The translations under genes and the position numbers were made by a program. A model generated the notes under the pieces. The model was not told the DNA's origin and made no database searches. It was given only the letters and a program-made list of their open reading frames with translations. Below, piece by piece: positions 1 through 46,795 of a stretch of 46,795 bases of DNA. Position 1 is the first letter of the stretch; each line of letters starts with the position of its first letter. The stretch is taken from assembly GCA_902773055.1 (NCBI GenBank), contig CACYCZ010000129.1, forward strand, positions 1 to 46,795, written 5' to 3'. The stretch comes from an uncultured Bacteroidales bacterium. GTDB taxonomy: Bacteria; Bacteroidota; Bacteroidia; Bacteroidales; Bacteroidaceae.

Positions 1-44
1 AGAATAGGGCGGTGCAACTTGTCAGTTGCACCGCCCTATTCTTT
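1..44. terminator. Bidirectional intrinsic terminator
   Basis: The stem arm AGAATAGGGCGGTGCAACT pairs perfectly with its complement around a 4-nt loop (TGTC), followed by TTTT on the plus strand. It lies just beyond the stop of the minus-strand TPR gene, so it probably ends the pstS-like/TPR unit and possibly also a convergent gene outside the window. Confidence 0.85.
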
Positions 45-76
45 TGAAAATATAAGTTTCTTTGAAAGAATTGCTC

Positions 77-1558
77 TTATTTCTTCAGTTGTGCGATGGC
101 ATTCAGAATGTTTTTAGCCAAGCCATGATTGGGGTCAATGGCCAATACTTTCTCGCAGTAGTCTTTGGCACTGGCATAATCATCCTTCTTGAAGTAATAA
201 AAGGCAGAATATACAAGGCATTCCTTGCGCTCGGTATTATAGGATTCATCTTTATTGGCCAGACGCTCATATACCTTGTCATAGCACTCCTTGACAGATT
301 CGATAGGATTCTCTGGGTCTAAAATGGTCTGGATTCGTGCGCGCCACATCGGACCAAGATATGAATCCTTGGCCATATCCTCTAATTCTGAAAAAATCTT
401 GTCGCCGGCTTCAACATATTTTTTCTTCAGGTCAGCTTTAGTGCTGTCTTCAATACCGGCTGCACAGGCATAGTAAATCTTACCCATTTTAAGGATGCCG
501 TTGGCACTCTTCTTGCCTGGCTCGGCAATGTCGAGGTACTTTTTGTATGCGGCAACAGCTTTTTCAGCTTCTCCGATTTTCTCGTATGCCTCACTCAGAC
601 CGAGTTGGATTTCGGCTTTTTCCGGATCCAGTTTGGCGGCATGCTCAAAGGAACTGACCATCATGGCTGTGTCCATAAGCATTTCGGCCAGTTGACCCTG
701 ATACTTGTAGTCAGTACCATTGTAGAGTGTGTCCTTGAAAGCTCCGAAGAATTTGTCTGCGGCCTCCTTGGCACCCTGAACCTGCATGAGTTCCATGAGG
801 TTGTAAAATTTCAGACGGTTCAAACTGAGAGATTTGGGATCTTTGGGGAGAATAGCATTCACTTTGTCCAGAGAACCTTGGAAATCCTTCTTGATATAGA
901 GAATAATGGCATATTCTTCTTGTGCTTCTAAATCTTCGCCTTTGTATTCGGCAAAATAGGTGTCATATGCCTTGATAGCATCGTCAATCTTATTCTGATA
1001 ATAGTAGATTGAACCCATAGCCTTGTTCACGTCAGGATCACTGGGGAATTTCTCCTTGAATTGCTTCAGTACTTCCAAAGAGCGTTCTGCATTGATATAT
1101 TTGTAAACGTCAGCAGTCTTGAGGTATGCGCTTTTCTCATTGGGTTCTGCATTGATGGCAGCTTCGTAGAGTGCAGAGGCATCACCATATTTCTTCATCT
1201 CATACAAGGCATCGCCATAAAGCATAATGGCGGGGAAGTAACTACCGTCGGTCTCATAGGCCAGACGACCCATCTCGGCGGCTTGTTGATAGAGCCCTGC
1301 CTTGAAAAAATCTTTTCCTGCCAGTGTCAGCGCTTCTTTCTTTTTTAATTCTTTTCTGTATTTTTTATCTTCTATAAAAGTGCTGAACTGCATGAGACTT
1401 GTCATTGGATCTGTCTTTGATATGGAAATAATCTCATTGACAGCTTGTTGAGTCTCTGGAGATAACGTGTAGTTGACAGTTGTCTTGTCATTGGCGTTTA
1501 CAAAGCTAGTTGCAAATGCAAAATTTGCCAATAAAATAAGTAATTTTCCTTTTTTCAT
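77..1558 (-). CDS. Secreted tetratricopeptide-repeat (TPR) protein
   Basis: 493 aa. An N-terminal signal peptide (MKKGKLLILLANFAFATSF, about residues 1-22) suggests export to the periplasm. The rest is helical with repeated TPR-like units carrying the usual A/G-Y-A-P spacing, for example around residues 95-135 (YGDALYEMKKYGDASALYEA), 300-345 and 445-480. TPR arrays are scaffolds for protein contacts, and no catalytic motif is seen. The gene follows the pstS-like lipoprotein by about 21 nt and is the last gene before a strong terminator, so the two are probably co-transcribed. Its position at the end of an ExbB-ExbD-ExbD-TonB cluster suggests a partner role in envelope energy transduction, but that is inference from context only. 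Confidence 0.85.
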   Translation of the reverse strand: MKKGKLLILLANFAFATSFVNANDKTTVNYTLSPETQQAVNEIISISKTDPMTSLMQFSTFIEDKKYRKELKKKEALTLAGKDFFKAGLYQQAAEMGRLAYETDGSYFPAIMLYGDALYEMKKYGDASALYEAAINAEPNEKSAYLKTADVYKYINAERSLEVLKQFKEKFPSDPDVNKAMGSIYYYQNKIDDAIKAYDTYFAEYKGEDLEAQEEYAIILYIKKDFQGSLDKVNAILPKDPKSLSLNRLKFYNLMELMQVQGAKEAADKFFGAFKDTLYNGTDYKYQGQLAEMLMDTAMMVSSFEHAAKLDPEKAEIQLGLSEAYEKIGEAEKAVAAYKKYLDIAEPGKKSANGILKMGKIYYACAAGIEDSTKADLKKKYVEAGDKIFSELEDMAKDSYLGPMWRARIQTILDPENPIESVKECYDKVYERLANKDESYNTERKECLVYSAFYYFKKDDYASAKDYCEKVLAIDPNHGLAKNILNAIAQLKK

Positions 1559-1579
1559 TGTTATGTTATTATATTAATT

Positions 1580-2527
1580 TTAATCTGTGATATCAATTTG
1601 TTTAACGTGTACAGGCATGACTGGTAGCAGTTGGGATGACTTTGTAATAATCAGTTGTCCTTCGGTATCTGTCAGATAGTGATAGAAATTGCGGTTGAGT
1701 GCCTGCATATAGGGCTCTGTTGATGATATAAATAATTGGCGCGTGAGTGGATAGTCGCCGGTAGCAATGTAGTATTGCACTGGCTGGTAGCTATTGCTTT
1801 TCTCAGGGACAGAGGAACTGCTGACTCTCATCACGCGTACCCGATTGTCAAAGGACAGATTTGTGGTATCCTTGAAGTTGCGTATCCAGTCTACACCTAT
1901 TATACCTATAGCATTGCGGACTTGGGCTACATAGGCAATGACGTTGGGGTTGGATTTAGCCGTTTTAAGGTTTCCTTTGAGTTCTCCTCCGTTGCATATT
2001 GAGTCTCTGACAAAACGAACAGTGCTGGAATTCTCGTCATCAAAGACCAGTTCAATATTTCCTTTCGTCTGTGCGCCTGGGATCTGATTCCATTTGGTTG
2101 TTTGGCCGGTGACAATTCGGCGAATATCATTGACGGAAATGAGTGAATCTGGGTTGCTATTGTTGATGATCAAGGCAATGGCATCATATGCGAAAGGATG
2201 ACTTTCTACGGATAATTGATGTTGGGCTAAAATGCTTTGTTTCTCGGCTTCGCTCAGAGGTCGTGTCGTAATGGCCATGCGGAAACTGTCTTGAAGAAGA
2301 AGATTGATGGCTTGGGTCTCGGATACAAAAGTTGTATCTAATATCGCCTCTGGGTACTTAGCGTGGAAAGCACGCATTTCTTGTTCTATAATTGGACGAA
2401 ATGTTTCATCGCATGCCACTTCGATGGTGTTGATTTCTGTTTCGCTCCTCTTGGGAGTATTACTGTTGCACGAAAAGAGAAATAGCAAAATGGCAGTAAA
2501 GAAGATGAACTTTCCTAAAAATTTCAT
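1580..2527 (-). CDS. PstS-like substrate-binding lipoprotein
   Basis: 315 aa from the chosen start. The frame is open to 2578, but the ATG at 2527 gives a clean lipoprotein signal (MKFLGKFIFFTAILLFLFSC, Cys at 20), and the -7 promoter box lies upstream of it, inside the longer reading. The mature part resembles the PBP-like/PstS periplasmic phosphate-binding fold: IEVACDETFRPI near the start, MAITTRPLS, IVTGQTTKWNQIPG and ENSSTVRFVRDSI correspond to family landmarks. No PstC/A/B permease genes are nearby. The neighbours are TonB-ExbBD on one side and a TPR protein on the other, so the protein may sense or buffer an anion for a TonB-related process rather than feed an ABC transporter. Ligand unknown. 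Confidence 0.8.
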   Translation of the reverse strand: MKFLGKFIFFTAILLFLFSCNSNTPKRSETEINTIEVACDETFRPIIEQEMRAFHAKYPEAILDTTFVSETQAINLLLQDSFRMAITTRPLSEAEKQSILAQHQLSVESHPFAYDAIALIINNSNPDSLISVNDIRRIVTGQTTKWNQIPGAQTKGNIELVFDDENSSTVRFVRDSICNGGELKGNLKTAKSNPNVIAYVAQVRNAIGIIGVDWIRNFKDTTNLSFDNRVRVMRVSSSSVPEKSNSYQPVQYYIATGDYPLTRQLFISSTEPYMQALNRNFYHYLTDTEGQLIITKSSQLLPVMPVHVKQIDITD

Positions 2528-2548
2528 TTTTTGTGTTGATTTGAATTG

Positions 2549-2578
2549 CAAAGATACTTTTATTCTTGCGATTTTCAA
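2549..2578 (-). promoter_or_regulatory. Promoter of the pstS-like/TPR unit
   Basis: Read on the minus strand, TATCTTTG (complement of 2549-2556) matches the Bacteroidetes -7 consensus TAnnTTTG, with TTG (2576-2578) 19 nt upstream. It sits about 22 nt before the lipoprotein start at 2527. This supports that start and shows the pair can be transcribed separately from tonB. Confidence 0.65.
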
Positions 2579-2918
2579 CCTTTTTGTCGGTTTTATTTCT
2601 GTTAATAATTATTATTTTTAATTTCTTCGCAAGAAAAAGATACTCCTTGTTCAGTATGCTCAATGTTAAGGATTGATATCCGAGCATTATTTTCGAGATG
2701 CTTGTATGGACCCTAAAATGATATAGCCAGTGGGGGACAGATAACGTGAAGTGATGTTACATTATTTCAGCAATCTTGCATCTAACTGCGACGGTAAAGC
2801 CACGAAAAAAGTGTCAGTATTATTGAAAAAAATAGGAGGGTAACATGAAAGTAGCGGATATGAGATGTGAAAAATGGAGGAGGGTGCAGGCTTGAATTTG
2901 TCGTTTTTAATTTTGCGC
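2579..2918. other. Intergenic region without a recognised gene
   Basis: About 340 nt between the tonB terminator and the pstS-like promoter. The only coding-like item is a 16-codon ORF on the plus strand (2845-2895) preceded by AGGAGGG, discussed in the findings. No tRNA-like or riboswitch-like structure was recognised. Confidence 0.5.
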
Positions 2919-2954
2919 AAAAAAAAGCGACAACTCGAGTTGTCGCTTTTTTTT
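2919..2954 (-). terminator. Terminator of the exbB-exbD-exbD-tonB operon
   Basis: A perfect palindrome: AAAAAAAAGCGACAACTC is followed by its exact complement ending in TTTTTTTT. It lies 18 nt past the tonB stop and would work on both strands. Confidence 0.9.
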
Positions 2955-2971
2955 CAAGTATAATGTGAATA

Positions 2972-3790
2972 TTACATCAATTGGAATCTTACGGGAAGCT
3001 GGAACCAAACGTTTACTGGCTTACCTTGCTGACGACCAGGGACAAATTTCGGGAGTGATTTCACAACGCGAACGGCTTCACGGTCACAACTTGGATCCAG
3101 GGATTTGAGAACCTGTACTTCTCCGACTTCACCTGTGCCTGTTACAACGAAGCGCAGGAGCACCAAACCTTGTATGCCTTGGTCTTGGGCAGCCGATGGA
3201 TACCTCAGATTGTCACTAATGTATTTCATCAAAGCACTTTCACCACCGGGGAATGTAGGCATTTGCTCTACATAAGTGAATACTTTTGCTTCTTCTGTTG
3301 GTTTTGATGTGATGACTTCTTTGATATCTGCGATATCTTTACCGTGTACCTCATCATTACCCTTTACGTCGGCGATAGAAATAGCAACCTTGCTTTCACC
3401 CAACTCTTTCTGAGATTTCATCTCGTCTTCTTTAGAAACGTCCTCGTCTTTTACAATCTTAGGAGCTGTAAACTTGATGGAGCTCTTGATTTGTTGTGGT
3501 TGAGCCTGTTTGGGTTCTACTTTCTTTATAATGTGCTTATCTTCAATTTTTGCTTCTTCCAATTTGGAGAGCTGTGTTGTTGTTACAGTTTCCTGTGTGT
3601 TCTTAGGTGCAACAGCTTTGATTAAGAACGGCAAGATATAGGCTAATAATACCATGCAGAATGTTATGGTTAATGCCTTGATGTTGCGTGAACCAGTCTC
3701 GGCTCTTAGAACATAGGCACCATAATTCTTGTTCTTGCCATTAAATACAAGGTCGCACCAATTTTTTGAATATAAATCTAAATTTGCCAT
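2972..3790 (-). CDS. tonB: TonB energy transducer
   Basis: 272 aa. It has a short cytoplasmic N-terminus, one membrane helix at about residues 39-60, a charged Lys/Glu/Pro-rich spacer (60-165) and a C-terminal TonB domain (about 172-272). That domain contains MPTFPGGESALMKYI, LRYPSAAQDQGIQG and WFQLPVRFQL, all typical of the Bacteroidetes TonB C-terminal fold. It carries proton-motive energy from ExbB/ExbD to outer-membrane TonB-dependent receptors, such as the one encoded at 10931-13348. It is the last gene of the four-gene cluster, 31 nt after the second exbD. The N-terminal region resembles the M56-less short TonB type rather than a sensor fusion. Confidence 0.93.
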   Translation of the reverse strand: MANLDLYSKNWCDLVFNGKNKNYGAYVLRAETGSRNIKALTITFCMVLLAYILPFLIKAVAPKNTQETVTTTQLSKLEEAKIEDKHIIKKVEPKQAQPQQIKSSIKFTAPKIVKDEDVSKEDEMKSQKELGESKVAISIADVKGNDEVHGKDIADIKEVITSKPTEEAKVFTYVEQMPTFPGGESALMKYISDNLRYPSAAQDQGIQGLVLLRFVVTGTGEVGEVQVLKSLDPSCDREAVRVVKSLPKFVPGRQQGKPVNVWFQLPVRFQLM

Positions 3791-3821
3791 AATTTAAGTC
3801 ATTATATTATTGGCTGCGAGC

Positions 3822-4430
3822 CTATTTGTGGTTTTTAAGATAATCAATCATCTGGTGGTCAAAATCGGTGATAGGTACGATTACATACTTGCCGATATCG
3901 CAAATCTGCATTTCGTCCAAAGCGTCAATCAGATTCTTGTAGCTTGCGCCATCAGAAGCCTTAATGATAACGTTTGGTGTACCTTCTGCAGCGCGGATGT
4001 CACCTAATTCTTTCTCAAATTCTTTCTTTTGCTGTTCTTCTTTCTGTACGTTGCTTGTTACCATCGCAGCATATTTCTTACGAAGTTGCTTAACTTTTTG
4101 GATAGCGTTGATGTTTTTCTGAGCAAGCATTTTACGAAGGCCATTTTCACCATAGGTAGTCTCTTTAAGATTATCTATTTCAGGGATACCCTGATAGTAG
4201 TAAATTTTGTCGTCTTCGTCCAGAAGTAGTGTTACAGCGTCGGATGCCTTGACTTTATTCTGTTGCTCTTCTTTCAAGTCTTCTTTGTTTGATGGCATGT
4301 TGATTTCCATAGACTTGGGTCTTGAAAGTGTAGTACAGAGCATGAAGAAGGTAATCAGAAGCATCATCATGTCCACCATAGGCGTAAAGTCTACGCGGGC
4401 GTTTATTTTCTTTGCTTTTGCTAATGCCAT
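3822..4430 (-). CDS. exbD: ExbD/TolR-family proton-channel subunit (second copy)
   Basis: 202 aa. It has one N-terminal membrane helix (about residues 15-35; FTPMVDMMMLLITFFML) carrying the conserved membrane Asp that takes part in proton flow, followed by a periplasmic domain. The stretch between residues 110 and 145 is Lys/Glu-rich and probably coiled. It ends with DEMQICDIGKYVIVPITDFD, matching the ExbD/TolR C-terminal domain. It sits 16 nt after the other exbD. Paired exbD paralogues beside exbB and tonB are a recurring arrangement in Bacteroidales, suggesting a hetero-oligomeric ExbD dimer inside the ExbB ring (inference). Confidence 0.92.
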   Translation of the reverse strand: MALAKAKKINARVDFTPMVDMMMLLITFFMLCTTLSRPKSMEINMPSNKEDLKEEQQNKVKASDAVTLLLDEDDKIYYYQGIPEIDNLKETTYGENGLRKMLAQKNINAIQKVKQLRKKYAAMVTSNVQKEEQQKKEFEKELGDIRAAEGTPNVIIKASDGASYKNLIDALDEMQICDIGKYVIVPITDFDHQMIDYLKNHK

Positions 4431-4446
4431 AATTTTCCTCCTTTAT

Positions 4447-5067
4447 TTATTCGTCAATAGCTTGTACTTTCTTCAGATTGGTAATGAGGTTGTATCGGTT
4501 CTGCTTCAGATCCTGTAAAGAGTTCATCACGTTCTTGATTACCTTATATGAGGTAGTTTCATCGGACTTGATGGAAATCTTAAGGTCAGGATTGATTTCT
4601 TTAGCAGCTTCAACCCAATCTTTGAATTCATTGTTTGTACTATCGCAAGGAACACCTTCGATGTCGTTGCTACTTAGATATGCCTCTCGGTTAACATCGT
4701 CCATATCCAACCATGATTTCAGTTTGCTGATAGGAACTCCGAAAGAGGAGGCATTTGCAAATGCGGCTTTCTCTTGTTGGGTGAAATTCAAGTTGTACTT
4801 GGTGCTTATTTCATCCAAGGTTGAGAATAAATCGCTCTTTTTGTCAAGTGTCATAAATACGCGGCCTTTTGAGTCAATCAGGATGGTCATGACATTATGG
4901 TCGGGTACATTGATTGCTGACACAGAACCTGGTGTTGATACTGTTACAGGTTCTTTCTTGACGAAGGTAGCAGTCAACATGAAAAAGGTAAGCAATAGGA
5001 CCATGACATCGGACATAGGCGTCATGTCTATGAACGTGTCTCTCTTTTTAATCGCAAAACGTCCCAT
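4447..5067 (-). CDS. exbD: ExbD/TolR-family proton-channel subunit (first copy)
   Basis: 206 aa. The membrane helix near residues 15-35 (DMTPMSDVMVLLLTFFML) includes the conserved Asp. A periplasmic domain follows, with VMTILIDSKGRVFM near residues 60-73 and a C-terminal LKISIKSDETTSYKVIKNVM segment typical of ExbD. It differs clearly from the next gene, so this is an old paralogue pair and not a recent duplication. It is 31 nt downstream of exbB. Confidence 0.92.
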   Translation of the reverse strand: MGRFAIKKRDTFIDMTPMSDVMVLLLTFFMLTATFVKKEPVTVSTPGSVSAINVPDHNVMTILIDSKGRVFMTLDKKSDLFSTLDEISTKYNLNFTQQEKAAFANASSFGVPISKLKSWLDMDDVNREAYLSSNDIEGVPCDSTNNEFKDWVEAAKEINPDLKISIKSDETTSYKVIKNVMNSLQDLKQNRYNLITNLKKVQAIDE

Positions 5068-5098
5068 TTATATAACTTTTTACCTTTTTATATGTTCC

Positions 5099-5944
5099 TT
5101 ATTTCTGTGTCTCCTGGAAAGTAGATACGATTGTGAAACCTACCTCGTCAAGTGCGTATGTGAGGTGGTCAATCTTGTTTGTGTAGAAGTTATAGAATAC
5201 AACTGACAGCCAAGAAGTCGCAATACCAGATGCTGTATTTACCAAGGCTTCGGAGATACCGGCAGACAGAGCAGAAGAGTCTGTACCACCACCAGCAGAC
5301 AGAGCGGAGAATGACTTAATCATACCGACTACAGTACCGAGCAGACCGGTTAACACACCCAATGTAACGATTACGGCCAAGATAGGCAGATTCATCTGGA
5401 GAGACGGCATCTCAAGAGCTGTTGCTTCTCCAAGGGCTTTCTGGATGCCTTGAATCTTCTGCTCTTTGTCCAATTCGGTGTTGGTTGCCATTTCCTGATA
5501 TTTGCTCAAGGTAGCAGTAACAACATTTGCTACAGAACCACCCTGCTTGTCACAGATGGCTTTAGCAGCTGTCATGTCATTCTTTGCGAGCGCACCCTTG
5601 ATTTCTTCAACGAATTTGTCAAGGCTGTTTTTACCGAAAGCGGTCTTAAGAGCCAGCCAACGTTCAATAGTCAAAGTAATAACTGCGAATAACTGTGTCC
5701 AAATGATAGGTACGATAACACCACCATGGTATATTGTACCAAGGATATCCAGAGGCTTGCCTTCCGGATCACCACCTGCAAAGTGGCTGGCATCACCGAA
5801 TACGAACTTGAATATGATAATAGCAATTACCAAGCAAATGACAAGGATTACCCATGCATTTTTAATACCTTTAAAACCAGTCTTTTTCTTAGCTGCTGGT
5901 TTCTTGTTTGCGTTAACCGCAACTTTTGTTTCTTTAGTTTCCAT
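5099..5944 (-). CDS. exbB: ExbB/TolQ/MotA-family proton channel
   Basis: 281 aa. A Lys-rich cytoplasmic N-terminus precedes a membrane helix at about 30-50, a second at about 75-95, and a helix pair at about 183-212 and 225-252. The family-typical LGVLTGLLGTVVGMIKSFSA and SALSAGISEALVNTASGIA fall in the last two. These form the pore and proton path of the ExbB pentamer, which holds ExbD and TonB. It is first in the operon, and a TATCTTTG promoter box lies about 140 nt upstream. Confidence 0.93.
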   Translation of the reverse strand: METKETKVAVNANKKPAAKKKTGFKGIKNAWVILVICLVIAIIIFKFVFGDASHFAGGDPEGKPLDILGTIYHGGVIVPIIWTQLFAVITLTIERWLALKTAFGKNSLDKFVEEIKGALAKNDMTAAKAICDKQGGSVANVVTATLSKYQEMATNTELDKEQKIQGIQKALGEATALEMPSLQMNLPILAVIVTLGVLTGLLGTVVGMIKSFSALSAGGGTDSSALSAGISEALVNTASGIATSWLSVVFYNFYTNKIDHLTYALDEVGFTIVSTFQETQK

Positions 5945-6085
5945 TTTTTTTGTTTGATTGAATTAATTAATGTTATTATTATTTTAAATTGTATATATCA
6001 TTCTAATAGTTGAGAACTGAATTTGTCCTTGTTGTAACCTCATGATAATAGCAGGTGCTTGAGGACAGAAATCCGCTATACCTTG

Positions 6086-6093
6086 CAAAGATA
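6086..6093 (-). promoter_or_regulatory. Putative -7 box for exbB operon
   Basis: Complement reads TATCTTTG, an exact TAnnTTTG match. No clear -33 TTTG is present at the usual distance. It implies a 5' leader of about 130 nt before exbB, which is AT-rich and has no obvious hairpin. Confidence 0.45.
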
Positions 6094-6211
6094 TAAATAT
6101 TATTTGAATTATTCGCTGTCATGGGTGAAGATATTTGTAAAAAATATCCTGTTTTATGTTTTTGAAGCTTACATATTTTATGGTTTATTAGATATTTTCG
6201 TGCATTTTTGT

Positions 6212-6219
6212 TAACTTTG
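6212..6219 (+). promoter_or_regulatory. Putative -7 box for ilvE
   Basis: TAACTTTG matches TAnnTTTG and lies 40 nt before the ilvE ATG. The -33 element is weak. The short leader leaves no room for a leader-peptide attenuator like those found before leuA and the lysine operon. Confidence 0.5.
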
Positions 6220-6258
6220 TGCGGAATTAATGTGACAATTTTGTAAAAATAACAAATT

Positions 6259-7278
6259 ATGGAACAAATAGATTGGGGTCATTTGCCTTTTGGTTATATG
6301 AAGACAGATTACAATGTTCGCTGTACATATCGTAATGGTAAGTGGGGGGAGATAGAAGTATGTTCCTCTGAAATAGTTAATATTCATATGGCTGCGACAT
6401 GCTTGCATTATGGTCAAGAATCTTTTGAAGGTCAGAAGGCCTTTCGGTGTCCTGACGGCAAAATTCGTATTTTTCGTTTAGATGAAAATGCGGCTCGTAT
6501 GCAGAGTACGTCGCGTGGAATAATGATGCCGGAGATGCCGACAGAACTCTTTATAGAGATGGCGAAGAAGGTTGTAAAACTAAACGAGCGTTTTATACCA
6601 CCTTATGAAAGTGGTGCTGCGTTGTATCTTCGCCCTTTGATGCTGGGAACTAGTGCACAGGTAGGAGTCCATCCTTCTGATGAATATCTTTTTCTGATTT
6701 TTGTTACTCCTGTCGGTCCGTATTTCAAAGGAGGTTTTGCTTGTACCGACTATGTCATTACCCGTAAGTTTGACCGTTCTGCACCTCTTGGGACAGGTAT
6801 ATATAAGGTTGGCGGGAACTATGCGGCCAGCCTTAAGGCCAATGATGAAGCTCACAAGGCTGGTTATTCCTGTGAGTTCTATCTTGATGCCAAGGAGAAG
6901 AAATATATTGATGAATGTGGAGCTGCAAATTTCTTTGGTATAAAGAATAATACTTATGTGACCCCGGCATCAACGTCTATCCTGCCATCTATTACCAATA
7001 AGAGTTTGCAGACTTTGGCCGAAGAAATGGGACTCAAGGTTGAGCGCCGACAGATTCCGGTAGAGGAACTTGATACATTCGAAGAAGCCGGTGCTTGTGG
7101 CACGGCTGCTGTGATCAGTCCGATTACTAAAATTGATGATCCGGAAGCAGGAAGAAGCTATGTTATCAGTAAGGATGGAAAACCAGGACCTATATGCAGG
7201 AAACTGTATAAGAAACTGCGTGATATACAGTATGGCATAGAACCTGACAAATATAATTGGAATACGGTTTTAGATTAG
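6259..7278 (+). CDS. ilvE: Branched-chain amino acid aminotransferase
   Basis: 339 aa, class IV PLP aminotransferase. It interconverts Leu, Ile and Val with their 2-oxo acids using glutamate/2-oxoglutarate in the cytoplasm. Landmarks are CLHYGQESFEGQKAFR (49-63), YLRPLMLGTSAQVGV (123-137), the PLP-lysine segment GTGIYKVGGNYAASL with Lys183, and DECGAANFFGI followed by PSITNKSLQ further on. The length fits the longer eukaryote-like BCAT subgroup. It is monocistronic or paired with the DUF975 gene 26 nt downstream. It is the last step of the pathway served by the leu operon 6.6 kb away, but it is not part of that operon. Confidence 0.95.
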   Translation: MEQIDWGHLPFGYMKTDYNVRCTYRNGKWGEIEVCSSEIVNIHMAATCLHYGQESFEGQKAFRCPDGKIRIFRLDENAARMQSTSRGIMMPEMPTELFIEMAKKVVKLNERFIPPYESGAALYLRPLMLGTSAQVGVHPSDEYLFLIFVTPVGPYFKGGFACTDYVITRKFDRSAPLGTGIYKVGGNYAASLKANDEAHKAGYSCEFYLDAKEKKYIDECGAANFFGIKNNTYVTPASTSILPSITNKSLQTLAEEMGLKVERRQIPVEELDTFEEAGACGTAAVISPITKIDDPEAGRSYVISKDGKPGPICRKLYKKLRDIQYGIEPDKYNWNTVLD

Positions 7279-7304
7279 AAATCAACAGATAATTTTTTTT
7301 CGTG

Positions 7305-7979
7305 ATGTTAACAAATTCAGAGGTTAGAAAACGGGCTCGCAGAGTCCTTGAAGGTAATTGGGGAACAGCGGTATTTGCCGCTGTGGTATATTATGTGATT
7401 GTGCTTGGATTGTCATCCTGCGTGTCAATACCTTTTGCGTATAACTTGTGGATTTCTAATGGAAGTTCAGTGCTGATGACATTGTTGTGTATGCCGCTTT
7501 CCTGGGGATTCACAGTGTTCTTTCTGTCTTTTGTCAGGAATCAGGAGAAATCTGTCGGAGCCTTGTTTGACGGGTATAAGCGTGTAGGAAGAATATGGCT
7601 TGCTATGTTCTTGAAGACCCTCTATGTCTTTCTGTGGACATTGCTTCTTGTTGTTCCTGGAATCATGAAAAGCATGTCATATGCCATGATGGAGTTTATT
7701 CTTCTTGACAATCCTGATATGGATGCTGAGGATGCTATCCATAGGAGTCGGGTTATGATGGATGGCCATAAAATGAAACTCTTCCTTCTGTATCTGAGTT
7801 TTATCGGATGGGCTATTCTCTGCTTGTTTACATTGGGTTTTGGCTTTTTGCTGCTTGTTCCTTATATCCAGACATCATTGGCAACTTTCTATCAGGATCT
7901 TGTTGATGAAAATGCCCGTTGTGCTGACAAAGGAGAGGGAGTGAACGAGGCAGGTCAGGCGATGCCAGATAGTCTGTAA
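7305..7979 (+). CDS. DUF975-type integral membrane protein
   Basis: 224 aa from the ATG at 7305; a GTG codon three bases upstream is the alternative. It has several hydrophobic helices (about residues 20-45, 55-75, 95-120, 155-185). The pattern VVPGIMKSMSYAMMEFIL, DNPDMDAEDAIHRSRVMMDG, LSFIGWAILCLFTLG and PYIQTSLATFYQDL is the hallmark of the DUF975 family, whose function is unknown. The C-terminal ~20 residues are hydrophilic. It lies close behind ilvE and ends before a strong terminator. The adjacency may be incidental, since nothing in the protein points to amino acid metabolism. Confidence 0.85.
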   Translation: MLTNSEVRKRARRVLEGNWGTAVFAAVVYYVIVLGLSSCVSIPFAYNLWISNGSSVLMTLLCMPLSWGFTVFFLSFVRNQEKSVGALFDGYKRVGRIWLAMFLKTLYVFLWTLLLVVPGIMKSMSYAMMEFILLDNPDMDAEDAIHRSRVMMDGHKMKLFLLYLSFIGWAILCLFTLGFGFLLLVPYIQTSLATFYQDLVDENARCADKGEGVNEAGQAMPDSL

Positions 7980-7995
7980 TAATAAGTGCTAAATA

Positions 7996-8043
7996 AAAAT
8001 ACGGGGAGACAATCACTGATTGTCTCCCCGTATTTTTATTTTT
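7996..8043. terminator. Strong bidirectional terminator
   Basis: An A-rich flank leads into ACGGGGAGACAAT, a CACTG loop, and the complementary ATTGTCTCCCCGT followed by ATTTTTATTTTT. About 17 pairs. It separates the plus-strand ilvE/DUF975 pair from the convergent minus-strand gene ending at 8223. Confidence 0.93.
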
Positions 8044-8222
8044 GTAATGCTGCTTCACTGCATTGGCTGGCTATATGTTGTGTGAAGTCTGTGTTGCTGC
8101 CAATGTAAATTTGGGTGTTGCTGTTTATTATATGTCGTTTTGTACCTGATTTGGGTTGATCCTCTGGCAGGGGTTGTCAGTGAACTTGAAAGTTGTAGAA
8201 CTGCACTTTGGTGGGCATCCGG

Positions 8223-10751
8223 TTATCTCAGTGGCAGCATGACAATGCCGTAGGGCTTGAGGTTGGCTTTATAGGTCTTTCTGCCAATGCTTATGCGTGC
8301 TTTGGTAGTGTGTCCCTCCCGCTCGTTGAGGCGCAGGAAAGTGCCTTGTCCTTCATCGTCAATGGTGGTGATGTCTATGTTGGGCAGGGTTGTTTCTACC
8401 AATGATTGGCATGTGGGCAGTGTCCCGTTCCCTGGATGGCATTCTCTAGTGTATACGGGCTGTCTTTCGCATCGGAAAGCCTGTGGCAGGTGTGCTTGCT
8501 GCCATGTGCCGTTATAGTGTTGTAGGATAATGCGGTGATGGTACTCCCCGTGGAACGGTTCGCTATACCATGCCGGTTCATGCCATACGTTGTTCTTCTC
8601 TATGTATTTCAGTCCTACGTTGCGTATAGGTCCTGATGTCGTGGATGCGCCCAGATAGAGTGTTATTGTTCCTTCGTCAAGATTTGCCCCGAAAGCCTGT
8701 TCTCCTGTCTGCGGACTGACCATGAATCCTCCGTTTTTGTTGCTTTGGAGCCATAGGGTGCTGAGCGGACAGAAATAGCTCATTCCTGGTTTGTCGTATT
8801 CTGATATGCCGTATGGGATGTCGTAGCCAATGGTACCTGTGGTATGGGTGTCAAAGATGATATTTAGTCCTTCTGGGCTGAAAGTGTTGCCCTTGACAGC
8901 TCCTTCTTTGCGTACCAGGGTTGGATGGGGGAAATGGAAGTTAATATCATATTGTATTTTATCATCCAGCAGAGTATAGGTTTCTGTCATGTGGAAAAGT
9001 CTGTCGGGCTGACGGTCTATGCGTAGTTGGGGGTGTAGCCCGTCTTGGCATACCTTGATGCGTGCGGGGCCGTGGGCTTTTGCCTGTCGCCATGCTTCAT
9101 CGCCTTCGCCCTGGGTCATTTCTGCAAGTGCACGAATCATGAAAGTGTCAAGCGAAATGTTGATTTCCTGACCGCTGCCTGTCCGGAGTCTTACAGTGGT
9201 GCCGTCGGCGGTGATGCTCAGTTCTGTATTGCCGATGCTGTTTCCGTCTGTCCATGTCGGAGTGTAAGCCCTGTAGCTCTGGCGGGCTCCTATGAGCATA
9301 TAGCCGTATGCCGGGAGGGTGTATTCGGCTGTTATTACGCAGCCGTTTTCTTGCCATATGGCCCGTGAAGGGATTGTCTTCCCCGTGCTGCAATCAAAGA
9401 GCTCATAAGGTTGTTCGGTGTTCAGGGTGATGGTTTTGATGCGTTTCTGCTCGGCATTGAAGGCAATGTAGTATTTGTCATAGCCGTGGGCCTGTATCCG
9501 GGTTGCCAGTTGATTCAAGGCTTGTCCGATGATGTGTCGTGACAGGCGGCTGCTGTTCAGGAAAGCCTGTCTGCGCTCGCGTCTTTTTTCGTATAGCGGA
9601 TACCATCCCTTGGCATCACTGTTTACTCCCCAGAGCAACAAATGCTCGGCTCTGCTCAGCAGGGTGACTTTTCCGTTTCTGGCGAGGAACTGAGACTCTA
9701 CGTCAGGGTAGAGGTCAGCACGCTCAATGTTCCATGTGAGGGGGTCTTGCAGCAGGCTGATGTCGGATGACTCTATGGGGCAGTCGGCTTCAATGCCCCA
9801 TAGGTGGCATGCCAGGGCATTGATGATTTTAGCTGCTCTCAGGTCATCCATGGCAAGATTGGTGTACTCTTGTAACTGTATGTCAAGAGGGTCGGCTGTC
9901 CAGCGTGAGTATGTGCCGTTGTCGCGGTGACGTGCTTTGGCAGAATGGTCTACATATTTTTCTTTCTCAATGCCGAAACGCCGGATGTAGTCCTTGACGG
10001 TAATCCATTTTATCTGTATGTTGTCCTGGCTTCGGTTGAATGCCTCGACTGTCCTGTAGGCTTTGGTAAAGGTCTGTGGAATCTCGTAGTCTTCTTCAAG
10101 GGTGATGAGACTGCCTGCCGGTGCCTGCTTGACCTTGGCAATAAAGTCTCCGCGTGTTATGGGGACGCATACCGAAGTGCTCCCGTCCAGCCCACGCAGG
10201 TGGAAGGGGCGCCAGGAGTCATCGTTTGTTATGATAGGGGTCCATGTTACATCGGTGTGGTTGAATATATAGGGCAGCTGCGGATGATAGGCTCTCTCCT
10301 GCAGATAGAAACCATCGGTTTTCCCACCTGTGATACTCTCTACGATTCGTGTTCCAAGCCATGCACAGCGATAGTTGGTCTCGCCGTCCATGTTGACATT
10401 GACGGGTTCGCTGTAGAAGGTTCCTGTAAAGTTGAGTTGTCCGCGCTGATGGATTTTGAGTGCATGCTGGACTACCTGAGGCGCCGACTGGAGTAGTGAA
10501 TTCAGTGTCTGCCCGCTCAGCTGCATCTGCCCGCAGAAGTCAGTATGCTCGTCCATGAAGTCCATGAGATCGTTGTAGATGACGGGAAACTCCTTCCAGA
10601 TGAACGGCCTTTCATATCGGTCGTAGTTCATGTTGCCATGAAGGATATAGGTCATATAGACAATCTGTTTTGCTCCTGTTGCGGGATATGCGCTGATGAT
10701 TAGAAACAGGGCGGCTGTAAAATGCTGAAGAAAAGGACGGAAATACTTCAT
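8223..10751 (-). CDS. Secreted GH57/GH38-like glycoside hydrolase candidate
   Basis: 842 aa with a signal peptide (residues 1-26, ending near YPATGA). The first ~300 residues resemble the (beta/alpha)7 barrel of GH57/GH38-type enzymes. An N-terminal strand with HGNMNY replaces the usual HQP motif; GQMQLSGQTLNSLL and RGQLNFTGTFYSEP follow; then GFYLQERAYHPQLPYIF resembles the nucleophile motif (Glu in PERA/PECA), and NDDSWRPF may hold a second acid. The remaining ~500 residues look like beta-sandwich domains. The family match is by motif resemblance only, and substrate cannot be read. It probably acts in the periplasm or outside the cell on an alpha-linked glycan. It stands alone, with no SusC/D pair beside it. 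Confidence 0.6.
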   Translation of the reverse strand: MKYFRPFLQHFTAALFLIISAYPATGAKQIVYMTYILHGNMNYDRYERPFIWKEFPVIYNDLMDFMDEHTDFCGQMQLSGQTLNSLLQSAPQVVQHALKIHQRGQLNFTGTFYSEPVNVNMDGETNYRCAWLGTRIVESITGGKTDGFYLQERAYHPQLPYIFNHTDVTWTPIITNDDSWRPFHLRGLDGSTSVCVPITRGDFIAKVKQAPAGSLITLEEDYEIPQTFTKAYRTVEAFNRSQDNIQIKWITVKDYIRRFGIEKEKYVDHSAKARHRDNGTYSRWTADPLDIQLQEYTNLAMDDLRAAKIINALACHLWGIEADCPIESSDISLLQDPLTWNIERADLYPDVESQFLARNGKVTLLSRAEHLLLWGVNSDAKGWYPLYEKRRERRQAFLNSSRLSRHIIGQALNQLATRIQAHGYDKYYIAFNAEQKRIKTITLNTEQPYELFDCSTGKTIPSRAIWQENGCVITAEYTLPAYGYMLIGARQSYRAYTPTWTDGNSIGNTELSITADGTTVRLRTGSGQEINISLDTFMIRALAEMTQGEGDEAWRQAKAHGPARIKVCQDGLHPQLRIDRQPDRLFHMTETYTLLDDKIQYDINFHFPHPTLVRKEGAVKGNTFSPEGLNIIFDTHTTGTIGYDIPYGISEYDKPGMSYFCPLSTLWLQSNKNGGFMVSPQTGEQAFGANLDEGTITLYLGASTTSGPIRNVGLKYIEKNNVWHEPAWYSEPFHGEYHHRIILQHYNGTWQQAHLPQAFRCERQPVYTRECHPGNGTLPTCQSLVETTLPNIDITTIDDEGQGTFLRLNEREGHTTKARISIGRKTYKANLKPYGIVMLPLR

Positions 10752-10774
10752 GTCATGTATATGTTGTGGATGTG

Positions 10775-10782
10775 CAAATCTA
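10775..10782 (-). promoter_or_regulatory. Putative -7 box for the GH57/38-like gene
   Basis: Complement reads TAGATTTG (TAnnTTTG), 24 nt upstream of the start codon. No convincing -33 box. Confidence 0.4.
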
Positions 10783-10797
10783 CATCTTTTTACGCAG

Positions 10798-10829
10798 CCA
10801 GTCCTCTTTTCTTGCGAAAAAAGGACTGG
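10798..10829 (-). terminator. Hairpin downstream of the TonB-dependent receptor
   Basis: CCAGTCCT and AGGACTGG enclose a second paired segment (TTTTC/GAAAA) around TTGC. There is no clean U-tract on the minus strand, so it may slow or stop transcription only weakly. Confidence 0.45.
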
Positions 10830-10930
10830 TTGCCGGTGATTTTTTTTCAGTTGCTGATGTTTGTCTTGCCGTTTTTGTGTTATAAGCCGGCGTGTCTTTT
10901 CTGTTCAGGCTTTTCGGGCAGGGCTGATTC

Positions 10931-13348
10931 TCAGAAGTGCCAGTGCACGTCTACACCCAGTTGGAAGGGGGTGCCTTTCTGGTAGTATTTCCGCTGTGAT
11001 GATTCAAAGTAGAATGAGTTGTATTGGCTGCATGTGAGATTGTCTCCCCACAGGTTGATGTCCCAAGGTCCAAAGTCCAGGAGGATGTGTGATTTCAGAG
11101 TGCAGTAGAAGTCCTGCCATGCAGTGTTTTCTTCGTTCCAGTAGATGCGTCCCAATCCGTTGCCCTGAATGCCCACTGTGATGTTCTTGATTGCCTTGTT
11201 ATGGTTCCTGACAATATTGTAGTCGGCTATGAGGCCGATGTTGTGTTCCGGGATGAATGGTACATGATGTCCCCGGTAGTCAGCCTGACCGGTATTGTAT
11301 TTGCGGAATTCGGAATGGGTATATCCATAGTCGGCATGCAGGGTCAGACGATCGTTTAATGCTTTGGCTGTCAGTCCCAGTTCCATGCCGCAGCTGTGGC
11401 TGCGGCCGGCATTGACCATGATGCGTCCCAGTCCGCTGCTGACAAAGCGGGAAATCTGCTGGTTGCGTATGTCCATGAAGAAAATGGAGAAATCGGCGGT
11501 CAGTCTGTTGTCCAGCAGGTTGAGATGTGTTCCCCCTTCGTAGCTCCAGCAGTATTCCGGCTGGTAGGTGACGGTATTGCTGATGTCGGGCATGGGTGAA
11601 ATGGGGATGTTGTCGTCAATAGCCTGTTTGATGCTGTTGAACATGGCTGCCATGGCCGGCATTTGCTGTGCGTGTTGGTCCATGGTGGCATCAAGATAGT
11701 CCTTGGTGCTTTGCATCATGTCGTTCTGCATGACTGTTGAGAGGATGTCGGAGAACATCTGGATGTTGTATCCTCCGGAGCGTTGCCCCTTGGCTACGGA
11801 AAGGTATATATTGCCCAGTTGGTTTTCAAAGTCATACTGTAGGGCTGCTTTCGGCAGGAGTGTCGTGTGGTTGTTCTTGATTTTTCCTTTCAGGAAGGTA
11901 GTGGTTGCCATGTCGTTGTTGATTTGGTGGCTTGGCATGGCAAAATTAAAGTTGACAGGTTTTCCCCCTGTGTAACTCATTTCCTGGCGCTCGTGGTCCA
12001 GCCGGAGTCCCAGTGTTATGCTGAAGTGCGGAATAAACACGTCGTGGAGTGTGTTTTGAAAAAACAGGGCACCGTTGAGCACAGGCGTGTGGAAGTATGC
12101 GGGAACGTCAAAGAAAGGATCTGTGATCGTCATTGACATAGGCATGGCCTGAGTTACAGGTTGCCCGGTGCGAGGATTGGTCATGGTAACGGTCGGAGTG
12201 GGGATGTGGCGTGCAATGGTGGTGTTGAGCATGTCTACTCCGTCGCTGTAGAAGGTTACGGGCGAGTGGGTCCTCAGTGCTTCCCACAGGCCGAAAATGC
12301 CGCCTGTCCACTCCCAGCGTTTGAAGGGTTTGCTCTTCAAGGTAATCTCCTCTGACAGGGTGTTGCCTCGTTGCCTTTGTTCCAATGTGAAGAAATCCTT
12401 GTATACAAAGTCCTGGTCCATCAGCATGCGGTCGTCCAGATTGCGGTAGCTCGTTACGGAGTTGAAGATAAACGGTTTTCCCTCCCATGACAGTTTGAAA
12501 TGGGTGTTAAACATGCTTCTGCGGTATGTGCTCTGCCGGTTTGAAGTGATGCGCCCTTTGGCGTTGCTGATTTCGTCGCCGCTGACCTGACCGTCATAGA
12601 AATAGGGATAGCCGTCTTCGTCAGAGTATTCGTAGGAGGCTTTCAGGTCCATCAGCCACTGCTCCGCAGGGCGGAACATAATTCTGGCATTGGCACCGAA
12701 GTCACTGCCGCCTCCTACTTTCTTGCCCAGGCTGTCATTATGGAAGAAGCCTTTGTCGGAATCGTAGAAGCCCCCCAGGCTGAAAGCAATTTTGTCTGAG
12801 ATTTTCTGGTTTGTCACAGCCGATATGCTGATGCGCTCGTTGCGCGTGGCTGTACCGACCTTGATATCTGTTCCCTGAAAGTAGAATGGATTGCGTGTAT
12901 ACATGCTCAGTATGCCGCCCATGGCATTGCGTCCGTAGAGCGTGCCTTGTGGACCGCGCAGGATTTCCATGCGGTCCATGTTTAGGAAATTCAGGGTGTA
13001 CTCACTCTTTTCGGCTATGGGAGCATCATCGACATATAGGGCAACGGCAGGGGTGTTGATGCGTGAGCCGATGCCGCGGATATATAATGCGGAAGACAGG
13101 CGTGAACCATATTTTGGCATGAAGAAATTGGGCACGATGCTGTTCAGGTCAGACAGTTCACCAATGCGCTGCTGTTCCATGGCGGCATGATTTATTATTG
13201 TTGCTGACGTTGCCGTATTGCGTAGCTGACTGGTTTGTTTGTTGGTAGTCTTGACAACGATTTCATTCATGTCAATAGTCTTGATGGTATCGGTCGCAGC
13301 AGGCTGCAGAAGCAATGCGGTGGCAGAGAGTAAGAGTGAGAATAACAT
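10931..13348 (-). CDS. TonB-dependent outer-membrane receptor
   Basis: 805 aa. Signal peptide at residues 1-19, then a TonB-box-like IDMNEIVVKTT at about 26-36. The plug domain has LYIRGIGSR, VDDAPIAEKSEY and MEILRGPQGTLYGRNAMGG (about residues 90-150), and a ~22-strand beta-barrel runs to the terminal aromatic (VDVHWHF). It lacks the N-terminal carboxypeptidase-like domain typical of SusC, so it resembles siderophore/vitamin receptors more than polysaccharide importers. The substrate is not evident: no partner lipoprotein or regulator is adjacent. It would depend on a TonB-ExbBD system such as the one at 3-6 kb. It has its own TAACTTTG promoter. Confidence 0.93.
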   Translation of the reverse strand: MLFSLLLSATALLLQPAATDTIKTIDMNEIVVKTTNKQTSQLRNTATSATIINHAAMEQQRIGELSDLNSIVPNFFMPKYGSRLSSALYIRGIGSRINTPAVALYVDDAPIAEKSEYTLNFLNMDRMEILRGPQGTLYGRNAMGGILSMYTRNPFYFQGTDIKVGTATRNERISISAVTNQKISDKIAFSLGGFYDSDKGFFHNDSLGKKVGGGSDFGANARIMFRPAEQWLMDLKASYEYSDEDGYPYFYDGQVSGDEISNAKGRITSNRQSTYRRSMFNTHFKLSWEGKPFIFNSVTSYRNLDDRMLMDQDFVYKDFFTLEQRQRGNTLSEEITLKSKPFKRWEWTGGIFGLWEALRTHSPVTFYSDGVDMLNTTIARHIPTPTVTMTNPRTGQPVTQAMPMSMTITDPFFDVPAYFHTPVLNGALFFQNTLHDVFIPHFSITLGLRLDHERQEMSYTGGKPVNFNFAMPSHQINNDMATTTFLKGKIKNNHTTLLPKAALQYDFENQLGNIYLSVAKGQRSGGYNIQMFSDILSTVMQNDMMQSTKDYLDATMDQHAQQMPAMAAMFNSIKQAIDDNIPISPMPDISNTVTYQPEYCWSYEGGTHLNLLDNRLTADFSIFFMDIRNQQISRFVSSGLGRIMVNAGRSHSCGMELGLTAKALNDRLTLHADYGYTHSEFRKYNTGQADYRGHHVPFIPEHNIGLIADYNIVRNHNKAIKNITVGIQGNGLGRIYWNEENTAWQDFYCTLKSHILLDFGPWDINLWGDNLTCSQYNSFYFESSQRKYYQKGTPFQLGVDVHWHF

Positions 13349-13372
13349 TTTGTTTTAAGTTTTTTCTGACTG

Positions 13373-13403
13373 CAAAGTTAGTGGTATATTTTGGTCCTTA
13401 CAA
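13373..13403 (-). promoter_or_regulatory. Promoter of the TonB-dependent receptor
   Basis: Complement reads TTG, 20 nt, then TAACTTTG (13373-13380), a good fit to the Bacteroidetes -33/-7 pattern. It lies 25 nt before the start codon. No Fur-like palindrome was recognised. Confidence 0.65.
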
Positions 13404-13528
13404 TACTTAATTTTGTTGATTTTGCCGCTGTATATATGTTAGGAGTGGTATTTGTCTTCTAATTCCTTGTTATCGGCAGGGTGGCGGGTTAATGAAGCTA
13501 AACACATTTTAACTTCCTTTTACACCGC

Positions 13529-13638
13529 TGGCGTGTCATGAAAATTTCTCAGGCTTCGCAGGTTTTACTGGCAGGCCTGCGCGTTGAAACCAGCAGGCCT
13601 GCCAGTGAAATTTTGTAGGCCTGCAAAAAAATACCCCC
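13529..13638. repeat. 22-bp tandem repeat array
   Basis: AGGCTTCGC, AGGCCTGCG, AGGCCTGCC and AGGCCTGCA begin at 13551, 13573, 13595 and 13617, exactly 22 nt apart. A weaker unit at 13529 begins TGGCGTGTCATGAAAATTT. Several units share a GTGAAA(A)TTT tail. AGGCCT is self-complementary, so adjacent units can form hairpins. The array lies between the leu operon terminator and the TonB-receptor promoter. Confidence 0.75.
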
Positions 13639-13802
13639 TCTGCAATATATCCTGGCAGGGGTGGTGAAATAAAACAAGGGGAATTGCTGTTATGTTAAGA
13701 GGTGTTAATATCGTAAGAGTATGAAGGATGGGAAGGGGAGTTGCTCTCGTCACTCTGGGGGAGGATTTCCGTGGAAATTTTCCTGTTTCGGCGGTGAGTG
13801 GC

Positions 13803-13836
13803 AGAAAAGAAAAAAGCCTCCTTGCAAGGAGGCTTT
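13803..13836 (-). terminator. Terminator of the leu operon
   Basis: Minus-strand reading: AAAGCCTCCTTG followed by its complement CAAGGAGGCTTT and a T-rich tail (TTTCTTTT). It lies 29 nt beyond the leuB stop. Confidence 0.9.
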
Positions 13837-13864
13837 ACTGAAGATATCAAAATGGAGAGATAAT

Positions 13865-14947
13865 TCAGTTGTTGTTAATGTAATCCACGAGCCATGCTCC
13901 GACCTCTTTGGTGCCATATTTTGCACCTCCGGCAACCTGAATTTCAGGTGTCCGCACATTAGCATCAAGTGAAGCCTGAACAGCTTTGCGGATCATGGCT
14001 CCTTCTTCCTTGAGATCAAAATATTCATACAACATGGCTACAGACAGAATCTGTGCCAGAGGATTGGCGATGTTCAGTCCCTTGCCTTGAGGCCATGAAC
14101 CGTGGATGGGTTCAAAGACAGGCGTGGACGTACCTGTCGATGCAGAGGGGAGCAGTCCCATTGAACCTGTTATGCACGAACCCTCGTCGGTCAGAATGTC
14201 GCCGAAGGTGTTTTCAGTGACGATAACATCAAAGAAAGTGGGTTCCTGTATCATGCGCATGGCTGCATTGTCTACATACATGAAGTCGGTGGTGACATCG
14301 GGGTAGTCGGTCATCATCTCCTGGGCGACCTTGCGCCATAGGCGGGAAGATGCCAGCACATTGGCCTTGTCGACAACGGTGAGGTGTCTGCGGCGCTGGC
14401 GGGCATATTGGTAGGCGACCTTGAGTATACGTTCTACCTCAGGACGGCTGTAGTAGTTAGTGTCCAGTGCATCCTCTGTGCCGATGGAGGCATTCATGGC
14501 AGGCTCCTGTTTCTTGCCGAAATACATGCCGCCGGTCAGTTCCCTGATGCAGATAAAGTCAGCCCCCTTGACGATGTCATCCTTCAAGGGACTCTTGTGG
14601 ACAAGACAGTCAAAGGTGGTTACGGGGCGGATGTTGGCAAACAGGCCCAGTTTCTTGCGCATGGCCAGCAATCCTTGCTCGGGACGCACTTTGGCAGTAG
14701 GGTCGTTGTCATACTTGGGGTCTCCCACGGAGGCAAACAATACAGCATCGGATTCCTGGCATATTCTGAACGTGTCTTCAGGGAAAGGATCACCGGTTTC
14801 GTCTATGGCATGTGCACCGCAGAGGGCTTCCTGATAGCTGATATCGTGTCCGAATTTTCTTGCGACGGCATCCATTACGGCTACGCCTTGCTCCATGATT
14901 TCAGGACCGATACCGTCACCTGCTAATACTGCAATTTTGAGTTTCAT
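13865..14947 (-). CDS. leuB: 3-isopropylmalate dehydrogenase
   Basis: 360 aa, the usual length. It oxidises and decarboxylates 3-isopropylmalate to 2-oxoisocaproate with NAD, in the cytoplasm. [15 protein letters not shown] (8-22) opens the fold. [10 protein letters not shown] carries the substrate-binding Arg, [14 protein letters not shown] contains the catalytic Lys, VDNAAMRMI has metal-site residues, and [19 protein letters not shown] forms the cofactor loop. It is the last gene of the operon, 21 nt after the cimA-like gene. The enzyme family also accepts erythro-methylmalate, so it could serve a citramalate route to isoleucine as well. Confidence 0.96.
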
Positions 14948-14968
14948 GTCTAAAAATATCTGTTTCTG

Positions 14969-16513
14969 TTAGTCGTTAATCATATTCAGCAATTTAATCG
15001 TTGCCTTGATGGCTGCTTCAGTCTGGTCAGCGTCAAGAGCATGGGTGCGGTAAGTCTTGCCCAGATAATTCCATTCAATGCTTGTCTGGACCAATGCGTC
15101 AGTTCTTCCGCCCGGTGGAATGGATACCATGTAGTTGGACAACCAAGGGAAGTCTCTTTTGAGTTTATTCTTGTAGATGTGTCGCACGCAACGTACAAAA
15201 GCATCATATTGTCCGTCTCCTGTAGCCGTCTCTTCGTAGATGGTCCCATTGACTTCCAGGCGAACGCTGGCAACAGGCTTCAAACCGTAGGCTGTAGATA
15301 CCATGTAGCTGACCAGTTTGACTTTCTCTTCCAACGTCGTATGCTTGAGCACGTCACTGACGATATAAGGCAAATCCTCTTGCGTGACCAACTCCTTCTT
15401 GTCACCCAGTTCAATGATGCGCTCGGTGACTTTCTTCATGGCCTCGTCGCTAAGTTCAAGTCCCAGTTCTTCCAGATTCTTGCGTATATTGGCTTTGCCG
15501 CTGGCCTTACCTAAGGCATACTCGCGCTTACGCCCGAAACGTTCGGGCAGGAGGTCATTACAATAGAGATTGTTCTTGTTGTCACCGTCAGCATGAATGC
15601 CTGCCACTTGGGTAAATACACTGCTACCTACAATGGGTTTGTTGGGTGGTATGGCTATGCCTGAATAACTTTCTACGATGTGGCTGGCTTTGTTCAGCTT
15701 CTCTTCGTTAATATTGGTGTGAGCATTGAAATGATCTTTCAGGATAGCTTCCACACTTGCCAGAGGGGCATTGCCGGCACGCTCACCAAGTCCGTTTATT
15801 GATGTGTGCAGGCCTTTTGCACCACCCAATACGGCAGCTACGGTATTGCTGACGGCCATGTCATAGTCATTGTGTGCATGAAAGTCAAAGTGTAATTCAG
15901 GATACCGTTTGGTCATCTTTTGGATAAACTCTATAACCTGCAAAGGGTTAAGAATGCCAAGCGTATCGGGGAGCATGAAACGCTTTATTCCCATGTGGCG
16001 TAGACCGTCAATCAGCATGAATACATAGTCCTGGCTATCTTTCATACCGTTGCTCCAGTCCTCAAGGTATACATTAACATCGATACCTCTGTCCTTGGCT
16101 GTTTGGATGTTTGATTGGATATCCTGCAAATGCTGCAAAGGTGTTTTCTTTAACTGGCCTTGGCAGTGGCGAAGTGAGCCCTTCGTCAGGAGATTGATGA
16201 CGCATCCGCCAGCCTGTTGAATCCAGTCAAGCGATTTCCCGCCATCAACAAAACCTAATATTTCGACTTTGTCTTGTAGGTTTTTGCTTTTTGCCCAGCG
16301 GCAGATGCTTTTGGCTGCTTCAAGTTCCCCTTCAGATACTCGTGCTGATGCAATCTCTATGCGGTCAACGCATAATTCTTCCAACAACAGGCGGGCTATC
16401 ATCAGTTTCTCATGTGGCATGAATGATACTCCGCTGGTCTGCTCACCGTCACGGAGCGTGGTGTCCATGATTTCAACGTTAAAATCGCTGGGCGTCGAGA
16501 ACTCTATTTTCAT
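14969..16513 (-). CDS. cimA: Second alpha-isopropylmalate/citramalate synthase family enzyme
   Basis: 514 aa, HMGL-like barrel plus a LeuA-type allosteric C-terminal domain. [18 protein letters not shown] (14-31) is the catalytic/metal loop, HFDFHAHNDYDMAVSNT holds the metal-binding HxH pattern, and STAYGLKPVASVRLEVNG with ETATGDGQYDAFV marks the regulatory domain. It is clearly distinct from the leuA product at the front of the operon. Homologues in this operon position in Bacteroides are taken to be (R)-citramalate synthases, condensing pyruvate and acetyl-CoA to start a threonine-independent isoleucine route. The substrate here is inferred and not visible from the sequence. The start overlaps the leuD stop by 4 nt, so translation is probably coupled. 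Confidence 0.8.
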   Translation of the reverse strand: MKIEFSTPSDFNVEIMDTTLRDGEQTSGVSFMPHEKLMIARLLLEELCVDRIEIASARVSEGELEAAKSICRWAKSKNLQDKVEILGFVDGGKSLDWIQQAGGCVINLLTKGSLRHCQGQLKKTPLQHLQDIQSNIQTAKDRGIDVNVYLEDWSNGMKDSQDYVFMLIDGLRHMGIKRFMLPDTLGILNPLQVIEFIQKMTKRYPELHFDFHAHNDYDMAVSNTVAAVLGGAKGLHTSINGLGERAGNAPLASVEAILKDHFNAHTNINEEKLNKASHIVESYSGIAIPPNKPIVGSSVFTQVAGIHADGDNKNNLYCNDLLPERFGRKREYALGKASGKANIRKNLEELGLELSDEAMKKVTERIIELGDKKELVTQEDLPYIVSDVLKHTTLEEKVKLVSYMVSTAYGLKPVASVRLEVNGTIYEETATGDGQYDAFVRCVRHIYKNKLKRDFPWLSNYMVSIPPGGRTDALVQTSIEWNYLGKTYRTHALDADQTEAAIKATIKLLNMIND

Positions 16514-17127
16514 CGGTTCTTTTCGTATTGTTCTATTTTGTCTGTGTTTGACAACAGGAAATCGATGTCGTCATAGGCATTCATCAAACAATATTTTTTA
16601 TATGAATTGATTTCGAAGTGTTCACTTTTTCCTGTAATCATGTTGGTCACGGTTTGGTTGGGGACATCTACCTTGACCTCCATGTCGGGGGTATTTTCTA
16701 TGGTGGAAAACAATTCCTGGTGGAAGGCTTTGGAAACCACAACTGGAAGTACAAAACAATTCAGCAGGTTATTGCGGTGGATATCGGCAAAACTGGAAGA
16801 AATAACTACTCGTATTCCGTATCCGGCAATGGCCCATGCTGCATGTTCACGCGAGGAGCCTGAACCCCAATTCTGTCCACCGATGATGATTTCATGAGTG
16901 CCGGGGTGAGGTGCTTCACAAAAGTCAGGCCAATTCATGACGAAGTCTTTGACAGGTTTGCCTGCAGGGTCATAGCGGAGGTCGTGCATGAATGCGTCGC
17001 CGAAAAACTTGGGGTCGCGGGTAGTACTTGCCAAATAACGGGCCGGTATAATTAAATCTGTATTGCAGTTATCGATAGCAATAGGTATACATGTACTTTG
17101 TATGATATTGAATTTTTCTTTTGCCAT
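16510..17127 (-). CDS. leuD: 3-isopropylmalate dehydratase small subunit
   Basis: 205 aa. It forms the swivelling domain of the LeuCD isomerase, which converts 2- to 3-isopropylmalate. Typical motifs are NTDLIIPARYL (about 23-33), GGQNWGSGSSREHAAWAI (82-99) and FADIHRNNLLNC (about 113-124). It follows leuC by 3 nt and overlaps the next gene by 4 nt, so the complex is made from neighbouring reading frames. LeuCD-type enzymes also handle citramalate, fitting a role in both leucine and isoleucine synthesis. Confidence 0.96.
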   Translation of the reverse strand: MAKEKFNIIQSTCIPIAIDNCNTDLIIPARYLASTTRDPKFFGDAFMHDLRYDPAGKPVKDFVMNWPDFCEAPHPGTHEIIIGGQNWGSGSSREHAAWAIAGYGIRVVISSSFADIHRNNLLNCFVLPVVVSKAFHQELFSTIENTPDMEVKVDVPNQTVTNMITGKSEHFEINSYKKYCLMNAYDDIDFLLSNTDKIEQYEKNR

Positions 17128-17130
17128 GGC

Positions 17131-18519
17131 TTATAATTTGCGAGGGTCAGTAATTTTGCCGGTTATTGCACTGGCTGCAACAACGAGGGGGGAAGCCAAT
17201 ACGGTTCTTGCTCCCGGGCCTTGACGTCCTACGAAATTCCTGTTGGATGTCGAGATTGAAAGTTTTCCTGCCGGAACCTTGTCCGGGTTCATTGCCAGAC
17301 ATGAAGAGCAACTGGGGAGTCTTAGTTCAAAACCTGCTTCTTCCAGGATTTTGTCAATACCTTCTTCTATAATCTGTTGTCTTACAAGCCATGAACCGGG
17401 AACTAACCATGCTACAACATTTTCGGCTTTCTTTTTACCTTGCACAACAGAAGCAAAAGCACGGAAATCCTCAATGCGTCCGTTAGTACATGCACCGAGG
17501 AAGCAGTAGTCAACGGGTGTTCCTTCCAGTTTCTGCCCGGGCTTGAACTGCATGTAGTCCAGCATGCTCAGGAATTGGTCTTTGTCAGCATCAGGGATGT
17601 CTTCCAAAGTAGGGATGTTGGCGTCAATGGCGATGCCGGCTCCCGGATTGGTGCCGTATGTGATGCGTGGAACGATGTCTTCGGCGTGGTAGGTTACTTC
17701 TTTGTCAAATATGGCATCGTCGTCGCTCTTGAGTTTTTTCCATTCCTCAACAGCTTTGTCCCAAGCTTCTCCCTTGGGTGCATACTCACGCCCTTTCAGA
17801 TAGGCAAATGTAGTGTCGTCTGGTGCAATCAGCCCAGCGCGGCTGCCCATTTCAATAGAGAGGTTGGACAGGGTGAGACGTCCTTCCATGCTCATATTGC
17901 GTATGGTACTGCCTGCATATTCTACGGCATAGCCTGTAGCTCCGCTTGTGGTCATTTGTGCCATGATATAGAGGGCTACATCCTTGGCAGTACTTCCCTG
18001 AGGTAGTGTCCCTTCTATGTTGATACGCATAGTCTTGGGTTTGGATTGCAGGATACACTGGGACGCCAGTACCTGCGCCACTTCGGATGTGCCGATGCCC
18101 ATGGCGATGGCTCCCACGGCACCATGGGTGGAAGTGTGAGAGTCGCCGCATACAATGGTCATGCCTGGCAGTGACAAGGCTTTTTCCGGACCTACGACAT
18201 GGATGATGCCGTTATCTTTGGAGCCCATGTCGAAATGACGGATGCCAAACTCCTTGCAATTGTTCTTCAGGGTCTCCACCTGCTTGCGCCCCACAGGGTC
18301 ATGGATAACCTTCTGTTGGTCCGAAGGTGTATTGTGGTCGGGCATGGCAATGACCTGGTCGGGGCGAAACACCTTGAGCCCCTTGTCTCTCAGCGTGTCA
18401 AAGGCCTGTGGAGAGGTTACCTCATGGGCATAGAGACGGTCAATATACAACTGGGTCGGTCCGTCTTCTACCTGTTGGACGACATGGGCGTCCCATATTT
18501 TATCAAACAGTGTCTTCAT
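17131..18519 (-). CDS. leuC: 3-isopropylmalate dehydratase large subunit
   Basis: 462 aa, aconitase family, normal length for Leu[23 protein letters not shown] is split here as [11 protein letters not shown] (131-141) and the following [11 protein letters not shown]. [4Fe-4S] ligands are expected from [16 protein letters not shown] and [18 protein letters not shown], the latter two Cys in SCSSC. Its start codon overlaps the leuA stop as ATGA. Together with LeuD it isomerises isopropylmalate through a dehydrated intermediate. Confidence 0.96.
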
Positions 18520-20012
18520 TGCTTAAATTTATTTATACAATCAATATATGCTTCTACACTGGCGGTTACGATGTCAGTGTCAGCGCCGAATCCGTAATAT
18601 ACAGAGCCGTTGTATTCTACCTGCATATGTACTTTTCCGACATCGTCAGATCCTTTAGAAATAGCCTGGATAGTAAATTCTTTCAGTGTCATCTGTTTCA
18701 CGATAATTTTCTTGAGGGCCTTGATGGCGGCATCTACGGGACCGTTTCCAGAAGCTGCGGCTTCAAATTTCTGCCCGCTGATATCAAGGCCTATGCTTGC
18801 CACACTCTTGACGCCGCGCCCCGTAGTTACCTGCAGGAAGTCGAGTTTTACGGCATGTGCTTCTGCCGTGTCGGCGCCAGCCAGCATGAGGACGTCAGCA
18901 TCGCTCACCTCTTTCTTCTGGTCTGCCAGTTGCAGGAACTTCTCATAGATCTTATCCAGCTTTCTCTCGTCTACGTCAACACCGTTTTCGTTGAGGCGAT
19001 GCTTCAGGGCCGCGCGCCCTGAGCGTGCCGTCAGGACTATGGCGTTGTCATCAATGCCAACGTCATGTGGGTTGATGATTTCATAAGTCTGCACGTTTTT
19101 CAGCACGCCGTCTTGGTGTATGCCTGAAGAATGAGCAAAAGCGTTACGCCCTACGATGGCCTTGTTGGGCTGCACCGGCATGTTCATGAGGCTCGATACC
19201 ATGCGGCTGGTCGGAAATATTTTTGTGGTATTGATGTTGGTGTCGATGCCCAGCCCCTTGTGGCACTTCAGTATCATGGCTATTTCTTCCAGTGAAGTGT
19301 TTCCAGCGCGTTCACCTATGCCGTTGATGGTTACTTCAACTTGGCGTGCTCCTCCCATTATGCCATTGAAGGTGTTTGCGGTAGCCATACCTAAATCATT
19401 ATGGCAATGAGTGGAGATAATTGCTTTTTCAATACCATTGACATGCTCTTTCAGGTATTTTATTTTCTCGTAATATTCTTGTGGCAGACAGTAACCTGTT
19501 GTATCAGGTATGTTGACGACTGTGGCTCCGGCTTTGATGACGGCCTCTGTCACGCGGGCAAGGTATTCGTTGTCAGTCCTGCCGGCATCTTCGCAGTAGA
19601 ATTCCACGTCTTCAACGTATTTCTTGGCGTGTTTTACAGCTGCAACACCGCGTTCAATGATTTCTTCGCGGTTGGAATTAAACTTGTATTTGATATGATA
19701 GTCAGAGGTGCCGATACCGGTATGAATACGTTTGCGCTTTGCATGTTGCAGCGCTTCGGCAGCTACGTCAATATCTTTCTGTACCGCACGGGTCAGGGCA
19801 CATATGGTAGGCCATGTAACAGCCTTTGATATTTCAATTACTGAATTGAAGTCGCCTGGACTTGAAATAGGAAATCCAGCTTCGATAACGTCTACGCCTA
19901 ATTGTTCAAGAGCCTTAGCTACTTGAATCTTTTCAACGGTGTTCAGTTGGCAGCCCGGTACCTGCTCTCCATCGCGAAGTGTCGTGTCAAATATGTATAA
20001 CCTGTCAGCCAT
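18516..20012 (-). CDS. leuA: 2-isopropylmalate synthase
   Basis: 498 aa. It condenses 2-oxoisovalerate with acetyl-CoA, the committed leucine step. [16 protein letters not shown] (8-23) is the catalytic loop, [16 protein letters not shown] has the HxH metal site, and the [19 protein letters not shown] motif is complete. The C-terminal regulatory domain (about 365-498; [33 protein letters not shown]) suggests feedback control by leucine. It is first in a five-gene operon whose leader (20052-20265) carries the promoter, a leader ORF and an attenuator, so it is probably regulated at both enzyme and transcript level. Confidence 0.96.
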
Positions 20013-20051
20013 TTTTTGTTTATTATTTTTTTTATTTGTTGTCTGTTGTAT

Positions 20052-20094
20052 AAAAAAAAGCCCCTCTCGTTTTTGAAAAAAGGGAAAGGCTTTT
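20052..20094 (-). terminator. Attenuator terminator of the leu operon leader
   Basis: On the minus strand AAAAGCCTTTC pairs with GAGGGGCTTTT (two G-U pairs) and is followed by a run of T (20059-20052). It lies 40 nt before leuA. Its 5' arm is also the 3' half of an alternative hairpin, described in the findings. Confidence 0.85.
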
Positions 20095-20145
20095 GTGTTG
20101 TTATGATATTGTCAAAATGTATTATAGTGTACAAAAACCATTTCC
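20083..20145 (-). promoter_or_regulatory. Leu leader antiterminator
   Basis: Minus-strand GGAAATGGTTTTTGT (20145-20131) pairs with ACAAAAGCCTTTCC (20096-20083): 14 pairs with one bulged T and one G-U. Forming it consumes the 5' arm of the terminator. The upstream half lies inside the last codons of the leader ORF. Confidence 0.75.
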
Positions 20146-20208
20146 TCGTTTCTGCAGTGGTAGAAATGTACCCAATAGCCGAAAAATATTTATAATGACC
20201 ATAAACAT
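20122..20208 (-). CDS. leuL: Leu operon leader peptide
   Basis: 28 codons from ATG to TAA; a second in-frame ATG is at codon 3. Of 28 residues, nine are branched-chain: Val4, Ile5, Ile6, Ile8, Leu11, Leu12, Leu16, Leu18 and Leu28. Leu codons include rare-looking CTA at 11, 16 and 28. The ORF starts about 20 nt after the predicted transcription start. Its stop lies inside the spacer between the two antiterminator halves. A ribosome that reaches the stop would mask the upstream half and permit termination; one held at Leu11-18 would leave it free. Regulatory function is inferred from this geometry. Confidence 0.75.
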   Translation of the reverse strand: MFMVIINIFRLLGTFLPLQKRGNGFCTL

Positions 20209-20233
20209 TGATATGCTTTTATCTTTTATGATG

Positions 20234-20265
20234 CAAAATTAAACAATTCTTTTGCAAAAAGCAAA
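20234..20265 (-). promoter_or_regulatory. Promoter of the leu operon
   Basis: On the minus strand TTTG (20265-20262), a 20-nt spacer, and TAATTTTG (20241-20234). This is an excellent match to the Bacteroidetes -33/-7 consensus, with a predicted start near 20227. Confidence 0.8.
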
Positions 20266-20511
20266 CTTTTATACAGCAAATCCGTCTTTTTGTTGTTATT
20301 TGTCAATGGTCTCGTAAAAAATGTATATACCAGCTATAAGATAAACTGTAATATGAGCGAGGGTGTGGGCATAGGATAGAAAAAGATAATTGTCTTTCTG
20401 TCCTATGTCTGGTTACAGGGAACGGCAGGGGATATTCTAAACAATGAGGATGAAGAGGAAGTCTCTTATCCAATCTGTTAAGTGCATGCGAGTGTTGTTT
20501 TCTGCAGGCAT
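20266..20511. other. Intergenic region between leu leader and the next operon
   Basis: It contains a hairpin at 20371-20406 (ATAGGATAGAAA with complementary TTTCTGTCCTAT). This may end the minus-strand transcript of the gene stopping at 20512, but it lacks a clear U-tract. Nothing else was recognised. Confidence 0.4.
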
Positions 20512-22242
20512 TTACGGCTGTGATGGTGTAATTCGTGATGCCTTTACAAAGTAGTTCCAGTAAGTTTTGCTAAAGTCTGTTGTTTCTCCTTCGGGTTCCC
20601 TTCCTTCTTGCTGAGCAGTATACTGAGCATCGAATTTGCGAAAATCTAAGTCATACTGTGGAGAGTAGGATACATAGCGCCGTATGTTCTCGTCGCCGGT
20701 ATCATAAACAATCATCGCAACTGCCTCAGCGTATGCCTTGGGCAGCTGATGCCTGGAATAGATGGGATATGTTGTCAGGATTCTGAGAAAATTATCAAGG
20801 TCACAGTCCAGCAGGAAGGATATGAGTGCATAGTCAATAATCAGGGGATTTTGTATTCCGAATTCCAATTGCCCTTTCATCTCAACCCCCAGTTGGTAAG
20901 CACCGAGGAAGGTGTTGCTGCGTTTGGGCTTGTCCTGTGTTCTGTTTCGTTTTTGCTGGCTTTCCAACGCTTGTGTCCATTGTCTTGCCCATGTTTTGTG
21001 GGTGGGTGACTGGGACAGTTTTGCTATGTATTTCCTTGCTACGGGGAAGTTTTCGGTCAGGATGGCGTATTTGACCATTTGGCGCATAGAGGCGAAACTG
21101 GCTCCGTTGCGGCACTGGATGCCGAACTCGTAGGATTGCCTGAAACATTCGTCGTAGATTTCTATATTCTCATAGAACTGGCGGTTGAAGTTGCGGCAGA
21201 AGTCCTTGCTGTTGTTGCGATACAGGAGGTTTTCGGAGAAAATAACGGGATAGTTGAACATGTTGTCGGGCAGGGTGCCTAGGGCTGCTTCTGCCAGCAG
21301 GGCATAGGTTGCGTAGGCTTTGTTGCTGCTTATTTCGTTTTTGGGGATGGTTTCCAATATTTGTTTCCACGCCTTGTTTTCGGCCAGGGCAGCCAGCTGG
21401 TATCCTTTTTCCTCGCGCAGGAAAACGGGGTTGGTACAGATAAGGTATATATCGGTGCAGCAGGCTATGAACACGGCTCCCTGAATGCAGCGGCTGGCCC
21501 ACTTGCGCCGGGGCATCGGTATGAGACATATCGTCAGGGTCAGGACGAATATACTCAGATAGAGCCATAGGCTCAGTCCGTCAACGGGAGAATACAGATA
21601 TCGATGGTCAAACGGGATGAAACCGACGAGGCGGTTGAGCAGTCCAACTTCGATGTACAACCAGATGATGCCAGCAACGAGGATGATGCCGGGGACAATG
21701 ATCTTGTGTCCTTGAAGGATCTTCCCAGCCATCATTGCCAGGAGGGCTGTCACGGCCATGGTCCATGGCATCAGGAACAAGCTGGACATACAAAACATGA
21801 GCAGATAAAGATGTTTGAGCCAACCTTGTCGGATAAAAAAGAATATCCATATAGCCAGCACCATAAAGAGTATCTGCAGGTAGAACTCAATCTGAAAGAG
21901 AGCGACAAATAACAGGATCACCGGCAGGAGCAGTCCCAATGCCCGGTATGTGGTGTGCCCGATTCTGCGGGGAATGTCTGAAAGCAACAAGGCTGTAAGA
22001 GTGAGTATGACAGCCTCGATGGTCATTCCGACACCTTGCCAGCGGAAAAACTGAAGCAGGTAGTCGCTCAGCAATGCCGTGATGCCGGGCAGTTCGGCTA
22101 TTTTCATGGTGAGGTAGTCGTCGTTCCATACGAAATAGTCGGTAGCTTCCATCTGTGCAATGGTCTGAGGATAAACCAGTGATATGCCTAAGCTGATGGC
22201 AATGAAAAACAGGAAATACAGTATCTTGTCAGTCTTGCTCAT
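20512..22242 (-). CDS. Polytopic membrane protein, DUF6057-like
   Basis: 576 aa. The N-terminal ~290 residues hold about eight hydrophobic helices (for example residues 8-26, 55-90, 100-140, 150-175, 180-205, 225-250). The C-terminal half is soluble and helical, with TPR-like spacing (LAALAENKAWKQILETI, ALLAEAALGTL, RKYIAKLSQSPTHKTW). This resembles Bacteroidales proteins annotated DUF6057. There is no enzymatic motif. It is third in a tight operon with a PD40 lipoprotein and a C69 peptidase, so a shared envelope function is likely but undefined. Confidence 0.75.
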   Translation of the reverse strand: MSKTDKILYFLFFIAISLGISLVYPQTIAQMEATDYFVWNDDYLTMKIAELPGITALLSDYLLQFFRWQGVGMTIEAVILTLTALLLSDIPRRIGHTTYRALGLLLPVILLFVALFQIEFYLQILFMVLAIWIFFFIRQGWLKHLYLLMFCMSSLFLMPWTMAVTALLAMMAGKILQGHKIIVPGIILVAGIIWLYIEVGLLNRLVGFIPFDHRYLYSPVDGLSLWLYLSIFVLTLTICLIPMPRRKWASRCIQGAVFIACCTDIYLICTNPVFLREEKGYQLAALAENKAWKQILETIPKNEISSNKAYATYALLAEAALGTLPDNMFNYPVIFSENLLYRNNSKDFCRNFNRQFYENIEIYDECFRQSYEFGIQCRNGASFASMRQMVKYAILTENFPVARKYIAKLSQSPTHKTWARQWTQALESQQKRNRTQDKPKRSNTFLGAYQLGVEMKGQLEFGIQNPLIIDYALISFLLDCDLDNFLRILTTYPIYSRHQLPKAYAEAVAMIVYDTGDENIRRYVSYSPQYDLDFRKFDAQYTAQQEGREPEGETTDFSKTYWNYFVKASRITPSQP

Positions 22243-22251
22243 GATGGATAG

Positions 22252-23682
22252 TTATTTAGAGGATTGGAGCATTTGCGACATCTTGTCTCGGTTGGTATTG
22301 ACTTTGCCTGTGACAAATTCGGGCACATTGTAGGAAAAGAACCGTTGCAGATTCTTGTAGGGATTTTTCTGAGGCAGCAGAAAAGGCTTGCTGAAGTGCC
22401 CTGCGTTGAAACGGGCGAAATAGAGGTCTGTAGTGCGGCCGTCGGTTCTTCGGGAGGTGAATGCGACCCATTTCCCGTTGGAGCTCCAGCTGTGATAGCT
22501 GTCAGGGGCTGAATCGGAGTTGATATTTTCAGGCTTGCAGATGTCGCCGGTTTCCAGGTTGATGAGTATCAGGTCTGCCTCGGGATGGTGGATAGTGAAG
22601 GTGCCGCAATCAGCCCGTGATATCAGCAAGTATTTGCCATCGGGCGAAACGCGCGGGTGCGAGGCGCTTCCGCCTTGCGTGCGTGCATTGTATACAGTGT
22701 CGACAGGGGTTCCCAGTTTGCCTGTGGTGGCATCAAACGGCACCCGTAGTACGGAGTAGTGCATGGAGTCGACTTCATAGGGGAGGATATGGGGTTCCGC
22801 AGAACAGAAAAACAGGGTTTTGCCGTCGGGTGAGAATGCCGGGAAAGTTTCCATGTGGAGGGTATCGGTAAACCGTGTGTCTTCTATCACGCGGTCTTCC
22901 TTGGAATCGTATATGACGAGGTCTGACGAAAAGTCAAATACTTCAATCTTGGATGCACAATGGGAATAGAATGACTGGTGGACATCGTTGACGGAGAAGG
23001 CTATGTAGCGTCCGTCGGGATGCCAGCAGGGGTAGGTGGCCTTGAAGGAGCCGAAAGCAATGTCGCGTTTGCTCATGACTCCATCCTTGACAATGATGGT
23101 GCCGCCTCCTTTGTTGCGGGCATGCAGCATGTAGTGTTCAGGGCTACCCTTGCAGAAATTGTGACAGTTGATACATCCTCCCTCGTTTTCGTTGTTGGTG
23201 ATGATGGGTGTTTCCGAGAAACTGCTGAGCTGGCGTTGCATGATAGCCATCTTGTTCCATCCGATGTATCCGGGCGGAATGAGCCTGTAGGCTACATAGT
23301 CATCTATTTCACTGCCGTCAATATATATCTTGAAGTCCTTGTAGCGTATGCCGTCGGGGTTTTTCTTGCTCCATGCACTGACGCTTATGCTGATTTCCTT
23401 GCCGCGGTAGCGCTGGAGCAGGTCTTTCCATTTTGACGGCGGAAACTTCACATAGTCCTTGCCGTTGGCTTCAAGCAGGGTGGTGCCGTTGTCTGAGATG
23501 ACTGCCTGGATTGCCGTGGCATCCTCTATGCCGAAATTCAAGGGGGCGATATTGGCAGGAATGAAGACGTCTGTATAGTCGGGAAATATAGGCGGGAGGT
23601 CTTCGGAATGGTGCTGAGGTGCTTTCCTGCCGCAGGAGCAGCATGTCAGCAGAACGCTACACAGTATGACGAAATGTTTCAT
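22252..23682 (-). CDS. PD40/TolB-like beta-propeller lipoprotein with a CxxCH motif
   Basis: 476 aa. Lipoprotein signal MKHFVILCSVLLTCCSC with the lipidated Cys near residue 15-17. WD40-like PD40 blades occur at HPDGRYIAFSVND, FSPDGKTLFFCSAEP, VSPDGKYLLISRAD and WSSNGKWVAFTSRR, as in TolB propellers. Between residues 165 and 185 is GGCINCHNFCKG, a CxxCH pattern like a c-type heme site, placed before the propeller. Whether heme is attached is unknown; the motif could be a structural Cys site. The start overlaps the upstream C69 stop (TAATG), and the next gene begins 9 nt after its end. Confidence 0.78.
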   Translation of the reverse strand: MKHFVILCSVLLTCCSCGRKAPQHHSEDLPPIFPDYTDVFIPANIAPLNFGIEDATAIQAVISDNGTTLLEANGKDYVKFPPSKWKDLLQRYRGKEISISVSAWSKKNPDGIRYKDFKIYIDGSEIDDYVAYRLIPPGYIGWNKMAIMQRQLSSFSETPIITNNENEGGCINCHNFCKGSPEHYMLHARNKGGGTIIVKDGVMSKRDIAFGSFKATYPCWHPDGRYIAFSVNDVHQSFYSHCASKIEVFDFSSDLVIYDSKEDRVIEDTRFTDTLHMETFPAFSPDGKTLFFCSAEPHILPYEVDSMHYSVLRVPFDATTGKLGTPVDTVYNARTQGGSASHPRVSPDGKYLLISRADCGTFTIHHPEADLILINLETGDICKPENINSDSAPDSYHSWSSNGKWVAFTSRRTDGRTTDLYFARFNAGHFSKPFLLPQKNPYKNLQRFFSYNVPEFVTGKVNTNRDKMSQMLQSSK

Positions 23683-25043
23683 TATTGGTGTCTGTTATAT
23701 TTCCTGATGGTTGAGGCTGTATAGCTGTTGAGTTTCCTGGCTGTTTTTTCTTCTGACAGGTTTTTCAGGCTCCTTTCAAACTTGTCTTGTCTTTCAAGCA
23801 GCTTTTGCTGGATTTTTCTTAAGGCGTAGTGCTGCGGATGTCGGGGATCCAGATGTCTGCGGCCGTTTTTCTCCCAGCTGTCGGTATAATGCCAATAGGC
23901 ACCGTCGGGATAGTTGAGGCGCAGGTCATGACTGTCGGACAGGTGCTTTGATTCTGCCTCCGTCCATCGGCTGAAACGTGACCAGCCCTTGGGAGCCTGT
24001 GTCATGCCCATATACCATGGAACGAACAGGCCGGAGCAGGGTTTGCCTGGACAAGTCCACATCACGCAGCCTATGTTGCGGGGCATCCAGCTCCTGAGTT
24101 GGCATACAATGGCCAAGACGGTGTTGTTGTTGCATACCAGCGGCCCTGTCTGATTGCTGTCGGCTGTCTCGCGGTGCAGGCTCAGCATGTCTATAATATC
24201 CTGAACGCCCAGTTTGTGTCTGGGCGTAACAGCCAGTACTACGTTGTCAGCATCATAACGGTATTCCCCGTTGCTCAGGGCAGCCAGGACCCGTGAGTGG
24301 CGGTTGGTGTTTGAACTGCTTCTGAACGTCCTGGGCGCTGCGTATGCCTTGCGGAACGAAAATTCTCCGTCGCGTTGAGGGTCATACCATCCGCGCTCTG
24401 TGGCATACTCTATGATATCCTTGCTGCCCAGAAAGTTCAGCGTGTCATTGAGATTTATCTTGTCAATCACGTAGTAATTGGGTATAGTCATTACCTTGTC
24501 GTCGGGTACCCGTTGTGCCACCCAGTGACGTCCCTGCACCACGGCAACCAGCCACCCCTCGCGGCTGTCGGCAATGACATACGAGCGCCCGCTGCTGCGG
24601 TAGCCGTATTGCTCTACTTCCCGGCCGATAAGTTTCACGGCATCGCGTGCAGAGCGGGCATATTTCCCTACGTCAAGGCGCAGACGGTGCAGGATACCCC
24701 CGTCGGTAAAATCCTCCCTGTCCTCGCGCGAAGGACAATTGTCGGAGGCAACACACACGCCATATTCGTTCATCAGCGCATCGGCCACTTCCAACCCCGG
24801 AAATTCCGCCCAGATAAACTTGTTCATCCCGTTCTGCCTGCCTGCAACATACATATTGAGCATCTGTTCGCCACCGTCGTCTTCGTTGTGGCCCAGCAGC
24901 ACGCTGCCGTCGGTCGTTGCCAGCCGCCCTGCAATAATCCCGAAACAATTCTCATCCCGGGCCCGGAGACCATTGCACGTGAGTACACATGCAAGCAACA
25001 GGACAAATCCTGCCCGGCCGTGTCTTGTGTTTATGTGTGCCAT
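23682..25043 (-). CDS. Secreted C69-family dipeptidase-like hydrolase
   Basis: 453 aa. An N-terminal hydrophobic signal (about 10-27) is followed by ENCFGIIAGRLATTDGSVL. The Cys at about residue 33 is positioned to become the N-terminal nucleophile after processing, as in C69/PepD Ntn-hydrolases. LGHNEDDGGEQML and YGVCVASDNC are further family landmarks, and WTCPGKPCSGLFVPWYMG sits in the later half. It probably cleaves dipeptides in the periplasm. It is the first gene of a three-gene operon and is transcribed divergently from tcdA. The ~83-nt spacer holds promoter-like boxes in both directions. Confidence 0.85.
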   Translation of the reverse strand: MAHINTRHGRAGFVLLLACVLTCNGLRARDENCFGIIAGRLATTDGSVLLGHNEDDGGEQMLNMYVAGRQNGMNKFIWAEFPGLEVADALMNEYGVCVASDNCPSREDREDFTDGGILHRLRLDVGKYARSARDAVKLIGREVEQYGYRSSGRSYVIADSREGWLVAVVQGRHWVAQRVPDDKVMTIPNYYVIDKINLNDTLNFLGSKDIIEYATERGWYDPQRDGEFSFRKAYAAPRTFRSSSNTNRHSRVLAALSNGEYRYDADNVVLAVTPRHKLGVQDIIDMLSLHRETADSNQTGPLVCNNNTVLAIVCQLRSWMPRNIGCVMWTCPGKPCSGLFVPWYMGMTQAPKGWSRFSRWTEAESKHLSDSHDLRLNYPDGAYWHYTDSWEKNGRRHLDPRHPQHYALRKIQQKLLERQDKFERSLKNLSEEKTARKLNSYTASTIRKYNRHQ

Positions 25044-25078
25044 ATAGAGTATATCTTAATATTCAAAGTTCTGCATTG

Positions 25079-25086
25079 CAAAAATA
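25079..25086 (-). promoter_or_regulatory. Putative -7 box for the C69 operon
   Basis: Complement reads TATTTTTG (TAnnTTTG), 35 nt before the start. No clear -33 element. Confidence 0.4.
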
Positions 25087-25107
25087 ATCATAAATTCAAA
25101 AAGTTCG

Positions 25108-25115
25108 TACTTTTG
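25108..25115 (+). promoter_or_regulatory. Putative -7 box for tcdA
   Basis: TACTTTTG (TAnnTTTG) lies 10 nt before the start codon, implying a near-leaderless transcript. Confidence 0.45.
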
Positions 25116-25125
25116 CACCCATATT

Positions 25126-25890
25126 ATGATATCAGAAAAGCAACAAGACCCGTTTGGCCGTGCCGGGCTCCTGCTGGGCAGCGAGACCATGACGGCCATA
25201 GCCGGCATAAAAGTCATTATCTTCGGCGTAGGTGGCGTAGGCTCCTGGTGTGCCGAGGCGCTCATACGCACAGGCGTGAGCCACCTGACCATCGTAGACC
25301 CAGACAAGGTATGCGTCACCAACTGTAACCGCCAGTCCATGGCCACGGCCCGGACCATAGGCGAAGTCAAGGTCGAAGCCCTGCGCCGCCGTCTGCTGGA
25401 AATAAATCCACAGGCCGATATTACGGCCCGTTGTGAGGCCTACGGCGAAGCCAGTGCCCTGCTGTTCGGCTTGTCGGAATACGACTATGTCATTGACGCC
25501 ATTGATTCACTGAAGGACAAGGTCCGTCTTATCCTTCACGCCACGGGTATACCCTCCGTGACCCTCTTTTCCTCCATGGGGGCTGCCCTCCGTACAGACC
25601 CCTGCAGGGTGCGTCAAGCGGAGTTCCGCCAGGTCAAGGGAGACCCTCTTGCACGGGCCCTGCGCAACCGCTTCAAGCGTGACGGCACCTTCCCCTGCCG
25701 CAAGTTCAGATGCGTATATAGCGAAGAGCCGCCCCTGAAGAACAGGGGCGATGATACCCCGGAGGACGGTGTCGGCAAGGCCCGCATCAACGGATCACTC
25801 TGTCAGGTCACGGCCGTTTTCGGCCTGACACTCGCCGCCATGGTGACAGACCATGTAAGCCGACATCTGCCGCCGACAGACAGTCGCTGA
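25126..25890 (+). CDS. tcdA: tRNA threonylcarbamoyladenosine dehydratase (ThiF/MoeB-like)
   Basis: 254 aa, close to the family length. An E1-like fold uses ATP to cyclise t6A37 of tRNAs to ct6A. The nucleotide-binding loop FGVGGVGSW (33-41), VDPDKVCVTNCNRQ (57-70) with the ATP-contacting Asp and Arg, and DYVIDAIDSLKDK with the family Asp are all present. The catalytic Cys of sulfur-transfer relatives is not obvious, consistent with TcdA rather than ThiF. It is monocistronic and convergent with the gene ending at 26242. The 350-nt spacer beyond it contains a 21-bp repeat array. Confidence 0.88.
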   Translation: MISEKQQDPFGRAGLLLGSETMTAIAGIKVIIFGVGGVGSWCAEALIRTGVSHLTIVDPDKVCVTNCNRQSMATARTIGEVKVEALRRRLLEINPQADITARCEAYGEASALLFGLSEYDYVIDAIDSLKDKVRLILHATGIPSVTLFSSMGAALRTDPCRVRQAEFRQVKGDPLARALRNRFKRDGTFPCRKFRCVYSEEPPLKNRGDDTPEDGVGKARINGSLCQVTAVFGLTLAAMVTDHVSRHLPPTDSR

Positions 25891-26041
25891 CGAAAAGCAT
25901 CCTCCCTCTTCCCCCGGTATCGCCGCCCGACAACCGGCGTGCCGTCTTCCCAGTCTTTCTTGACAGAACGCAGATTCACCATATCGGGAGAAAGAAACTC
26001 CGGCATGACGACGCAGGATTGTTTTATTTCCCATAAAGTTT

Positions 26042-26125
26042 ATGTTCCCCATCGGTGAACGTATGTTTCCCGATGCTGAACATACATTCCCCGATGCGAA
26101 ACGTATGTTCAGCGACGGGAAACGT
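26042..26125. repeat. 21-bp tandem repeat array, copy A
   Basis: Four contiguous units start at 26042, 26063, 26084 and 26105. Each begins AYRTTY and ends RAACRT, with a central C(C/G)(A/G)(C/G) core such as CCCGATG. Each unit is therefore an imperfect inverted repeat, and the units also read as an inframe 7-codon repeat. A decayed unit may precede it (from about 26021). The array lies between convergent genes. Confidence 0.8.
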
Positions 26126-26241
26126 AAAACCTGCAGGCGTGCAGTGTTGTTCCTGTCGTGGGATTCAATTTGTTTCCTAAGGGGGACGGGTATTTGGCGA
26201 ATCCACCAAAGGGCAAAAGGTGAGGAAAAATAAAAAAAAAG
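26126..26241. other. Spacer without a recognised gene
   Basis: It follows the 21-bp array. It includes an A-rich stretch (AATAAAAAAAAAG) near 26230 just before the stop of the minus-strand gene. No clear terminator hairpin was found. Confidence 0.4.
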
Positions 26242-27237
26242 TCAGGTGTTGATTGCACCGCACCGTGGGCAGCGGCCCAGCGCACGGAGGGGTCTGCCAC
26301 ACTGGCCGCACAGGTAGGGGGCGACGTGATGGCGGCGGTAGCAGTGCCATGCAAGCAGGAGGTAGGTCAGGAACATGGGGTAGGCCAGATATATGCCGAC
26401 GGTCTGCGAGAAGACGACATATATGATGAACCATACGGAACCGAGGCCGAGCAGATAGGCCAGGGCATCCGACGGGCCGAGTCGGCGCATGACCTCGTCG
26501 AGGGTAGAAACGAAGAGTATGAGTATGAGCCACGCGCAGGTCAGGAAGACGGCGAGCAGGGGCGGCTGGCCTATGGGGTTGAGCGACGGGTCATAGTAGT
26601 AGGCCTCCCATACCCCGGGCGTGTATGTGCGCATGATGCCGTAGACCATGGCCGTCAGGGCCGTGACCACGCAGAGCAGGGGCGGATAGGCGGAGTCGAT
26701 GTCCTGAAAATGGACGAAGGGTATGTGCTGGTGTTTCTTGAGCCGGTAGATGCAGAAGAGCAGAAGCATGGCCAGGATGATGCAGAAACCGAAGATATAG
26801 TTGTTGCTGAAGGTGTGTATGAACTGGGAGACGGGGTCGTCGGGGACCACGTTTCGGAGCAGTTGCTGTTCTTCGGTCCAGCCCATGGTCTCCTGGTCAT
26901 GGGCTACCTTGATGTACCATGTTTTCGCCTGTGTACTGTCGTCAACGGTGCAGGCAGTGGCAGCGACGACAATCTTATCATTGGCATGAAGGGTGACAGG
27001 GCGGGCTTCGGCAGCATATATTTCTGCTTCCTGAGGGAGCAGGGGCTGAAGCGTCAGCGAGTCGGCGGTAACCAGGAAATTATAGTTTATGGAGTAATGA
27101 TGGTGACGGACAAAATCCACCGAGTCGCGCTGTTCGGCAGACAGGTCCCAATAGTTGGGCGGGGCAGACGAGGAGGCGCACCCCGTCAGGATACATGCTG
27201 AAATGAGCAGGAGGAGGTTTTTCTTAACGGTCGGCAT
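26242..27237 (-). CDS. Membrane lipoprotein with SH3-like region and C-terminal zinc ribbon
   Basis: 331 aa from ATG 27237, which gives MPTVKKNLLLLISACILTGC, a lipobox signal. The frame is open ten codons further upstream, into the U32 gene. Residues ~60-130 look like an SH3-type beta-domain (NDKIVVAATACTVDD, TWYIKVAHDQETMGWTEEQ). About four to five membrane helices follow (from ~140 to 300). The end has CGQCGRPLRALGRCPRCG, a two-CxxC zinc ribbon after the last helix. Its start lies inside the U32 coding region (14-nt overlap). I do not recognise a named family; the layout suggests an inner-membrane assembly or sensing role. Confidence 0.7.
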   Translation of the reverse strand: MPTVKKNLLLLISACILTGCASSSAPPNYWDLSAEQRDSVDFVRHHHYSINYNFLVTADSLTLQPLLPQEAEIYAAEARPVTLHANDKIVVAATACTVDDSTQAKTWYIKVAHDQETMGWTEEQQLLRNVVPDDPVSQFIHTFSNNYIFGFCIILAMLLLFCIYRLKKHQHIPFVHFQDIDSAYPPLLCVVTALTAMVYGIMRTYTPGVWEAYYYDPSLNPIGQPPLLAVFLTCAWLILILFVSTLDEVMRRLGPSDALAYLLGLGSVWFIIYVVFSQTVGIYLAYPMFLTYLLLAWHCYRRHHVAPYLCGQCGRPLRALGRCPRCGAINT

Positions 27238-29050
27238 AGATGAGCATTTGGCAGCGGGGACAATCAAATTTCAGACGGAAGCGCCTGCCGTCGGGCAGAC
27301 GGAGGTACAGGGGTTCTTTCACGGAGGCGGCGGGATGATGTTCCTTGACGCACATGCCCATGGCATGGCGCAGACAATACCGGCAGGTCATCAGGACGGG
27401 TTCCTGAGGGAGCGACAGTTCAAAGGCAGGCTGGACGTGGGCAGCTCCGTGTTGCATATAGAATTTCTGGGCCATGGAGTTGGAGACGTTGTGGCTGTAG
27501 TCAATCATTTCGGGAAAGCAGGAGTGCGGGGACGGCGCGGCATTATCCTGAAAGGATGCCCGGCCCTTGGACTGATGCTTGCAGAGGAGCTGTTTCAAGA
27601 CTTGGCGCCGCCATTCGGCAAGAACCGATGCTGGTATGAAAAAACTGTCCGAACGCGCCGTGTTGATATGCCGCGGCGTGAAAACGGTCCCTCCCAGCTT
27701 TCCCAGTTCCTCCTTTTGCCTGTCCCCCTGGGGGCTGCGGGCTGTTTCTTTTGCATGGTTGAAATGCAGGGTGCTCTCAACACCTGACTCGTCTTTCATT
27801 GTCAGGGTGAATCCGTCAGCATCGTCGGTCAGGGTGATGTCGGTCTCAAGCAGCCTCGTGGTCTGTGACTTGGCCAGTGTCTTTTGGAAAGCTGCGTCAT
27901 AGTTACGGCAGAGCGGGGTATGAGGCATGAGGCCGACAGGCATGACGCTGGGATAAAGAATGTTGCCTTCAACACGATTGACCCTGAAACCCTGCAGATG
28001 TCTGCCCTGGTCATAGAAGCACAATCCGTCACCGTTGCTGAAGGTGGCAAGTCCTGCCACCTTGAATGAACGGGCATAGACTTCTTTGACTTCTCCGACA
28101 GGTTCACCGATGGATTTCGGCGTATGGAAGGACGACATGTCTTTGGTCCTTCCATGGAGGAAATAGTCGGTAAAGCCCCGGTTGAAGCTTTTCTGCAATT
28201 GGGGGGTGAAGCCGATGACTGACCTGCCGTGGGACGGACGGCGGCAGTCGCTCCTGCGCTTGATGATGCGGTCGATTTCTTGCCGGTAAAAAGCCGTGAC
28301 GTTCTTGACGTAGCCAATGTCCTTGAGGCGGCCTTCGATTTTGAAGGATGACACGCCCGCATCTATCATTTCCTCCAGGGCATGGCTGCGATTCATGTCC
28401 TTGAGTGAGAGCAGGTGGCTGTCGGTTACTATCTTGTTGCCGCCGGCGTCAACAAGGTCAAATGCCAGCCTGCAGAACTGGGCACATTCGCCACGGTTGG
28501 CACTCCTGCCGAAACAGTATTGTGAAGCATAGCAGCGTCCGCTGTAGCTTACACACAGGGCGCCGTGGACAAAGGCTTCCAACTCAATCTCAGGGCATGC
28601 CCTGTGGATGTCGGAAATGTCCTTGATGCCCAGTTCCCGTGCCAGGATGATTCGCTGAAATCCGCATTCGTGGAGGAACCTGGCATGGGCAGGGGTCCTG
28701 TTATCCATTTGGGTGCTGGCATGGAGCGGCAGGGACGGTCTCATCTCGATTAATGCCGTGTCCTGTGTAATCAAGGCGTCTGCGCCGATAGCGGCTAGTT
28801 CGTCTGTCAGGCTTCTGACCTTATCCAGCTCGTCTTCATAAAGTATGGTGTTGAGGGTGACATAGACCTTGGCGCCAAAGAGGTGGGCATACTCGGTTAA
28901 TCGCCTGATATCCTCAGTCGTGTTTGTAGCTTCCGAGCGGGCACCATAGGCATGAGCTCCTATGTATACGGCATCAGCGCCACAACGTATGGCTTCCATG
29001 CCGTACTCGGCATTGCGTGCCGGAGCAAGGAGTTCAATGGTCTTCATCAT
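27224..29050 (-). CDS. U32-family protein, RlhA/TrhP-like RNA hydroxylation factor
   Basis: 608 aa. The N-terminal barrel starts ELLAPARNAEYGMEAIRCGADAVYIGA. The U32 signature is EAFVHGALCVSYSGRC (about residues 158-173), with RSANRGECAQFCR completing the four Cys expected to hold an Fe-S cluster. The region beyond ~350 matches the DUF3656-type extension, and the end has CRYCLRHAMGMC and FDCPRCQML, probably zinc sites. E. coli members of this length (RlhA, 23S rRNA hydroxylation; TrhP, tRNA) argue for RNA modification, despite the peptidase family name. The target RNA is not determined here. It overlaps metA by 4 nt (ATGA). Confidence 0.82.
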   Translation of the reverse strand: MMKTIELLAPARNAEYGMEAIRCGADAVYIGAHAYGARSEATNTTEDIRRLTEYAHLFGAKVYVTLNTILYEDELDKVRSLTDELAAIGADALITQDTALIEMRPSLPLHASTQMDNRTPAHARFLHECGFQRIILARELGIKDISDIHRACPEIELEAFVHGALCVSYSGRCYASQYCFGRSANRGECAQFCRLAFDLVDAGGNKIVTDSHLLSLKDMNRSHALEEMIDAGVSSFKIEGRLKDIGYVKNVTAFYRQEIDRIIKRRSDCRRPSHGRSVIGFTPQLQKSFNRGFTDYFLHGRTKDMSSFHTPKSIGEPVGEVKEVYARSFKVAGLATFSNGDGLCFYDQGRHLQGFRVNRVEGNILYPSVMPVGLMPHTPLCRNYDAAFQKTLAKSQTTRLLETDITLTDDADGFTLTMKDESGVESTLHFNHAKETARSPQGDRQKEELGKLGGTVFTPRHINTARSDSFFIPASVLAEWRRQVLKQLLCKHQSKGRASFQDNAAPSPHSCFPEMIDYSHNVSNSMAQKFYMQHGAAHVQPAFELSLPQEPVLMTCRYCLRHAMGMCVKEHHPAASVKEPLYLRLPDGRRFRLKFDCPRCQMLIYADR

Positions 29051-29967
29051 TTAATCTCGTTGATATCGTATGGAGTTGTCTGGTAGACATAATAGTTGAT
29101 CCAATTGTTGAACAGCAGGTTGGCATGGGCGCGCCATGTTACCTTCGGTCCTTTTTGGGGATCGTCATCAATGTAATAGTTCTTGGGCATGTCTACATCG
29201 CTGCGTTTTCCGAGGTCGCGCCTGTATTCCGTATCAAGCGTTTCGGGGTTGTATTCCATATGGCCGGTAATGTAGAACTCACGCCCCTCGCGCGCCATGA
29301 CCATGCTGACTCCGCTCTCTTCAGATTCGGCAATGAGGGTGACACCGGGTGTAGCCATGATGTCCTCGCGGTGTATTTCAGTGTGGCGCGAGTGTGGCAT
29401 ATAGAAGCAATCGTCAAAACCTCTGAAAATGGGGTAGGCTTCCTTGCGTACGGCGCGTTGCTCAAAGATGCCGAACATTTTTTTCTCAAGAGGGTATTTG
29501 GGGACATTGTAGTGGTAATAGAGTCCTGCCTGAGCGGCCCAGCAGATATACAGTGTAGAGGTTACGTGACTGCGAGACCACGAGAAGACGTCTTTCAACT
29601 CATCCCAGTAATTGACCTCTTCGAAATCCATTTGCTCAACAGGTGCACCGGTAATAATCATACCGTCGAACTTCATGTTCCTGAGACTGTCAAAATCCTT
29701 GTAGAACATCTGCATGTGTTCAATGGGAGTATTTTTTGAGGTATGGCTTTTCAGTTTCATGAATGTTATTTCGATATGGAGCGGCGTGTTTGAAAGCAGC
29801 CGGATGAGATCGGTTTCTGTTGTTATCTTCAGAGGCATCAGGTTGAGTATGACGATATGCAGCGGCCTGATTTGCTGAGAGTGGCCGCGGGTCTCGTCAA
29901 TGACGAAAATATTCTCGTTGGCAAGAATATCTATTGCCGGAAGTTTGTCGGGAAGTCTAAGTGGCAT
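29047..29967 (-). CDS. metA: MetA-family homoserine O-acyltransferase, predicted acetyl-CoA type
   Basis: 306 aa, the standard length. It activates homoserine for methionine synthesis in the cytoplasm. The nucleophile Cys142 lies in LYICWAAQAG, and the His/Glu pair is in ITGHMEYNP (His236, Glu238). Residue 111 in ITGAPVEQMDFEEV is Glu. In this family Glu111 marks acetyl-CoA users and Gly marks succinyl-CoA users, so this is likely homoserine O-acetyltransferase despite being MetA-type. It is 14 nt after the M13 peptidase gene and overlaps the U32 gene, so it is embedded in a mixed operon. No riboswitch or leader precedes it directly. Confidence 0.93.
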   Translation of the reverse strand: MPLRLPDKLPAIDILANENIFVIDETRGHSQQIRPLHIVILNLMPLKITTETDLIRLLSNTPLHIEITFMKLKSHTSKNTPIEHMQMFYKDFDSLRNMKFDGMIITGAPVEQMDFEEVNYWDELKDVFSWSRSHVTSTLYICWAAQAGLYYHYNVPKYPLEKKMFGIFEQRAVRKEAYPIFRGFDDCFYMPHSRHTEIHREDIMATPGVTLIAESEESGVSMVMAREGREFYITGHMEYNPETLDTEYRRDLGKRSDVDMPKNYYIDDDPQKGPKVTWRAHANLLFNNWINYYVYQTTPYDINEIK

Positions 29968-29981
29968 ATTGCTATAGTTTT

Positions 29982-32024
29982 TTACCAGAGTTTCAGGCGT
30001 TGCTCTTCAGGCAGATACATCTTGTCGCCTTTCTTGACATTAAAAGCCTTGTACCATGCGTCAATATGTGGCAAAGCCCCGTTGACCCGCCATTCACCCT
30101 GGGAATGGACGTCATTCTTCAGTCGGTGGAGAATCTCCTTTTCCGTGATGTTCTGCCCCCATACTCCGGCATAAGCCAGAAAGAAACGTTGATCGGCTGT
30201 CAGGCCGTCAATGGTAGGCAGCGGCTTATTCCTGGTGGCGTTTTTGTATGCATTGAATGAAACTTCCAGGCCTCCATGGTCGGCAAGATTCTCTCCAAGA
30301 GTCATTTTTCCGTTGGCTTTGATGCCTGGCAGCACTTCTATCTTGTCAAAGAATGCGGCATAGAAATCGCCGAGCTGTTTGAAATTTTCCACGTCTTCTT
30401 TTTTCCACCAGTCTTTCATGTTGCCGTCTTTGTCGAAGTGAGAGCCTTGGTCGTCAAAACCGTGGGTCATCTCATGCCCGATGACAACGCCGATAGCGCC
30501 ATAGTTGAAGGCGTCGTCAGCCTCAGGGTCAAAGAATGGATATTGAAGAATGCCGGCGGGGAAACAAATCTCGTTGGTTGTCGGATTGTAGTAGGCATTG
30601 ACTGTTTGGGGAGTCATGTGCCATTCGTCGCGGTTGACGGGTTTTCCTACCGTTTCGTCAAGGTGTTGCTTCGTCAGGAACTTCCTTATTTCAGATACGT
30701 TTTCATACAGGCTTCTGGCAGGGTCAATGTCAAGCAGGCTATAGTCTTTCCATTTGTCTGGATAGCCGATCTTGACATAAAAGGTAGCCAGTTTTTCCAA
30801 CGCTACTTTTTTGGTTTCTTTGCTCATCCATTTCTGAGCCTGGATGCGTTCGCCGAGTGATTTCTGCAGGTTAGCTACCAACTCGGTCATACGTTTCTTG
30901 CTGCTTTCAGGAAAGTATTGGGCTACATAGATGCGTCCAAGAGGTTGCCCCAGGAGTCCTTGTACCAGATTGGTGGCTAAGCGCCAGCGTGGATGGTTTT
31001 CTTTTCTTCCTGAGAGTATCCGCCCGTTGAAGTCAAAGCTCTCGGCGGCAAGGTCATCGTTGAGTATGTCGGCAGCATCGTTGATGACGTTCCATTGCAG
31101 ATAGGCTTTAAGGTCGCTGGCGCTGATGGAGGACAGCAGCGTGTTAAGCCCCTCGCAGAATTCTGGCTGACCCACTACAAGCTGGCGGCAATATTTCTCG
31201 TCGATGCCGGTAGCCTTTATCTGTTCCCTCAGGTTAAGGTGCGGATATTTTGCAACAAATTCGCTGAGGGCCATTTTATTGTAGTTTTTCTCCACGTCGC
31301 GCAGTTCAGTGCGGCTTCTAGAGAATCGGGCAATTTGGGTTTCCAATTGAAGTACGGCATCGGCTTTCCGGGCTGCTGTGTCCTTGCCAGAAGTGTCTTT
31401 GAATCCCATCAGTTTGAACATGTTTCTGACATGTTGTTTGTAGGCGTTACGTATGGCTGCCATATTGCTGTCTTGCTCAAGGTAGTAGTCTTTTTGTCTC
31501 AGGGTCAGTCCTCCTTGGTAGACAGACAGGATGTTTTCGGTTGAGTTTTTCTCGTCGGCACTGAATCCTGCGTGGAAGAAGAAGTTCTTGCCGTAGATAC
31601 ATTGGCTTAGCATCCATGCCGAAAGTTCCTGGACCGTATTGCATTTTTCCAGTTTGTCAACAATGGGCTTTATCGGGCTGATGCCTTCTTTGTTCCGGCG
31701 CGTGGAGTCCATGGCCAATTTATATAAATCGCCTACTTTCTGCTCAATGGTGCCGTGAGTATGGGCTTTGCTGCTCAGTGTGTTGAGGATGTTGTTGATG
31801 CGCTTGTTCCCGTTTTCAGCCAACATGTCAAACGCTCCGTAGCGGCTGTATGCTGCCGGCAGTGGATGGTTTTTTATCCACCCTCCGCACGCATATCTGT
31901 AGAAGTCTTCGGTGGGGTTGACGCTCTGGTCCATGTTTTCTGGTTTGATGCCCGACTTCAGAGTCTGGCCCTGGGCAGATGATATAGCAGCTGTCATGAT
32001 AAGTGCAAGTATTTGATGTTTCAT
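29982..32024 (-). CDS. M13-family zinc metallopeptidase (neprilysin-like)
   Basis: 680 aa from ATG 32024, which yields a proper signal peptide (MKHQILALIMTAAISSAQG); the frame is open further upstream to 32102. The catalytic HEMTH with downstream ENLADHGGLEVSF (third zinc ligand and helper Asp) is in the last quarter. The N-terminal M13_N region begins at NPTEDFYRYACGGW. The PHIDAWYKAFNVKKGDKMYL segment near the end is also family-typical. It degrades peptides in the periplasm or at the surface. It sits between an HGSNAT-like acyltransferase gene and metA, in close spacing. Confidence 0.93.
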   Translation of the reverse strand: MKHQILALIMTAAISSAQGQTLKSGIKPENMDQSVNPTEDFYRYACGGWIKNHPLPAAYSRYGAFDMLAENGNKRINNILNTLSSKAHTHGTIEQKVGDLYKLAMDSTRRNKEGISPIKPIVDKLEKCNTVQELSAWMLSQCIYGKNFFFHAGFSADEKNSTENILSVYQGGLTLRQKDYYLEQDSNMAAIRNAYKQHVRNMFKLMGFKDTSGKDTAARKADAVLQLETQIARFSRSRTELRDVEKNYNKMALSEFVAKYPHLNLREQIKATGIDEKYCRQLVVGQPEFCEGLNTLLSSISASDLKAYLQWNVINDAADILNDDLAAESFDFNGRILSGRKENHPRWRLATNLVQGLLGQPLGRIYVAQYFPESSKKRMTELVANLQKSLGERIQAQKWMSKETKKVALEKLATFYVKIGYPDKWKDYSLLDIDPARSLYENVSEIRKFLTKQHLDETVGKPVNRDEWHMTPQTVNAYYNPTTNEICFPAGILQYPFFDPEADDAFNYGAIGVVIGHEMTHGFDDQGSHFDKDGNMKDWWKKEDVENFKQLGDFYAAFFDKIEVLPGIKANGKMTLGENLADHGGLEVSFNAYKNATRNKPLPTIDGLTADQRFFLAYAGVWGQNITEKEILHRLKNDVHSQGEWRVNGALPHIDAWYKAFNVKKGDKMYLPEEQRLKLW

Positions 32025-32047
32025 GTTTTTTTTGAGTATATTGGTTG

Positions 32048-33145
32048 TCAGACTTTGAAGAATATCTTGTGTTTGTACAGGAAGAACAAGAAGGCCCAGC
32101 ACGTCAGGATGTAGGTCAGTTCGACCATTACCTGATGCAGTGCTTCCGGGAACAGGTTGATGAAACCGTCCAGAAGTCTGTGCTGTGGTTCCCAGAACGG
32201 GAAGAATCGCTGTGCGAGGTATATTGTGATGGAGTTCATGCCGATGACGATGAAGAATTTAGCCCATTTGCGCCAGCCTTTCACTTCGATGATGTAATAG
32301 AACAGTGCGAGCATCAGTAGGGAATAGCCTGCCACGGCGCATACGAAGGAGCTGGACCACAATGCCTTGTTGATGGGATAAACAAAGTTCCAAAGCCAGC
32401 CTGTGAGGGCCATGACGATGCCGGCTGCTGCCAGGCACAGTGCTTTCTTGTTGCCGTTCAGTTTTTCCTGTCTCAGCAGGTTGCCGCTCATCATTCCCAT
32501 CAGTGCGGTTGCGATGGCAGGAATGGTGGAGAACAGTCCCTCAGGGTCGTAGTCTTCTCGGTAGCAGTGCCTGCCCAGAATCACCCTGTCGAGGTAGCAG
32601 GCAATGTTGCCTTGCTTGCTGAACACGTCGGCGCCGCCTCCGTCGGGTGCCGGTATGAGTATGGTGATCAGCCAGTAGCCTATGAGGATACCGGCAATGA
32701 TGGCCAGCCGGGCCCTGATGGATTTGACCGAGGTGTAAATCAGTGCACCGCACATCCACCCCAGACCAATGCGCGACAGTACGCTGCAGAAGCGCAGGGT
32801 GTCAAATTCAAATTTCATCAGTCCGTTGTAGACCAGGCCCCAGAATACTAGCATGAGTCCTCTCTTAACGATTTTGAGGTAAATCTGGCGGTCGGTCCTG
32901 CCGTTTTCAATCTGTTTGTTCAGGGAGAACGGGAAGGATACGCCTGCGATAAACAGGAACAGCGGAAAGATGGTGTCGTGGTGTCTCAGTCCGTCCCATG
33001 ATACATGGTGCATCTGTTCACCGAGAGCCGTCCATACGGCCGATTCGGGAAACATCTGTGCGATGGCAGCGACCAGTGAGGCTCCGCCCATGATAAAGAG
33101 CATGTCAAATCCTCTCAGTGCATCTAATGATTCAAGTCTTTTCAT
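32048..33145 (-). CDS. HGSNAT/DUF5009-like membrane acyltransferase
   Basis: 365 aa from ATG 33145 (MKRLESLDALRGFDM); upstream in-frame codons to 33199 overlap the ABC-F gene and are unlikely. About ten membrane helices. LDALRGFDMLFIMGGASLV at the start, HVSWDGLRHHDTIFPLFLF (probable catalytic His region) and IGMNSITIYLAQRF near the end are characteristic of the heparan-alpha-glucosaminide N-acetyltransferase-like/DUF5009 family. It would move acetyl groups across the inner membrane to a sugar. The sugar acceptor is not known. Confidence 0.87.
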   Translation of the reverse strand: MKRLESLDALRGFDMLFIMGGASLVAAIAQMFPESAVWTALGEQMHHVSWDGLRHHDTIFPLFLFIAGVSFPFSLNKQIENGRTDRQIYLKIVKRGLMLVFWGLVYNGLMKFEFDTLRFCSVLSRIGLGWMCGALIYTSVKSIRARLAIIAGILIGYWLITILIPAPDGGGADVFSKQGNIACYLDRVILGRHCYREDYDPEGLFSTIPAIATALMGMMSGNLLRQEKLNGNKKALCLAAAGIVMALTGWLWNFVYPINKALWSSSFVCAVAGYSLLMLALFYYIIEVKGWRKWAKFFIVIGMNSITIYLAQRFFPFWEPQHRLLDGFINLFPEALHQVMVELTYILTCWAFLFFLYKHKIFFKV

Positions 33146-33162
33146 ATAGCAGATTATTGTTT

Positions 33163-35100
33163 TTATAGATTTTCCAATTCTTCCGACGCCTGTGTCCATT
33201 CCTCCATTGCCTGTTCCAGCTGTCGGGTCAGGTCGGCGTGCTTTTGCGCGGTACTCATGTCAAAACCGCTTTCTGCCCCGTTCATCCTGTCTTCCAGGAT
33301 GTGTATGGCGGCTTCCAGTTCTGTGATGCGTTGTTCGCAGTCTTCAATCTGGCGTTTCAGTCTCTGCTCCTTGCGCCTCGTTTCCTTCTGGTTTTTCCAG
33401 TCCAGTGCGTTCTGGCTTTCTTCCCTGGGGGCGGAAGCCACCGTCCTGTCTGGCCGGGGCTTACTGTCGGTTTTCTCCAGTTCTCTCAGCGATTCCATGT
33501 CTTTGGCCTGCAGGAAGTCGTAGATACCTCCCAGATGCTCCCTGACCTGTCCGCCGCCAAATTCGTAGACCTTGTCCACTAGCCCGTCCAGGAAGTCCCT
33601 GTCATGGCTCACAATGATGGCCGTCCCGTCAAAACTGCGCAGGGCATTTTTCAGTACGTCCTTGGTCCTCATGTCCAGGTGGTTGGTCGGCTCGTCGAGG
33701 ATGAGCAGGTTGACGGGTTGCAACAGCAGTCTCAGCATGGCCAGGCGGCTTCTTTCGCCCCCCGAAAGCACCTTGACGAACTTGTCGGCCGCCTCGCCGC
33801 CAAACATGAAGGCGCCTAGCAGGTCCCTTATGCGGGTGCGTATGTCGCCCCGTGCAACGTTGTCTATGGTGTCAAAGACCGTCAGGTTGCCGTCCAGCAT
33901 CTGCGCCTCGTTTTGGGCAAAATAGCCGGTTTCCACGTTGTGCCCGATCTTCAGTTCGCCCCTATAGTCAATGAGGTTCATGATACATTTCACCAGCGTG
34001 GATTTCCCTTCGCCGTTCCTGCCGACGAAGGCCACCTTCTCGCCCCTCCTGATGCTGAATGTTACGTCCCTGAACACTGTGTGCTGCCCGTAGGCCTTGC
34101 CCACGCCGTTGCATATCACGGGGTAGTCGCCGCTGCGGCTGCACGGCGGAAATTTCAGGTTCAGGCTGGAGTCGTCCACCTCGTCCACCTCGACGGGCAC
34201 TATTTTCTCTAGCTGCTTGATGCGGCTCTGCACCTGCACGGCCTTGGTTGGCTTATATCTGAAGCGCTCAATGAATTCCTTGATGTCGGCTATTTCCTTC
34301 TGCTGGTTCTCATAGGCTCTCAGTTGCGCCTCGCGGCGTTCAGCCCTGAGCCTGACGTATTCATCGTATCCCACCTTATAGTCTACCAGCCTGCCACAGT
34401 CAATGTCCAGCGTGCGGGTGGTCACATTGTTGATGAAGGCCCTGTCGTGGCTCACGATGACAACGCTGCCGGGATACATCTTCAGCCACCGTTCCAGCCA
34501 TTCAATCGACCATATGTCCAGGTGGTTGGTGGGTTCGTCCAGCAGCATCACGTCGGGTTTCTGCAGCAGCAGTTTAGCCAGTTCCACCCTCATGCGCCAT
34601 CCACCGCTCAGCTCGCTGGTGGGGCGGTCCAGTTCCTGGCGTTCAAAGCCCAGGCCCGTCAAGGTTTGTTCCAACTCAGCCTCACAGTTCTGGGCGCCTG
34701 CCATATTCAGTTGCTCGGTGGTGTCGGCAATGCGGGCTATCAGTTCGCCGTAGGCGTCGCTGTCGTAATCCGAGCGTTGTGCCATGGCGGCGTTCAGGGC
34801 ATCGAGTTTCTCCCTGAGCTGCCTGATTACGGTAAAGGCCTTTTGCGCCTCGCCCCTGACAGTAGTGTCGTCGGCCGTTGTCAAGGTCTGGGGCAGGTAG
34901 CCCACCCGCTGTCCTGCCGGCAGGCTCACGCAGCCCTCTGTGGGCTGCAGCTGTCCCGCCATGATTTTCAGCAGCGTCGACTTGCCGGCTCCGTTCTTGC
35001 CCGTGAGCGCCACGTGCTCCCTGTCGCTCACCACGAAGGCCACGTCTGCCATCAGCGGCTTGCTGCCGAATTCCACCTTAAGTCCGTTTACCGATATCAT
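33163..35100 (-). CDS. ABC-F family ATPase (Uup/YdiF-type)
   Basis: 645 aa, two ABC domains and no membrane segments. Walker A motifs are GKNGAGKST (34-42) and GRNGEGKST. Signatures are LSGGWRMRVELAKLLL and LSGGERSRLAMLRLLL, each followed by LLDEPTNHLD-type Walker B. The linker between domains (about 240-290; YKVGYDEYVRLRAERREAQ onwards) is the ribosome-contacting P-site tRNA interaction motif. The C-terminal ~75 residues (KRQIEDCEQRITELEAAI) form a coiled coil, as in Uup. ABC-F proteins act on stalled ribosomes, and resistance function cannot be read. It is first of a long run of same-strand genes, with a TATCTTTG promoter and a 5'-leader hairpin. Confidence 0.93.
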   Translation of the reverse strand: MISVNGLKVEFGSKPLMADVAFVVSDREHVALTGKNGAGKSTLLKIMAGQLQPTEGCVSLPAGQRVGYLPQTLTTADDTTVRGEAQKAFTVIRQLREKLDALNAAMAQRSDYDSDAYGELIARIADTTEQLNMAGAQNCEAELEQTLTGLGFERQELDRPTSELSGGWRMRVELAKLLLQKPDVMLLDEPTNHLDIWSIEWLERWLKMYPGSVVIVSHDRAFINNVTTRTLDIDCGRLVDYKVGYDEYVRLRAERREAQLRAYENQQKEIADIKEFIERFRYKPTKAVQVQSRIKQLEKIVPVEVDEVDDSSLNLKFPPCSRSGDYPVICNGVGKAYGQHTVFRDVTFSIRRGEKVAFVGRNGEGKSTLVKCIMNLIDYRGELKIGHNVETGYFAQNEAQMLDGNLTVFDTIDNVARGDIRTRIRDLLGAFMFGGEAADKFVKVLSGGERSRLAMLRLLLQPVNLLILDEPTNHLDMRTKDVLKNALRSFDGTAIIVSHDRDFLDGLVDKVYEFGGGQVREHLGGIYDFLQAKDMESLRELEKTDSKPRPDRTVASAPREESQNALDWKNQKETRRKEQRLKRQIEDCEQRITELEAAIHILEDRMNGAESGFDMSTAQKHADLTRQLEQAMEEWTQASEELENL

Positions 35101-35143
35101 GAGAGAGTGTATATATTCAGAGTCCGATATACCTTATCCTTGA

Positions 35144-35188
35144 GCACCAGCCATGTTGGGCTGGTGCCGTTATCAACCCGCAAAGATA
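35144..35188 (-). promoter_or_regulatory. ABC-F promoter box and leader hairpin
   Basis: Complement of 35181-35188 is TATCTTTG. About 20 nt into the predicted transcript, GCACCAGCC and GGCTGGTGC (35144-35152/35159-35167) form a perfect 9-bp stem with a 6-nt loop. It is not followed by a U-tract. Confidence 0.5.
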
Positions 35189-35199
35189 CAAATAAATGC

Positions 35200-35428
35200 G
35201 CTTAAAACCCCGCTCCCTCCGCCAAAAGCATCCGAAGAAAAACAAAAAATATACATAAGTCCGAGCCCCAGCACCGACGGATTGTCATTCCGACGGAGTT
35301 TTTCGATACAAAAAGTCCGAAAAGTCCGTGGCAGAAAAGTCCAAAAAATAAACAAGGCATTTTTTCCCATGGCGATGCCTCCCTCTTCGCGGGCTTGCAT
35401 GGTCATGAAGGGCGATATGCGGGGGCGG
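35200..35428. other. Intergenic spacer with short direct repeats
   Basis: No gene is seen. It holds two CCGACGGA words and several AAAAGTCC/GTCCG words (about 35255-35345) with low order. The only likely function is upstream sequence of the ABC-F promoter. Confidence 0.4.
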
Positions 35429-35983
35429 CTATTGCCCTGTGGTTTCCGATACGAAGCAGGCTACAAGTCCGTAAGTGATGGTGGGGCGTATCCAGATTTC
35501 GGTCAGCAGATAGTCGGTATATTCGTTGATGGGTTCCAGGTAGATATCGTAGTTGTAGAGTGCGGCAATGGCCATGTCGACAATGAAAATCACCCACAGG
35601 TTGCGCTTGGAGTAGCTCTTCCAGTTCTTGCGGGCATAGAAGTAGGTGAGCATGCAGAGCAGCAGCACCGACAGTGTGAGACATGCCAGACGGAGGGCGT
35701 AGCCGGCCAACGGGGGAGCAAAGAGGATGTCGCGCAGGAGGATGGTCACGCCCACGCACACAGAACACCAGTAGTTGAACTGCTGCGGTTCAAGACGGTT
35801 GAAGAAGTACATCCACATCATGCCCAGACAGGCCAAATAAAACAGGTTGAGCACCAGTTCGGGCCATGCCTCTGACAGCCCGAAATGGCCTACGCCATAG
35901 AGCATGATGCCTACCGAGAACATTCCTGCCACGGCGGTGACACCTACGTCAAAGACTTTTGCCTTCTTTTTGAATCTAAGCAT
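35429..35983 (-). CDS. Small polytopic membrane protein of unknown function
   Basis: 184 aa. A basic N-terminus (MLRFKKKAKVF) is followed by about five hydrophobic helices (roughly 12-32, 45-62, 72-88, 94-114, 126-145). The short end includes a possible sixth segment (TYGLVACFVSETTG). I do not recognise a family. It stands alone: divergent from the gene at 36212, with about 330 nt to the ABC-F gene. A TAACTTTG box at 36111-36118 on the minus strand implies a leader of about 120 nt. Confidence 0.72.
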   Translation of the reverse strand: MLRFKKKAKVFDVGVTAVAGMFSVGIMLYGVGHFGLSEAWPELVLNLFYLACLGMMWMYFFNRLEPQQFNYWCSVCVGVTILLRDILFAPPLAGYALRLACLTLSVLLLCMLTYFYARKNWKSYSKRNLWVIFIVDMAIAALYNYDIYLEPINEYTDYLLTEIWIRPTITYGLVACFVSETTGQ

Positions 35984-36110
35984 ATAATAACTCTTTTAAA
36001 TATCAGATGTTTTATGGAATACCCTCCCCGCCGGTTGTTATCTGCATGGCGGAACTCCAGGGAGGCATAGAGCCTTTCGGCCGTTGTGCTGTCCTTGCCT
36101 TGCTGACTGA

Positions 36111-36118
36111 CAAAGTTA
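36111..36118 (-). promoter_or_regulatory. Putative -7 box for the small membrane protein gene
   Basis: Complement reads TAACTTTG. It is back-to-back with the plus-strand box at 36163. Confidence 0.4.
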
Positions 36119-36162
36119 CAAATAAATATATAAAAACCAGGCCGTGTTCGCTGAAAAGCAGT

Positions 36163-36170
36163 TAATTTTG
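36163..36170 (+). promoter_or_regulatory. Putative -7 box for the secreted propeller gene
   Basis: TAATTTTG, 41 nt before the start codon at 36212. The -33 element is weak. Confidence 0.45.
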
Positions 36171-36211
36171 CAGAATAGTCAAAATAATCAACACATAAAA
36201 AGTCTGTCTAT

Positions 36212-37066
36212 ATGAAACATTTATTCTGTTTGTTTCTTTTGGCCGGTTTGCTGCCGACCCTTCGCGCTCAGGTCAAGCCTTATATGACCGAGGAGCCGTT
36301 TACTTCAACCAAGCAGCCGCGTCAGGGCGCTGCCTGCTATGGGAAACTGCTGTTCCAGTTTCATAATGCTAATCCCCTGATTGAAATCTATGACCTCAAG
36401 CAGCGTCGGCGTATCCAGCAGATAGAGCTGCCGCCTGAGCCGGTCATCCACTGCAACAATGTCAACTTCGGCAGTCGTAAATTTGACAGGAAGGACAAAC
36501 TGCCCCTGCTCTACGTCAGTTCAGAGCGTGACCAGCGCATAGTTGTCTACAGGGTTACGGAAAGCAATGGCCGCTATGCTGTGCAGAAAGTCCAGACCAT
36601 CACCCTGCCCAACAGTGACGAGGCAAGCTATTATTACACCAACCTGATTGTTGACGGCAAGAACAACAAACTGTGGATAACGGGCTACACGCGCCATTCA
36701 TGGAACAAGGCCGACAACGGCAACCAGTTGCGCTACGTACAGTTTGAACTGCCCGACGTCAGTGCCGGCGATGTCAGTCTGGACTATGCTCAATGCATCA
36801 GTGAGTTCCGTCTGCCATTCCGTGTAGCCACACAGGGAGCCGTCATCCACAAGGGGCGGATATGCCAGGCCTTCGGCTGCAAGCAGCAGGAAACCAACTT
36901 CATCATCATAAACCCCCGCACGGGTCAGGTGGAGCAGGAATACGGCATCGGTCTTGCCGGTATTACCGAAGAGCCTGAGGGCACCTTCGTTTACCGCAAC
37001 AAACTCATGGTGGTGACCTGCGTACCTGGCAATATATACTATGTCAGCGACTTTGTGAAGAAATAA
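36212..37066 (+). CDS. Secreted beta-propeller-like protein of unknown function
   Basis: 284 aa. A signal peptide (MKHLFCLFLLAGLLPTLRAQ) precedes a repetitive beta-rich body (for example LIEIYDLKQRRRIQQIEL, LPLLYVSSERDQRIVVYRV, FIIINPRTGQVEQEYGIG). The repeated strand pattern suggests a five- to seven-bladed propeller, but no catalytic residues stand out. It is single on the plus strand; a short TGCAGGA/TCCTGCA hairpin (about 37070-37094) follows. It precedes a GH127 gene by about 630 nt. A shared carbohydrate role is possible but unsupported. Confidence 0.7.
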   Translation: MKHLFCLFLLAGLLPTLRAQVKPYMTEEPFTSTKQPRQGAACYGKLLFQFHNANPLIEIYDLKQRRRIQQIELPPEPVIHCNNVNFGSRKFDRKDKLPLLYVSSERDQRIVVYRVTESNGRYAVQKVQTITLPNSDEASYYYTNLIVDGKNNKLWITGYTRHSWNKADNGNQLRYVQFELPDVSAGDVSLDYAQCISEFRLPFRVATQGAVIHKGRICQAFGCKQQETNFIIINPRTGQVEQEYGIGLAGITEEPEGTFVYRNKLMVVTCVPGNIYYVSDFVKK

Positions 37067-37305
37067 TCTGCAGGAGCCTTCCTCTTTCCTGCATGGGATC
37101 ACCGCTTCTCCATGCCATATACATCGGAGAGGTGTCTGCCTGTTGTCCCCGGCCTGTCAAGAGAAACTGCCATTGAGCCCGTTTCATACTTGACGTGCCG
37201 GGGACAATGGTTGTATGCCCTCAGGGGAATAATTCCATTTTTTTACCTCAGAGTGTCATTCCTCACAGCCCTTTCTCAGGTTATCGGCCGGCGGGAGACA
37301 TTTTC
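37067..37305. other. Intergenic spacer before repeat array B
   Basis: It contains TGCAGGA/TCCTGCA inverted repeats at about 37070-37094. No gene, RNA or mobile-element end was recognised. Confidence 0.4.
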
Positions 37306-37410
37306 CCCGGTTTCCCGATGCAGTCTATGTTCCCTGATGTGGAACGTATGTTTCCCGTTGGTAAACGTATGTTCCGCATCGTGGAATGTACGTTCAGCAT
37401 CGCTGAACAT
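37306..37410. repeat. 21-bp tandem repeat array, copy B
   Basis: Four well-formed units start at 37327, 37348, 37369 and 37390, and a decayed one at 37306 (with GTTTCCCGATGC). They share the AYGTTY...RAAYRT shape and central CCCGATG/CGCATCG words with the array at 26042, 11 kb away, and have the same unit length. Confidence 0.8.
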
Positions 37411-37590
37411 AAAATTTTCCGCGTGTTGCACCATTTCTGCCCCCCATTCCGCCATTCCTCCTTTCTGCAGGAGGGGAGAGGCAGGGAGAGCAGGGGTGTT
37501 GACGGTTGGGTGGTCCGTCGCTCCTCCGGTAGGAGAGAAAGGGGAATGGAAGAAAGCGTCCGGATTATGGGTCAGGATAATTTTTTTTGC
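37411..37590. other. Spacer between array B and the GH127 promoter
   Basis: Rich in purine tracts (GGAGGGGAGAGGCAGGGAG and complements). The inverted CTCCT/AGGAG words may form a weak hairpin. Overlapping open frames here are judged not to be genes. Confidence 0.4.
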
Positions 37591-37598
37591 TAATTTTG
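37591..37598 (+). promoter_or_regulatory. Putative -7 box for the GH127 gene
   Basis: TAATTTTG. It lies inside the longest open frame (from 37587), which argues that the first codons of that frame are not translated. Confidence 0.45.
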
Positions 37599-37697
37599 TT
37601 TCGGTGTATGCTCCGGCGGTGTATGTGGCCGGCAGGATATGCCGGTTTGGGCAATGAAAAAAATGTTGGAGAATATATGATAACATTGGACTATATG

Positions 37698-39677
37698 ATG
37701 AAAAAATGGTTTTTGACGGTTGCCGTCATGTTTGCGGGGCTTTATGTAGGCGCCCGTGACGTAAGGCCTATGGCCTATGAATTGCTGCCGCCCGGAGATA
37801 TCCGTCCTCAGGGATGGCTGGGTCAGTTGCTGGAACGCCAGAAGAGCGGCCTGACAGGCAGGATGGACGAGGTATATCCCCAGGTGATGGGGCAGCGCAA
37901 CGGTTGGCTGGGCGGTGACGGCGACCAGTGGGAGAGAGGACCCTATTGGATTGACGGCCTGCTTACACTGGCTTACATGATGAACGACAAGACCCTGCAG
38001 AAAAAGGTGCAGCCCTGGATTGAATGGAGCATCGCCCATCAGCGGGCTGACGGTTTCTTTGGCCCAGACAAGGACTATCCGGCCGAACCGGGTCTGCAAC
38101 GCAATAACGCCCATGACTGGTGGCCCCGCATGGTCATGCTGAAAATCATGCGTGACTACTATGAGGCTACGGGCGACGAGCGCATCATTTCGTTCCTGCA
38201 AAAATATTTTGCCTACCAGCTGAAAACGCTTCCCGACAAACCTCTGGGCAACTGGACCTTCTGGGCTACCTACCGGGCATGCGACAATATGTCGGTAGTA
38301 TTGTGGCTTTACGACCGGACCCACGAAGAATGGCTGCTGGAACTGGCTGACCTGCTCCACAGGCAGGCGTTTGATTTTACCGGCTACTTTGAGCAGGAGG
38401 GAGTGAGCAAGTTGAGGTCTATCCACTGTGTCAATCTGGCTCAGGGCCTCAAAGAACCTGTTGTCTACTGGCGCTGTGACCCGAAGGACCGCTATATTGC
38501 TGCCGTAGACAAGGGGTTGGAGGACATACGCCGCTACAACGGTTTCCCCAACGGCATGTATGGCGGTGACGAAGCCCTGCACGGCAACAATCCGCTGAAC
38601 GGCTCAGAGCTGTGCAGTGCCGTGGAGCTGATGTATTCAATGGAGGAGATGATGCGCACCACGGGGCGGTGCAGCTATGCCGAATATTTGGAAAAGGTGG
38701 CCTACAATGCCCTGCCGACACAGATAACAGATGATTTTATGGGGAAACAATACTACCAACAAGTCAATCAGGTTATCGTGAAATCGGGCCACGGGCACAA
38801 CTTTGACCAGAAGCAGGAAGGAACGGCGCTCGACTACGGCATACTGAGCGGCTATCCCTGCTGTCTGAGCAATTTTCATCAGGGATGGCCCAAGTTTGCC
38901 CGTAACCTGTGGCTGAAGAATGCCGGCGGCGGGCTGACGGCACTCGTGTACGCTCCGTCGGCAGTGACGACCGGGATAAAGGGAAAGACAGTCACCGTAA
39001 CGGAGGAGACGATGTATCCGTTTGAAGAAAGAATCATGATGAAAATCAGTATCAGGGAGAAAGGCAATGTGACCTTCCCGCTTGAAGTGCGCATACCGTC
39101 ATGGTGTCAGGCCCCCGTTGTGAAAGTCAACGGAGCACCATGCAGCGTGGCAGCGGGAGCAGACCACTTCACTATAGACCGTCCCTGGAAGACAGGCGAC
39201 AGCGTGGAACTCTCGTTCCCCATGAGCGTCAAGACATCACGATGGTATGAAAACAGTCTCTCGGTGGAACGAGGCCCGTTGGTCTATGCCCTTCGCATTG
39301 AAGAGAACTGGGTGAAGAAAACCTATGATGAAGATATCAGCCGGAGACACGGTAAGGAGGCCTGGGAAGTCTATCCCGCAACATCGTGGAACTATGCCCT
39401 GATAGAGAAGAAGGATATGGCCGGTCAGTTTGAGGTCAAGATAGACGGGCAGAAAATGCGTTCCGGCATTTACCCCTGGAGTCTGGAAGGCACCCCGATA
39501 GAGCTGACGGCTCCGGCCAAGGAAGTATCTTTCTGGAAACTCTATGACGGGCACGAGGCAGGTCCCTTGCCTTTCAGCCCGATTCTGTCGCTGAGAGACG
39601 TACCAGTCACGACAGTGCGCCTTGTTCCTTACGGATGTACGACGCTCAGGATAGCAGAGTTCCCGACCGCCTATTGA
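37698..39677 (+). CDS. GH127-family (DUF1680) beta-L-arabinofuranosidase-like enzyme
   Basis: 659 aa from ATG 37698, which gives a signal peptide (MKKWFLTVAVMFAGLYVGA). ATGs at 37677 and 37695 are alternatives. The all-alpha barrel region carries GDEALHGN (Glu292, candidate acid/base), GSELCS (Glu304, Cys306) and YPCCLSNF (Cys388, Cys389). These match the spacing of the zinc-bound Glu-Cys-Cys-Cys site of the GH127 prototype HypBA1, where the first Cys of the CC pair is the nucleophile. A C-terminal beta-sandwich (about 470 onward) completes the fold. The enzyme probably acts on arabinofuranosides outside the cytoplasm. No other arabinan genes are adjacent. Confidence 0.9.
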   Translation: MKKWFLTVAVMFAGLYVGARDVRPMAYELLPPGDIRPQGWLGQLLERQKSGLTGRMDEVYPQVMGQRNGWLGGDGDQWERGPYWIDGLLTLAYMMNDKTLQKKVQPWIEWSIAHQRADGFFGPDKDYPAEPGLQRNNAHDWWPRMVMLKIMRDYYEATGDERIISFLQKYFAYQLKTLPDKPLGNWTFWATYRACDNMSVVLWLYDRTHEEWLLELADLLHRQAFDFTGYFEQEGVSKLRSIHCVNLAQGLKEPVVYWRCDPKDRYIAAVDKGLEDIRRYNGFPNGMYGGDEALHGNNPLNGSELCSAVELMYSMEEMMRTTGRCSYAEYLEKVAYNALPTQITDDFMGKQYYQQVNQVIVKSGHGHNFDQKQEGTALDYGILSGYPCCLSNFHQGWPKFARNLWLKNAGGGLTALVYAPSAVTTGIKGKTVTVTEETMYPFEERIMMKISIREKGNVTFPLEVRIPSWCQAPVVKVNGAPCSVAAGADHFTIDRPWKTGDSVELSFPMSVKTSRWYENSLSVERGPLVYALRIEENWVKKTYDEDISRRHGKEAWEVYPATSWNYALIEKKDMAGQFEVKIDGQKMRSGIYPWSLEGTPIELTAPAKEVSFWKLYDGHEAGPLPFSPILSLRDVPVTTVRLVPYGCTTLRIAEFPTAY

Positions 39678-39721
39678 CGGCCGGGCTCCGTGAATAATAT
39701 TTGTCAAAAAAAATCCGCATT

Positions 39722-39755
39722 TTTGTTGCAGAATGAAAATATATATGTAATTTTG
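39722..39755 (+). promoter_or_regulatory. Promoter of the lysine operon
   Basis: TAATTTTG (39748-39755) with TTG at 39726-39728 (19-nt spacer) or TTTG at 39722 (22-nt spacer). The predicted start is near 39762, about 20 nt before the leader ORF. The -7 box is identical to that of the leu operon. Confidence 0.78.
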
Positions 39756-39780
39756 CACGCAAAATGATATTTATAGGACA

Positions 39781-39864
39781 ATGAAGTCTCGTTGGTATAA
39801 ACACAATGTGAAACAGGGTAAGAAACAGTCGGGCGGCGCGTTTCAGGTTGTGATGTATCTATAA
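39781..39864 (+). CDS. Lysine operon leader peptide
   Basis: 27 codons plus TAA. It has Lys at positions 2, 7, 11, 14 and 15 (AAG, AAA, AAA, AAG, AAA), five of 27 residues, with 14-15 as a tandem pair. The codons after Lys15 cover 39826-39861 and include TCAGGTTGT, the upstream half of the antiterminator. A ribosome paused at Lys14-15 (39820-39825) would leave this half free; one at the stop (39862) would cover it. The ORF is about 20 nt from the predicted transcription start and 59 nt before dapE. It is too short and too well placed to be coincidental, though translation has not been shown. Confidence 0.78.
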   Translation: MKSRWYKHNVKQGKKQSGGAFQVVMYL

Positions 39865-39896
39865 GACTAAAGGAATATGATAATAAGGCGACCTGA
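39843..39896 (+). promoter_or_regulatory. Lysine leader antiterminator
   Basis: TCAGGTTGT (39843-39851) pairs along all nine positions with GCGACCTGA (39888-39896), including two G-U pairs. It competes with the terminator for the GCGACC arm. Confidence 0.72.
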
Positions 39897-39915
39897 CAAG
39901 GTCGCCTTTATTTAT
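39882..39915 (+). terminator. Attenuator terminator of the lysine operon
   Basis: GGCGACC (39887-39893), loop TGACAA, GGTCGCC (39900-39906), then TTTATTTAT. It lies directly before the first operon gene, where a constitutive terminator would make no sense without antitermination. Confidence 0.85.
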
Positions 39916-39923
39916 ACAAAAAT

Positions 39924-40937
39924 ATGGACATACAATTATTCAAGGAGATACTCAGCATCGACTCTACTTCATCGCGCGAGGGGGAAATGGCACAGTTCCT
40001 GGCATCGCGGCTGAAGACGGCCGCAACTTCTGAAGTGAGGCTGATGCCAGTGGGAGACGGGACATATAACCTGATGCTGACGTGGGGGAGACCCAGGGTG
40101 ATGTTCTGCACACATATGGACACCGTCCCGCCCTTTATACCGCCAGTCTTTGAGGATGACCGTGTCAGCGGCAGGGGGACGTGTGACGCCAAGGGGCAGA
40201 TTATGGCCCTGTATGGGGCTTGTCTGGAACTTGAGCGGCGCGGCAAGAAGGATTTCGGCCTGTTGCTCCTCGCAGGAGAGGAAACGGGGTCGATTGGCGC
40301 AAAACATTTCAACCGAAGCGGCGAAGGGTGTGAATACCTTATCGTGGGCGAGCCTACCGACTGCAAAATGGCTTCGGCAGCCAAGGGCACAAAGTCTTTC
40401 CACCTGACCGTAGGCGGGAAAAGCTGCCATTCGGGCTATCCCGAAAACGGATGCAGTGCCGTGGAGACCTTCATGGACTTCATGAATGCTCTCAGAGGAC
40501 TGGATTTCGGGAGTGACCCGCTGCTCGGTGATACGACATGGAATGTGGGGAAACTGGTCAGCGACAATCCCAAGAATATCTTGAGCGATGACGTGCAGTG
40601 TGACATATATTTCCGCACGACATTTGCTACCGACAGCCATGTAGAGCCGAAGCTGAGGGAACTTATCGGCAGCAGGCCGGAATGGACCGGAAGGATAGGG
40701 CTGGAGGCTTTCGGTGGCGACTGCCCGAGCCGTTTCCTGACATTTGACGGTATGCCGGCAGCTCCCGTGGCATTCGGAAGCGATGCTCCGCAGCTGGCTC
40801 ATTTCAGCAAGAAGATACTGTGCGGGCCGGGTTCCATACTTGTGGCCCATACGGACAAGGAATATGTCATGCTGAGCGAAATAGAGCGAGCCACCCGGCT
40901 TTATCTGGATATGTATGAAAGAACAGAAGGAAAATAA
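39924..40937 (+). CDS. dapE: M20-family deacylase, probable succinyl-diaminopimelate desuccinylase
   Basis: 337 aa. Metal and catalytic residues are His64 and Asp66 (CTHMDTVP), Asp88 (GRGTCDAKG), Glu119-Glu120 (GEETGSIG), Glu143 (VGEPTDC) and His309 (VAHTDKEY), as expected for a dinuclear zinc M20 enzyme. A dimerisation lid lies around 160-250. It is shorter than standard DapE (~375 aa) and nearer the LysK/ArgE-like size. Substrate choice rests on operon context: it precedes lysC, dapB, dapA and dapD behind a lysine leader. An ArgE- or LysK-type activity cannot be excluded. Confidence 0.78.
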   Translation: MDIQLFKEILSIDSTSSREGEMAQFLASRLKTAATSEVRLMPVGDGTYNLMLTWGRPRVMFCTHMDTVPPFIPPVFEDDRVSGRGTCDAKGQIMALYGACLELERRGKKDFGLLLLAGEETGSIGAKHFNRSGEGCEYLIVGEPTDCKMASAAKGTKSFHLTVGGKSCHSGYPENGCSAVETFMDFMNALRGLDFGSDPLLGDTTWNVGKLVSDNPKNILSDDVQCDIYFRTTFATDSHVEPKLRELIGSRPEWTGRIGLEAFGGDCPSRFLTFDGMPAAPVAFGSDAPQLAHFSKKILCGPGSILVAHTDKEYVMLSEIERATRLYLDMYERTEGK

Positions 40938-40957
40938 TCAAAAAAACAGATACAGAA

Positions 40958-42325
40958 ATGATTGTAATGAAATTTGGAGGCACGTCGGTTGGCGGCTGCG
41001 AGGAAATCAGCCGCGTGGTTTCGATAGTGCGACAGAAATTGGACAGGAAGCCCGTAGTCGTTACCTCGGCGATGTCTAAAATGACCGATCTGCTTTACAG
41101 GATAGCGGACAGTGCAGAGAATCGTCAGGAAGAGGAAATGGAAAACTTGCTCAATGAGTTGAGAAGACATCATGTGGAGGTTGCCGAACATCTGCTGGTC
41201 AACAATGTTGATATCATGTTGGAGACAACATCGAGGTTGAATGAAATATGTGACGAGCTGGAATCTTTTACTAAGGCGATATGTGTCTTGGGAGAGTTGT
41301 CGGAGCGCAGCAGGGCACTTATCATCAGCAACGGTGAACTGCTGTCGTCTACAATCCTTGCCAGCACCATGAACGCCTCAGGCATCCGGGCCGTCTTGGT
41401 GGATGCCCGTAGAATGATAGTGACAAACAGCAACCACCTGAAGGCCGAACCCAATATAGCCGAAATAGAAAGCCGTGTTCCCCGGATGCTGGAATCAGAA
41501 TGTCAGGGAGCCGACGTCATCGTGACACAGGGATTCATAGCATCCAGTACGGATGGTGAACCGACGGTCTTGGGCCGGGGCGGGTCAGATTATTCCGCAT
41601 CACTGATAGCTATGGCCCTGAATGCAGAGGCGATAGAGATTTGGACCGACGTTGACGGTGTGATGACGGCTGACCCTAACAAGGTGAAAACGGCCAGACG
41701 GCTGGATAGGATATCGTTTGAAGAAGCTGCCGAAATGGCCCACTTCGGAGCAAAGGTGCTGCATCCGCTGACCATTGAGCCGGCAATTAAAAAGAATATT
41801 CCCATCTATGTGCTGAATTCCAAAAACCCAGCCTGCGAAGGGACGTCAATATTGAATAATGTCCATATCAGTGACGGAGTGAAGTCAATATCATACAAGG
41901 AGAATATTTTGGTAATCAATATCTTCTCAACCAAGATGATTAATGCTTCCGGCTTTTTGGGCAAGGTGTTTGACATCTTCAGCGACAACAAGGTATCAGT
42001 TGACTTGATCAGTACGTCGGAGGCCAATATCTCGGTAACCATTGATGACGGCCAGAACATCAGTAAGGTGCTGGAGGAACTGTCGTCGTTTGCGACCATA
42101 GAAGTGGACAGAGGAAAGGCCCAGATTTCCGTGGTGGGACAGAACCTTATCAATCATCCTGGTATGTTGGACAAGATATTCGCGCCGTTGGACAAGGAAC
42201 GGATTTTCATGGTTTCACAGGGGGCCTCCCTGATCAACTTGAGTTTTGTGGTTGACAAGGAGGCAATGGACTCATCGATAGAAGCAATCCACAATGCATT
42301 CTTTGGAACAGGAAAGGGGAAATAA
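40958..42325 (+). CDS. lysC: Monofunctional aspartate kinase
   Basis: 455 aa. MIVMKFGGTSVGG (1-13) is the kinase nucleotide/substrate motif. GRGGSDYSASLIAMAL and WTDVDGVMTADPNKVKTA follow in order. The C-terminal ~150 residues hold two ACT domains (for example INIFSTKMINASGFLGKVF, KAQISVVGQNL), the usual site of feedback inhibition. It makes aspartyl phosphate, the entry to lysine, threonine and methionine. Its place in a lysine-attenuated operon suggests a lysine-sensitive isozyme. It is 20 nt after dapE. Confidence 0.95.
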   Translation: MIVMKFGGTSVGGCEEISRVVSIVRQKLDRKPVVVTSAMSKMTDLLYRIADSAENRQEEEMENLLNELRRHHVEVAEHLLVNNVDIMLETTSRLNEICDELESFTKAICVLGELSERSRALIISNGELLSSTILASTMNASGIRAVLVDARRMIVTNSNHLKAEPNIAEIESRVPRMLESECQGADVIVTQGFIASSTDGEPTVLGRGGSDYSASLIAMALNAEAIEIWTDVDGVMTADPNKVKTARRLDRISFEEAAEMAHFGAKVLHPLTIEPAIKKNIPIYVLNSKNPACEGTSILNNVHISDGVKSISYKENILVINIFSTKMINASGFLGKVFDIFSDNKVSVDLISTSEANISVTIDDGQNISKVLEELSSFATIEVDRGKAQISVVGQNLINHPGMLDKIFAPLDKERIFMVSQGASLINLSFVVDKEAMDSSIEAIHNAFFGTGKGK

Positions 42326-42329
42326 GGCG

Positions 42330-43007
42330 ATGAAAATCTTTATTAGCGGATATGGCAAGATGGGCCATATGATAGAGGAAATATTGAGCAGGAGAGGCCT
42401 GACCTGTTCCGGCACGAGCGAGGATATCACTTCGGTTGACCCTGCTATTGCCAAAGAAAGTGTGTGCATCGATTTTACGATGCCTCAGGCCATACGCCGG
42501 AACTATGCTTTCCTGGCAGAGCATTTCAAGGCGGTGGTCATCGGGACGACCGGCTGGGATGATATCAGGGAAGATGTGGTCAGATGTTTTGAAGAGCACG
42601 GCACGACGATGGTATATTCATCTAATTTTTCAATAGGCGTGAATGTCTTTTTCAGGCTGATAGAAAAGTCGGCCAGCCTGTTGGGTCAGACAGGGGGCTA
42701 CATGCCTTATATCGAAGAAAAGCACCACTGTCATAAGCTTGACCGCCCGAGCGGGACGGCAAAGATGCTGGAAGACATTATCGTGGAGGAAATGGACATT
42801 CGCCCCGATATCGCCTCTGTCAGATGTGGTGAGATTCCCGGAATCCACAGCGTGGGGTTTGAAGGCATCAGTGACAGAATCACGCTGACCCATGAGGCCT
42901 TTTCCCGCGAAGGCTTTGCCGCAGGAGCGGTGGAGGCTGCTGTCATGGCCGACAGCCTGCCTGTGGGAGTATATAAATTTAAGGATATAATATTTAGAGC
43001 GCTTTAA
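42330..43007 (+). CDS. dapB: 4-hydroxy-tetrahydrodipicolinate reductase
   Basis: 225 aa from ATG 42330; a frame open from 42294 lies inside lysC and is rejected. ISGYGKMGHMIEE is the NAD(P) loop, GTTGWDD and YSSNFSIGVNVFF follow, and EEKHHCHKLDRPSGTAKML is the signature with catalytic His/Lys. It is shorter than E. coli DapB (273 aa), typical of Bacteroidetes forms. It starts 4 nt after the lysC stop and ends 3 nt before dapA. It reduces the DapA product with NAD(P)H. Confidence 0.95.
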   Translation: MKIFISGYGKMGHMIEEILSRRGLTCSGTSEDITSVDPAIAKESVCIDFTMPQAIRRNYAFLAEHFKAVVIGTTGWDDIREDVVRCFEEHGTTMVYSSNFSIGVNVFFRLIEKSASLLGQTGGYMPYIEEKHHCHKLDRPSGTAKMLEDIIVEEMDIRPDIASVRCGEIPGIHSVGFEGISDRITLTHEAFSREGFAAGAVEAAVMADSLPVGVYKFKDIIFRAL

Positions 43008-43010
43008 GCA

Positions 43011-43892
43011 ATGGGACATTTGAAATTTTCAGGGTGTGGAACAGCATTGGTAACACCCTTTAAGGATAACGGTGCTGTCGTAGATTATAATGCAATGGGC
43101 AAGCTTGTTGAACGCCAGATGGAGGCGGGAGTTCATTTCCTCGTCCCCCTCGGTACGACGGGTGAGACGCCTTGTCTGACAAGTGTGGAGAAAATCAAGT
43201 TGCTGCAGGTTACCAAGGAGTATGCCAAGTGTCCCATTGTCGTGGGAGGCGGTACCAACTCGTTGGCGCAGACAATAGAGAGTATGAGGCTTCTGGAGCC
43301 TTTTGGCCTGGATGCCTTCCTGATTGTCGTGCCCTATTACAATAAGCCGACGCAGAAGGGTCTGTACGAATATTTCAAGGCCGTATCTCAGGAAACCGAC
43401 AAGGACATCATTCTATACAATGTCCCGGGGCGGACCGGAGCCAATCTGGAGGCTGAGACCACCTTGATGCTGGCCGAGATAGACAATATCGTGGCCATAA
43501 AGGAAGCATCAGGGCGCTATGCCCAGATATCTCAGGTGATACGCAACAAGCCCGACAATTTCAGCGTTCTCAGTGGCAACGACGATGAAACGCTGTCGCT
43601 GATGGCCACTGGTGCCGACGGCGTCATCAGCGTGGCGTCCAATGTTGATCCCCACAGGATGGTTCAGCTTGTCGAGGCGCTTCGGTGCGATGATATGCCG
43701 ACGGCACGCAAGCTCCACTACCAGCTGATGCCTTTGTTCAAGAACTGCTTTGTTGAGAGCAACCCCATTCCGGCCAAGGCTGCCCTGGCGCAGTTGGGGC
43801 TGTGTGAAAACAGCTTGCGCCTGCCGCTTGTGCCCGCAACGGAGGAGACTATGTCACTGATGAAACAGACAATGGAGGAATTAGGCTTATGA
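43011..43892 (+). CDS. dapA: 4-hydroxy-tetrahydrodipicolinate synthase
   Basis: 293 aa, standard length. It condenses pyruvate with aspartate semialdehyde, the first lysine-specific step. PLGTTGETPCLT (about 45-56), YYNKPTQKGLYEYFKAV, ILYNVPGRTGANL (Tyr of the active site) and AIKEASGRYAQI with the Schiff-base Lys are all in order. SGNDDETLSLMATGADGVISV completes the barrel. The stop overlaps the dapD start. Confidence 0.97.
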   Translation: MGHLKFSGCGTALVTPFKDNGAVVDYNAMGKLVERQMEAGVHFLVPLGTTGETPCLTSVEKIKLLQVTKEYAKCPIVVGGGTNSLAQTIESMRLLEPFGLDAFLIVVPYYNKPTQKGLYEYFKAVSQETDKDIILYNVPGRTGANLEAETTLMLAEIDNIVAIKEASGRYAQISQVIRNKPDNFSVLSGNDDETLSLMATGADGVISVASNVDPHRMVQLVEALRCDDMPTARKLHYQLMPLFKNCFVESNPIPAKAALAQLGLCENSLRLPLVPATEETMSLMKQTMEELGL

Positions 43893-44662
43893 AAACCGAA
43901 AGAGATATCTTTGACCGTTTGTGCAGTGATTTGGAAAGCGGTGCTCTCCGTGTGGCCGAGAAGGTCGACGGAGAGTGGCAGGTTAATGTCAGTGTCAAGG
44001 AGTCAATCCTGGACGGTTTCCGTCTGGGCGTGCTGGCCGATATGAGCCAGGGGCAGTTTGCCTTCTATGACAAGGACACCATCCCCGTGCGTCAGTTTTC
44101 TGCTGGGAGCGGTGTGCGCATCGTGCCCGGCGGTACCAGCATACGTCGCGGTGCCTGTCTCGCACCGGGTGTCATCGTCATGCCCCCGTCCTATGTGAAC
44201 ATCGGGGCTTATGTCGACAGCGGCACGATGATAGATTCCCATGTCCTCGTGGGCTCGTGTGCCCAGATAGGGAAAAATGTCCACCTCTCTGCCGGCACCC
44301 AGATAGGCGGTGTGCTCGAACCTGTCGGTGCCATGCCTGTCATCATAGAGGACGGCGCCTTTGTGGGCGGCAACTGTGGTATCTATGAGGGTACCGTTGT
44401 CCGTGAGCGTGCCGTGATAGGTACGGGTGTCATCATCAACGGCTCCACTCCGGTATACGATGCCGTGAAGGGCGATTTCCTGCCGCGCCTTGACGGCGGT
44501 CGCATAGAGATTCCTTCGGGTGCCGTCGTCGTGGCAGGCAGCCGTCCCCTGAGACACGGAGGCCCGTCAGGGCAGGCTGTTCATATCTATTGTCCCGTCA
44601 TCGTGAAATATCGCGACGACAAGACGTCGGCATCGCTGACACTGGAGGAGCTGTTGCGGTGA
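43889..44662 (+). CDS. dapD: 2,3,4,5-tetrahydrodipicolinate N-succinyltransferase
   Basis: 257 aa. A short helical N-domain precedes a left-handed beta-helix (about 75-240) with VNIGAYVDSGTMIDSHVLVG, GSCAQIGKNVHLSAGTQIGG and VIIEDGAFVGGNCGIYEG. These are classic DapD motifs and set it apart from the acetylating DapH type. It uses succinyl-CoA to acylate the DapB product, committing the cell to the succinylase branch. It overlaps dapA by 4 nt and the aminotransferase by 4 nt, so the three are probably translationally coupled. Confidence 0.93.
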   Translation: MKTERDIFDRLCSDLESGALRVAEKVDGEWQVNVSVKESILDGFRLGVLADMSQGQFAFYDKDTIPVRQFSAGSGVRIVPGGTSIRRGACLAPGVIVMPPSYVNIGAYVDSGTMIDSHVLVGSCAQIGKNVHLSAGTQIGGVLEPVGAMPVIIEDGAFVGGNCGIYEGTVVRERAVIGTGVIINGSTPVYDAVKGDFLPRLDGGRIEIPSGAVVVAGSRPLRHGGPSGQAVHIYCPVIVKYRDDKTSASLTLEELLR

Positions 44663-45876
44663 GTACGCCGTTGTCAGTGTCATTCCCGGAAAGTTTCTTT
44701 TCCGATGACGTCCATTCCTTTTTCCGTTCCCCCGTCAGGGACATTTTCCGCAAGGTAGACCTCAGTGCCATCTGCTCCTTTGCCGGCGGCTATCCCTCGG
44801 CCGAGACCTTCCCGGTCTCCGCTCTGGAGTCGCTTGTATCAACGGTTATCAGGAAGTATGGTGCGCAGGCTTTTCAGTACGGGGCCACCCAGGGCGTGCC
44901 CGAGCTTCGCAGTGCGCTGGCCCGTCGCTACGGCGTCGGGGCCGATGAGGTCCAGGTAACCACCTCGTCCCAGCAGGGCATCGACGTCGTGACGCGCATC
45001 CTCGTCAATCCCGGCGATGTGGTCATAACCTCGGCGCCCACCTATCTGGGAGCCTTGCAGTCGTTTGCATCCTACCGTGCCGATGTCGTGGGAGTGACCC
45101 CCATTTCCGACGGACCCGCTCCGTTTGCCGTTTCCTGTGGCCGGGCGTTGGAGTCGTGCCAGGCATCAGGCCGGCGGGTAAAGATGCTCTATGTCATTCC
45201 CGATTTCCAGAACCCTTCGGGCGAGACCCTCTCGCTGGCCGAGCGCCGCGCGTTGGCCGACCTGGCCCGGAGACACAATATCCTTATACTTGAAGACAGC
45301 CCCTACAGGGAGTTGCGCTACGAGGGCGAACCACTGCCCACACTCTACAGCCTTTGCCCTGAGCAGGTTGTCCATCTGGGCTCCTTCTCCAAGATCTTCG
45401 CCCCCGGTTTCCGTCTGGGCTGGATGATGGGTCCAGCCCAGGTTCTCGACAAGGTCTACGTCTGCAAGCAGTCGCTCGACCTCTGTCCGCCGGTGCTCGA
45501 CCAGTATGTGGCAGCCGAATACCTGTCCTCGGGAGCCCTCGATGCCAACCTGCAGCATACCATAGCGCTCTACCGCAGCCGTCGCGACCGTTTCGACGAT
45601 CTGCTGCGCCGCTATATGCCGTCGGGGGTGACGTGGGCGAAGCCTCAGGGCGGCCTGTTCGTGTTTCTGACCCTTCCGCCCCATGTCGATACCGTGGGTC
45701 TGTACGACAGGGCGCTGTCGGCGGGCGTGGCCTATGTTGCCGGCAGTTTTTTCTATCCCGGCGGCATGACGGGGCGTAACACCATGCGGCTCAACTATTC
45801 GTTTATAGCACCCGACCGCATGGAGGAAGGCGTCAGGATACTTGCCGATGTCATCCGCCAGGCCATAGGGCAGTGA
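44659..45876 (+). CDS. Class I/II PLP aminotransferase, candidate N-succinyl-diaminopimelate aminotransferase
   Basis: 405 aa from a GTG start at 44659, overlapping the dapD stop as GTGA; the open frame extends upstream into dapD. It resembles the LysN/2-aminoadipate and MocR-like aminotransferase subgroup. AFQYGATQGVPELRSAL, VTTSSQQGIDVVTRIL and YVIPDFQNPSGETLS precede LGSFSKIFAPGFRLGWM with the PLP Lys, and the end has RNTMRLNYSF. The operon supplies DapE-like, LysC, DapB, DapA and DapD, but no other DapC candidate. I therefore propose it transaminates N-succinyl-2-amino-6-oxopimelate; activity is inferred from context. Confidence 0.85.
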   Translation: MSTPLSVSFPESFFSDDVHSFFRSPVRDIFRKVDLSAICSFAGGYPSAETFPVSALESLVSTVIRKYGAQAFQYGATQGVPELRSALARRYGVGADEVQVTTSSQQGIDVVTRILVNPGDVVITSAPTYLGALQSFASYRADVVGVTPISDGPAPFAVSCGRALESCQASGRRVKMLYVIPDFQNPSGETLSLAERRALADLARRHNILILEDSPYRELRYEGEPLPTLYSLCPEQVVHLGSFSKIFAPGFRLGWMMGPAQVLDKVYVCKQSLDLCPPVLDQYVAAEYLSSGALDANLQHTIALYRSRRDRFDDLLRRYMPSGVTWAKPQGGLFVFLTLPPHVDTVGLYDRALSAGVAYVAGSFFYPGGMTGRNTMRLNYSFIAPDRMEEGVRILADVIRQAIGQ

Positions 45877-45890
45877 AAAAAGTTCCGAAA

Positions 45891-45941
45891 AACAGGAAAC
45901 GCCGCGCCTCCTGATTGAAGAAGCGCGGCGCTTCTGTTTTT
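45891..45941. terminator. Bidirectional terminator
   Basis: GCCGCGC (45901-45907) pairs with GCGCGGC (45923-45929), extended by ACAG(G)AA/TTCTGT, then TTTTTA. It separates the lysine operon from the convergent minus-strand gene stopping at 45940. Confidence 0.85.
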
Positions 45942-46479
45942 ATCTCGGTTGCCGGTTGTAGCCTGCCACCATCTTGTAGGCATCCTCAATGACCTTCCAG
46001 GCTATGCTGACCGTCCTGCCGTTCTCGTATTGCGCCATGTAGCCCATCATTTTGACAATCGTTTTATGGTGGCGCATCCAGTTCAGGGGTTGGTCGGCAG
46101 TTATGAGCAGGTTGCCTGCGACGTAGGCAATATATTTCTCCGTCAGATTCTCGTTTGCCGGAGCCCAGCGTCGTATAATGTTTCTTATGTTGAAGCATAC
46201 GCCGAGCCGTCTGAAAGTCTGCTCATACTGTTGCATGATAATCCATGCTGCCCTATAGCCGCACAACTGATTCTCAAAGATGCAGAATCCTGCCCTGTCG
46301 TGCCCCTGCAGTCCCTTCCATTGGTTGCGGGCGTTGAAGCGTATGTTCAGCGGATTGTTGTTTCTGATGCCTCTTGGCTGCATGCAGTCTGCTGCTCTGC
46401 CGGCGGGCGGATTGATGCCTGTGGGTTTTTGCAGAACCTTGTTGTTTGAAATACCTTTAGCTGTACTTGCCTTTTCCAT
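45940..46479 (-). CDS. Phage structural protein P5-like protein
   Basis: 179 aa from ATG 46479; the frame is open to 46563, but those codons hold a hairpin and promoter. The core has RGIRNNNPLNIRFNARNQWKG (split: RGIRNNNPLNIRF and ARNQWKG), a FENQLCGYRAAWIIMQQY segment and IIRRWAPANENLTEKYIAYV. These are features seen in proteins called structural protein P5 in Bacteroidales chromosomes and phages. The fold in such proteins is thought to be lysozyme-like, but no clear catalytic Glu is established here. No signal peptide. It probably belongs to a phage-derived or mobile module at the window edge. Confidence 0.75.
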   Translation of the reverse strand: MEKASTAKGISNNKVLQKPTGINPPAGRAADCMQPRGIRNNNPLNIRFNARNQWKGLQGHDRAGFCIFENQLCGYRAAWIIMQQYEQTFRRLGVCFNIRNIIRRWAPANENLTEKYIAYVAGNLLITADQPLNWMRHHKTIVKMMGYMAQYENGRTVSIAWKVIEDAYKMVAGYNRQPR

Positions 46480-46513
46480 ATAATATATAATAGTATTATT
46501 GTTCCCCGTCCCG

Positions 46514-46559
46514 GGAAGGGCACCATGCCCCTTCCATCGTGGAAACATCAGCAAAGGTA
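46514..46559 (-). promoter_or_regulatory. Promoter box and leader hairpin of the P5-like gene
   Basis: Complement of 46552-46559 is TACCTTTG (TAnnTTTG). Downstream, GGAAGG(G)GCA and TGCCCTTCC (46514-46535) can form a 9-bp hairpin with one bulge in the predicted leader. Confidence 0.4.
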
Positions 46560-46608
46560 TCATAGCCGCTCCGCCGCTTGAGCTGTTCAGGCGGCAGGGC
46601 GAAAGTTG

Positions 46609-46700
46609 TTGAAAGAAATCAGTGAAAGTTTTGCCCCGGGTGAAAATTTGTGCCTTCCGTTCCCCTTTCGGGGTGAACGGGGGTGAAAGTTTGGTGAAAG
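46609..46700. repeat. Irregular GTGAAA(A/G)TTT repeats
   Basis: Words near 46622 (GTGAAAGTTTT), 46640 (GTGAAAATTTG), 46683 (GTGAAAGTTTG) and 46694 (GTGAAAG) recur at uneven spacing between the P5-like gene and the next reading frame. The word also ends units of the 22-bp array at 13529-13638. Confidence 0.5.
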
Positions 46701-46716
46701 CCGTTTTTGGGGGGAG

Positions 46717-46795
46717 CTACTCGTGTTCCAGCATGGCCTTGAAGGTCTGTGCCAGCAGGAGGTATTCGGAGAACCGTTTCCCCTGGACCGGGGCG
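46717..46795 (-). CDS. C-terminal end of an unidentified protein (partial)
   Basis: An open frame enters from the right edge and stops at 46717-46719 (TAG). The visible 25 residues end with YLLLAQTFKAMLEHE, an amphipathic helix. Its strand and its place beside the P5-like gene suggest the same module. In Bacteroidales such neighbourhoods often include VirE-like or DUF3987 genes, but the fragment is too short to say. Confidence 0.5.
   Translation of the reverse strand, partial: APVQGKRFSEYLLLAQTFKAMLEHE

Follow-up and report, generated by a model that had tools for sequence, protein, structure and literature searches.

A probable lysine leader-peptide attenuator ahead of a dapE-lysC operon, and analogous leaders at aspartokinase genes in Bacteroidales

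The dapE-lysC operon and its leader region

The window, i.e. the whole stretch of DNA analysed here (46,795 nucleotides from an uncultured Bacteroidales bacterium), carries an operon of six same-strand genes at 39924-45876 in the order dapE-lysC-dapB-dapA-dapD-aminotransferase, which we take to cover a good part of the succinylase pathway that yields diaminopimelate and lysine. These genes, together with the one directly upstream, are listed below.

37686-39677: GH127-family beta-L-arabinofuranosidase-like gene, directly upstream
39924-40937, + strand: dapE-like succinyl-diaminopimelate desuccinylase of the M20 peptidase family, first gene of the operon (Pfam PF01546, PF07687; dapE role assigned from the operon)
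40958-42325, + strand: lysC, aspartokinase (Pfam AA_kinase, ACT)
42294-43007, + strand: dapB, dihydrodipicolinate reductase (Pfam DapB_N, DapB_C; the listed ORF overlaps lysC, and an inner start is possible)
43011-43892, + strand: dapA, dihydrodipicolinate synthase (Pfam DHDPS)
43889-44662, + strand: dapD-like tetrahydrodipicolinate N-succinyltransferase (Pfam THDPS_N_2, Hexapep)
44662-45876, + strand: class I/II aminotransferase, with a probable DapC role (Pfam Aminotran_1_2)

The leader ahead of dapE (39722-39924) contains the following features.

39726-39728, + strand: TTG, 19 nt upstream of the TAATTTTG box
39748-39755, + strand: promoter -7 box TAATTTTG, fitting by sequence TAnnTTTG, the Bacteroidota primary-sigma type
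39781-39864, + strand: Lys-rich leader ORF MKSRWYKHNVKQGKKQSGGAFQVVMYL, 27 codons, with Lys at 2, 7, 11, 14 and 15
39802-39814, + strand: segment 1 core, CACAA (39802-39806) and AAAC (39811-39814), complementary to segment 2
39820-39825, + strand: tandem Lys codons 14-15 (AAG AAA), the proposed stall site, 16 nt ahead of segment 2
39842-39852, + strand: segment 2 TTCAGGTTGTG, the antiterminator 5' half, with 9 pairs from 39843-39851
39885-39896, + strand: segment 3, comprising the antiterminator 3' half (39888-39896) and the terminator 5' arm (39885-39894)
39899-39915, + strand: segment 4 AGGTCGCCTT (39899-39908) and imperfect U tail TTTATTTAT, the terminator 3' part

The upstream TTG presumably has a promoter role. 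TAnnTTTG is given as the -7 consensus in passages of an earlier study (PMC9723704). Within codons 21-24 of the ORF, TCAGGTTGT (39843-39851) is able to pair with GCGACCTGA (39888-39896) over 9 pairs to form an antiterminator, and this 2:3 duplex has an energy of -13.2 kcal/mol compared with a mean of -9.0 in dinucleotide shuffles (p=0.042). Segment 3 also supplies the 5' arm of the terminator, AAGGCGACCT/AGGTCGCCTT (39885-39894/39899-39908), a 10-pair stem of -17.6 kcal/mol that was missed by a scan requiring TTTT because the U tail is imperfect. Segment 2 can furthermore pair with earlier ORF sequence in a 1:2 hairpin, the minimum-energy fold of which spans 39785-39868, and the leader has the full 1:2 / 2:3 / 3:4 pairing set. 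A preliminary description of this DNA had claimed a promoter and a 27-codon ORF in which Lys occurs five times, twice in tandem at 14-15, along with a 9-pair antiterminator whose 5' half lies in codons 21-24, and a terminator sharing one of its arms just before dapE; we recovered them at 39748-39755 (TAATTTTG), at 39781-39864, at 39843-39851 with 39888-39896, and as a stem at 39885-39908 with an imperfect U tail, dapE starting at 39924. The 1:2 protector hairpin inside the ORF was absent from that description.

Lys accounts for 5 of the 26 codons after the start, as against 2.25 in stop-free shuffles (p=0.005). Such single-sequence statistics are modest for the window leader, and it is conservation that provides the strong evidence.

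Conservation of the leader and the proposed mechanism

The same leader precedes the same dapE-lysC genes in two further genomes of the genus (G001 and G014), and the TAATTTTG box is again found ahead of both. Identity among the three genomes is 30-45% at fourfold sites of lysC and 77-81% for the LysC proteins, while every column of GTTTCAGGTTGTG in segment 2 (13/13) and of AGGCGACCTGA in segment 3, the terminator 5' arm (11/11), is invariant, as are 8 of the 10 columns of segment 4 and 18 of the 27 that make up leader codons 7-15. The remaining parts have drifted, with invariant columns numbering 2/15 in codons 2-6, 4/15 in codons 16-20 and 10/57 in the spacer. The three peptides (YKHNVKQGKK, NKHNDKQIKK and YKHNMKRMKK) have KHNxKxxKK in common, i.e. 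Lys 7, 11, 14 and 15 together with His8 and Asn9 are kept in all three, and positions 10, 12, 13 and 16 vary. This sharing, a synonymous AAG/AAA difference at the first Lys of the tandem pair, and the retention of segment 2 in G001 in another reading frame, with the stop codon inside segment 2, indicate that the upstream part of the leader is kept as codons and the downstream part as RNA. Pairing may additionally constrain His8, Asn9 and some of the Lys bases.

The 9 core 1:2 pairs can form in all three leaders, without covariation, and segment 2 is paired upstream in each of the three minimum-energy folds, G001 using another partner for GTTTC. The U tail is longer in G001 and G014 than in the window, and the G001 terminator has one A-A mismatch. 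The preliminary description had proposed looking in relatives for conserved Lys codons, for the alternative pairing and for compensatory changes in both hairpins. The four Lys positions are conserved in the three genomes and the alternative pairing is retained in G001 and G014. As to compensatory changes, the expectation held in part: terminators of analogous leaders in other families covary (below), and none are visible in the three homologous leaders because their pairing arms are nearly invariant.

These comparisons bear on the proposal that the hairpin is the terminator of the upstream GH127 gene and the ORF a chance occurrence, with no regulation. The terminator lies about 210 nt beyond the end of the GH127 gene (39677), and A-rich DNA readily yields K-rich ORFs. 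However, the leader is kept in both genomes despite other upstream genes (read from translations, excinuclease-like in L005 and acetyltransferase-like on the other strand in L008), the sequence before the promoter aligns at shuffle level in two of the three pairs (G000-G001 being slightly above, 14 against a shuffle maximum of 13), and the leader before dapE has not drifted freely in relatives. We regard this explanation as extremely unlikely.

A metabolite riboswitch, either an L-box or an undescribed lysine aptamer, acting on the terminator as its platform with the ORF incidental, would also account for an alternative terminator/antiterminator pair in the leader, and the L-box is the usual lysine RNA switch. 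Against this, cmscan of 38000-42000 found nothing in Rfam at E<=1, and the seven weak Rfam matches at seven leader loci, both homologous ones included, were none of them the lysine riboswitch. All lie far under gathering scores, the best being Thr_leader (E 0.11) near the G490 leader described below, and they include MicX on the other strand of L006. Over both the 38000-42000 region and the seven leader loci there was no match at E<=1 to the L-box lysine aptamer (RF00168) or to a T-box (specifier loop, T-box sequence). Moreover, only 128 nt separate the leader ATG from the end of the terminator stem, most of this is ORF, and the conserved columns are the Lys codons and the pairing arms. A riboswitch is thus very unlikely in our judgement.

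Our preferred reading, which we consider very probable, is that the leader is a trp-type ribosome-mediated transcription attenuator that reads charged tRNA-Lys; translation, stalling, termination and the response to lysine are inferred from its layout. When Lys-tRNA is low, a ribosome would stall at the Lys codons, above all 14-15, and cover segment 1, so that segment 2 would be available for pairing with segment 3 while the latter is being transcribed. This pairing would prevent the terminator from forming, and dapE-lysC-dapB-dapA-dapD-aminotransferase would be transcribed. With enough Lys-tRNA the ribosome would carry on to the stop codon, which lies at segment 2 or shortly beyond it, and RNA polymerase would be halted before dapE by the 3:4 terminator. 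Without translation the 1:2 hairpin would sequester segment 2, making termination the default. The leader probably lets the cell switch on its lysine-making cluster when lysine is short.

When folding was limited to the RNA that should remain accessible with a ribosome waiting on the last Lys codon and polymerase just beyond segment 3, the antiterminator was predicted in the window (-14.6 kcal/mol), G001 (-17.7 kcal/mol) and G014 (-17.3 kcal/mol), and it disappeared in all three once the ribosome was moved to the stop codon. The antiterminator was obtained in 6 of the 7 leaders tried in this way; the exception was G490, whose segment 2 is partly covered when the ribosome occupies the last Lys codon. 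Between the last Lys codon and the start of segment 2 lie 15-16 nt in the window, G001 and G014 and 1-16 nt in the analogues. At equilibrium the terminator fold of the window (-23.5 kcal/mol for the segment 2-4 stretch, -17.6 alone) is favoured over the 2:3 fold (-14.6), and antitermination must therefore be kinetic.

The homologous leader is rare. An exact pattern search found it in 3 of 399 family genomes, with 0 among the matches listed for the reversed control, and a covariance model of the three leaders gave three true matches in 251 family genomes (E 6e-23 to 6e-26). Sixteen weak matches to the model (best 1.6e-4) were also returned; 13 were inspected by eye and rejected as gene-end terminators or AT-rich DNA with no Lys leader, L051, L057 and L058 falling outside these 13. 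The operon is rare as well: homologues of dapE occur in 4 of 19 genus genomes and 4 of 61 relatives (both E<=1e-30), in 4 of 399 family genomes (E<=1e-40), in 1 of 148 genomes of the order (1e-50, the own genome) and in 2 of 296 of the phylum (1e-40, the own genome and one at 34% identity), and these searches, from genus to phylum, did not find the origin of the operon. The other 15 of the 19 genus genomes, which have no dapE match at E<=1e-30, are in many cases incomplete. The fourth dapE genome (G010) has the operon, with dapE 55% and lysC 61% identical, and lacks the homologous leader. At about 1400-1460 of its locus (L007), the stretch separating a TAATTTTG box from dapE contains a 15-codon ORF, MQLCFPSSPSGAKKH, that ends in KKH, and inspection by eye showed no terminator. 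A related lysC-dapB-dapA from another family of the order (L129, G044:C15:1-3060; lysC 61% identical) sits at a contig end with no readable leader.

Analogous leaders ahead of lysC in other Bacteroidales

We surveyed the DNA upstream of monofunctional lysC at 78 loci (12 from the genus and 66 from the order), a design that would miss operons in which lysC is not first; the partial lysC matches G482:C53, G540 and G454 were left out. Two truncated loci, L142 and L160, were also set aside. A filter whose limits were set after the output had been seen (stem of at least 9, terminator start no more than 75 nt from the gene, terminator preceded by an ATG ORF) was passed by 7 of the 78 loci, all with a Lys-, Met- or Thr-rich peptide, and 71 had no such leader. 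The seven are as follows.

G490: Lys leader, MKKMKKYNKQKKDKTICRALLF
G520: Lys leader, MMKTKTYKMKVKKVNIQLP
G054: Lys leader, MKGLKNIVKIKQVKRIKPVYKRM
G482: Lys leader, MFNSKQTVIISKKYKHYVFWVLLL
G060 (L086, - strand): Met/Lys leader, MSNKQFFMQTICMKQMVITMKKQTHKQAVDALIKSA, 2:3 pairing p=0.008
G474 (L085): Met/Lys leader, 2:3 pairing p=0.004
G503 (L101, G503:C12, - strand): Thr leader, MIFTGTGNTTVTTGTGTLLYRGCCAL, terminator before one of two lysC-like genes, 2:3 pairing p=0.062

Dual-product sensing is possible for the two Met/Lys leaders. At G545 (L121) such a hairpin precedes lysC with no ORF. As a control, 1 of 50 loci of fused aspartokinase-homoserine dehydrogenase (thrA) passed the filter, without a telling peptide, and under a looser filter 2 of the 50 had a K-rich ORF and a 7-bp stem, one of them being the own genome's thrA; the truncated loci L030, L033, L035 and L036 and some further thrA places are excluded from these controls. 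The own-genome case (L002, G000:C142, - strand) has a 25-codon ORF, MAKQNRKKNIYQPQHFRGKQLAMQA, and a weak 7-bp hairpin about 170 nt before the fused gene, and is probably background.

In family f93 a Lys leader was found at 6 of the 7 loci read (those of G490 and G846 being near-identical, and G841 having none), and in family f19 at 7 of 17, G857 included, with the nine loci of genus g303 and G855 lacking it. The g303 loci (L144-L151 and L158) have no Lys-rich ORF. They show a TAnnTTTG box near -135 and a GC-rich, imperfect hairpin accompanied by a T run, and may have lost or altered the leader. The analogues ahead of lysC in f93, f19 and G482 follow the same plan as the window leader with a sequence other than its own.

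Covariation was assessed in alignments of five sequences for each family, G520 and G857 being left out of one of them. All 60 cells of the 12-pair f93 terminator are paired, with two-sided changes at three pairs and a covariation score reached by 7 of 500 shuffles, and all 50 cells of the 10-pair f19 terminator, with two-sided changes at two pairs and a score reached by 26 of 500. The 8-pair f19 antiterminator is paired in 97.5% of 40 cells, against 20-62% when slid, and has one two-sided change (116/500 shuffles). That of f93 is paired in 81.8% of 55 cells, against 25-58% when slid, with two-sided changes at three pairs (32/500 shuffles) and a covariation score reached by 88/500. With five sequences per set, covariation of the antiterminator is suggestive and falls short of proof.

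The terminators help to weigh a further explanation, that the ORF acts as a uORF through Rho or translational coupling and not through alternative hairpins. The imperfect U tail of the window would fit such a mechanism. The 10-pair terminator stem, the conservation of segment 2 as RNA whatever its reading frame and the covariation of the f93 and f19 terminators all argue against it, and we judge it very unlikely.

Of 18 leaders (near-identical G846 being left out), 12 have a 2:3 duplex stronger than in shuffles at p<0.05, the window, G001 and G014 among them, and the other six, G844, G847, G854, G520, G482 and G503, have p>=0.05; since the leaders were picked after being seen, these p-values describe the pairing and not its discovery. 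Across the 17 Lys-containing leaders there are 97 Lys codons in frame compared with 40 and 37 in the other frames. Taken singly, 6 of the 17 (7 of 18 with the Thr leader counted) are enriched at p<0.05 against dinucleotide shuffles, few reaching significance because Lys codons are A-rich; G001 has p=0.15 and G014 p=0.14. The reading of the preliminary description, a Lys attenuator, is supported by conserved Lys codons and alternative pairing in relatives, by covarying terminators and by a largely kept antiterminator in the analogues, and it predicts a response to lysine.

Implications and relation to known systems

Leaders ahead of aspartokinase thus carry Lys codons in the window genus, f93, f19 and G482, Met and Lys codons in G060 and G474, and Thr codons in G503. 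Tentatively, and with doubts that slightly outweigh our confidence, we propose that Bacteroidales control aspartokinase by recurrently evolved leader-peptide attenuators with swappable codons. If so, such leaders would take the part played in other phyla by the lysine riboswitch, and two aspartate-family end products at once would be sensed by the Met/Lys versions. A lysine-specific, translation-dependent attenuator would add a missing amino acid to the class, widen the class within a major order of gut and rumen bacteria, and suggest repeated gain or exchange of leader specificity at a single enzyme. The layout furnishes a compact sequence rule, open to searching and to direct testing: a promoter, an ORF with Lys codons, segment 2 close to the stop codon, and a terminator with a shared arm. 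What appears new, within the literature covered below, is the specificity for lysine, recurrent in Bacteroidales; the attenuation mechanism itself is known.

Lysine is a textbook case of riboswitch control, and the L-box binds the amino acid directly. T-box leaders for tRNA-Lys sense uncharged tRNA by direct binding, without translation; the window leader would share with them the sensing of tRNA charge, and differs in that no T-box match was found here at E<=1. The L-box (lysine) riboswitch RF00168 is described as controlling lysine genes in other bacteria in parts of two studies (PMC1262725, PMC2659441). Both it and the window leader stand at lysine genes, an L-box match at E<=1 being absent here. 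In passages of a 2005 comparison of other species, methionine and lysine genes are assigned to riboswitches, and those for histidine, threonine and phenylalanine to attenuators (PMC1262725).

In open-access full-text literature, a scope outside which most subscription journals lie, no lysine leader-peptide attenuator was among the matches listed, and within that literature the earlier suggestion that such a leader may be undescribed stands. For other Bacteroidota, leader-peptide attenuation has been inferred in Flavobacterium psychrophilum (PMC9723704, in part) and small ORFs in long 5' UTRs of Bacteroides thetaiotaomicron have been proposed to encode leader peptides (PMC7366714, in part); neither main text contains the word lysine. 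Passages on SEP5 of Sinorhizobium meliloti describe a suggested leader peptide that precedes an aspartate dehydrogenase gene and has six Thr codons and three for Lys (PMC10117765), and the attenuator structure of the window leader has no counterpart in those passages.

The closest likeness is to the trp-type attenuators (trp, his, leu, thr, ilv; Rfam Trp_leader, Thr_leader). The window leader is unlike these in its proposed lysine specificity, in its Bacteroidota promoter and in having no Rfam match at E<=1, and it shares with them a short ORF rich in the product amino acid, the 1:2/2:3/3:4 pairings and a terminator before a biosynthetic operon. Its 15-16 nt gap between Lys codons and segment 2 is, we take it, similar to that of trpL.
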